Assembly: GCA_030652755.1 (NCBI GenBank)
Contig: JAUSPV010000298.1
Span: 1 to 36,163 of the forward strand
From: Caulobacter sp.
GTDB lineage: Bacteria > Pseudomonadota > Alphaproteobacteria > Caulobacterales > Caulobacteraceae
Length of the DNA stretch: 36,163 bases
Direction: 5' to 3'
Positions 1 through 36,163 of the stretch are shown piece by piece (positions within the stretch are counted from its first letter, which is position 1; each line of letters opens with the position of its first letter). The position numbers and the translations under genes are program-made. Below the pieces are notes generated by a model. That model had not been told where the DNA came from and did no database searches. It was given only the letters and a program-made list of their open reading frames with translations.

Positions 1-79
1 TCGGCGAAATGCTCTAGCCCTTGTTTTGACGCATTTTCTGGCGGCGAACCGGTGTCCACTTCGCCGGAAAATGCTCTAG
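1..79. repeat. Intergenic palindromic repeat
   Basis: An imperfect hairpin is visible: GCATTTTC at 31-38 pairs with GAAAATGC at 67-74, and GGCGAA at 43-48 pairs with TTCGCC at 60-65. The phrase ATGCTCTAG occurs at 9-17 and again at 71-79, so the palindrome is framed by a short direct repeat. I recognise this overall pattern as an intergenic element found in many copies in Caulobacterales and related alphaproteobacteria; that part is memory, not a search. It lies beyond the 3' end of pyrC. From 80 to 263 I see no gene. Confidence 0.6.
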
Positions 80-263
80 TCGCTAACGTCTCATCTCGCT
101 GTCGCTGACCGCCGCCATCAATGGCGCCATCAGCGGCGTCAGGACCATATTGCAGTGTCGCGCCATAAGCGGACCTCGACGCGCCAACCCCAAGCAGACG
201 CTCTGACGGTCCGCTCAGGGTGGAAAGCTGCCTTCGGGAGGGCGGCGCCGTCGCCGAGCCAGC

Positions 264-1361
264 CTAAGAGGTCGCCGGACCGGCGTAGCGCCATGCCAGC
301 GCCTCGCCGGCGTGGAACGGAACAATAGTCGAGGCTGGCGTCGTCAAGGTGGCCGGGACGACGCTTGGAGCACGCTCCAGGACCACCGCGCCTGCGTTGA
401 GGGGCAGGCCGTAGAACCGCGGGCCATACTCCGATGCGAAGGCTTCGAGCCGGTCGATGGCGCCTTCCTCATCAAACACCGTCGCATAGCTTTCCAGCGC
501 GAACGGGGCGTTGAAGATGCCGGCGCAGCCGCAGGCGGATTCCTTGTCTCCAGTGGCGTGCGGGGCGGAATCGGTGCCCAGGAAGAACTTGGGCGAGCCG
601 GAAGTGGCGGCCCGTCGCAAAGCCAGCCGGTGCGGCTCCCGCTTGGCGACCGGCAGGCAATAGAAGTGCGGGCGGATGCCGCCATCAAACATGGCGTTGC
701 GATTGATCGTCAGGTGATGAGGCGTGATGGTCGCCGCGAGATTCGGACCGCTCGCCTCCACGAACGCCACCGCCTCCGCCGTGGTGATGTGTTCGAACAC
801 CACCTTCAGCGCCGGAAAGTCCGCGATAAGCCCAGCGAGGGTGCGGTCGATAAAGACGGCCTCACGGTCGAAAATGTCCACATGGCGATCGGTGACCTCG
901 CCGTGGATCAGTAGCGGCATGCCGATGCGCTGCATCACCTCTAGCACGGGGTAGATCGTCCGAATGTCCGTCACCCCGTGGGCGGAGTTGGTAGTAGCGT
1001 GGGCAGGATAGAGCTTGCAGGCGGTGAGCACCCCTTCGGCGAACCCGCGCTTCACCTCAGCCACGTCGATTGTGTCGGTCAGATACCCGGTCATCAGGGG
1101 CGTAAATGCCAGGCCCGGCTCCAGCGCCGCCAGGATACGGTCGCGATAGGTCGCGGCCGCTGCGACGGTCGTGATCGGCGGATCGAGGTTCGGCATGACG
1201 ATGGCCCGCGCGAACTGGCGGGCAGTGTAGTTGACGACGGAGGCCAGCATCGCCCCGTCGCGAAGATGGACATGCCAGTCGTCTGGCCGCCGCAGCACCA
1301 GTCGGGTTCCCGTCGCACCGCCGGGACCGAAGCTGTTGATCGGTCTGCCATCCATCGTCAT
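264..1361 (-). CDS. pyrC: Dihydroorotase, class II (PyrC)
   Basis: Catalyses reversible cyclisation of N-carbamoyl-aspartate to dihydroorotate in pyrimidine synthesis, in the cytoplasm. The 365 residues fit the E. coli PyrC type (about 350). Seen in order: the metal-binding His-x-His in DWHVHLRD (H30, H32), the carbamylated lysine in [12 protein letters not shown] (K116), a metal histidine in LLIHGEVTD, another in FEHITT, and the catalytic aspartate region GTDSAPH. Two ATG codons lie six bases apart (1361 and 1355); I use the first. hisN lies 156 bp upstream on the same strand, probably as a separate unit. Confidence 0.95.
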
Positions 1362-1436
1362 CGGTGCGATCCCCTAGTCAAATGAACGGTTTGGAGTGTT
1401 ATCAAGATAGGCAACATCGACGGAACGTAGGCGATC

Positions 1437-1490
1437 AAAAAAGGCCAGCAACGGGGCGAGAGCGGCCATTGGTCTCGTGGCCTGAAGCTG
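1437..1490 (-). terminator. Possible terminator after hisN
   Basis: Reading the minus strand downstream of hisN, a short stem (GGCCA / TGGCC, 9-base loop) and a further GGCC are followed by a run of six T (AAAAAA at 1437-1442 on the plus strand). The stem is short and not directly against the T run, so this is a weak call. Confidence 0.3.
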
Positions 1491-1517
1491 GCCTCGCCGG
1501 ACTTTCGAGTTCACATC

Positions 1518-2330
1518 CTAATGCGCCGCTGACCGCTTCAGCGTCACCAGCGCCTCCTCCAGGCAGGCCGGGTCGCCGGCGAAGGCGAACTTGCCGCTGT
1601 CGGTGCGGGCCGGGCGGCCGTACCAGTCGGTGACCACGCCGCCGGCCCCCTGGATCACCGGAATGACCGCCTCGACGTCCCAGACCTGCAGCCCGGTGTC
1701 GAGGGCGAGGTCCATCCTGCCCAGCGCCACCATGGCGTAGCCGTAGGCGTCCAGCCCCAGCCGGGCCAGACGGGCGGCGGCGCGGACCTGGGTCCAGGAG
1801 CCGAGCTCCGGCCCGGTCAGGATCGCCGGGTCGGTGGTGCAGATGACGGCGTCGGTCAGCTTGGGGCAGGGCCGCACGCGCAAGGCGGTTTCGCCGGCGC
1901 GGCTGATCAGGCGCGAGCCCGTGGCGGGACCGCCGATGTAGATCTCTTCGAGATAGGGTTGTCCGATCGAGCCCAGCACCGGCGTTCCGGCGTGGCGCAG
2001 GCCGATCAGCGTGGTCCACAGCGGCAGGCCGGCGATGAAGGCCCGCGTGCCGTCGACGGGATCCAGCACCCAGACAAACTCCGCGTCCGGACGGTCCTCG
2101 CCATACTCTTCGCCGATCACCCCGTGGTCGGGATAGCGCTGCGCGATCAGCGCGCGGATGGCGCGTTCGCCGCCCTTGTCGGCCTCGGTGACCGGGTCGA
2201 AGCCGCCGGCCAGCTTGTTCTCCAGGCCATGGTCGGCCCGGAACAGCGGCAGGATGGCGCCGGCGGCCGCGCGGTTGAGCTCGATCAGGAAGGCGTCGAA
2301 CTCGGCGAGCTTGTCAGGGGAGAGCGTCAT
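1518..2330 (-). CDS. hisN: Histidinol-phosphatase, inositol-monophosphatase type (HisN)
   Basis: A 270-residue member of the metal-dependent inositol monophosphatase superfamily; the closest fit is the HisN branch that removes phosphate from histidinol phosphate in histidine synthesis. The metal-binding motifs are complete: GEEYGED early, then WVLDPVDGTRAF (the DPxDGT signature), and WDVEAVIPVIQGAGG near the C-terminus. I chose the ATG at 2330, which gives a normal family length; an in-frame TTG at 2366 would add 12 unlikely residues. The substrate cannot be read from sequence alone, so related inositol or other sugar phosphatase activity is possible. Confidence 0.85.
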   Translation of the reverse strand: MTLSPDKLAEFDAFLIELNRAAAGAILPLFRADHGLENKLAGGFDPVTEADKGGERAIRALIAQRYPDHGVIGEEYGEDRPDAEFVWVLDPVDGTRAFIAGLPLWTTLIGLRHAGTPVLGSIGQPYLEEIYIGGPATGSRLISRAGETALRVRPCPKLTDAVICTTDPAILTGPELGSWTQVRAAARLARLGLDAYGYAMVALGRMDLALDTGLQVWDVEAVIPVIQGAGGVVTDWYGRPARTDSGKFAFAGDPACLEEALVTLKRSAAH

Positions 2331-2370
2331 GCGGCCACGGTTAGCGGGCCACTCGTCGCTCAACAAGTAC

Positions 2371-2461
2371 TGTCATCCCGGCCGAAGAGCCGGGACCCAG
2401 CACGATGCAGTGCTCCCGCCTCTGGGTCCCGGATCGGCCCTTCGGACCGTCCGGGATGACA
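2371..2461. repeat. Palindromic intergenic element, copy 1
   Basis: A 91-bp imperfect palindrome starting TGTCATCCCGG and ending CCGGGATGACA, with inner arms GCCGGGACCCAG and CTGGGTCCCGG. A second version lies at 6317-6412. It sits between hisN and the XRE regulator gene, both on the minus strand, so it could end transcription of the regulator. The pattern is a known type of dispersed repeat in Caulobacterales. Confidence 0.75.
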
Positions 2462-2483
2462 ACCAGGGGCAAGCAAGTCTTCG

Positions 2484-2870
2484 TCAGGCGGCGTCGGTCT
2501 CGCCGTTAAGCGACTTGGCGAGGTCCAGCAGGCGGCGGCGCGGACGCTCGCCGAGCTGGTAGTAGGCGCGGATCAGATCCAGGGTTTCCTTGCGGGCGAA
2601 CATCTCGCCGCCCTCGTTGGAATCCTGGTTGGCCAGTTCGCGCCGGTCGGCGTCGGACAGGCCGTCGTAGAAGTAGCCGACCGGGACCTCGAGGGCCTCG
2701 GACAGTTGCCAGAGCCGCGAGGCCGAGATGCGGTTGGCGCCGCATTCGTACTTCTGGATCTGCTGAAAACGCACTCCGACCGTGCCGGCCAGCTGCTGCT
2801 GGGTCAGGCCGAGGAGACGGCGACGGCGACGAAGCCGCTTGCCGAGATGAACGTCGATGTCGTTGCCCAT
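2484..2870 (-). CDS. XRE-family transcriptional regulator
   Basis: A 128-residue DNA-binding protein. Residues about 10-65 form an HTH_XRE domain: RLRRRRRLLGLTQQQLA, then VRFQQIQKYECGANRISASRL, typical of Cro/CI-like helices, followed by LWQLSEALEVPVGYFYD. The C-terminal half is a helical tail (ETLDLIRAYYQL, then RRRLLDLAKSL) of the kind seen in short alphaproteobacterial XRE regulators of the PraR type. The ATG at 2870 is well placed. It stands alone, and no target gene can be named from the sequence. The palindromic repeat at 2371-2461 lies just downstream. Confidence 0.85.
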   Translation of the reverse strand: MGNDIDVHLGKRLRRRRRLLGLTQQQLAGTVGVRFQQIQKYECGANRISASRLWQLSEALEVPVGYFYDGLSDADRRELANQDSNEGGEMFARKETLDLIRAYYQLGERPRRRLLDLAKSLNGETDAA

Positions 2871-3061
2871 GGGCTGACGCCCCCGTGTTGTTGCATCTTA
2901 CGGCTGTCCCGGAACGAAACAGCCTGATGTGACATCCGCAAGTCGCGCACCAAGCGATCTGGCCCTGTGGATACCCGCCCGTAAGGGGATCATCCGCCGG
3001 GCGACTGCACGTGCGCTCGACGCGAGCCACGCCAGGACCGCCAGGACCGGGGATGGCGGCC

Positions 3062-3553
3062 CTAGATGTGCGCGACGCTGCTCAGGGTCTCGTCCGGGGC
3101 GATATCGTCGATGCCGCGGCGGCGGGGGCCGAAGTAGTCGGCGGTGCGCACGAACGGACGCGGGCGATAGACCACCGCGTTCAGCCGGTCGATGATCGCC
3201 CGGGCGGTGACCGGCTTGACGATCAGCTCGGTCACACCGGAGTCGCGCGCCTCTTCGACGCGCGGGCGGTCGGCGAAGCCGGTCATCATGATGATCGGCA
3301 GAAACGGGTTGCGGCTGTCGGCGGCGTTGCGGATCAGGCGGGTGAAGTCCACGCCGTCCATCGGCTCCATGCGGAAGTCGACGATGGCCAGGTCGGCCGG
3401 CCAGGTGCGGAGCGCCTCAAGCGCCTCAGAGCCGTCCCGGGCCTCGCGGACGTTGAGGATGCCGATGCCCTTAAGGATGGTGCCGACGATGGTGCGCATG
3501 TGGTCGTTGTCGTCCACAAGCAGCACTTTCAGTTCGCCAAGCCCCAGGTCCAT
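3062..3553 (-). CDS. Single-domain response regulator (CheY-like)
   Basis: A 163-residue receiver protein. The acidic pair D14-D15 (LLVDDND), phosphoacceptor D59 (AIVDFRM), switch residue T91 (IIMMTG) and K113 (IVKPV) are all present, so it should accept a phosphoryl group. About 40 residues after the receiver (YRPRPFVRTADYFGPRRR onward) contain no recognisable output domain. I chose the ATG at 3553 because GAGGA lies just upstream on the minus strand; a TTG at 3571 would add six residues. No histidine kinase is nearby, so the partner is unknown. Confidence 0.85.
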   Translation of the reverse strand: MDLGLGELKVLLVDDNDHMRTIVGTILKGIGILNVREARDGSEALEALRTWPADLAIVDFRMEPMDGVDFTRLIRNAADSRNPFLPIIMMTGFADRPRVEEARDSGVTELIVKPVTARAIIDRLNAVVYRPRPFVRTADYFGPRRRGIDDIAPDETLSSVAHI

Positions 3554-3634
3554 AGCGTCCTCGTCCCGCAAGGCGGCGTTTTGCCGTCCAGCGCTCCCGG
3601 CCGACTTGATAGGGGCCGCATGCCTTCCGAAAGG

Positions 3635-4480
3635 TTACCCCGATCCGGGGACCCGGAAGCCGACCAGCACCGTGGGGTCGAGGTTCCGGTCGCGCCATTT
3701 CAGCCGCCAGCACAGGTGTGGCCCCGTGGCCCGCCCCGTCATGCCGACCGCGCCGATGGCCTGGCCGCGCACGACCCGCTGCCCGGCGGTGACGTCCAGA
3801 CGGGACTGGTGAAGGTAGAAGCTCGTCAGCCCCTGGCCATGGTCGATCATGGTCAGGCCGCCCTCGAAGTGCATCGAAGGCTCGGCGAGCGTCACCAGGC
3901 CGTCGCAGGGCGCGCGGATCACCGATCCGGTTCGCGCCGCCAGGTCGGCGCCGTAGTGCGGGCGCTTGACCTCTCCGTTGAGAATACGCTGGCCGCCGAA
4001 CCGCCCGCTGACCCGCCAGGTCTCCAGGGGCATGTCGAAGCCGGCCGTGAAGGCGTCGCTGTCCCAGCGACTTTCCAGGGCTCTGGCCTTGAGCGCGGAC
4101 TCGCGACGAATGCGGGCCAGCAACGCCGGATCGGTGGGCGAGACCTGGTCCTGCGGCAGGCCGCTGATGCGCTGGATGTCGAAGTCGCCGGGGATGATGT
4201 CCAGCCGTTGCAGGGCGGGCACCTCCGGCGCGTCGATGCGGATTTCGCTCGACACCGGCGCGTCGCGGTCAAAGCCGATGAAGAACCAGCCGGCCTGGGA
4301 GGCCGTCGTGACCCGCTGTCCGTCGAGGAGCACCGGCGCGAGGGGCGTGGTCCTGCCGACGGCGAAGCCGCCCTGGCGATACCGGCCGCTGACCTCAAGA
4401 GGCGGCGGCGGCGCGGAGGCGCAGGCGGGGGTTGCGACGATGGCGGCGCCCAGGCCCGCGAAGAGCTCCCTGCGGTTCAG
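3635..4480 (-). CDS. Exported M23 (LytM-like) peptidase, apparent CTG start
   Basis: A 281-residue M23-fold protein. The M23 domain at about 170-275 has HYGAD (H175, D179), YLHQS (H224) and GPHLCW (H255, C257). The usual second histidine of the HxH motif is a cysteine here. The open frame continues upstream of the first GTG (4333) to an export signal reading NRRELFAGLGAAIVATPAC, which has a twin-arginine start and a lipobox-like cysteine. No ATG, GTG or TTG precedes it in frame, so the best start is CTG at 4480, overlapping the TGA of DUF2093 (CTGA). Likely a periplasmic cell-wall hydrolase or a regulatory M23 protein. It is third in the xseA operon. Confidence 0.75.
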   Translation of the reverse strand: MNRRELFAGLGAAIVATPACASAPPPPLEVSGRYRQGGFAVGRTTPLAPVLLDGQRVTTASQAGWFFIGFDRDAPVSSEIRIDAPEVPALQRLDIIPGDFDIQRISGLPQDQVSPTDPALLARIRRESALKARALESRWDSDAFTAGFDMPLETWRVSGRFGGQRILNGEVKRPHYGADLAARTGSVIRAPCDGLVTLAEPSMHFEGGLTMIDHGQGLTSFYLHQSRLDVTAGQRVVRGQAIGAVGMTGRATGPHLCWRLKWRDRNLDPTVLVGFRVPGSG

Positions 4481-4692
4481 GTGGTCAGGTCCTTCCAGCG
4501 CTGCAGGGCCTCCGCCGGTCCGGCATAGGCTTCCTGGGTCTCGGCGTTCCAGTAGCGCAACGCTTCCAGCGGGATCTTCGCTCCACTGACGGCGCAGAGG
4601 ACGTGGCGGCCCGGCTTCATCACGGCGTACTCGCCGTCGCCGTAATGCAGGACGGCGAGGTCCCGGCTCATGTCGCGATCAAAAGCGTTCAT
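4477..4692 (-). CDS. DUF2093 family protein
   Basis: A 71-residue protein with the hallmarks of DUF2093: AVLHYGDGEYAVMKPG, then VLCAVSGAKIPLEALRYW and QEAYAGP. This family is small, alphaproteobacterial, and commonly next to xseA; no biochemical role is known to me. The ATG at 4692 lies 27 bp from the end of xseA, and the stop codon overlaps the start of the M23 peptidase gene, so the three genes look like one operon. A second in-frame ATG lies at 4671. Confidence 0.85.
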   Translation of the reverse strand: MNAFDRDMSRDLAVLHYGDGEYAVMKPGRHVLCAVSGAKIPLEALRYWNAETQEAYAGPAEALQRWKDLTT

Positions 4693-4719
4693 CCGCCCAA
4701 TGTAGCGAACCGGAGGCGG

Positions 4720-6300
4720 CTAGAACAGATCGCCCTGTCCGGCGGGCGGTGATGAGGGCTTTTTCGGCGCGGGTCGCTGGGCCGACGTCGGCGACGGGGC
4801 GGACGCGGGCGCGCCGTCGATCACCGCCTCGCGGGTGGCGTCCTCGAACAACAGCCGCACGGCGTCTCCGGCCGACAGGTCGCCGCCACGCGGGATCGTC
4901 GACCCGTCCGGCCGGGTCACCAGCACGAAGCCCGGTCGGGGCGGCCGTTTGGGGTTCAGCGTCAGGCGCAGCTTGTCGAGGTTGTCCAGTGTCATCCGGG
5001 CAGCATTTGTCTTGCGACCGATCGCTGCATTGAGCCGCAGGTTGATCTCGTTCAGGCGCGCGGATTGCTGTTCGGTCCGGCGCCCCAGGGCCTCCGGACG
5101 CAGGGCCGCGGCGCTGTGCGCCAGTCGGTCGCCGAGCGTCTCGACCCGGCGGTCCAGCGACGCCCTGAGCCTGTGATCCAGGTCCCTCAGCCGCATCGAA
5201 TGCTGTTCATGCTGCCGAGCCAGCATCGCGGGCCGCAGCGGCGAAGCGATCTGATCCAGTCGCCGCGCCTGCAGGTCGACGTTGCGGCGCAGCCCCATGG
5301 TCAGGTGGCTGGCGGCGTAGTCCAGCCGCTGGCGGGCCATGGCCAGGATGTCCGCCGGCCGGGGCAGGCCGCGCGAGAGGGCGGTCAGCCGCTCGCGCCG
5401 GGTCTCGATCGCCCGGCCGCCGCACTGGTTCAGGCGACGGTCGTAGTCGCTGATCAGCCCCTTGAGCTCGGCCAGGACCGGCGTGGCCATTTCGGCGGCG
5501 GCGGTTGGCGTCGGCGCCCGGCGGTCAGAGACAAAATCGATGAGGGTGGTGTCGGTCTCGTGCCCGACCGCCGAGATCAGCGGGATGGTCCCCTCGGCCA
5601 CCGCGCGGGCCAGGGCCTCGTCGTTGAAGGCCCAGAGGTCCTCCACCGAGCCGCCGCCCCGGGCGACGATCAGGATGTCGGGACGAGGAACCGCGCCGCC
5701 CGGCTCCATGGCGTTGAAGCCCCGGATGGCGGCGGCGACCTGCCCGGCGGCGGCGTCACCCTGGACGACCACCGGCCAGACGACGACGCGGCACGGCCAG
5801 CGGTCGCGGATGCGGTGCAGGATATCGCGGATCACCGCGCCGGTCGGGCTGGTGATCACGCCGATCGTGGCGGGCATGGCGGGCAGGCGCTGCTTGCGCT
5901 CGGCGGCGAACAGCCCCTCGGCGGCCAGCTTCTGCTTGAGGCGTTCGAGCTGGGCCAGCAGGGCCCCGACGCCGGCCGCCTCCATGGTCTCGATGACGAT
6001 CTGGTAGCGCGATCCGGCCGGGAAGGTGGTGATGCGGCCGGTGACGATCACCTCCAGCCCCTGCTCGGGCCGGACCGACAGGCCGCGCACGCCGCCCTTC
6101 CAGACCACGCCGTCAATGGCGGCCTTGTCGTCCTTGAGGGTCAGGTAGACATGGCCGCTGGCGTGGTGGGTGACCTTCGACAACTCCCCGCGCAGCCGCA
6201 CGAAGCCGTAGGCGTCCTCCAGCGTCCGCTTGAGCGCGAACGCCAGCTCCGAGACGGAATAGGCCTGGGCGTTGGACGTGGAGTCGGCGGAATCGGTCAT
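4720..6300 (-). CDS. xseA: Exodeoxyribonuclease VII large subunit (XseA)
   Basis: Large subunit of ExoVII, which with XseB degrades single-stranded DNA to short oligonucleotides. The 526 residues contain an N-terminal OB-fold ([19 protein letters not shown], then LRGELSK and [11 protein letters not shown]), the catalytic core ([49 protein letters not shown]) and a long coiled-coil region with repeated R-x-L-D type segments. It is longer than E. coli XseA (456) because of a Pro/Ala/Ser-rich tail. The ATG at 6300 is preceded by AAGGAACC. No xseB is in the window. Confidence 0.95.
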
Positions 6301-6316
6301 GCCGGTTCCTTATAGC

Positions 6317-6412
6317 TGTCATCTCGGCCGAAGCGCGCAGCGCGAAGAGCCGGGACCCGGCAGACGCCGCTCACTGGGTCCCGGATCAGCCTCGCGGCTG
6401 TCCGGGATGACA
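6317..6412. repeat. Palindromic intergenic element, copy 2
   Basis: A 96-bp imperfect palindrome starting TGTCATCTCGG and ending CCGGGATGACA, with inner arms GCCGGGACCCGG and CTGGGTCCCGG. It is related to the copy at 2371-2461 but the ends and centre have diverged. It lies between gcrA and xseA, both on the minus strand, and could form a strong hairpin in the gcrA transcript. Confidence 0.75.
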
Positions 6413-6422
6413 GTGATGGGCG

Positions 6423-6947
6423 TCAGATGTAGCGGCGCAGCGAGCGGGCCAGTTCCGTGGCGCCGCCCTTCTTCTTGCCGGGCTGCGGCTGCTGATAGGC
6501 GACCTGGGCGTGTTCACGGCAGTAGGGGCCGTGCTCGCCGTTGCGGCGGCCACAGAAGGTGAAGCCGTCGGTCGAGGGGTCGCCGATCGGCCATTTGCAC
6601 ATGTGGGCGCCCAGCGTCAGCACCGTGGCGCTGCCGGGCTCTTCGATGCGGTGAACCGGCTGGGGCATGGGCACGCTGTTGCCGACGATGACCGGTGCGG
6701 CCGGCTCGGAGACCATGCGGCGCGGCGCGGCCGGGGCGGCGGCGACCGGACGGGCCGGACGCGGGGCCTTGAAGGCGGGGCGGGCCGGCTGCGAGGGCGC
6801 GGCGCGTCCCGACAGGCCCAGGCGGTGAACCTTGCCGATGACCGCGTTGCGGGTCACCCCGCCCAGCTGCTTGGCGATCTGGCTGGCCGACAATCCGTCG
6901 AGCCAGAGTTTCTTGAGAGTCGTAACCCGTTCGTCGGTCCAGCCCAT
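6423..6947 (-). CDS. gcrA: Cell-cycle regulator GcrA
   Basis: A 174-residue protein, almost the same length as C. crescentus GcrA (173). The N-terminal DNA-binding domain is clear (MGWTDERVTTLKKLW, GLSASQIAKQLGG, TRNAVIGKVHRLGL), followed by a Pro/Ala-rich linker and a conserved C-terminal domain with cysteines (HMCKWPIGDP, FCGR, YCREHA). In Caulobacter GcrA binds sigma70 and activates promoters carrying methylated GANTC sites. I chose ATG at 6947; a TTG two codons earlier is less likely. The 5' region holds candidate CtrA, DnaA and CcrM sites. Confidence 0.95.
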   Translation of the reverse strand: MGWTDERVTTLKKLWLDGLSASQIAKQLGGVTRNAVIGKVHRLGLSGRAAPSQPARPAFKAPRPARPVAAAPAAPRRMVSEPAAPVIVGNSVPMPQPVHRIEEPGSATVLTLGAHMCKWPIGDPSTDGFTFCGRRNGEHGPYCREHAQVAYQQPQPGKKKGGATELARSLRRYI

Positions 6948-7049
6948 GATCAACCCTCATCTGCCTGGGAGAGCCTAGACGCCCCCGCGCCGTCGACCCT
7001 ACATTTTGTGTTCGGACCGCTCTCCGAGCTGTCCTGCTACCAGATATCG

Positions 7050-7115
7050 TAAACCTTCTGTTAACCGGCACAATAGGCGCCATCTTGTCTGTCCACAGAT
7101 TCAACATCTTGATTC
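7050..7115. promoter_or_regulatory. Candidate gcrA control region: CtrA site, DnaA-like box, two GANTC
   Basis: TAAA at 7050-7053 and TTAA at 7061-7064 with exactly seven bases between match the CtrA pattern TTAA-N7-TTAA in seven of eight positions, and the right half is followed by C as usual. CTGTCCACA at 7089-7097 matches seven of nine positions of the DnaA box. GATTC at 7098-7102 and 7111-7115 are CcrM (GANTC) methylation sites. In C. crescentus gcrA is known to be repressed by CtrA, activated by DnaA and affected by methylation, so the set fits. The region is shared with the divergent permease gene. Confidence 0.6.
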
Positions 7116-7194
7116 GAGATCGCCGACACCGGTTTCCGTCGGCGATTTTCGCCGGCGCCTTGCACGCACGGCGATGCGGGAGCACCTAGGGGCG

Positions 7195-8016
7195 ATGAAA
7201 GACATGGCCGAAAGCGTCGTTCCGCCGCAGCCCCGCGACTACGCCGGCTTCAACTGGACCGGCTTCGTGACCCTCTACGCCAAGGAGGTCAGTCGCTTCC
7301 GCAAGGTCTGGATGCAGACCCTGGCCGCGCCGGTCGTCACCACGCTCCTCTATATGATGGTGTTCGTGGTCGCGGTGCGCGGCGCCGCGCCGCCGATCCA
7401 CGGGACGCCGTTCTCGGAGTTCGTGGCGCCGGGCCTGATCATGATGGCCATCCTCAACAACGCCTTCGCCAACTCCTCCTCCAGCCTGCTGCAGGCCAAG
7501 ATGATGGGTCTGACGCCGGACTTCCTCACCCCGCCGCTGTCGGCGCTGGAGCAGGTGATGGCCTTCGCCCTGGGCGCCGCCACACGCGGCGTGGTGGTTG
7601 GCGCGGTCACGGCGATCACCATCGCCTTCCTGCCCTTCACCAACCTGGGCGTCGATCACCTGTGGGCGGTGGTCTATTTCAGCGTCGGGGCCTCGTTGAT
7701 CCTGGGTTTCGTCGGCATCGTGACCGGGCTGTGGTCGGAGAAGTTCGACCACCTGTCGGCGATCACCAACTTCCTGATCATGCCGATGACCTTCCTGTCG
7801 GGGACCTTCTACCTCGTCGACCGCCTGCCCGAGCCGTTCCGCACGGCCAGCCATTTCAACCCGTTCTTCTATCTGATCGACGGTTTCCGCTACGGCTTCA
7901 TCGGCCATAGCGACGGCAACCTCATGGCCGGGGTGATCATGGTGGCGGTCCTGAACATCGTGCTCTTCCTGGGGTGCTGGCGCATGTTCGTCGTGGGCTG
8001 GCGTCTGAAGACCTAG
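7195..8016 (+). CDS. ABC-2 type transporter permease
   Basis: A 273-residue inner-membrane protein of the ABC2_membrane family (YadH-like). Segments near AAPVVTTLLYMMVFVVAVRG, GLIMMAILNNAF, RGVVVGAVTAITIAFLPF, VYFSVGASLILGFVGIVTGL, ITNFLIMPMTFLSGTFYLV and a last helix near VLNIVLFLGCWRMF give about six membrane spans. FLSGTFYLVDRLPEPF and the following NPFFYLIDGFRYG are typical of the family signature. I chose ATG 7195, preceded by AGGGGCG; ATGs at 7174 and 7204 are alternatives. No ATPase gene is adjacent, so its partner must be elsewhere and the substrate is unknown. Confidence 0.85.
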   Translation: MKDMAESVVPPQPRDYAGFNWTGFVTLYAKEVSRFRKVWMQTLAAPVVTTLLYMMVFVVAVRGAAPPIHGTPFSEFVAPGLIMMAILNNAFANSSSSLLQAKMMGLTPDFLTPPLSALEQVMAFALGAATRGVVVGAVTAITIAFLPFTNLGVDHLWAVVYFSVGASLILGFVGIVTGLWSEKFDHLSAITNFLIMPMTFLSGTFYLVDRLPEPFRTASHFNPFFYLIDGFRYGFIGHSDGNLMAGVIMVAVLNIVLFLGCWRMFVVGWRLKT

Positions 8017-8039
8017 GGTCGGTGGTTGGGGGGATTGGC

Positions 8040-8921
8040 ATGAAGCGTGTCGTCGTCGCGGCCCTGGCCGTTGTTCTGTTCGTCGGTTCGGCCGGGCTGA
8101 CGCCGCCGCCGACGGCCACCGCGGACTGGCTCGCCCGGTTCGCCCAGCCGACGCCCAAGGCCCGACTGGACCACCTGACCGCCATGCTCGATTACCTGGG
8201 CCTGAAGCACGAGGTCCGACCGTTCACCTTCAAGCCGGAGGCGGGCGAGGGCCATAACGTCATCATCACCATCGGCGAGGGCGACCAGGACATCCTGCTC
8301 ACCGCCCACTACGACGCCAAGCGGCTGGCGGACGGGACGCTGGTCGACGGCGTCATCGACAATGCCGCCTCGGTCGTGGCCCTCGCTCGCGCCGCGATGC
8401 TGTTGCGCGGCGGACTCGAGAACCACCGCCTGCGCATCATCTTCTTCGACCAGGAGGAGCTGGGCCTCCTCGGCGCCAAGGCCTACGCCACGAGCGAGGA
8501 TGGCAAGCGCGTGGCGGCGGTCTTCAACTTCGACATCAACGCCTATGGCGACACGCCCTTCTACGCGCTGGCCGTCGAACCGAAGAACGCCTTCCTCAAC
8601 GACGTGGTCGAGGCGGGGTGCAAGGCCGCGAACCAACGGTGCCGTCCGTTCGAGGTCTATCCGCCCAGCGACCATCAGGCCTTCTGGCTGCGCTTCGCGC
8701 CGGCGACCTCATTCAGTCATCTGCCGAAGGACGAGGTGGATGAGCTGGAAGCGTTCCTGATCGAGTCCCGCAAGGCGTCGCTCAGCCAGCTACCGCCGCC
8801 CCGGATCCTGTCGCTGATCCATACGCCGGGCGACAGGATGGTCGCCGTCGAGCCGGCCACGGTGGACCGCACGACGAGGCTGGCCGTCGCGGTGGCGCGG
8901 GCGGCTGACGCGCGCCGCTGA
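8040..8921 (+). CDS. Secreted M28-family zinc aminopeptidase-like protein
   Basis: A 293-residue protein with an N-terminal signal peptide (MKRVVVAALAVVLFVGSAGL). The M28 metal ligands are visible: H90 and D92 in LTAHYDAK, bridging D107 in GVIDNAAS, catalytic E139 and metal E140 in FFDQEELGLLGAKAYA, an Asp in FNFDINAYGD, and a last His in SLIHTPGD. It probably removes residues from peptides in the periplasm or outside the cell. The start ATG lies 24 bp after the permease stop, with a G-rich stretch upstream, so it may be co-transcribed with the permease. Confidence 0.85.
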   Translation: MKRVVVAALAVVLFVGSAGLTPPPTATADWLARFAQPTPKARLDHLTAMLDYLGLKHEVRPFTFKPEAGEGHNVIITIGEGDQDILLTAHYDAKRLADGTLVDGVIDNAASVVALARAAMLLRGGLENHRLRIIFFDQEELGLLGAKAYATSEDGKRVAAVFNFDINAYGDTPFYALAVEPKNAFLNDVVEAGCKAANQRCRPFEVYPPSDHQAFWLRFAPATSFSHLPKDEVDELEAFLIESRKASLSQLPPPRILSLIHTPGDRMVAVEPATVDRTTRLAVAVARAADARR

Positions 8922-8954
8922 TCGCGGACGAGGCCTCCAGGGACACAACTCACC

Positions 8955-9488
8955 ATGCGATGGTCTGGACAGATCAGCGGCAAGTCCGCCCAGGTGTTCG
9001 AAGCCGATCTCCCGCCCGGCGCTCTGCTGGGCCGCTATGGCGCCGGGGGCGGCTACAGCGACTGCTTCGTCGCCGTCGTCCCCGGGCGGGTGAGCCAGGC
9101 GGCCTACGTGGAAGCCTTCTACACGACCGCCTTGTTCAAGCTGGAGCGCCTGGTCCTGGCCGTGCTGGTTTCGCGTCCGTCCACCGACCTCGAAGCGCGG
9201 CGGCTGGCGGCCTCAGAGACCGAGAGGTTCGCCGCCTGGACCGTCGAGGCGCGCGAAGCCGATCAGATCCTGCTGTGCGACTTCATGGGGTCAACGCGGT
9301 CGTGGCTGATGAGCGTCGTGGACACGGCCGCTCCGAGCCCGACGACCAGGCTCTATTTCGGCTCGGCGATCGTTCCCCGTAAGGGCGGCGGCGGCCTTGG
9401 CGCCGGCTTTCGCGCGATGGTCCCCTTTCACCGCCTGTACGCCCGCGCGCTGCTGAAGACGGCGGTTCGACGTCTGATGTCCGCCTAG
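8955..9488 (+). CDS. Hypothetical protein, 177 residues
   Basis: I do not recognise the family. The protein begins MRWSGQISGKSAQVFEADLP and has an alpha/beta-looking central part (RYGAGGGYSDCFVAVVPG, KLERLVLAVLVSRPS, ADQILLCDFMGSTRSWLM) and a C-terminal stretch FGSAIVPRKGGGG then PFHRLYARALLKTA. There is no signal peptide or clear membrane span. The start ATG lies 33 bp after the M28 peptidase stop on the same strand, so the two may share a transcript. Codon use looks normal for the region. Confidence 0.7.
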   Translation: MRWSGQISGKSAQVFEADLPPGALLGRYGAGGGYSDCFVAVVPGRVSQAAYVEAFYTTALFKLERLVLAVLVSRPSTDLEARRLAASETERFAAWTVEAREADQILLCDFMGSTRSWLMSVVDTAAPSPTTRLYFGSAIVPRKGGGGLGAGFRAMVPFHRLYARALLKTAVRRLMSA

Positions 9489-9524
9489 GGGGTGGGTGAA
9501 GGCCGCCCGGCCACCCCCGAATTC

Positions 9525-9530
9525 TTGACA
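9525..9530 (+). promoter_or_regulatory. Possible -35 element ahead of argD
   Basis: TTGACA stands alone in the gap between the preceding gene and argD. No convincing -10 hexamer follows at 16-18 bp, so only the -35 is offered. It is the best promoter-like word in the 124-bp gap. Confidence 0.3.
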
Positions 9531-9612
9531 TTCCATCGCTCCCCGGTGAGAAGCCTAAGCCTTCCCGTCCCCGCGCAACCGCCGGGGACTTTCTCGCTTT
9601 AGGGAGGCATCC

Positions 9613-10830
9613 TTGAGCACGCCCACGCCATCCGCCCCGTCCCCCGACCACATCATGGGCGTCTACAACCGCGCCCCGCTGGCGGTTGAACGCGGCCGAG
9701 GCGCGCGCCTGTGGGACACCAAGGGCGAGGAGTACCTGGACTGCGTGGCGGGCATCGCCACCAACGGTCTGGGCCACTGCCATCCGCGCCTGGTCGAGGT
9801 GCTGAAAGAGCAGGCCGACAAGCTCTGGCACGTCTCCAACATCTTCCGCATCCCGGGCCAGGAAGAACTGGCCCGGCGGTTGACCGACGCGACCTTCGCC
9901 GACGTTGTGTTCTTCACCAACTCGGGCACCGAGGCGATCGAGTGCGCGCTGAAGACGGCGCGCAAGTATCACACCGCCGGCGGCAATCCCGAGCGGGTCG
10001 AGATCTATGGCTTCGACGGCTCGTTCCACGGCCGCAGCTACGCGGCGATAAACGCCGCCGGCAATCCGGGCTACGTGGAGGGCTTCGGTCCGCGTCTGCC
10101 GAATTACAGCCAGCTGACCTGGGGCGACCACGACGCCATCAAGGCGGCCATCGCCAACCCGACGACGGCGGCGATCATCGTCGAGCCGGTGCAGGGCGAG
10201 GGTGGCGCGCGCGCCATGCCCGAGCACTGCCTGACCGGCCTGCGGGCGCTGACCCGCGAGCACGGCGTCATCCTGATCTATGACGAGGTCCAGTCGGGCA
10301 TGGGCCGGACCGGCAGGCTGTTCGCCCACGAGTGGGCTGAAGACGCCGCGCCGGACATCATGTGCGTGGCCAAGGCCCTGGGCGGCGGTTTCCCGATCGG
10401 CGCCTGCCTGGCCACCACCGAAGCGGCCAAGGGCATGACCGTGGGCGTCCACGGCTCGACCTTCGGCGGCAATCCGCTGGCCATGGCCGTGGGCCTGGCC
10501 GCCTTCGACGAAATCAGCAAGGAAGAGACCCTGGCCAACGTCCGCGACGTGGCCGGCTACCTGGGCCAGCAGCTCACAGGCCTGAAGGACCGCTTTCCGG
10601 ACGTTATCCTCGATGTGCGGGGGAAGGGGTTCCTGATCGGTCTCAAGCTGGCCCCGGTCAACCGCGAGTTCATGGCGCTGGCCCGTGATCAGCGCCTGCT
10701 GGTGGCCGGCGGCGGCGACAACTGCGTGCGCCTGCTGCCGCCGCTGAACCTGACCGTCGAGGAGGCCCGCGAGGTGGTCGAGAAGCTCGAGAAGACCTGC
10801 GAAGTCGTTCGGGACAGGGCCGCCGCATGA
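9613..10830 (+). CDS. argD: Acetylornithine aminotransferase (ArgD)
   Basis: PLP-dependent class III aminotransferase of arginine synthesis (N-acetylglutamate semialdehyde to N-acetylornithine), often also acting as succinyldiaminopimelate aminotransferase. The 405 residues have the usual order: [50 protein letters not shown], the PLP lysine region [13 protein letters not shown] and [11 protein letters not shown]. The start is TTG at 9613, supported by a strong Shine-Dalgarno AGGGAGG at 9601-9607; the next in-frame ATG (9655) would remove 14 residues. The last bases overlap the argF start (ATGA). Confidence 0.95.
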
Positions 10831-11762
10831 AGACCGTCAGGCACTTTATCGACCTCTGGAAGCTCGAGGCCAGCGACCTGCGCGTCATCCTCGACGACGC
10901 GCGGACCCGCAAGGCTTCGCGCCGCGGCTGGACCCAGGCGATGGTCGATCACGATCGCCCGGGCGAGGGCCGTACGCTGGCGATGATCTTCGAGAAGAAC
11001 TCGACCCGCACCCGCTTCAGCTTCGACGCCGCCATCCGGCAGCTGGGCGGCCACGGCATCATCTCGACCTCGTCCGACATGCAGCTTGGTCGCGGCGAGA
11101 CCATCGACGATACAGCCAGGGTTCTGTCGCGCATGGTCGACGCGGTGATGATCCGCGCCAACCGGCACGAGGACGTCGAGCTGTTCGCCCAGAACGCCAC
11201 CATTCCGGTGATCAACGGCCTGACGGACAAGAGCCACCCCTGCCAGATCATGGCCGACCTCCTGACCTTTGAGGAGCATCGCGGACCTGTGACGGGCAAG
11301 ACCATCGCCTGGGTCGGCGACGGCAACAACGTCTGCGCCAGCTTCATCCATGCCGCGCCCAAGCTGGGCTTCAAGCTGAACATCGCCTGCCCGGCGGCCT
11401 ATCATCCCGACCTCTACGACCTGGCCCGCGCGGCCGAGCAGCAGGGGCGGGTGGAGATGACCGACGATCCCCGCGCCGCGGTGGAGGGGGCCGACTGCGT
11501 GGTCACCGACACCTGGGTGTCGATGGGCGACGTCGACGGCGAGGCTCGCCTGGACGCCTTCGAGTCCTACCAGGTCGACGAGGACCTCATGGGGCTGGCG
11601 GACAAGGACGCGGTCTTCCTGCACTGCCTGCCGGCGCACCGGGGCGAGGAGGTGACCGATGCGGTCATCGACGGTCCGCGCTCGCTGGTCTGGGACGAGG
11701 CGGAAAACCGCATCCACGCCCAGAAGTCGATCCTCGCCTGGTGTTTCGGCAAGATCGGCTAG
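10827..11762 (+). CDS. argF: Ornithine carbamoyltransferase (ArgF)
   Basis: Makes citrulline from ornithine and carbamoyl phosphate. The 311 residues carry the carbamoyl-phosphate motif STRTRFSF, the HPCQ motif ([12 protein letters not shown]), the ornithine-binding DTWVSMGD and the [10 protein letters not shown] motif near the end. The ATG overlaps the argD stop by four bases (ATGA), so the two are translated in a coupled way. The DUF2164 gene follows 17 bp later and is likely in the same operon. Confidence 0.97.
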
Positions 11763-11779
11763 CAACCGGGAGCTCCGCG

Positions 11780-12031
11780 ATGGCCGGCATCGAGTTCGAC
11801 AGGGCCACGCGGGGCGACCTTGCGCACCTGCTGCGCGACTATCTCAAGCGCGAATGCGACGCCGAGATCGGCGGCATGGACGCCGAGTTCCTGCTCGACT
11901 TCATCACGGAAAAACTCGGGCCCCGGTTCTACAATCAGGGCCTGCGCGACGCCGCCGTGGCGCTGGCCAAGCGCATGGACGTGCTGAGCGAGGCGCTGGA
12001 AGAGCTGGAACGCCCCGAACCTCGGGACTAG
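11780..12031 (+). CDS. DUF2164 family protein
   Basis: An 83-residue protein matching DUF2164: an N-terminal helix (LLRDYLKRECDAEIGGMDAEFLLDFI) and the family phrase GPRFYNQGLRDAAVAL. Its function is unknown to me. The ATG at 11780 is 17 bp after argF and preceded by GGGAGC, so it probably sits in the argD-argF operon. Confidence 0.8.
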   Translation: MAGIEFDRATRGDLAHLLRDYLKRECDAEIGGMDAEFLLDFITEKLGPRFYNQGLRDAAVALAKRMDVLSEALEELERPEPRD

Positions 12032-12076
12032 CTTCCCGGACTGGACAAACCGGGAACAACCGCTAAGGTTGCGACT

Positions 12077-12757
12077 ATGTCGCCGTTCGCCTTCGACACC
12101 TTGAGCGCCTCAAAGCAGCTTCGTGAAGCGGGAATGCCCGAGGGCGTGGCCGAGGCTGTGGTGTCGGTCTTCCAGCACGCCGCCTCGATGCCCGACATCA
12201 GCCATCTGGCGACGAAGGCGGATGTCGCTGACATGGCGACGAAGACTGACCTCGAGTTGCTCCGAATGGCGACCAAGGCGGACATCGAATCCCTGAGCGC
12301 GTCGACCAGCAGCGAGATTTACGCGCTGAGGTCGAGCATGGATGCGGTGAGGTCGAACATGGCCACGAAGTCCGACATCGCGAACATGGCCATGAAGTCC
12401 GACCTCGCGAACATGGCCATGAAGTCCGACATCGCGAACATGGCGACGAAGTCCGACCTTGAGAACATGGCGACGAAGTTCGACATCGCGAACATGGCGA
12501 CGAGGTCCGACCTCGAGAACATGGCCACAAGGTCCGACATCGCGAACATGGCGACAAAGTCTGACATCGCGAACATGGCCACGAAATCCGACATCACGAA
12601 CATGGCCACCACGTCCGATATCGCCGAGGTGCGGCTGGAGATCGCCAATCTGCGCGCCGATCTTCAAGCCACCATTCGTCAGCAGGGCTGGCTGATCATG
12701 GGCGGCGTGGGCGTGGTGGTGACGATCTCCAATACCATGCTGAAGGTCTTCGGCTGA
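12077..12757 (+). CDS. DUF1640-like coiled-coil membrane protein with nine-residue repeats
   Basis: A 226-residue protein. The N-terminus (FDTLSASKQLREAGMPEGVAEAVV) resembles DUF1640 / CCDC90-like proteins, and the C-terminus has one membrane helix (GWLIMGGVGVVVTISNTML). Between them residues 94-183 are ten in-frame copies of a nine-residue unit, consensus NMATKSDIA; weaker copies precede it (HLATKADVA, DMATKTDLE). The shape suggests a helical stalk anchored at its C-terminus in the inner membrane. Function is unknown. It lies 45 bp after the DUF2164 gene. Confidence 0.75.
   Translation: MSPFAFDTLSASKQLREAGMPEGVAEAVVSVFQHAASMPDISHLATKADVADMATKTDLELLRMATKADIESLSASTSSEIYALRSSMDAVRSNMATKSDIANMAMKSDLANMAMKSDIANMATKSDLENMATKFDIANMATRSDLENMATRSDIANMATKSDIANMATKSDITNMATTSDIAEVRLEIANLRADLQATIRQQGWLIMGGVGVVVTISNTMLKVFG
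12356..12625 (+). repeat. Tandem 27-bp coding repeat, ten copies
   Basis: Ten head-to-tail 27-bp units, each starting AACATGGC, encode NMATKSDIA-like nonapeptides. Units differ by a few bases (K/R, I/L, A/E changes), so the array has drifted but stays in frame with no spacer, which separates it from a CRISPR. Copy number could vary by slippage or recombination without shifting the frame. Confidence 0.9.
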
Positions 12758-12974
12758 CGGCCGGCCGTCCGGGCCGTGATCCGGGCGCGACTTCCCCTCC
12801 GCCGGCTTGAGGCGCCTTGCTCTGGCCGACAGGGAGCGGGCGGATGAACAGGCCGCGAGCGAAGGTCTCCAGCAGGGCGAGGGGCGACATGGGGTCGGAA
12901 AAGCGGGGCTGGTTTCGGCGCCCCGCACGCTCGCGGCTCGCAACCGGGCCCATGAACCCCTATATGGCCGCCCC

Positions 12975-13877
12975 ATGAGCGAGACCCTGAACCTTCCCGC
13001 CGACGATCTCGTCGCCGCCTTCCAGATCGAGGGCTGGCCCGTGCGTGGCCGCATCGTGCGCCTGGGCGCGTCGGTGCACGAAATCCTGACCCGGCACGAC
13101 TATCCGCTGCCGGTCGCCAACCTGCTGGGCGAAGCCTGCGCCCTGGCGGCGCTGGTCGGGTCGAGCCTGAAGTTCGACGGCCGGCTGATCGTCCAGGCCC
13201 AGGGCGACGGCCCGGTGGCCTATGTGGTGGTCGACTACGACACCGACGGCTCGATGCGGGGCTACTGCCGGTTCGACGCCGAGCGGCTGGCGGCGATCAT
13301 GGCCGAGACCGCCCGGCCCGGCGCCCGGGCGCTGCTGGGCAAGGGCGTGTTCATCATGACCATCGACCAGGGCGCGGACATGGACCGCTACCAGGGCGTG
13401 ACCTCGATCGAGGGCGACACCCTGGCCCTGTGCGCCGAGGAGTATTTCGCCCAGTCCGAACAGACTCCGACCCGTATCCGCCTCGCCGTCGGCCAGGTCG
13501 ACACCGGAGAGGGGCCGCTGTGGCGGGCCGGCGGTCTGCTGATCCAGAACATCGCCGCCGACGCGGCGCGCGGCTCGACCGAGGACGCCTGGACCCGGGC
13601 CCAGATCCTGTTCGGCACCACGCGCGAGGACGAACTCATCGACCCGACCCTGCCGGCCGACACCCTGCTGTGGCGGCTGTTCAACGAGGACGGGGTGCGG
13701 GTGTTCGAGCCCCGGCCGCTGCGGGCCTCATGCCGCTGCACCGAGGAGCGGATCGTGTCGGTGATCGGCAGCTTCACGGCGCAGGAGCAGGCCGAGATGG
13801 TCGAGCCCGACGGCAGGATCCGCGTCACCTGCGAGTACTGCTCCCGCGTCTATGCGATGACCCCGCCGGCGGTCTGA
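12975..13877 (+). CDS. hslO: Redox-regulated chaperone Hsp33 (HslO)
   Basis: A 300-residue cytosolic holdase activated by oxidation. The C-terminal zinc site is intact: CxC in SCRCTEER and CxxC in VTCEYCSRVY, the cysteines that form disulfides under oxidative stress. The N-terminal part (GWPVRGRIVRLG, LGEACALAALVGSSLKFDG, YRGYC-type strand) is typical. I chose ATG 12975; the longer frame from 12807 is non-conserved in appearance. The last 28 bp overlap the end of the convergent membrane-protein gene. Confidence 0.93.
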   Translation: MSETLNLPADDLVAAFQIEGWPVRGRIVRLGASVHEILTRHDYPLPVANLLGEACALAALVGSSLKFDGRLIVQAQGDGPVAYVVVDYDTDGSMRGYCRFDAERLAAIMAETARPGARALLGKGVFIMTIDQGADMDRYQGVTSIEGDTLALCAEEYFAQSEQTPTRIRLAVGQVDTGEGPLWRAGGLLIQNIAADAARGSTEDAWTRAQILFGTTREDELIDPTLPADTLLWRLFNEDGVRVFEPRPLRASCRCTEERIVSVIGSFTAQEQAEMVEPDGRIRVTCEYCSRVYAMTPPAV

Positions 13878-14653
13878 TCGCCCCGCTGGTCGATGTCGTC
13901 GGCCAGGGCCCGGTAGGCCCGCCAGCTGGCGAGGCCCAGCCAGGGGAAGACGACGACAAGCGCCAGGAACCCGGTCGCCGCGGACAGCAGCAGCAGCGCG
14001 GTGATGATCACCGCCCACAGCAGCAGCGGGAAGAAGTTGGCGTTGACCGCCCGCACGCTGGTCGCCACGGCCGCGAACACGTTGGCGTTCGGATTGAGCA
14101 GCATGGGCGCCGATACGACCACCAGGGCGTAGGTCACGAAGGCCAGGGCGCCGCCGGTCAGGGCCCCGATCATCAGCATGCCGTGGCCGTCGCTGGAGCC
14201 GACGGCGAAGGCGACCAGCGACTCCACGTCGCGGTGAACGTGGAAGGTCGACAGGCCGTAGACGATCTGCGCGACCCGGCCCCACAGGAAGTAGATCAGC
14301 ACCAGCAGCAGGCTGAGGTAGGCGACGTCCTGGCGGAAGGCGGAGCGGACGAAGAGGATCTGGCCCAGCCGCGGGCGCTCTCCCAGGTCCAGCCGGCGGC
14401 CGGCCTCATAGGGGCCCATGGCCAGGATCGGCGCGATGATGACGAAGCCGGCGGTCAGGGCCAGAACCCAGAACGCGCCGTTGGTGGCGTAGACGGCGTA
14501 GCAGAGCGCGAAGCTCGCCGCCGCGACGGCCAGGCCGTAGAGCAGCAGCGGTCCGGGCGCCTTCATCAGATCCCGCCAGCCCTCGGCCAGCCAGCCGAAG
14601 GGCGTCGAAAGGCGGATGGTCCGGATGGCCGGCAGGCCGAGCGTCGTGTCCAT
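13850..14653 (-). CDS. DUF2189 integral membrane protein
   Basis: A 267-residue protein with about six membrane spans, including LLLYGLAVAAASFALCYAVY, FWVLALTAGFVIIAPIL, YLSLLLVLIYFLWG, MLMIGALTGGALAFVTYALV and LLLWAVIITALLLLSA. The soluble start (TIRLSTPFGWLAEGWRDLMKAPGPLLLYG) and GPYEAGRRLDLGERPRLGQIL fit DUF2189. Start ATG 14653 has a strong GGAGGAGG just upstream. Function unknown. The gene ends inside hslO, tail to tail. Confidence 0.85.
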   Translation of the reverse strand: MDTTLGLPAIRTIRLSTPFGWLAEGWRDLMKAPGPLLLYGLAVAAASFALCYAVYATNGAFWVLALTAGFVIIAPILAMGPYEAGRRLDLGERPRLGQILFVRSAFRQDVAYLSLLLVLIYFLWGRVAQIVYGLSTFHVHRDVESLVAFAVGSSDGHGMLMIGALTGGALAFVTYALVVVSAPMLLNPNANVFAAVATSVRAVNANFFPLLLWAVIITALLLLSAATGFLALVVVFPWLGLASWRAYRALADDIDQRGDQTAGGVIA

Positions 14654-14756
14654 GTTGTCCTCCTCCGTCGTCTCTGCGGACGATCTGAAGGTGAGGATGT
14701 GGCTGAAGCGCGCGGTGTGCAACTCTCCGTCCAGGCGGGGGGCGAAGCCGCGCCTG

Positions 14757-15896
14757 TCAGGCGTCCAATCTGAGCCTTGCGGCCGGCGCGGAGGTCATCC
14801 CATCGGGCTCGAACGCGAGGCTCGACAGGAAGTCGATCAGGATATCGACGAAATCGGCTTCGGTTGTCCTTACGCGGTTGAGCGCGCCCATCCGGAAGGC
14901 CCAGAAGCTGTTGATATGCTGGAGGGAGCCGATCACCTCGCCAAGGCGGACGAACGTCGCCGGCGCGTTGAGGAGAAAATCCCTGAACTCCGACGGGCGC
15001 TCCTCAGCGAGGAAGATATTGTAGGACGAATCGTAGTCGCTGAGCGCCTGAATGATGTAGGCGAACGCCCGACTTATTGAGTCATTGATCCTGTTCTTTG
15101 AATCTAGAATATACTCCGCACTACCGAAGCTTCTGGGTGGCGCAGGCATAAAATTGCTGATCTCTACACATGTTTTCGAGCTCTCGCGCAGCGTAGATGA
15201 GCATATCCACTTGTAGTACAGCAGGCCGCGCCAGGCGAAGATGCCGTCGCGATATTGTCTGACGTCCATTCTGAGCGCTTCGCGCAGCGGCGCAAAGGAT
15301 GCATCCGGCGTCTCGGCCAGAAGCTTCTGCGTGAAGTCGCTTGCCCCGCGTTCATCATTGGCCGCCACCAGGTTTGTCAGGCCGGACATCTCCGACTCGA
15401 CGAACTCGCGCATTCGGACCAGATCGGCTTCACTGATGTTGAAGTATTCAAGTGCGGGCAAGTAGCCGTTCCGCGCCAGGGTTTCGCGGAGAAGGAACGG
15501 ATCCATTGATGGAATGTCATCAAGGATCTCGAGGAGGGTGTGATCCTCCGCATTGAGTCGCGAGTTGTCGGAGAAGTGCATTTCGAGAATGTGCTCGACG
15601 CGCTCCTCGCCAATGAAGAAGGACTGACCGCCGGCCCTCAGGTCGGATCTGTCCAGGGGGATGATGACCTTCGTCGCGGTGGTTCGTGATGTTGTGAACA
15701 GCTCCCGCTCATGCGGGCGAAGTCGGTGCTTCAGGATGATCGCCTGGTTGAGCGTAGGGTTCTTGAACATCGGCCTGTCCTGGAGGGCAGGGTTCCCGGC
15801 CTGTCGCCGGTGCACGGAGAGGAGGTTCAGGATACGCGCGGTGGATCCCGAGCGCTCCAGATTGACAAGGCTTCTGTCCGGGTTCGACCTGTTCAC
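14757..15896 (-). CDS. Hypothetical protein, 379 residues
   Basis: I do not recognise the family. The protein is mostly helical, soluble and acidic in the middle (RVEHILEMHFSDNSRLNAED, EILDDIPSMDPFLLRETLA), with a second helical part (RINDSISRAFAYIIQALSDY, FRDFLLNAPATFVRLGEVIG) and a last helix (ADFVDILIDFLSSLAF). There is no signal peptide. The GTG start overlaps the TGA of the upstream winged-helix gene (GTGA), so the pair is co-translated; an ATG at 15770 after AGGA is an alternative start. The context suggests a regulator plus partner. Confidence 0.75.
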   Translation of the reverse strand: MNRSNPDRSLVNLERSGSTARILNLLSVHRRQAGNPALQDRPMFKNPTLNQAIILKHRLRPHERELFTTSRTTATKVIIPLDRSDLRAGGQSFFIGEERVEHILEMHFSDNSRLNAEDHTLLEILDDIPSMDPFLLRETLARNGYLPALEYFNISEADLVRMREFVESEMSGLTNLVAANDERGASDFTQKLLAETPDASFAPLREALRMDVRQYRDGIFAWRGLLYYKWICSSTLRESSKTCVEISNFMPAPPRSFGSAEYILDSKNRINDSISRAFAYIIQALSDYDSSYNIFLAEERPSEFRDFLLNAPATFVRLGEVIGSLQHINSFWAFRMGALNRVRTTEADFVDILIDFLSSLAFEPDGMTSAPAARLRLDA

Positions 15897-16399
15897 CGTG
15901 TCGGGCCCGCCAGGGTGTCGCTGTCGTCCGGCGTGACGGTTCCGGACCTGAAGGACTCCAGCTTCTGGTGGACGTGATCCGCGAAGTCGACGAGGAGCGG
16001 TCGGTTCTCGGCCGCCATCTTCGCGAAGACCTCGGTCCTCAGGATGTCCTCCGAGACGATGAATTCACGGGACCCCATTCTGCTGCAGAATCCGGCCTCG
16101 ACGAGTTTGTGGACGTGCCTTCGGGTCGTCTCGTAGGGAAAGCCGGTCAGGTCAGAGACCGCGAGGATCGAGACCGGGCGCCGCAATGTGTCCGGGAACA
16201 CGCCTGAAACAGCGTCGGGGTTTACGGCGCGATCCTTGTTCAGATGGCTGACGGATGCCCTCAATATCGACATGAAGACGATCATCGTCGTGTAATCATT
16301 CATGAAAGCCCTGGACATCAGGGCAGCTGTATTCAAAAAATGATCTATAGATTGCGCGAGAAGGTACTTTTCCTTGTCGGCATCGTAGTGGTCGCTCAT
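15893..16399 (-). CDS. Winged-helix DNA-binding protein
   Basis: A 168-residue protein. The middle contains a plausible winged helix: RPVSILAVSDLTGFPYETTR, HVHKLVEAGFCSRMGSRE and FIVSEDIL read as helix, recognition helix (ETTRRHVHKL) and wing. The N-terminal third is helical (QSIDHFLNTAALMSRAFMND). It could be a MarR- or IclR-like regulator, but I cannot place it in a family. The ATG at 16399 begins a two-gene operon with the 379-residue protein (GTGA overlap). Confidence 0.75.
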   Translation of the reverse strand: MSDHYDADKEKYLLAQSIDHFLNTAALMSRAFMNDYTTMIVFMSILRASVSHLNKDRAVNPDAVSGVFPDTLRRPVSILAVSDLTGFPYETTRRHVHKLVEAGFCSRMGSREFIVSEDILRTEVFAKMAAENRPLLVDFADHVHQKLESFRSGTVTPDDSDTLAGPTR

Positions 16400-16512
16400 G
16401 GATTCAACCGTATGTCTCTGCGCGTGGACCCGTCGGCGATGGATTGGAGGGGCTCACCTCCACACGCATGGCTCTGTCACGAAAGCCAAAGATGGCGCGA
16501 ACGCCGGGGCTT

Positions 16513-16782
16513 TCAAACGCTGAGCCTTGCGATGCTGCCTGGCCGGTAGTCCGCCGCCGCGGCCATGTCGGAGGCGGCCCGGACGGGAAGTCGCGACATC
16601 ACTTCGCCGGTCTTGGCGTCCACGACGGTGAAGGCGTAGTCGCCGCTCTGGCGGTCACGATCAATGATCAGTCGCGAGGCCTGGGGCGCCGCGGCCGCGG
16701 CCGCCGTCGTGGGTGCGGGACCTTCTCGCCGGGCGGGAGCGACATGGCTTGGCAGGGTGGTCGGCCCGAGAGGTGTCATCAT
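16513..16782 (-). CDS. Small FlaG-like protein
   Basis: An 89-residue frame. After an Ala/Pro-rich start, the last 55 residues (RLIIDRDRQSGDYAFTVVDA, then KTGEVMSRLPV) resemble the FlaG pattern in which a strand pair is followed by D-x-x-TGEV-x-x-x-LP. FlaG proteins affect flagellar filament length. No flagellar gene is nearby, so this rests on the motif alone. It ends 114 bp before the winged-helix operon starts on the same strand. Confidence 0.5.
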   Translation of the reverse strand: MMTPLGPTTLPSHVAPARREGPAPTTAAAAAAPQASRLIIDRDRQSGDYAFTVVDAKTGEVMSRLPVRAASDMAAAADYRPGSIARLSV

Positions 16783-17069
16783 GGCATTCTACCGTTGTAA
16801 CGTGGGAGCCAGCCTGTGTCTTCGCGGTTGATGATGTCTTAATCGTGCCGAATGCGGCATGTAAAGTTTTACCCGCAACGAGTAAAATAGACCAAGTTGT
16901 CGGTTGTCGTATTGGTGCAATTAAGTACATAACTATGCCCACAATGGGTTTATTTGCACCAATGTCGATCATTGAGCGGCTGGAAGCTGAGGATTCCGAG
17001 CCACGCGCTGCGCGGAATGCTCTCGGGGGGGCAGCGAACCGGCGCGAAGCCGCCGGCAGGCCGCGCCGA
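16783..17069. other. AT-rich intergenic region with inverted repeats
   Basis: 287 bp without a gene, notably AT-rich from 16,840 to 16,970 compared with its surroundings. ATTGGTGCAA at 16911-16920 and TTGCACCAAT at 16954-16963 form a perfect 10-bp inverted repeat with 33 bp between. GTAAAGTTTTAC at 16861-16872 is a shorter palindrome. The region is upstream of the FlaG-like gene and downstream of apaG, so it probably contains the promoter and operator of the former. No protein fits. Confidence 0.5.
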
Positions 17070-17501
17070 TCAGTTCACCCGCCTCAGGGCGCCGGGCAGG
17101 TGCAGGGAGAAGGCCGGGATTTCGACGTCGAAGGTCTCGCCGGCCGCGGTGACCATCTGGTAGGTCCCGCGCATGCTGCCCGACGGCGTGGTCAGCGGGC
17201 AGCCGGAGTTATAGCGGAACGCCTCGCGGGGGCCGAGCACGGGCTGTTCCCCGACCACGCCCGGGCCCTTGACCTCCTCGACCCGGTTGAGGGCGTCGGT
17301 GATGATCCAGTGGCGCGACATCAGGGTCACCGTCTCGGCGCCGTGGTTCTCGATCTCCACGACATAGGACCACAGCCATTGGCCCGCCTCGGGCTGCGAC
17401 TGCTCGGCCATATAGGCCGGCGCGACCCGCACCAGGACGTCCCGGGTGCGGGCTTCGTACACCGGATTGTCCGGCGTGCCGCGGCGGCGGATGCGGGTCA
17501 T
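17070..17501 (-). CDS. apaG: ApaG protein
   Basis: A 143-residue protein of the ApaG/DUF525 beta-sandwich family. Clear family phrases are WLWSYVVEIENHGAETVTLMSRHWIITDA, EEVKGPGVVGEQPVLGP, FRYNSGCPLTTPSGSMRGTYQM and FDVEIPAFSLH. Linked in the literature to cobalt and magnesium tolerance; its biochemistry is unclear. Its ATG shares a base with the metZ stop (TGATG), so it is translated with metZ. Confidence 0.95.
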   Translation of the reverse strand: MTRIRRRGTPDNPVYEARTRDVLVRVAPAYMAEQSQPEAGQWLWSYVVEIENHGAETVTLMSRHWIITDALNRVEEVKGPGVVGEQPVLGPREAFRYNSGCPLTTPSGSMRGTYQMVTAAGETFDVEIPAFSLHLPGALRRVN

Positions 17502-18685
17502 CAGACGGCGTCCAGCGCCCGGCTGACGTCGCGCGACAGGTCCCTCACGTCCTCGAGGCCGACCGACATCCGCACGAAGCCCTCGGTCAGGCCGATCTCC
17601 AGCCGCTTGTCCTCGGGCATGGCCCGGTGCGTCGTCGTCGAGGGATGGGTGGCCATCGACTTGGCGTCGCCCAGGTTGTTGGAGATGTCGACGATCTCCA
17701 GCGCGTCGAGGAACCGCCAGGCGGCCTCGCGCGAGCCCAGGTCGAAGGCCAGCAGGTTCGAAAAGCCGCTCATCTGGGTGCGGGCGATCAGGGCCTGGGG
17801 ATGATCCTGGCGGCCCGGGTAGCGGACGCTGAGCACCCTGGCGTGGTCGCCGATCAGGTCGGCGAGCACCGCGGCGGTCTCGGTCTGGCGGCGCACCCGC
17901 AGGTCCAGGGTCTCAAGACCCTTCAGCAGGATCCAGGCGTTGAACGGCGAGATCGCCGGGCCGGTGTGGCGGATAATGTCGCGGTAGGACTCCTCCAGGA
18001 AGTCGCGCCCGCCCAGGATGGCGCCGCCCAGCACCCGGCCCTGGCCGTCGATGTGCTTGGTGGCCGAATAGACGACGACGTCGGCGCCCAGGGTCAGCGG
18101 CTTCTGGAAGATCGGCGTGGCGAAGACGTTGTCGACGACCACCTTGGCCCCCGCCGCGTGGGCGATCCTGGCCACCGCCGCGATGTCGGTGATCTCCAGC
18201 AGCGGGTTGGCCGGGCTCTCCAGCAGCACGACCCTGGTATTGGGCCGCATCGCCGCCTGCCAGGCGTCCAGGTCGGTGGCGTCGACATAGGTCGTCTCGA
18301 CGCCGAAGCGCGGCAGCCAGTTGGAGATGATCCAGTTGCAGGAGCCGAACAGCGCCCGGCCGGCCACCAGGTGGTCGCCCGCCTTCAACAGGCCGGTCAG
18401 CGCCACATGGACGGCGGCCATGCCCGAGGCCAGGGCGCGGCAATGCTCGGCCCCCTCCAGCAGGGCCAGCCGCTCCTCGAACATCTGGGTCGTGGGATTG
18501 GCGTAGCGCGAATAGACGAAGCCGGGGTCCTCGCCGGAGAACCGGCGGTCGGCGGCGCCGGCGCTCTCGTAGGCATAGCTCTGGGTCAGGAACAGCGCCT
18601 CGGAGGTCTCGCCGAAGTTGCTTCGGTTGAGCCCGCCGCGGATGAGGCGGGTGGCGGGTTCCCAGCTGTTGGGGTCTTCGGCCAT
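17501..18685 (-). CDS. metZ: O-succinylhomoserine sulfhydrylase (MetZ)
   Basis: A PLP enzyme of the Cys/Met metabolism family, 394 residues, making homocysteine directly from an acylated homoserine and sulfide. Family motifs: YSRYANPTTQMFEERLA, LASGMAAVHVAL, the substrate and PLP region VLLESPANPLLEITDI, and the PLP lysine in VVYSATKHIDGQGRVLGG. The Arg near the C-terminus (FVRMSVGLED) is present. I chose ATG 18685. MetZ is favoured over cystathionine lyases or synthases by the WEPATRLIRGG start, but acyl specificity is not proven. apaG follows directly. Confidence 0.88.
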   Translation of the reverse strand: MAEDPNSWEPATRLIRGGLNRSNFGETSEALFLTQSYAYESAGAADRRFSGEDPGFVYSRYANPTTQMFEERLALLEGAEHCRALASGMAAVHVALTGLLKAGDHLVAGRALFGSCNWIISNWLPRFGVETTYVDATDLDAWQAAMRPNTRVVLLESPANPLLEITDIAAVARIAHAAGAKVVVDNVFATPIFQKPLTLGADVVVYSATKHIDGQGRVLGGAILGGRDFLEESYRDIIRHTGPAISPFNAWILLKGLETLDLRVRRQTETAAVLADLIGDHARVLSVRYPGRQDHPQALIARTQMSGFSNLLAFDLGSREAAWRFLDALEIVDISNNLGDAKSMATHPSTTTHRAMPEDKRLEIGLTEGFVRMSVGLEDVRDLSRDVSRALDAV

Positions 18686-18691
18686 GGCTAC

Positions 18692-18729
18692 GGCTTTCCT
18701 GAATGAATGGCCGGCATCAACAGGAAACC
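18692..18729 (-). promoter_or_regulatory. Hairpin that can hide the metZ ribosome-binding site
   Basis: On the minus strand GGTTTCCTG (18729-18721) pairs with CAGGAAAGCC (18701-18692), with one bulged base and a 19-base loop containing GCCGGC. The 3' arm carries AGGAAAG, the only Shine-Dalgarno-like sequence ahead of the metZ ATG at 18685. If formed, the stem would block translation. I do not see a match to a known SAM riboswitch. Confidence 0.45.
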
Positions 18730-18749
18730 GCCCCACCCGGTCAAGCGGG

Positions 18750-18809
18750 GGGCTTAAGGGGGACACACACTCATTTGCTCGCAAATGAGTGTGTGTCCCC
18801 CTTAAGCCC
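18750..18809. repeat. Perfect 29-bp inverted repeat
   Basis: The left arm 18750-18778 and right arm 18781-18809 are exact reverse complements with two bases between, a 60-bp perfect palindrome. The arms read GGGCTTAAGGGGGACACACA and onward. It lies in the divergent gap between metZ and the small membrane protein gene, so it is not a normal terminator. It may be a dispersed palindromic element. Confidence 0.9.
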
Positions 18810-18939
18810 TCTCAAGCGCGCTTTTGGAAAGGACGCACCGCGTGTCGGCGTCCGCCCCCAAAAGTCCCCACCCGGAACCCGAACCGCGTTCGGCGAGTTG
18901 TGCGTCTACCTTGACGCTTCGTCAGACGGGGAGGGTTCC

Positions 18940-19158
18940 ATGCCGCTTGCGTTTGTGTTCCGCGTGTTCGCCGCCATCCTGGGGCTTCTGGGGGCGCTCA
19001 ACGTCATTGCCCTGGTGCTGGCCGATCCGATCGCGCGCTATTCGCCGGTCGAGGTGCGGGCCATGGGCAGCCTGAGCGAGGCGCTGCTGCTGTTCGGGGT
19101 CGGGGCGGGGATCTATCTGCTCGGCGTCGGCGCGGGGCCCAGGAAGGCGCATCACTGA
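18940..19158 (+). CDS. Small two-span membrane protein
   Basis: A 72-residue protein with two membrane helices (FVFRVFAAILGLLGALNVIALVL and LLLFGVGAGIYLLGVG). I know of no named family. ATG 18940 follows GGGAGGGTTCC, a good ribosome-binding site; a longer frame from 18703 runs through the palindrome and is unlikely. It lies 117 bp before the lasso-like operon on the same strand; a link between them is possible but not shown. Confidence 0.65.
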   Translation: MPLAFVFRVFAAILGLLGALNVIALVLADPIARYSPVEVRAMGSLSEALLLFGVGAGIYLLGVGAGPRKAHH

Positions 19159-19275
19159 CTTGAGGGCCCGTCCGACCGGCGGTGGAGGCGCAAGGGCCTT
19201 GCCGCTCCGATTGCGGCGGCCGCCGGGCGCATGGTAGGCGATGGGGCAGTGGATTTCGGCTCCGGGGACGCCCTG

Positions 19276-19551
19276 ATGATCACCCTTGAGCGCCGCTTTG
19301 TCCGCAACGACAGTCTCCTGGCGACAGAGGTCGATGGCGCCTTGGTCATGATGGATGTCGACTCGGGCAAATACTTCCATCTCGACCCGGTCGGCGCGAA
19401 GATCTGGGCGATGATCGACCGGCCCACCGCCGTGTCGGACGTCTGTGATCGGCTCCTGGGCGCCTACGACGGTGAGCTCGGCCAGATCCAGGTCGATGTC
19501 CTGGCCTATTTCGCGCGGCTGGAGGCGGCGGACCTGGTGCGGCGCGCATGA
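19276..19551 (+). CDS. PqqD-like RiPP recognition protein (lasso B1 type)
   Basis: A 91-residue PqqD-family protein, the RiPP recognition element that binds the leader of a precursor peptide. The winged-helix pattern is plain: MITLERRFVRNDSLLATEVD, GALVMMDVDSGKYFHLDPVG, AKIWAMIDRPTAVSDVCDRL. I prefer ATG 19276, which follows GGGGACG at good spacing and gives the family length, over ATG 19231. Its stop overlaps the kinase-like gene (ATGA). Gene context, with an asparagine-synthetase homologue downstream, points to lasso-peptide B1 function. Confidence 0.85.
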   Translation: MITLERRFVRNDSLLATEVDGALVMMDVDSGKYFHLDPVGAKIWAMIDRPTAVSDVCDRLLGAYDGELGQIQVDVLAYFARLEAADLVRRA

Positions 19552-20537
19552 CGGTCGGCGCGTCCGCCGCGCCGGCGGCGAGAGGCGGGGAGAGGCGCCG
19601 TTACCGCCTGAACGGCCTGCTGGTGGACAGCGATCGGGCGTTCCGGTTTCTCGTCGCCGCCGAGGCGGCCGGCGCCCCCGACGTCATCCTGCGGTTCGGG
19701 CCTGTCCGGCGCCCCGACGCGGCGCGGATCTGGCAGGACAGGATCCTGTCGCTGCACGCCGACGGCGACGCGTTTCTGGAGGTTCCGGGCGCTGTGACGG
19801 CCCTGATCCGCGGAGGGCGCGAGATCACCGTCGAGGCCGCCGACGGCGCGACCGACGCGGTCCTGCACAACTGGGTCTTCGGTCAGGCCATCGGCATCCT
19901 GTGTCACCAACGCGGAACGCCGCCGCTACACGCCTGCGTGGTGGAGATCGGCGGCAGGGCCGTGGCGCTGGCCGGTCACAGCGGCAGCGGCAAGTCGACG
20001 ACGGCCCGGGCGCTGATCGCGCGCGGTCATGGCCTGCTGACCGACGACCAGGCGATCATCGATCCGGACTCCCTGCTGGTCGAGCCCGGCTGGGCGGCGA
20101 TCAAGGTCTGGGCGAACACCGCCGCGGCCGCCGGCGACAGGCTCGATCCGGCGCTGCGCGTCCACGCGCAACTGGACAAGTTCCAGCTGCCTCTCGAAGG
20201 GGCCTTCCGGCGCACGCCGACGCCGCTGGGGCTGGTGGTCATCCTCCGCAAGGGTGAGCCCGGCGAAGGACCGCGCGGCGAGATGGCGGACTGGCGACGG
20301 GCGGCCGCCCTGCTGAAGACCTTCGTCTACCGGCATCGCGTCGGCGACGCGCTGGACGGGGGGCGGGCCCAGTTCGCCTGGTCCCTCGCCCTGGCACGGC
20401 GCGCGCCCGTGGTCACGCTGCGGCGACCCGACGACCTGGCCGGGGTGCCCGCCCTCTGCGACTGGATCGAACAGGCCGCCGCCGGCGCCGCGATCGCGGC
20501 CGCCCGCCCGGTCGAACCGGTCCGGAGCCGGGCGTGA
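19548..20537 (+). CDS. HPr-kinase-like protein (lasso-cluster kinase)
   Basis: A 329-residue protein with an HprK-like fold in its second half: PPLHACVVEIGGRAVALAGH, the P-loop GHSGSGKST (143-151), then GLLTDDQAIID (Asp pair at 166-167). The first half is a divergent N-terminal domain. In paeninodin-type clusters a homologous kinase phosphorylates the C-terminal serine of the lasso precursor. The predicted precursor at 22505-22642 ends in Ser, which fits. It overlaps its neighbours by four bases at both ends (ATGA and GTGA), so the three genes form one coupled operon. Confidence 0.85.
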   Translation: MTVGASAAPAARGGERRRYRLNGLLVDSDRAFRFLVAAEAAGAPDVILRFGPVRRPDAARIWQDRILSLHADGDAFLEVPGAVTALIRGGREITVEAADGATDAVLHNWVFGQAIGILCHQRGTPPLHACVVEIGGRAVALAGHSGSGKSTTARALIARGHGLLTDDQAIIDPDSLLVEPGWAAIKVWANTAAAAGDRLDPALRVHAQLDKFQLPLEGAFRRTPTPLGLVVILRKGEPGEGPRGEMADWRRAAALLKTFVYRHRVGDALDGGRAQFAWSLALARRAPVVTLRRPDDLAGVPALCDWIEQAAAGAAIAAARPVEPVRSRA

Positions 20538-22474
20538 GCACCATCGCGGGGCTATGGAACTGGAGCGGGCGGGGCGGGGCCGGCGAGGACCTGGACCGCA
20601 TGCAGGCGGCGCTGACCCCGTTCGGGCGCGACCAGGCGGGACGTTGGGACGGCGGGTCGATCGCCCTGGGCAGCCGGCTGTCTCGACTGCTGCCCGAGGA
20701 CGACCAGGACCGCCAGCCGCTGATCGGCGGCGGCGGCCGGTTCGTGCTGGCGGCGGACCTGCGGCTCGACAACCGGCCCGAACTGGCCGCCGCGCTCGGG
20801 GTCGAGCCTGTGCGCGCCGCGGGCATGGCCGACGCCGACATGCTGTTGCTGGCCTGGGAGCGCTGGACGCTGGCCACGCCGGCGCGGCTGCTGGGCGATT
20901 TCGCCTTCGCCGTCTGGGACCGTGAGCAGCGGGCGCTCCACCTCGTCCGCGACGCGCTGGGGGAAAGGCCGATCTTCGTGACCCGGCAGCCCGGCCGGAT
21001 CGCCTTCGCCAGCCTGTATCCCGGTCTCCATGCGCTGCCCGGGGTCGCCCGGGGCGCCGATCTGGACGCGGTCCGCGCCTATGCCGCCCGCCTTCCGGAA
21101 CAGGGGACGGGCAGCTTCCACCTCGGGATCGACCGGGTCGAGCCCGGAACCCGGCTGACCGTCCATGCCGACGGGCGCGAGGCCGTTGACCGCTGGTGGG
21201 ACTTTCCGGCGCCGGAACGGCTCCGCCTGCGCCGGGAGGACGACTACGCGGACCTCTACCGCGAGACCTTTGATCGCTGCGTCCGCGACCGGCTGCGGGC
21301 GCGGGCCCCCGTCGCCAGCCACCTCAGCGGCGGCCTGGACAGTTCGGCGGTGACCAGCACGGCCGCCGCGATCCTCGCCGAGCGCGGCGAGGGGCTGAGC
21401 GCCTACACCGCCGTCCCGATGGCCGATGTTCCCCTGCACGTCCCGAAGGGACGCATCATCGATGAATCGGCGCTCGCCGCCCTGACGGCCGCCCGCTTTC
21501 CCAACATTCGCCACGAGCTGGTCGGGCGCGACGGGCGCGCGATTGGCGAGGATCTCGCCGGCATCTACGAGACCCTGAACCAGCCTGTGCGGAACCTCTG
21601 CAACTGGACCTGGATCCTCGACATCCAGCGCCGGATGCAGGCCCGGGGTGAGCGGGTGCTGCTGACGGCGACCTACGGCAACGTCACCGTCAGCCCCACG
21701 GCCGGACTGATGCTGCCCGAGCGCCTCGCCACCGGCCAGGTCGCGGGGGTGATGGCCGACATCCTCTCTGGCGACCGGAACGGCGCCTCGCGCAAGGGCC
21801 ACGCCTATGCCGCCATCGGGCCGCTGCTGCCGCGAGCGCTGGACAGCCTCATCCGCCGCGCCGCGGGCCAGTCGTCGCCGGCCCGGCTGCCGTTTTCGCC
21901 CCTGTCAGCGGGGGCCTTCGAGGCGATGGTGGCGGCCGAGCGCGGGCGACGGCCGCACGATCCGACCTACTTCGATCCCAACCTGCGCTGGCGGGCGACG
22001 GTCCACAGCGTGATGACCCAGCTGGACCCCGGGCCCTTCCACAAGATGCATCTGGCGGGGCAGGGCGTGGACCAGCGCGATCCCTGTCGTGACCCGCGGC
22101 TGCTGCGGCTGATCCTGGCGATGCCGCCGGAAATCATCGGCTCGGGCGGAGAAACGCGACGGCTGTACCGCCGCGTGTTCGCTCCGCGCGTGCCCGAGAC
22201 GGTCTATCGCACCCCGACCGTCAAGGGCCTGCAGACCGCCGACTGGTCCTATCGCGTGGCGCGCGGCCGCCGCCAATTGACCGAGGTGATCGAGACGGCG
22301 GCCAGGATCGCGCCGATCGCGGAAATGTTCGATGTGCCGGGTCTGCGCGCTGATATCGCCGAAGGGCCGGACCACGCCGTGGCGAACGACGCCGGCTATG
22401 CGATGCGGCGGCGCTGGCGCTTCCTGCATGGCATAGCCACTATGGACTTCGCGACCAGGGCCGGCGCGCGGTGA
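20534..22474 (+). CDS. Asparagine-synthetase-like lasso macrocyclase
   Basis: A 646-residue AsnB homologue. The N-terminus begins MSTIAGLWNWSG without the Cys2 nucleophile of glutamine-using AsnB, so it should not hydrolyse glutamine. The degenerate amidotransferase domain continues through DADMLLLAWERW, LGDFAFAVWD and GERPIFV. The ATP-pyrophosphatase loop is intact at LSGGLDSSA (about 264-272). Lasso cyclases adenylate an Asp or Glu side chain in the core and join it to the new N-terminus; this protein has their features. The GTG start (20534) overlaps the kinase stop. No B2 protease gene is next to it. Confidence 0.85.
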   Translation: MSTIAGLWNWSGRGGAGEDLDRMQAALTPFGRDQAGRWDGGSIALGSRLSRLLPEDDQDRQPLIGGGGRFVLAADLRLDNRPELAAALGVEPVRAAGMADADMLLLAWERWTLATPARLLGDFAFAVWDREQRALHLVRDALGERPIFVTRQPGRIAFASLYPGLHALPGVARGADLDAVRAYAARLPEQGTGSFHLGIDRVEPGTRLTVHADGREAVDRWWDFPAPERLRLRREDDYADLYRETFDRCVRDRLRARAPVASHLSGGLDSSAVTSTAAAILAERGEGLSAYTAVPMADVPLHVPKGRIIDESALAALTAARFPNIRHELVGRDGRAIGEDLAGIYETLNQPVRNLCNWTWILDIQRRMQARGERVLLTATYGNVTVSPTAGLMLPERLATGQVAGVMADILSGDRNGASRKGHAYAAIGPLLPRALDSLIRRAAGQSSPARLPFSPLSAGAFEAMVAAERGRRPHDPTYFDPNLRWRATVHSVMTQLDPGPFHKMHLAGQGVDQRDPCRDPRLLRLILAMPPEIIGSGGETRRLYRRVFAPRVPETVYRTPTVKGLQTADWSYRVARGRRQLTEVIETAARIAPIAEMFDVPGLRADIAEGPDHAVANDAGYAMRRRWRFLHGIATMDFATRAGAR

Positions 22475-22504
22475 CCCGGCGACCGACGCCCGGAAGCGTC
22501 GTCT

Positions 22505-22642
22505 TCAGCTGCCGGTGTTGGAGTCGCCGGCGCCGCCGTTGAAGGCTTCGGTTTCTGACGCGACGTCCACCACCAACAGCTCCGGCGCGGTCCAGGGCTC
22601 GCGATCGGCGGGCCGTTCGACTGTTTCCCGTGTCTCGTTCAT
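22505..22642 (-). CDS. Predicted lasso-type precursor peptide, 45 residues
   Basis: A small gene facing the operon tail to tail. The ATG at 22642 has GAGGAAACC just upstream. The leader contains REPWTAPELLVVDVASE, the W-x-x-P-x-L pattern of lasso leaders used with PqqD proteins. A Thr then stands two residues before the likely cut, giving the core AFNGGAGDSNTGS. Asp at core position 8 would allow an eight-residue ring from Ala1 to Asp8 with a five-residue tail, and the last residue is Ser, the expected site for the neighbouring kinase. The core boundaries are inference. Confidence 0.7.
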   Translation of the reverse strand: MNETRETVERPADREPWTAPELLVVDVASETEAFNGGAGDSNTGS

Positions 22643-22705
22643 GGTTTCCTCGTCGTTCACTCGCCAGCTAATCGGCCCCAAGACCTGAGGGCGATGGCGC
22701 TGCTT

Positions 22706-22711
22706 TGTCAA
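22706..22711 (-). promoter_or_regulatory. Possible -35 element of the precursor gene
   Basis: On the minus strand TTGACA lies 64 bases ahead of the precursor ATG. The matching -10 region (TCAGGT) is poor, so only the -35 is offered. It would let the peptide gene be transcribed independently of the operon that faces it. Confidence 0.3.
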
Positions 22712-22815
22712 CAACGACAGGCGCCGCCACGGCTCGGGACCGCACCGTCGCATAGGCCCGGCATCCCTCCACCCCGGCGTCTTCCATCCGTCACTTGCAT
22801 TTGCAGCCAAGGGCC

Positions 22816-23850
22816 ATGAGTAATGGCCCGACGATGAATGACGCTCTTTCCGCGGGGATTCTCCCCTGCCAGGCCATCGAGGACCTGATCGCCCAGGGGG
22901 CCATCAGCTCGCTCACGCCCTTTGACCCGGACCAGGTCCAGCCGGCCAGTCTCGACCTGAGGCTGGGAGAGCGCGCCTGGCGGGTTCGCGCCTCGTTCCT
23001 GCCGCGCCACCGGCGGGTGATGGAGCGGCTGCCCGACGTGGCCATGCACCAGCTCGACCTCAGCCAGGGGGCAGTGTTCGAGCGCGGCTGCGTCTATATC
23101 GCCGAAGTCCAGGAGCGGCTGGCCCTGCCCAAGGGCATCGCGGCGCGGGGCAATCCCAAGAGCTCGACCGGCCGGGTCGACGTGTTCGTGCGGCTGCTGA
23201 CCGACCACGGCGCGGCCTTCGACGACGTGGCCGAGGGCTACACCGGGCCGCTGTTCGTCGAGATCGCGCCGCAGACGTTTTCCGTGCTGGCGCGCACCGG
23301 CACGCGGCTGAACCAGCTGCGGCTCAAGCTCGGTGCCCCGCCCCGGCTGTCGAGCCGCGACGTCGGCGTCGACCTGTCGACCGGCATGGCCGGCTTCCGC
23401 GGCCGTCGGCACGCCGGGATCATCGACCTCGACAAGGAGGACGGCCACGATCCGCGCGACTTCTGGGAGCTGCTGGAATCGCCAAAAGGCGAGCTGCTGC
23501 TCGATCCGGGCGAGTTCTACATCCTGGCCTCCAAGGACGACATCGAGATCCCCGTCGACCAGGCGGCCGAGATGACGCCGATCGACCCGGCGGTCGGGGA
23601 GTTCCGCGTCCACTACGCCGGCTTCTTCGATCCCGGCTTCGGGGCCGACGAGACCAACTCGCGTGGCTCCAAGGGCGTGCTCGAGGTGCGCAGCCACGAG
23701 ACGCCGTTCCTGCTCGAGGACGGCCAGACCGTGGCCCGGCTGGTCTATGAGCCGCTCACGGCCCGGCCGACGCGGCTGTATGGCGAGGACGGCTCCCACT
23801 ACCTGCGGCAGGGGCTGAAGCTCTCCAAGCACTTCCGGCCGTGGAAATAG
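22816..23850 (+). CDS. dcd: 2'-deoxycytidine 5'-triphosphate deaminase (long DCD form)
   Basis: A 344-residue protein of the alphaproteobacterial long DCD family, about twice the length of a usual Dcd because two dUTPase-fold halves are joined. Motifs: ILPCQAIEDLIAQGAI, QVQPASLDLRLGERAWRVR, RGNPKSSTGRVDVFVRLLTD (Ser/Arg site for the triphosphate), YTGPLFVEIAPQTF, then in the second half YAGFFDPGFG and VLEVRSHETPFLLEDGQ. It makes dUTP from dCTP for thymidylate synthesis. I chose ATG 22816 (AAGGG before it); ATG 22834 is possible. Confidence 0.88.
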   Translation: MSNGPTMNDALSAGILPCQAIEDLIAQGAISSLTPFDPDQVQPASLDLRLGERAWRVRASFLPRHRRVMERLPDVAMHQLDLSQGAVFERGCVYIAEVQERLALPKGIAARGNPKSSTGRVDVFVRLLTDHGAAFDDVAEGYTGPLFVEIAPQTFSVLARTGTRLNQLRLKLGAPPRLSSRDVGVDLSTGMAGFRGRRHAGIIDLDKEDGHDPRDFWELLESPKGELLLDPGEFYILASKDDIEIPVDQAAEMTPIDPAVGEFRVHYAGFFDPGFGADETNSRGSKGVLEVRSHETPFLLEDGQTVARLVYEPLTARPTRLYGEDGSHYLRQGLKLSKHFRPWK

Positions 23851-23915
23851 GGTTCAGCGGCGGCGCGGGGGCGGGGCGCCCGAATTCCGCCGCCGCGTTC
23901 GCCGAAAGGTCCCCC

Positions 23916-24770
23916 ATGCTGACGTCCTTCAAACGCGCCTTCACCGCCCTGGCGGTCCTGGTCGCCACCGCCCTGACGGCGCTTCCGGCCGCCGCCGATC
24001 CAGCGCTCTGGGTGATCCGGGACGAGGACTCGACCGTCTATCTGCTGGGCACCGTCCATGTGCTGAAGCCCGACACCGTCTGGCGCACGCCCGCCATCGA
24101 CGCGGCGCTGGCCGAGACCGACGATGTCGCCGCCCTGCGGCCGCTGGTCGCCCGCTATGGCGTGGACCGGGAAAACCCGCTGAGCGGCAAGCTCACGGCC
24201 GATCAGAAGGCGCGGCTGGACGCGGCGGCGGCGGCGATGGGGAGCAGCGGCGCGGCGCTGGAGCCGATGCGGCCCTGGCTGGCCGCCCTGCAGCTCAGCA
24301 TGGGGCCGCTGACCAGGGCCGGCTACGATCCGGCCAGCGGCGTGGAGTCGAAGCTGAAGGCCGCCGCCCGCGAGGCGGGCAAGCCGATCCGCACCCTGGA
24401 GTCCCTGGAGCAGCAGATCGGCTTCTTCGCGGACCTGCCGCCGGCGGTGGAGCTGGCCTTCCTGCTCTCGACGCTCGACGAGATGGACGAGGGTCCGTCC
24501 ATGCTGGACGCCCTGGTCGCCGCCTGGAGCGCGGGCGACGTCGAGGCGCTCGACGCGATGATGGTGGCCGAACTCGCCGCCGACTATCCGGCGCTCCACG
24601 AGGCCCTGCTGGTGCGCCGCAACAGGACCTGGGCCGGCCAGATCCAGACCCTGCTGGCCGGCGACGGCGTGTCGGTGATCGCGGTGGGCGCCGCTCACCT
24701 GGTCGGCGATGACAGCGTGCAGGTCCAGCTCGCCGCGCTGGGCGTCACGGTCGAGCGGCTGGCCGACTGA
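23916..24770 (+). CDS. TraB/GumN family protein, secreted
   Basis: A 284-residue protein with a signal peptide (FKRAFTALAVLVATALTALP, cut near AAADP). The two GxxH motifs of TraB/GumN are present: LLGTVHVLKPDTVWRTPAID near the start and AVGAAHLVGDDSVQ near the end. The stretch that normally follows the first motif and carries a conserved Glu looks shortened here (ETDDVAALRPLVARYG), an apparent in-frame loss of about ten residues. TraB proteins are thought to be metal-dependent peptidases. It starts 65 bp after dcd. Confidence 0.82.
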   Translation: MLTSFKRAFTALAVLVATALTALPAAADPALWVIRDEDSTVYLLGTVHVLKPDTVWRTPAIDAALAETDDVAALRPLVARYGVDRENPLSGKLTADQKARLDAAAAAMGSSGAALEPMRPWLAALQLSMGPLTRAGYDPASGVESKLKAAAREAGKPIRTLESLEQQIGFFADLPPAVELAFLLSTLDEMDEGPSMLDALVAAWSAGDVEALDAMMVAELAADYPALHEALLVRRNRTWAGQIQTLLAGDGVSVIAVGAAHLVGDDSVQVQLAALGVTVERLAD

Positions 24771-24787
24771 GCGGCCGGGGCCGGCGC

Positions 24788-25393
24788 CTATTCGGCGGCG
24801 ACCTTGGGCCGCAGGTAGATCGACCGCTTCGGCGTGGTCATCACCCGGTGCAGCATCGGCACAAAGGCCTCCAGCGGCATCGACTCGTAGTTCGGGTCGA
24901 ACGCCGCCTGGTCATAGAGGTGGCAGAACTGCGCCGTGTATTCGAAGTGCGGATGGCCGCGGAACTGCTCGCGCATGTCGCGGTCCAGCCCCAGGTGGTG
25001 GAAGAAGTAGTAGCCCTGGAAGATGCCGTGCTGCTGGACCATCCAGTGATTGGCCTCGGACACGAAGGGGAAGACCATCGCCGCGCCGATGTCGGGGTGA
25101 TTGCGCGGGCAGAGCACGTCGCCGATGTCGTGCAGCAGGGCGCAGACGACGTACTCCTCGTCACGGCCGTCCTTGAAGGCGCGGGTGGCGGTCTGCAGGC
25201 TGTGCTCCAGCCGGTCGACGACGAAACCGCCGCAGTCGCCCTTGAGCAGCATCAGATGGCTGACGATCCGTTCGGGCAGCTCGCGGCCGTACTGGGCCGA
25301 GGCGCCGGCGATGATCGCCCAGTCTTCCTGGGTGCTCTCGGTCATGGCGTGGAACTTCGCCCGCGCCTCTTCCCCGTGCTCGCCGTCCGCCAT
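24788..25393 (-). CDS. HD-domain protein, PhnZ-like
   Basis: A 201-residue HD-superfamily protein. Candidate metal ligands: H64 (RLEHSLQTATRA), H88 and D89 (ALLHDIGD), H99 (NHPDIGAAM) and a later histidine. This arrangement, with LEHSLQTA ahead of LLHDIGD, resembles PhnZ-type diiron oxygenases more than ordinary HD phosphohydrolases. However, the segment before H64 (KGDCGGFVVDR) lacks the tyrosine that PhnZ uses near its substrate. The substrate is therefore open. I chose ATG 25393. The gene faces the TraB gene tail to tail. Confidence 0.75.
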   Translation of the reverse strand: MADGEHGEEARAKFHAMTESTQEDWAIIAGASAQYGRELPERIVSHLMLLKGDCGGFVVDRLEHSLQTATRAFKDGRDEEYVVCALLHDIGDVLCPRNHPDIGAAMVFPFVSEANHWMVQQHGIFQGYYFFHHLGLDRDMREQFRGHPHFEYTAQFCHLYDQAAFDPNYESMPLEAFVPMLHRVMTTPKRSIYLRPKVAAE

Positions 25394-25600
25394 GGCCGCT
25401 CTCCCAACGATCGTTTGACGGATGGTGCGGGAGGCGGGGCGGGTCGTCAATCGGCTCCGCCGCCCGGCGCTTCGGCGCTCAACTGAAAGTCGTCGCGACT
25501 CTCTACTTCACTCAACTTTCTCCTTTTAGAGAATTCTTGAGCTTCTGGTCGGATTGTAGTCGCCAACACGCCGTCGTGACGGCCACGCCCAACGGGAAGA

Positions 25601-27412
25601 ATGACCCCAGGAGCCACAGCCGGCGCGCTTGCGCCGACCGACGTCCCGCCCGCCGCGATTCCGGCGGGGGCGACCCCGGTCTTTGTCGTTCGCCCCGGCG
25701 GAGAGCCGGCCGGCGAGGTCACGCGCGTCCTGCGCCTGGCCTATCCTGATGTGACACCGGTTATCCTCGGCTCCGGCGCCGAGGCCGCCAGCAGGTCCGG
25801 CGAAGTAGCTTGTTTCGACTTCCTTGGCCTGCCGTTGCCGGAGATCGGCCAGCACCTGAGGGCGGCGACCCGCACGGCCAGTCATGCCGAGATCGTCGTC
25901 TTCCTGGACGGCGCCGACCGGACGGCCGTCTCGGCCTGCCTGACCGTCACCGCCTCGCCCGAGCGGATGACCTTTCTCGTCGCGCCGTTCGACGCCGCCG
26001 AGGCCGCCGCCACCCTGAGGACCGTGGCCCTCCGCGCCCGCACGGGCGGCCAGGCCCGCTCCGGCGACGCCGACCGCGATGCGATCATCCGCCGGCTCGA
26101 GGTCGAGGTCATGGAGGTCCAGGCCCGGCTCGACGTCGCCCTGCACGTCGCCCGTCATGACGCCCTGACCGGCCTGCCCAACCGCGCCGGCTTCGTCGGC
26201 GAACTGACGAGCCGGCTCGCCAACGGCTTCCAGAGCCAGACGGTGTTCCTGATCAACATCGACCGCTTCAAGCTGGTCAACGAGACGCTCGGGCACGAGG
26301 CGGGCGATGATCTGATCCGCAAGATCGGCGTCGCCCTGGCCACCGTCACGCCGGCCAACGGCCTGCTGGCCCGGCTGGGCGGCGACGAGTTCGGCGTCGT
26401 CACCGAAAGCCTGTCCGAGCAGGGCATCGCCGACTTCTGCAAGCTGCTGCTGCGGGTCTGCGCCCAGAGTCGCCGGGTCTATGGCCACGAGGTGCAGGTC
26501 AGCATCTGTATCGGCGTCTGCGTCCAGAAGCCGGACCAGGACAACGGCGACCTGCTGCGCCAGGCCGACCTGGCGCTGCGCGCGGCCAAGCGCGAGGGGC
26601 GCAACCGCTACCGCGTCTATGACGAGGAGATCGCCCAGACCTCGGTCAGGCGGCTGACGCTGGAGTCGGGGCTGGAGCGCGCCCTGCGGGCCGGCGAGTT
26701 CGCCATGGTCTACCAACCGATCGTCGACGCCCGCTCCTGTCAGATCCTCGGCTACGAGGCGCTGGTGCGCTGGAACAGCCCGCAGTTCGGTCCGGTGTCG
26801 CCCGCCGACTTCATCCCGGTGGCCGAGGAGACCGGCCTGATGCTGGAACTGGGCGACTGGATCCTGCGCCAGGCGATGAAAGATTGCCGACGCTGGGGCG
26901 GACCCTACGTTTCGATCAACCTGTCGGCCCGCCAGTTCCTCTACCAGAAGATCGGCGACCGGATTCTGCAGTACGCCCAGGACTGCGACCTGCCCGCCGC
27001 CCGCATCCAGGTCGAGCTGACCGAGACGGCGATCATCGATGATGTCGAGCGGGCCAGCGAGAACCTGAGGGTGCTGCGCGAGGCGGGTGTGCGGGTGGCG
27101 CTGGACGACTTCGGCACCGGCTATTCCAGCCTGACCTACCTGCAGCGCTTCGACATCGACTGCATCAAGATCGACAAGTCGTTCGTCGACGACATCACCA
27201 CCGACCGCGAGTCGGCGATGATCGTCGCCTCGGTCACCCGGCTGGCCAAGGCGCTGGGCATGTCGGTGGTCGCCGAGGGGGTCGAGACCGAGCCGCAGCG
27301 CCAGGTGCTGCTGGCCGCCGGCTGCGACTATCTGCAAGGCTACCACTACGGCCGCCCCATCGCCCCCGGCGAGATCGCCGTCGCCCTGGGCCAGCCGCCC
27401 GCCGACGTCTGA
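25601..27412 (+). CDS. GGDEF-EAL cyclic-di-GMP signalling protein
   Basis: A 603-residue protein. Residues 25-160 look like a receiver-like domain without obvious phosphorylation residues. The GGDEF domain follows (HDALTGLPNRAGF, INIDRFKLVNETLGHEAGDD, GGDEF at 260-264), then an EAL domain (GYEALVRWNSP near 385, VELTETAII, LDDFGTGYSSLTYLQ, IKIDKSFVDDI, VAEGVET). Both motifs are intact, so cyclase or phosphodiesterase activity is possible; I see no RxxD inhibitory site ahead of GGDEF. ATG 25601 follows GGGAAGA. There is no membrane span, so it is cytosolic. Confidence 0.93.
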   Translation: MTPGATAGALAPTDVPPAAIPAGATPVFVVRPGGEPAGEVTRVLRLAYPDVTPVILGSGAEAASRSGEVACFDFLGLPLPEIGQHLRAATRTASHAEIVVFLDGADRTAVSACLTVTASPERMTFLVAPFDAAEAAATLRTVALRARTGGQARSGDADRDAIIRRLEVEVMEVQARLDVALHVARHDALTGLPNRAGFVGELTSRLANGFQSQTVFLINIDRFKLVNETLGHEAGDDLIRKIGVALATVTPANGLLARLGGDEFGVVTESLSEQGIADFCKLLLRVCAQSRRVYGHEVQVSICIGVCVQKPDQDNGDLLRQADLALRAAKREGRNRYRVYDEEIAQTSVRRLTLESGLERALRAGEFAMVYQPIVDARSCQILGYEALVRWNSPQFGPVSPADFIPVAEETGLMLELGDWILRQAMKDCRRWGGPYVSINLSARQFLYQKIGDRILQYAQDCDLPAARIQVELTETAIIDDVERASENLRVLREAGVRVALDDFGTGYSSLTYLQRFDIDCIKIDKSFVDDITTDRESAMIVASVTRLAKALGMSVVAEGVETEPQRQVLLAAGCDYLQGYHYGRPIAPGEIAVALGQPPADV

Positions 27413-27461
27413 AGTCGCCGCCCTTGAGACCGGGCCGCCTTGCCGCTATGACGCAAGCCGC

Positions 27462-27503
27462 GCGGCCGTAGTTCAGAGGTAGAACGTCAGCTTCCCAAGC
27501 TGA
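27462..27503 (+). tRNA. 5' part of a tRNA-Gly(CCC) sequence at attL
   Basis: GCGGCCG acceptor strand, D arm GTTC / GAAC, and anticodon arm TCAGC-TTCCCAA-GCTGA with anticodon CCC at 27494-27496. After the anticodon arm the sequence (GAACTTTCAATTATTTCCGC) has no normal variable loop, and no CGGCCGC follows to close the acceptor stem. This copy is therefore a 5' fragment, not a complete tRNA gene. Confidence 0.55.
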
Positions 27504-27520
27504 CGAACTTTCAATTATTT
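27462..27520 (+). repeat. Left attachment site (attL), 59-bp direct repeat
   Basis: Identical base for base to 36105-36163. Identity begins exactly at the first tRNA base (the preceding bases differ: C at 27461, T at 36104). It covers the acceptor 5' strand, D arm, anticodon arm and 17 further AT-rich bases. Because the window ends at 36163, the repeat could be longer than 59 bp. Confidence 0.9.
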
Positions 27521-27529
27521 CCGCTAGAT

Positions 27530-27593
27530 AGGTGTAAACCGCATCGAAAATCCACGAAGCTCGAGAAGGGGCGGCTCCTCAGGTGTAAACCGC
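27530..27593 (+). other. Left arm-type integrase sites
   Basis: AGGTGTAAACCGC occurs at 27530-27542 and again, identical, at 27581-27593. Related words lie at the right end (36031-36051). Placement just inside both att repeats, and direct orientation, fit arm-type binding sites of a lambda-like integrase. The rest of 27521-27764 holds no gene that I can support. Confidence 0.6.
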
Positions 27594-27800
27594 TTGTGGG
27601 CATGGCAGACGGTGTCATCCTGCAGTGATGTTAGGCGATGCCGCTGGTGAAGCGGGTTGACGCATAGCGCCGCTACTCAGATCGCTGGGGCTACCGGTTT
27701 CGGCGAAATTGGGTTTGATGCAGGGAGGCCCTAGACCCGCTAGGGGCGGAGAGTACGTTGGGCAGTGCCCACCGACATTCGACTCACGGAAACAGAAAAG

Positions 27801-28682
27801 ATGCCTGCGGCTGCGAAGCAACTCACTCGCTCCCCTGGAGACGTGGATGCCCAAGACCAATTCGAGGCCACGCTTGCGCGCCTCGGAAGACCGGTCTATC
27901 GCGACGAAAGCTGTGCGATTTTCAATGGTGATAGCCTGGAGCTGCTTGAAGCCGTTCCTCGTGGCGCGATCGATCTTTGCGTAACCTCCCCGCCCTACAA
28001 CATTGGGAAGGCTTACGAAGCGGTCATGTCGGCAGAAGCCTATGTCGAATGGTCACGAACTTGGCTTGAAAAGGTACATTCTGTTGTAGCGGACGACGGG
28101 GCGTTTTGGCTCAACCTTGGTTACATGCCGGTGGCGGGGCGCGCAAAAGCAATGCCGCTTCCCTATCTTCTTTGGGAAGCCGTCCCCTTCTATCTCATCC
28201 AGGAAATTGTCTGGAACTACGGCGCTGGTGTAGCAGCCCGTCACTCCTTCTCGCCCAGGAACGAGAAGTTCCTTTGGTATGTCAAAGACCCGGATAACTA
28301 CACGTTCAATCTGGATGAGGTCCGTGATCCAGATGTGAAGTACCCCAACCAAATGAAGAACGGAAAGTTACGCTGTAACCCGCTTGGCAAGAACCCATCT
28401 GATGTCTGGGCGTTACCGAAAGTAACCTCTGGAGCGGGGCGTTCCTCGAAGGAGCGGACTCCACACCCGGCTCAGTTCCCGTTGGCGGTCATTCAGCGGA
28501 TCATCAGGGCAACCAGTAACCGGGGCCAGCTCTTACTTGACCCATTTCTCGGATCAGGCTCGCTCATTGAAGCCGCGATTGCGGATGGGCGCTTCGCGAT
28601 TGGCATAGAGATTAGGTCGGACTATGCGACCCTTTCGGCTGATAGGATCAAGGCGTTTCGCCGCCAGATACCGTTGATCTGA
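27801..28682 (+). CDS. Type II DNA methyltransferase, SPPY type
   Basis: A 293-residue methyltransferase with the catalytic motif before the SAM motif: VTSPPYNIGKAYE (62-67 is TSPPYN) and LLDPFLGSGSLIEAA near 245-258, the beta-class order. SPPY rather than D/NPPY is typical of N4-cytosine enzymes. The start could be ATG 27801 (GGAAA upstream) or GTG 27765. It ends one base from the endonuclease gene on the other strand. It should protect the host from that endonuclease. Confidence 0.88.
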   Translation: MPAAAKQLTRSPGDVDAQDQFEATLARLGRPVYRDESCAIFNGDSLELLEAVPRGAIDLCVTSPPYNIGKAYEAVMSAEAYVEWSRTWLEKVHSVVADDGAFWLNLGYMPVAGRAKAMPLPYLLWEAVPFYLIQEIVWNYGAGVAARHSFSPRNEKFLWYVKDPDNYTFNLDEVRDPDVKYPNQMKNGKLRCNPLGKNPSDVWALPKVTSGAGRSSKERTPHPAQFPLAVIQRIIRATSNRGQLLLDPFLGSGSLIEAAIADGRFAIGIEIRSDYATLSADRIKAFRRQIPLI

Positions 28683-28683
28683 T

Positions 28684-29268
28684 CTATCTGCCATATAGCA
28701 AGAGTAGTTTGGTTAGCTCGACTGCGGGCGATAGGCGGGCCTGCTGTCCAGTTGCTGCCTTCTGTGCCAACCAGTCCGTGTGATCAAGCCATCCGAAGCG
28801 GATGCGGGCGATTTCAGGTCGCCGATTGCCGCTAAACTTGCCGAAGTTGATGGCGAGGTAGTAGCCATCCTTGGATTTTCCTTCGCCAACCATCTCTTGT
28901 GCGTAGCTTCGGTTCCCGAAAATACTGCCTGGTGAGGAGGATGTCTTTATTTCTACTGAGAAGCTCGTGTCTGGAATATAAACAATGTCTTTGTCCTTCT
29001 TGTCCTTCTCGGGTCGCCAAGAATTCGGGTAACGGCTCGCGAGTTCAAGGGGGACAAGCTCGTGAAGCAAGAAGCCCATGATCTGCGGCTTGGGGAAAAT
29101 GTCGCTGCCGATCTCGAATTTGCCAGCCAAGCGCGACTCGAAGATCGCATTCCAAGAGGAAAGTACGATCTCGACCAGTTCGTCGCGATCTAGCGGATGA
29201 GCGTCGAGAAGACTCTCAGTCGTCGCTCGCCATTGGTCTGGTGGAACATTCAAATACGGAGACGGCAC
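28684..29268 (-). CDS. Type II restriction endonuclease, probably ScaI family
   Basis: A 194-residue protein with a PD-(D/E)xK site: IPDTSFSVEIKTSS gives D100, E106 and K108. Phrases such as IFPKPQIMGFLLHELVPLEL, IFGNRSYAQ and RIRFGWLDHTDWLAQ agree with what I remember of the ScaI family. ScaI cuts AGTACT, and its methyltransferase is N4-cytosine specific, which agrees with the SPPY motif next door. The start is GTG 29268. Specificity is inferred, not shown. It converges on the methyltransferase gene. Confidence 0.75.
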   Translation of the reverse strand: MPSPYLNVPPDQWRATTESLLDAHPLDRDELVEIVLSSWNAIFESRLAGKFEIGSDIFPKPQIMGFLLHELVPLELASRYPNSWRPEKDKKDKDIVYIPDTSFSVEIKTSSSPGSIFGNRSYAQEMVGEGKSKDGYYLAINFGKFSGNRRPEIARIRFGWLDHTDWLAQKAATGQQARLSPAVELTKLLLLYGR

Positions 29269-29512
29269 CTATACACCCCCCAGAGCAGCTAGGCGCAATC
29301 GGTAGCCCATATATCGGCGAGTCTGCCAGCGCTTAGTCGCGGGCTAGCGCCGCCGGGCTTCGGTTGGACTCGAATATCGGGGTGGAGCGTATCGTTTGAT
29401 TATAGCCTCGCGAGACGTCTCATTTCCCACCGATCCCCGTCTCAATAGACCCCGACAGCGCATTTTTGAGACGCTAAAGTCGGAGAGTCTAGAACCAAAC
29501 GAGACAGGGAAA

Positions 29513-30064
29513 ATGGCTATAGCTGGCTATGCACGAGTTAGTTCGTCGGGGCAGGGCCTGGACGTCCAGCTCGATCAGCTCCGAGGCGCCGGGTGCGAGA
29601 AGGTCTTCGCCGAGAAGATGACCGGCACGACCACCGAGGGACGGGATGCTCTCGAAGAGGCGCTCTCCTGGGTGCGGGACGGGGATGTCCTGATCGTAAC
29701 ACGGCTGGATCGGCTGGCACGCTCCATTGTCGATCTCCGGAAGATCGTGGACCGGCTCCAGGCGAAGGGCGTGGGGTTCAGGGCGCTCCAGCAGGGCGGG
29801 ATCGACACGACGAAGGCCGAGGGCCGGCTGATGCTGAACATCCTCGGCGCATTCGCGGAGTTCGAGACCGAAATCCGGAAGGAGCGGCAGCGCGACGGCA
29901 TCGCGAAGGCGAAGTCCGCCGGGCGCTACAAAGGCAGACCCGCGACCATCAACGCGGGGATGATCGCCGCCCTAGAGGCGGAGGGGATGGGACCCACCGA
30001 GATTGCAGCGCGACTGGGGATCGGGCGTGCCAGCGTCTACAGATTGCGGAACAAGGCGGCTTAG
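29513..30064 (+). CDS. Serine recombinase, resolvase/invertase family
   Basis: A 183-residue small serine recombinase. The catalytic Ser10 lies in GYARVSSSGQGLDVQ; the arginine motif is VTRLDRLARS (64-71), and the hinge QGGIDTTKAEGRLMLNILGAFAEFE leads to a C-terminal helix-turn-helix (PTEIAARLGIGRASVYRL). I chose ATG 29513, preceded by ACAGGGA; a TTG at 29396 would add 39 residues outside the family. It may resolve or invert DNA within the element. AT-rich DNA just downstream could hold its site. Confidence 0.92.
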   Translation: MAIAGYARVSSSGQGLDVQLDQLRGAGCEKVFAEKMTGTTTEGRDALEEALSWVRDGDVLIVTRLDRLARSIVDLRKIVDRLQAKGVGFRALQQGGIDTTKAEGRLMLNILGAFAEFETEIRKERQRDGIAKAKSAGRYKGRPATINAGMIAALEAEGMGPTEIAARLGIGRASVYRLRNKAA

Positions 30065-30440
30065 ACGACGCTCAGGAGCCTCCAGAATTACGCTGGAGCG
30101 GCTTTCGGGCGTTTGGCCGGGGAAAGGTCCGCCCGAGCAACCCTTGCCGTCAGCGATAATTTATGAGGTCTGGAGGCTGGCGGCGTCCCGAGCCGCCCAT
30201 GACCGGTGGTTAACGCCGGAATATATCCCCAGCGTATATTGACAAAATAGCAGTATGTGGTATCCGCGTGCGTGCGCATGCGCGCGATATGTATATCTAT
30301 ATATAAATAGGATTATCCATAACTGTATTAGATACACATATATTAGCCTAACGGCAAAAAGCGCTTCGCCCTTCGCGGAAGAGGCTGCGTGCCGCAGCCG
30401 CTCCCGGAAGGGACGAACCGTGGTTTTAAGTGACGAGTGA
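30065..30440. other. Non-coding AT-rich tract with alternating purine-pyrimidine DNA
   Basis: 376 bp without a gene. 30265-30286 is 22 bp of strictly alternating pyrimidine-purine (CGCGTGCG start), containing the palindrome GCGCATGCGC at 30274-30283, followed by an AT-alternating stretch to about 30305. This is the sequence type that can form Z-DNA or melt under supercoiling. A 7-bp stem (GGCTGCG 30383-30389, CGCAGCC 30393-30399, three-base loop) lies before the next gene. It may hold the recombination site and the next promoter. Confidence 0.6.
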
Positions 30441-31439
30441 GTGGTGCCGATAGTCAACAACGCGTCCCGGAACGCCCCCTCTGATAGCGCTCTCCGGGCC
30501 GCACTGCGTTTTGTATTCGACGAACTCGATTGGCACATCTGGATCGCCTGTGCAGACCCCTTCCGGCTTGCCGTGCATGGTCGCGAGAACCCGCTGTTCG
30601 AGGACTATCGCTCCGGACACGATTTCGAGCTGATGCCGGAGCGTGCACGAGCCGCCATCGTGGCCGCTGTGGTCGCCATGGTTCACAGAGAGAATGCAGC
30701 AGCGTTCGCATCCCGGATCGGTGGCCCCCAGAATTTGGCGACACGTGCCGAGGAGGCGACCGCCCAGCTTCGTCGCCGGATGCGGAAGTTCATCAAGGCC
30801 GCCATTGACGAAGGCGGATACGAAACCCTGGTGAGCCTGACTGAGGGACGATGGCTGCCCACCACTTTCGGTCCAAAGCGATACCGGACCGACCCCGATC
30901 CTCGGCAGCCGACCTTGGGTGAGTTGTTTGAGGAACTAACCGCCCCGTCCGTCGAGAACGCAGTCAGTGCGGTCGACTTTTGCGCCGAGATGGCCGGGCT
31001 GGATGCGGGGCCTGTTCGTCGCTTGTCGGAAGTCGCGGCAGGAGACGAGTATCTGCGGAGGGCGGTCAAGTTCGTGCTGTCTTCTCCGGTGAGTTCAGAC
31101 ATTGTTCGGCGACCGGGATCTGAGTTTGCCCTGGAGATACGAGGATGCCGCCGGTTCGCCGAGTTTGCGCGCTGCCAGAAGGTAGGAGACGAGGCAGATC
31201 GCGCGAGGACGGCTATCGCCCTTACCGCCACATTCCTCGTCTCCCTGACCAGCAAATCGATGTTCGAGCGCATCGCCCCTCGCTCCCTCGGACCGGCGCC
31301 GGCCAGGCTCACCGCCTATCGTGCTCACATACGGACAAGCATCGAGCTGGCAGTAGCGAAGAACGGGCACCTTGGCTTGCTTGAGCTCTGCGCCCGGCGC
31401 GCTTCGGAACGGGCGCTGGAACCGGCCAGCGATGCCTAG
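30441..31439 (+). CDS. Hypothetical protein, 332 residues
   Basis: I do not recognise the family. It is soluble and largely helical: LRAALRFVFDELDWHIWIAC, ARAAIVAAVVAMVHRENAAAF, then a basic stretch ATAQLRRRMRKFIKAAIDEG, and a C-terminal helical region (IRTSIELAVAKNGHLGLLEL). There is no signal peptide or P-loop. Tandem GTG codons at 30441 and 30444 are the likely start, with a weak ribosome-binding site. In the element it stands between the serine recombinase and the HEPN gene, facing the latter. A defence role is possible from position only. Confidence 0.65.
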   Translation: MVPIVNNASRNAPSDSALRAALRFVFDELDWHIWIACADPFRLAVHGRENPLFEDYRSGHDFELMPERARAAIVAAVVAMVHRENAAAFASRIGGPQNLATRAEEATAQLRRRMRKFIKAAIDEGGYETLVSLTEGRWLPTTFGPKRYRTDPDPRQPTLGELFEELTAPSVENAVSAVDFCAEMAGLDAGPVRRLSEVAAGDEYLRRAVKFVLSSPVSSDIVRRPGSEFALEIRGCRRFAEFARCQKVGDEADRARTAIALTATFLVSLTSKSMFERIAPRSLGPAPARLTAYRAHIRTSIELAVAKNGHLGLLELCARRASERALEPASDA

Positions 31440-31509
31440 CTGTCATCAGCATCGGGCCTTCCCAACCCCCGCCAAGGTGGAAAGCGGACCCTGAATTTCG
31501 CTTGAGCAA

Positions 31510-32028
31510 CTAAATGCTCATGGCGTTGTCGAGTGCTTCGATAACGCGCTTCGCGGTGGGATACGCTGCGGTGATTTCTTCTAATGTCGTCAGCATCACC
31601 CCTTCGTGCGCATACTTATGTCGCCACGTAAGAATGTTGGCATAGGTGTTCTTCATGCTGACTTGGCTCGCCGCAAGTATTGCTGCCTCTTGGGCTTTTA
31701 GACAATTCTCGTAAGCCGCCTTGTAAGCTTGCCCGAATTGGAGGGCATATTTGTTGCCGATCGAGTCATAGTGCACCTTGCTCGCAAGCTTCTCAAAATG
31801 GTGCTCGGTGACTGTACCTAAGACCGGGTGAGTCGCCGTTCCGAACGCCACGAAGATCGCTTTCACGCAATTCTCGAACGCCGCAACGTAAGCAATTGCA
31901 AGCAACCCGGCGAGGTCCGCTCTGAAGGCATCTCCCTCCGGTCCTGGTGGTGGGGCGAACTTCAAAACATTCGCGGTTAAGTCTTCTGCCCGCTTCAGAT
32001 GAGGAGCGTATTCGCTACTGAAATTCAT
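31510..32028 (-). CDS. HEPN-domain protein, putative ribonuclease
   Basis: A 172-residue all-helical protein whose C-terminal part carries the HEPN ribonuclease motif R-x4-H in TWRHKYAHEG (R136, H141). It resembles the stand-alone RiboL-PSP or MAE_28990-type HEPN proteins of conflict systems; which branch is uncertain. Its ATG overlaps the stop of the DUF262 gene (ATGA), so the two are made together. The likely role is an RNase effector held in check or directed by DUF262. Confidence 0.78.
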   Translation of the reverse strand: MNFSSEYAPHLKRAEDLTANVLKFAPPPGPEGDAFRADLAGLLAIAYVAAFENCVKAIFVAFGTATHPVLGTVTEHHFEKLASKVHYDSIGNKYALQFGQAYKAAYENCLKAQEAAILAASQVSMKNTYANILTWRHKYAHEGVMLTTLEEITAAYPTAKRVIEALDNAMSI

Positions 32029-33089
32029 GGGTTCAGCATTCCCGCTGCGATTGCCAAGCGATCCTTGACCATTTTCGTGTCGGTAGTCGGTCCGCGAATG
32101 ACTCTCTGAAAGCCGTTGTCCGCCATCAGGACTTGATACCGCTCCTTCAAGTGCTCGGAGGTGATGCCGGGGTTTTCCAGAACGGTGAGCATCACCGACT
32201 CCAGAACGGCGGCGTTTATGACGCGCTTCGGGCGAAAGGGCTTATCGCCTAGCGCAGCGACGACGACTTTGACCGCCTCTGGGAACCGCAGAGTGAACTC
32301 TTCGGCGTCCGCCGTGTTGAACCGAGAGTTCTTCTGCATCTGTTTATTGAGGTACTCCTTCATGGGCTTTTCATAGCCTTCCCACTTGCGGAACAATGAA
32401 TAGAGACGAAGTATTAGTTCAACATCACCCTGGAATTTGTCGTTCGATCTTTGTCCCAATATAGTCCGCCATAGCGGATGTTTATTCAGTTGCTGCAGGG
32501 CTGAAACGATGGGTCCCCGGAACACAGCATTGCGTATTTCTTGCGGTCGAAGCGTAGTTCCTCCGGTGTTTAGTCGTTCGAAAATATGGAAAACGCTAGT
32601 ATTATTGTCAGTTGGATTAAGCTGCTTTACGTTGATTGCCCGGAGGACGCTCGACCTGAGCTTCCGTTGATGTTTCTCTTCAAGTTCGTCAAACGACTTA
32701 TTCTTGAACGGGGATTTGTCTGAAAGTCCGGACAGTTTGAAAACAGCGCGCTTTCCCTTGGCGTCGGGTTCACCGAAGTAACCCTCGAGATAATACAGCA
32801 TTGACGTCAGGCGCTGCTGGCCGTCGATGACCTCGTACTTATTTTCATCGTTTACGTAGAGGAATAGCGGCGGGACCGGCAGCCCGAGTAGGAACGACTC
32901 CACTAGCAGCGACGCTTGCTTTATACTCCATACATATTTGCGCTGGTACTCGGGTATAATAATATCGCCGCGCTTGCTCATTTGACTGAGGCTGTCGAGG
33001 GTGTTGTCCGACGGATACGTAGCGATGTCGTATTCTACGTACGCCTCCTCTTCGTCCTCAGGCTCAAGGACAAGTCCGTGCTCAGCCAT
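32025..33089 (-). CDS. DUF262 protein (GmrSD/ParB-like N-domain)
   Basis: A 354-residue DUF262 protein. The family hallmarks are IIIPEYQRKYVWS (45-57), LVESFLLGLPVPPLFLY, the DGQQR motif (89-93) and FERLNTGGTTLRPQEIRN (170-187). The C-terminal half is helical, and there is no HNH (DUF1524) nuclease domain as in GmrSD, so this protein may act as sensor or NTPase and use the HEPN partner as effector. I chose ATG 33089 (GGGGGCG upstream) over the 26-codon longer frame. It is first in the two-gene operon. Confidence 0.85.
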   Translation of the reverse strand: MAEHGLVLEPEDEEEAYVEYDIATYPSDNTLDSLSQMSKRGDIIIPEYQRKYVWSIKQASLLVESFLLGLPVPPLFLYVNDENKYEVIDGQQRLTSMLYYLEGYFGEPDAKGKRAVFKLSGLSDKSPFKNKSFDELEEKHQRKLRSSVLRAINVKQLNPTDNNTSVFHIFERLNTGGTTLRPQEIRNAVFRGPIVSALQQLNKHPLWRTILGQRSNDKFQGDVELILRLYSLFRKWEGYEKPMKEYLNKQMQKNSRFNTADAEEFTLRFPEAVKVVVAALGDKPFRPKRVINAAVLESVMLTVLENPGITSEHLKERYQVLMADNGFQRVIRGPTTDTKMVKDRLAIAAGMLNP

Positions 33090-33542
33090 TGAAATTCGCC
33101 CCCGTTCAGTCGTTCGATGCGGGAATGAACCCCGCCTGTCCTGCGGTGAATGCAGTGACGGCCACAACCTTTAGCATCGCTGCTCAAGGTGCGACCCGCA
33201 AGCGGTCCTTCCGAATGTCGAGTATGGGTCGCAAGTGGCCCTTCCAACTGGGATGCACCCATTGTGGAAATGGGTCGGGTAAGTCGCCGACCGAGCTTCG
33301 GTAAGCCCTTCCCGCGCAGAAGAGCTCAGGCCAGCACTCCCTGCTCAATGGTAGCTCGCCCTAGCTGGATCGCACTGGCGCCCGCCAGCGACAATCTGTG
33401 AGTCACTGAGGGGCATCCCAGCACGACTGCTTGGGGACCGCGTACGATCCCTCGTCCATCACCGCGCTTCCCGCACCATGACGGACTCCGGACCGCTACA
33501 CCTTGCTCAACAGCACCACGCGGTGCGCTCACAACAGCAAGG
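33090..33542. other. Intergenic region without a supported gene
   Basis: About 450 bp between the divergent DUF262 gene and the 102-104-residue ORF. Short frames on both strands are low in complexity and lack good start sites. The DUF262 promoter should lie near 33,090-33,250. I see no clear repeat or terminator. Confidence 0.5.
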
Positions 33543-33548
33543 ATGACG

Positions 33549-33857
33549 ATGACGAAGCACTACAGCCTCACGACCTGGATGGGACAACAGATGGTGCGCG
33601 TGGAGCACCTGACCGCCGCCGACGACCAGCGTGCGGTGGCCTACTCCAGGGGCCGTCTCGATGAGCGCCACGAAGGGGCCGGCGGCACGGTCCTCGATCT
33701 TGGCGTCACCTACCGCCTTGATCGCCAGACATCAGACGACCCGATGATCGAGCTGACCTCCGCGTCGCGGGTCGGGGACTGGTTCAGCGTTCGGGGAGAC
33801 GACCGATCAGAGCTTCTCTGGATCGAGCACCAGGAAGAGGTGGGCGTCCGGAGCTAG
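33549..33857 (+). CDS. Hypothetical small protein, about 102 residues
   Basis: An unrecognised small soluble protein with strand-like segments (YSLTTWMGQQMVRVEHL, GTVLDLGVTYRLDRQ, IELTSASRVGDWFSVRG). Two ATG codons lie at 33543 and 33549; the second has AAGG at better spacing and is used here. It is separated from the DUF262 gene by a divergent gap. Codon use is compatible with a real gene, but no family supports it. Confidence 0.5.
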   Translation: MTKHYSLTTWMGQQMVRVEHLTAADDQRAVAYSRGRLDERHEGAGGTVLDLGVTYRLDRQTSDDPMIELTSASRVGDWFSVRGDDRSELLWIEHQEEVGVRS

Positions 33858-34617
33858 CTCCCGTAGGGGGCGGAGGTCCTAGGAAAACTCCGTCTCTAGC
33901 CACCCTGGTCCCGTGTGTCAGGCAACGTCCGGGAGACCTTCCCTTATAGGGGCGGGGTATAAGGACTGAGATGGCGAGCCAAGATTTCCTCCTGACGTAG
34001 CCTTGCATCAACTTGACGCCGCAGACGTGGTGTCACTGTGCTTATACTCCCGGAAAATGCCGCAAAACCTTGTCCTGCAAGGCCATGGCGGGAAGCAGGC
34101 ACATCGAGCCACCTGACACGAAGGCCCCACTATCCTGCGCCGATCCTGAGCAAGGTGACTGCTGCCTCCAGGCGATCGCAGGCGGATATCGGGCGAAGCT
34201 GTCGGCATTGTCTTAGGTGATGTGCTCCCGTACTCAAGCGGGGAGGGGAGGGCTCGTCGCGATGGGCGAAGACGGGCGATGACAGCAACGCGCCATCGAC
34301 AAGTGTATCGCCAAGGCTCTCAGAATATCCGTGACGGGCATTTGTGCGCGCCCGGTCCCCGTGTGCTCTCAGCAGGAAATGCCCGCCAGCGCTAATTCTG
34401 AAGGCGTCTGATGGGAAGTTTCATTGTTGAAAAAATGTAGTTGCGAGCATCTCAGGGATGAAGTAGATCGCGATCCGCGCTCGATATGATCGTCGCGCCA
34501 CCGGACCGCATGGTTGTCTTCCGGTGTCCTTGGGGTCAGCCATGTGGGCGAACCCAATCACGGTTTCGCCCTCCGACTAGGGCGACGAGCGCAACGCGCT
34601 CATCATCGGGCCTCCAA
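33858..34617. other. Long non-coding stretch with an inverted repeat
   Basis: 760 bp with no convincing gene. CCTTATA at 33942-33948 and TATAAGG at 33958-33964 form a perfect inverted repeat around a nine-base GC-rich centre, a plausible operator. GGAGCTAGCTCC at 33850-33861 is a palindrome spanning the stop codon of the preceding gene. Several short frames here overlap each other and none has a good start. Confidence 0.5.
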
Positions 34618-34929
34618 ATGCATCCCGACACCTCCAAAACGCGCCGAGGAACGGCGCGCATCTCACCTCGTCTCCTCTCACCAGAGGAGGCGGCGGACTA
34701 TCTTGGCTATCGCAGCACGGCAGTCCTCAAAAACATCCCGATTAAGCCCGTCCAGCTCGCTATTGTCGGCGTTGGGCGGGGGCCTCGTTATGACGTGGCC
34801 GTGCTCGATCGTTGGCTCGATCAGCTGTCTGGAATTCGGTCCCCGGGGACAGCGGCGGACAGGGAAGTCGATCTTATTCAAGCAGGCTTCGAGGAGTGGG
34901 AGGCGCGAGATGCAGCGAAGCGCGCTTAG
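34618..34929 (+). CDS. Excisionase-like / AlpA-type helix-turn-helix protein
   Basis: A 103-residue protein with a MerR/excisionase-type start: LLSPEEAADYLGYRSTAVL, then RGPRYDVAVLDRWLDQL, as in recombination directionality factors and AlpA regulators. I chose ATG 34618; the frame runs back to ATG 34486, but those residues look non-coding. The last 20 bases overlap the integrase gene, as is common for xis-int pairs. It probably controls excision or integrase expression. Confidence 0.7.
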   Translation: MHPDTSKTRRGTARISPRLLSPEEAADYLGYRSTAVLKNIPIKPVQLAIVGVGRGPRYDVAVLDRWLDQLSGIRSPGTAADREVDLIQAGFEEWEARDAAKRA

Positions 34930-36007
34930 GCTCCCGGGCACTCATCGGGTGACCAAGCGGCTCGCGAACGGTCGAGTCGCCATCTACTGGTACCGCTACC
35001 GGGGCGGGCCACTTCTGCTCAGATTTGACGGCGAAAGCCTGGGCGCTGCTCATCGAGCTGAGGCGCAAGGCGCCAGCCAACTTGTAGCTGCGTTCGCCTC
35101 GTCAGCGGACGCCGCGAGAAGCCCTGCCGTTCTTCGGGACGTTGTGACCTGCTACCGGGCTTCGCCCGAATACGATCGGCTGGCTCATTCAACGAAGGCG
35201 CAGTGGAGCCGATGGCTGGATGAGATCGTCGTCGAATTCGGCGACTTCCCTCTACGCTTCATGGCGGCGGTAGGGGTCCGCAAGCGCTTCAAGGCTTGGC
35301 GGAACCGGCGCGCTGACAAACCTCGAACAGCCGACTACGGCATGCAGGTGCTTCGCCGGCTCCTCTCCTTCGCGCTTGATGAAGAGATGATCACGGTTAA
35401 TCCAGTCGCGGATTTGAAGGGCATCTACAGAGCCAACCGCGCCGATCAGGTCGTCGAGCCGGAGGAGCTTGCCAAAATCCTCGGGAACACCACCCGCGAG
35501 GCTGCGCTCGCCATCAGGCTGGCGGCGGAAACGGGGATGCGCCGAGGGGACCTGATTGCCCTCAAATGGGAGCACGTTCTGGAGAACCGGATCGAGTTCG
35601 TGACCGGCAAGAGTGGGGGGCGAACCCACGTCATTGTCCCCCTTACAGACGCGGCCCAGGGCGTCATCGCTGACCTGAGAGCCCGCCGGGACGAGTTCAT
35701 CAGGTCTGGAAGGGTGCCCCATGCCACGGTGCTTCTCACTCAGAAGGGGACAGCTTGGCGGCCCAACTCACTGACACAGGCGTTTGACCGGGCGAGGACT
35801 CCCTTTGGCATCACGAAGCGCCTCCATGATCTAAGGGGGACAGCTGCTACCAATTGGGTTCGGGCTGGCTTTTCTCACCAGGAGACCGCCCGCTTTGTTG
35901 GATGGGAGGTCTCACAGGTGGATAACATTATCAGGCGATACGTGGATGCCGACATCATCGCTCGAGCCGCCATTTCAAGGCTTGAGAGGGAGAGGAACGC
36001 CAGCTAA
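34910..36007 (+). CDS. Tyrosine-recombinase integrase
   Basis: A 365-residue phage-type integrase. Catalytic residues: R211 (AETGMRRGDL), K234 (VTGKSGG), H306 and R309 (LHDLRGT), W332 in the second His position (FVGWEV), and nucleophile Y344 (IIRRYVD). A core-binding domain lies at about 70-170. ATG 34910 has GGGAGGCG just before it; the longer frame from 34514 overlaps the excisionase gene and is not used. The gene lies 98 bp from attR, the usual place. Confidence 0.95.
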   Translation: MQRSALRLPGTHRVTKRLANGRVAIYWYRYRGGPLLLRFDGESLGAAHRAEAQGASQLVAAFASSADAARSPAVLRDVVTCYRASPEYDRLAHSTKAQWSRWLDEIVVEFGDFPLRFMAAVGVRKRFKAWRNRRADKPRTADYGMQVLRRLLSFALDEEMITVNPVADLKGIYRANRADQVVEPEELAKILGNTTREAALAIRLAAETGMRRGDLIALKWEHVLENRIEFVTGKSGGRTHVIVPLTDAAQGVIADLRARRDEFIRSGRVPHATVLLTQKGTAWRPNSLTQAFDRARTPFGITKRLHDLRGTAATNWVRAGFSHQETARFVGWEVSQVDNIIRRYVDADIIARAAISRLERERNAS

Positions 36008-36030
36008 GGGAACGTCCATGGAACGAGATG

Positions 36031-36051
36031 TGTAAACCGTCCTGTAAACCA
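36031..36051 (+). other. Right arm-type integrase sites
   Basis: TGTAAACCGT at 36031-36040 and CTGTAAACCA at 36042-36051 share the core TGTAAACC with the two left sites, 12 bp apart. They lie between the integrase stop and attR. Confidence 0.6.
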
Positions 36052-36104
36052 CTGCCTCTCAATTGGCGGGCAGGGCGATCAAGCCTCGGAATTCCTTGGA
36101 CAAT

Positions 36105-36163
36105 GCGGCCGTAGTTCAGAGGTAGAACGTCAGCTTCCCAAGCTGACGAACTTTCAATTATTT
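36105..36163 (+). repeat. Right attachment site (attR), 59-bp direct repeat cut by the window end
   Basis: Identical to 27462-27520, with the tRNA-Gly anticodon CCC at 36137-36139. The repeat runs to the last base of the window, so its true end and the 3' half of any tRNA cannot be seen. Confidence 0.9.

Follow-up and report, generated by a model that had tools for sequence, protein, structure and literature searches.

A kinase-bearing lasso-type gene set without an adjacent B2 peptidase gene in Caulobacter

A 36,163-nucleotide contig of Caulobacter sp. (GCA_030652755.1, JAUSPV010000298.1; hereafter the window) carries four genes of a kinase-bearing lasso-type pathway, all with intact reading frames, tight overlaps and retained key residues, but no gene for B2, the transglutaminase-like leader peptidase. 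On the best reading of these sequences, the new element would be the gene organization, that is, a phospho-lasso set from which B2 is detached. We consider it fairly probable that this is an ordinary phospho-lasso set of the paeninodin/SyanK type, served in trans by a B2 encoded elsewhere in the genome, most likely the solitary gene on contig C86 and less likely that on contig C160. The original prediction had offered three options, namely a B2 acting from elsewhere, another protease, or a non-standard lasso product; because the genome contains two B2 genes and relatives repeatedly show B2 off the operon, the first is favored.

Gene content and precursor peptide

The features discussed below are located in the window as follows.

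18940-19158: unassigned small ORF
19157-22771, no strand: insert absent from the nearest relative, G028, where about 208 bases stand in its place (blastn of the G028 dcd locus against the window)
19276-19551, plus strand: B1, a stand-alone RRE/PqqD-like leader-binding protein of 91 aa (profile and solved-structure matches)
19548-20537, plus strand: HPr-kinase-like peptide kinase of 329 aa (Pfam and NCBIfam matches, motif residues)
20534-22474, plus strand: AsnB-like lasso-type macrolactam cyclase of 646 aa, with an SGGLDSS motif and without Cys at position 2 (NF033535 and trees)
22505-22642, minus strand: precursor of 45 aa with leader motif WTAPELLVVDVASETE and predicted core AFNGGAGDSNTGS (features conserved in relatives)

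The window ORFs agree with the operon originally described, in which B1, kinase and cyclase follow one another with overlaps of four bases each and the precursor (22642-22505) faces them. B1 starts at an ATG at 19276 and stops at 19549-19551, the kinase starts at an ATG at 19548 inside an ATGA overlap and stops at 20535-20537, and the cyclase starts at a GTG at 20534 inside a GTGA overlap and stops at 22472-22474. From the region 17.5-23.85 kb, seven ORFs were compared with NCBIfam, and six of the seven also with Pfam; they comprised an O-succinylhomoserine sulfhydrylase, the unassigned small ORF, the three enzymes, the precursor (without match) and dCTP deaminase.

B1 was matched by PqqD PF05402 (E 3e-16) and by lasso_PqqD_Bac NF033536 (E 9e-16, 57.8 bits, under the model's cut-off of 80), and its closest solved chains were a "Lasso peptide biosynthesis PqqD family chaperone" (9x90) and TbiB1 (5v1u), in keeping with the RRE/B1 component of lasso biosynthesis. 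The kinase matched Hpr_kinase_C PF07475 (E 1.2e-8, 35.2 bits against a cut-off of 33.3) and, far under its cut-off, TIGR04352 (E 6e-12); its top solved-structure match was HPr kinase. Read by eye, it contains the H, GxxGxGKS and DD elements (PLHACVV, GHSGSGKS and LTDD), that is, the His-Lys-Asp-Asp set expected of the HPr-kinase homologue of a phosphorylated, paeninodin-type lasso pathway, and the motif is the one given for BsfK and lasso kinases (PMC10368454). Lasso clusters with a kinase form a recognized subtype (PMC9266682, PMC10368454), so the presence of this gene is not odd. For the cyclase, the top NCBIfam match was the lasso cyclase model NF033535 (E 3e-69, 234 bits), under a cut-off of 525 bits that was passed in none of the 14 genomes searched; this match and the trees described below identify a lasso-type AsnB-like macrolactam cyclase. 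The claim that no local frame encodes B2 was borne out for the whole contig: the B2 profile had no match at E up to 1 among the 653 window ORFs of at least 30 aa, in which the B1, kinase and cyclase profiles had one match each.

The precursor ORF is directly preceded by an AGGA-type ribosome site and was the one candidate that remained from a motif scan of positions 15000-27000. As in lasso precursors, it combines an RRE-binding motif (the WxxP leader, WTAP), T(-2), a suitable residue 1 (Ala) and an Asp or Glu at positions 7-9 (Asp8), and it ends in Ser. T(-2) is regarded as critical for recognition during processing (PMC10368454). Relatives encode peptides with the same features, likewise downstream of the cyclase gene and in antisense orientation to it. 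The scan and a search by eye yielded 26 candidate peptides, 14 of which were aligned; the 12 omitted were one from G025, a spurious one at L049, those of L077, L169, L175 and L178, two of L058 and four of L063. The L045 peptide, overlooked by the scan owing to a Cys in the motif, was spotted by eye, and none was found within about 2 kb on each side at the Aquabacter locus (L053). T(-2), A1 and D8 are kept in the precursors of the window, L045, L046, L047, L048 and L050 and in one of the two of L049 (Blastomonas), where one peptide lacks D8; in L055 the Thr lies one residue earlier. The C-terminal Ser is present in 11 of the 14 aligned precursors, including the window core. Judged by eye in the alignment, the window core lacks the bulky tail residue of its nearest sibling peptides, and because its tail, SNTGS, has no bulky plug residue, threading of the predicted product is doubtful.

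An insert beside dcd

Relative to G028, the four-gene set is a 3.6-kb insert beside dcd. Its GC content is 72.3%, compared with 65.9% for the whole window, and the adjoining stretches are 86-93% identical to G028. An assembly-edge artefact is ruled out, because the contig continues for about 19 kb and 13 kb past the two ends of the gene set and the nearest relative has an empty site. Of 61 genus genomes, 57 contained dcd, and 30 loci were obtained, one being the window's own; no B1, kinase or cyclase match was found at the other 29 within up to 1.5 kb on each side, and metZ lay within the fetched flank in 26 of them. A weak precursor-like match (33%, E 7e-4) was seen at the dcd locus of L148. 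The same locus with a B2 gene in close relatives, an outcome that would have weighed against the original prediction, did not turn up at these 29 loci, and the idea that close kin recently lost B2 in place is thus unsupported.

Within the 75 genus genomes searched, cyclase matches at E 1e-30 were confined to this genome and, in divergent form, to G025 and G028. The nearest homologous set is that of L045 (cyclase identity 44%); because its B2 gene sits between B1 and the kinase, loss of B2 before transfer is possible. The set could also be a decaying or incomplete import that lost B2 on transfer and makes no mature product, as its rarity in the genus, the high GC of the insert and the missing bulky tail residue might suggest. 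However, the intact frames with their overlaps and key residues argue against decay, as does the recurrence in distant genera of sets without an adjacent B2, and we regard this explanation as improbable.

B2 genes in related sets and in this genome

Cyclase trees, whose rows include no experimentally proven lasso cyclase and whose benenodin-type outgroup row has a very long branch, placed the window cyclase in a group with kinase-bearing (paeninodin-type) lasso cyclases, next to Bacillota lasso-type clusters that carry a kinase. The AsnB homologue is therefore not placed outside the lasso-type cyclases, the other result that would have told against the original prediction. The cyclase clade has 11 rows, including L056, a contig fragment, and L048, whose contig stops 0.6 kb past the cyclase. 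Six of the other nine have no B2 in the flanks examined (window, L046, L047, L050, L053 and L055), two have it adjacent (L051 and, within the operon, L045), and in Blastomonas it lies in a separate operon 4.4 kb from the cyclase set. In L050, the 327-aa ORF that occupies the kinase position was recognized by neither the kinase profile nor Pfam. Parsimony required three changes. A single detachment event was rejected by an AU test of the window, L046, L047, L048, L049, L050, L053 and L055 as one clade, a group chosen once the tree had been inspected, in which L048 was included by kinship with L049 despite its early contig end and L049, 4.4 kb from its B2, was counted as detached.

Pfam searches detected B2 over the cut-off in 13 of the 14 genomes searched. 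Ferrovibrio and Rhizorhabdus have a solitary B2 on another contig than the cyclase set. In Aquabacter, the single cyclase match (at E 1e-10) is separated by 20 kb from the single B2 that exceeds the cut-off; up to a distance of 8 kb from that cyclase neither B1 nor kinase was detected, and since no precursor was found within about 2 kb on either side, this is a pairing of bare genes. The solitary B2 genes of these three and of Caulobacter G025 had no B1, kinase or cyclase match for about 6 kb or more on each side. Sphingomonas QA11 has three B2 genes over the cut-off, all inside other lasso-type clusters. Undibacterium squillarum has a set of B1, kinase, sulfotransferase, cyclase and T(-2) precursor, and its genome gave no B2 match over the Pfam cut-off and none with an 18-row profile at E up to 1.

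This similar set without a detected B2 is consistent with leader removal independent of B2, in which a housekeeping peptidase would trim the leader or the cyclase would use an exposed N-terminus, leaving the four genes self-sufficient. Going by the title of Zyubko 2019, pseudomycoidin is reportedly produced without leader and leader peptidase. LPP peptides, moreover, rely on an SpI-type peptidase with an RRE and an HprK-like kinase (PMC13381572). By contrast, T(-2) is kept in most detached sets, nearly all the genomes searched do have a B2, and no peptidase moves with the insert, whose genes are only the four named. We therefore think it unlikely that B2 is dispensable here, and hold equally slim the chance of a phospho-lasso lineage freed from B2, in which last-residue phosphorylation and general-peptidase trimming would replace dedicated cleavage and a four-gene cassette would be enough. 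If there is such a lineage, U. squillarum would illustrate it most clearly in nature, and the Caulobacter insert would be a portable case.

The genome-wide search for B2 proposed at the outset found two genes, on two other contigs; these are listed with a further B1.

C86, 38-484: solitary B2 (Pfam B2 model)
C160, 5565-5990: B2 of a complete, distant lasso set (Pfam B2 model)
C86, about 32237-32506: stand-alone B1, after a methyltransferase-like ORF (by eye) and before an IS-like fragment

Both B2 genes encode the invariant Cys and His of the alignment. The C86 gene, which stops 37 bases from the contig end, falls in a seven-row group of the B2 tree (95/87) that includes the Aquabacter B2, and its nearest neighbors in the tree are the B2 genes of L098 and L175, the cyclases of which fall into a different cyclase group. 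The solitary Ferrovibrio and Rhizorhabdus genes cluster (100/99) with the B2 located inside the L045 operon; the Blastomonas B2 lies outside that group. Among 101 genomes, only G000 and G025 carry a B2 with 75% or more identity to the C86 gene; G028 has neither such a gene nor the insert. The mrp-like genes beside the C86 B2 are 82-83% identical to G028, below the range for the insert flanks, and the estimated contamination of the assembly is 3.4%, so that C86 may be a stray contig or belong to an accessory region. The link between the C86 B2 and the window set is circumstantial. The stand-alone B1 on C86 was dismissed as an explanation of the missing B2, since no kinase, cyclase or B2 profile match lies within 6 kb of it.

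Alternatively, the C160 B2, rather than the solitary C86 gene, might serve both pathways of the genome. It retains the conserved residues and adjoins its own B1, kinase and cyclase, and the QA11 genes provide a parallel. Yet the C160 B2 and cyclase belong to tree groups distant from those of the window set, no WxxP or YxxP precursor was found in the 14 kb around this B2, and RREs are able to discriminate between leaders (PMC13381572). We consider such sharing improbable.

Comparison with known systems and proposed pathway

The window set resembles those of paeninodin, ThcoK and SyanK in its split B1, HPr-kinase homologue, AsnB-like cyclase, WxxP leader and Ala1 (PMC9266682, PMC13381572, PMC12427821) and in the C-terminal Ser, which is the kinase target there (PMC9266682, PMC13381572). 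It differs from them in having no B2 or exporter gene and in its downstream precursor on the opposite strand. Its core has 13 residues with Asp at 8, whereas that of paeninodin has 23 with the first Asp at 9 (PMC12427821); huascopeptin, the shortest lasso peptide named in the accessible part of that source, also has 13. The pseudomycoidin (psm) cluster likewise bears a kinase but also encodes a nucleotidyltransferase and a B2 of its own (PsmB2, PMC10368454). In Bradymonas sediminis, the bsf cluster shares the discrete RRE, kinase and cyclase, and its B1 assists the kinase in addition to B2, but, unlike the window set, it has B2, an ABC transporter, a phosphorylated Ser3 and Ile(-2) (PMC10368454). 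The linear polyphosphorylated LPP peptides share the RRE and HprK-like kinase and the lack of B2, but they have an SpI-type leader peptidase, no cyclase and a YxxP leader (PMC13381572). An LPP-type pathway is ruled out here, because the cyclase is present, with a WxxP leader, and the insert has no peptidase or other further gene. As with the citrulassin PAD, a lasso-pathway enzyme would be encoded off the cluster, although the detached enzyme performs tailoring in that case (PMC12971885) and would be the core leader peptidase in ours.

Returning to the preferred reading of B2 in trans, we infer the following route. B1 would bind the WxxP leader and the kinase would (poly)phosphorylate the C-terminal Ser13; the B2 cysteine peptidase from elsewhere, most likely C86 and less likely C160, would cut after T(-2)-E(-1), and the cyclase would close an 8-residue macrolactam between Ala1 and Asp8, from which a 5-residue tail extends, threaded or not. 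For the cyclised core, the calculated m/z is 1136.460, with 79.966 more per phosphate.

The literature searched, in which subscription papers were thinly covered, yielded no description of a detached B2, and this is no proof of novelty. Genome mining that works by clusters looks for B2 next to the cyclase, so detached sets can be overlooked or scored as broken. Such sets constitute a natural test of whether B1 suffices to recruit B2 from a distant gene, and of whether a lasso-type pathway can do without B2.

The four-gene set and its insertion beside dcd

The set lies on one 36-kb contig, C134 of genome G000, whose 3.5-Mb assembly is in 315 contigs, and comprises four genes, all with intact frames:

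19276..19551, + strand, B1, a PqqD-like leader-binding protein
19548..20537, + strand, HPr-kinase-like protein
20534..22474, + strand, AsnB-like cyclase
22505..22642, − strand, 45-aa precursor

The B1, kinase and cyclase genes are co-directional and overlap by ATGA and then GTGA, and the precursor gene lies directly downstream of the cyclase on the opposite strand. The cyclase has the SGGLDSS motif and lacks a Cys at position 2, a residue that has a role in glutamine-dependent enzymes. Read from its sequence, the kinase has all of the His, GxxGxGKS and Asp-Asp residues, described as important in lasso kinases in the available text of PMC10368454. The original prediction that no B2, the lasso leader peptidase, is encoded around the set was borne out, as a B2 profile applied to the 653 window ORFs gave no match with E up to 1.

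In the nearest relative, G028, whose dcd protein is 98% identical to that of the window, the DNA around dcd matched window positions 18826-19156 at 86% and matched again from 22772 at 93%; between these stretches lie 3.6 kb in the window versus about 208 bases in G028. The set is an insert relative to G028, and it contains the four genes only, with a GC content of 72.3% compared with 65.9% for the whole window. As to whether close relatives keep the same B2-less order, B1, kinase and cyclase matches were absent from the 29 loci read in other relatives (flank fetched beside dcd). When cyclases were searched for at E 1e-30 in 75 genomes of the genus, the only ones besides the window genome's own two were divergent ones in G028 and another Caulobacter, G025.

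A perfect inverted repeat (18750-18809; 29-nt arms, 2 nt gap) lies between the sulfhydrylase gene and a small ORF at 18940. It starts exactly where the G028 match breaks (18749; resuming at 18826) and thus constitutes a further local difference from G028 close to the insert.

Cyclase relatives, their precursors and their neighbors

A scan of one genome collection yielded 88 relatives, 80 of which were kept. Among 85 cyclases placed in one tree, that of the window fell in an 11-row proteobacterial group (SH-aLRT 95), nested in a 15-row group (100) with Cohnella and Paenibacillus cyclases as sister; a second tree (37 rows, with outgroups) was concordant (94/94 for the 11-row group, 97/98 for the joint group with Bacillota). 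Both trees join the AsnB homologue with lasso-type kin and do not place it outside the lasso-type cyclases; as the rows include no experimentally proven lasso cyclase, the term "lasso-type" is based here on family profiles and on cluster content.

An opposite-strand peptide is also encoded downstream of the cyclase in loci L045 to L050, L054, L055 and L057 and at L039:18711. When 14 peptides were aligned on the leader Trp, Thr occupied Trp+14 in eight, seven of which also have Asp at core position 8, and 11 ended in Ser; in the L055 peptide the Thr is shifted one residue earlier. For the window, the predicted core is AFNGGAGDSNTGS. Among the seven cores combining Thr at leader position −2 with Asp at position 8, this one alone was judged by eye to have no bulky residue in its tail (SNTGS), so that, speculatively, the mature peptide could be a branched ring without threading, or the phosphorylated Ser could take the role of the plug.

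Seven related loci encode, near the cyclase, small proteins of the phage-tail-collar family (PF07484), mostly as tandem pairs or triplets (one to three per locus confirmed with Pfam, the others called by eye); none of the papers listed in a literature search mentioned "tail collar":

L045:10594-12284, phage-tail-collar genes
L047:10455-12171, phage-tail-collar genes
L052:10386-12073, phage-tail-collar genes
L054:10279-11979, phage-tail-collar genes
L057:10407-12086, phage-tail-collar genes
L077:11705-13346, phage-tail-collar genes
L175:8250-9365, phage-tail-collar genes

Several relatives have sulfotransferase-domain genes next to the gene for the kinase, B1 or the cyclase (L047:7147-7977, L039:9519-10352, L077:6887-7750), which suggests an additional modification, absent from the window set. 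Locus L039 (G025:C3:133001-153000) packs lasso-type cyclase, kinase and B1 genes, three of each, as well as two B2 genes into 20 kb; the sets are separated by transposase genes of the IS240 type (one confirmed, a near-identical one by eye).

B2 genes in the window genome and across the clade

A full-genome search located two B2 genes outside the window contig:

contig C160, within a full set (B1, B2, kinase, cyclase and a radical SAM protein) distantly related to the window set
contig C86, solitary, 37 bases from the contig end, adjoining mrp antiporter-like genes (named by eye)

The C160 set (L042, G000:C160:1-14000) is the genome's second lasso-type set, its extra member being a radical SAM/B12 protein; no WxxP/YxxP precursor was recognized in the 14 kb read. 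The C86 gene has a solitary counterpart in G025, 80.7% identical over 553 bases (little beyond the gene) in a different neighborhood. C86 also carries a stand-alone B1-like gene (L044:6238-6507, G000:C86:32237-32506). Two ORFs precede it (by eye), one methyltransferase-like and one of 304 aa, and an IS-like fragment comes after it; the group may be a further small RiPP set.

B2 exceeded the Pfam cut-off in 13 of the 14 genomes examined. It lies between B1 and the kinase in L045 and adjoins the cyclase in L051. Blastomonas AAP53 has it at a distance of 4.4 kb, as part of a distinct B2-ABC-nucleotidyltransferase operon; B. natatoria has a similar trio close to a contig end (L171), and its cluster contig (L048) likewise ends early. 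Aquabacter has its only cyclase match and its only B2 over the cut-off 20 kb apart, and neither B1 nor kinase was found within 8 kb of the cyclase. Ferrovibrio and Rhizorhabdus each have a solitary B2 on another contig, both grouping with the in-operon B2 of L045 (100/99); Ferrovibrio has an additional B2 inside another cluster, and the three B2 genes of Sphingomonas QA11 are all in other lasso-type clusters. Among loci of at least 14 kb with B1 or kinase, 29 of 33 outside the clade held B2 versus three of seven inside it, the seven excluding the window and the Aquabacter locus (no B1 or kinase).

Probable leader removal by a B2 encoded elsewhere

These genes are most simply explained as an ordinary phospho-lasso pathway whose B1 would recruit a B2 from a gene outside the operon, both B2 genes of the genome being candidates for this role. 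This account is favored because Thr at leader position −2 is retained, solitary B2 genes recur and the Aquabacter genes are paired at a distance. The case for the C86 gene is weakened by its position at a contig end, by the 82-83% identity of the adjoining mrp-like genes to G028 (versus 86-93% for the stretches next to the insert) and by its B2 relatives, which belong to clusters of another cyclase group. Less probably, maturation would proceed without B2, a possibility kept alive by Undibacterium squillarum, the sole exception among the 14 genomes, in which an 18-row profile also detected no B2 at E up to 1 (a draft genome, in which a gap is possible), and by pseudomycoidin, which, according to a paper title, reportedly forms without a leader peptidase.

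Returning to a B2 acting in trans, the listings from a search of the open literature showed no report of a detached B2, and the available text of PMC12971885 describes, for citrulassin, a lasso tailoring enzyme encoded outside its own cluster. Kinase-bearing lasso clusters are established (PMC9266682, PMC10368454), and we rate the window set as a novelty of organization within a known kind of cluster.
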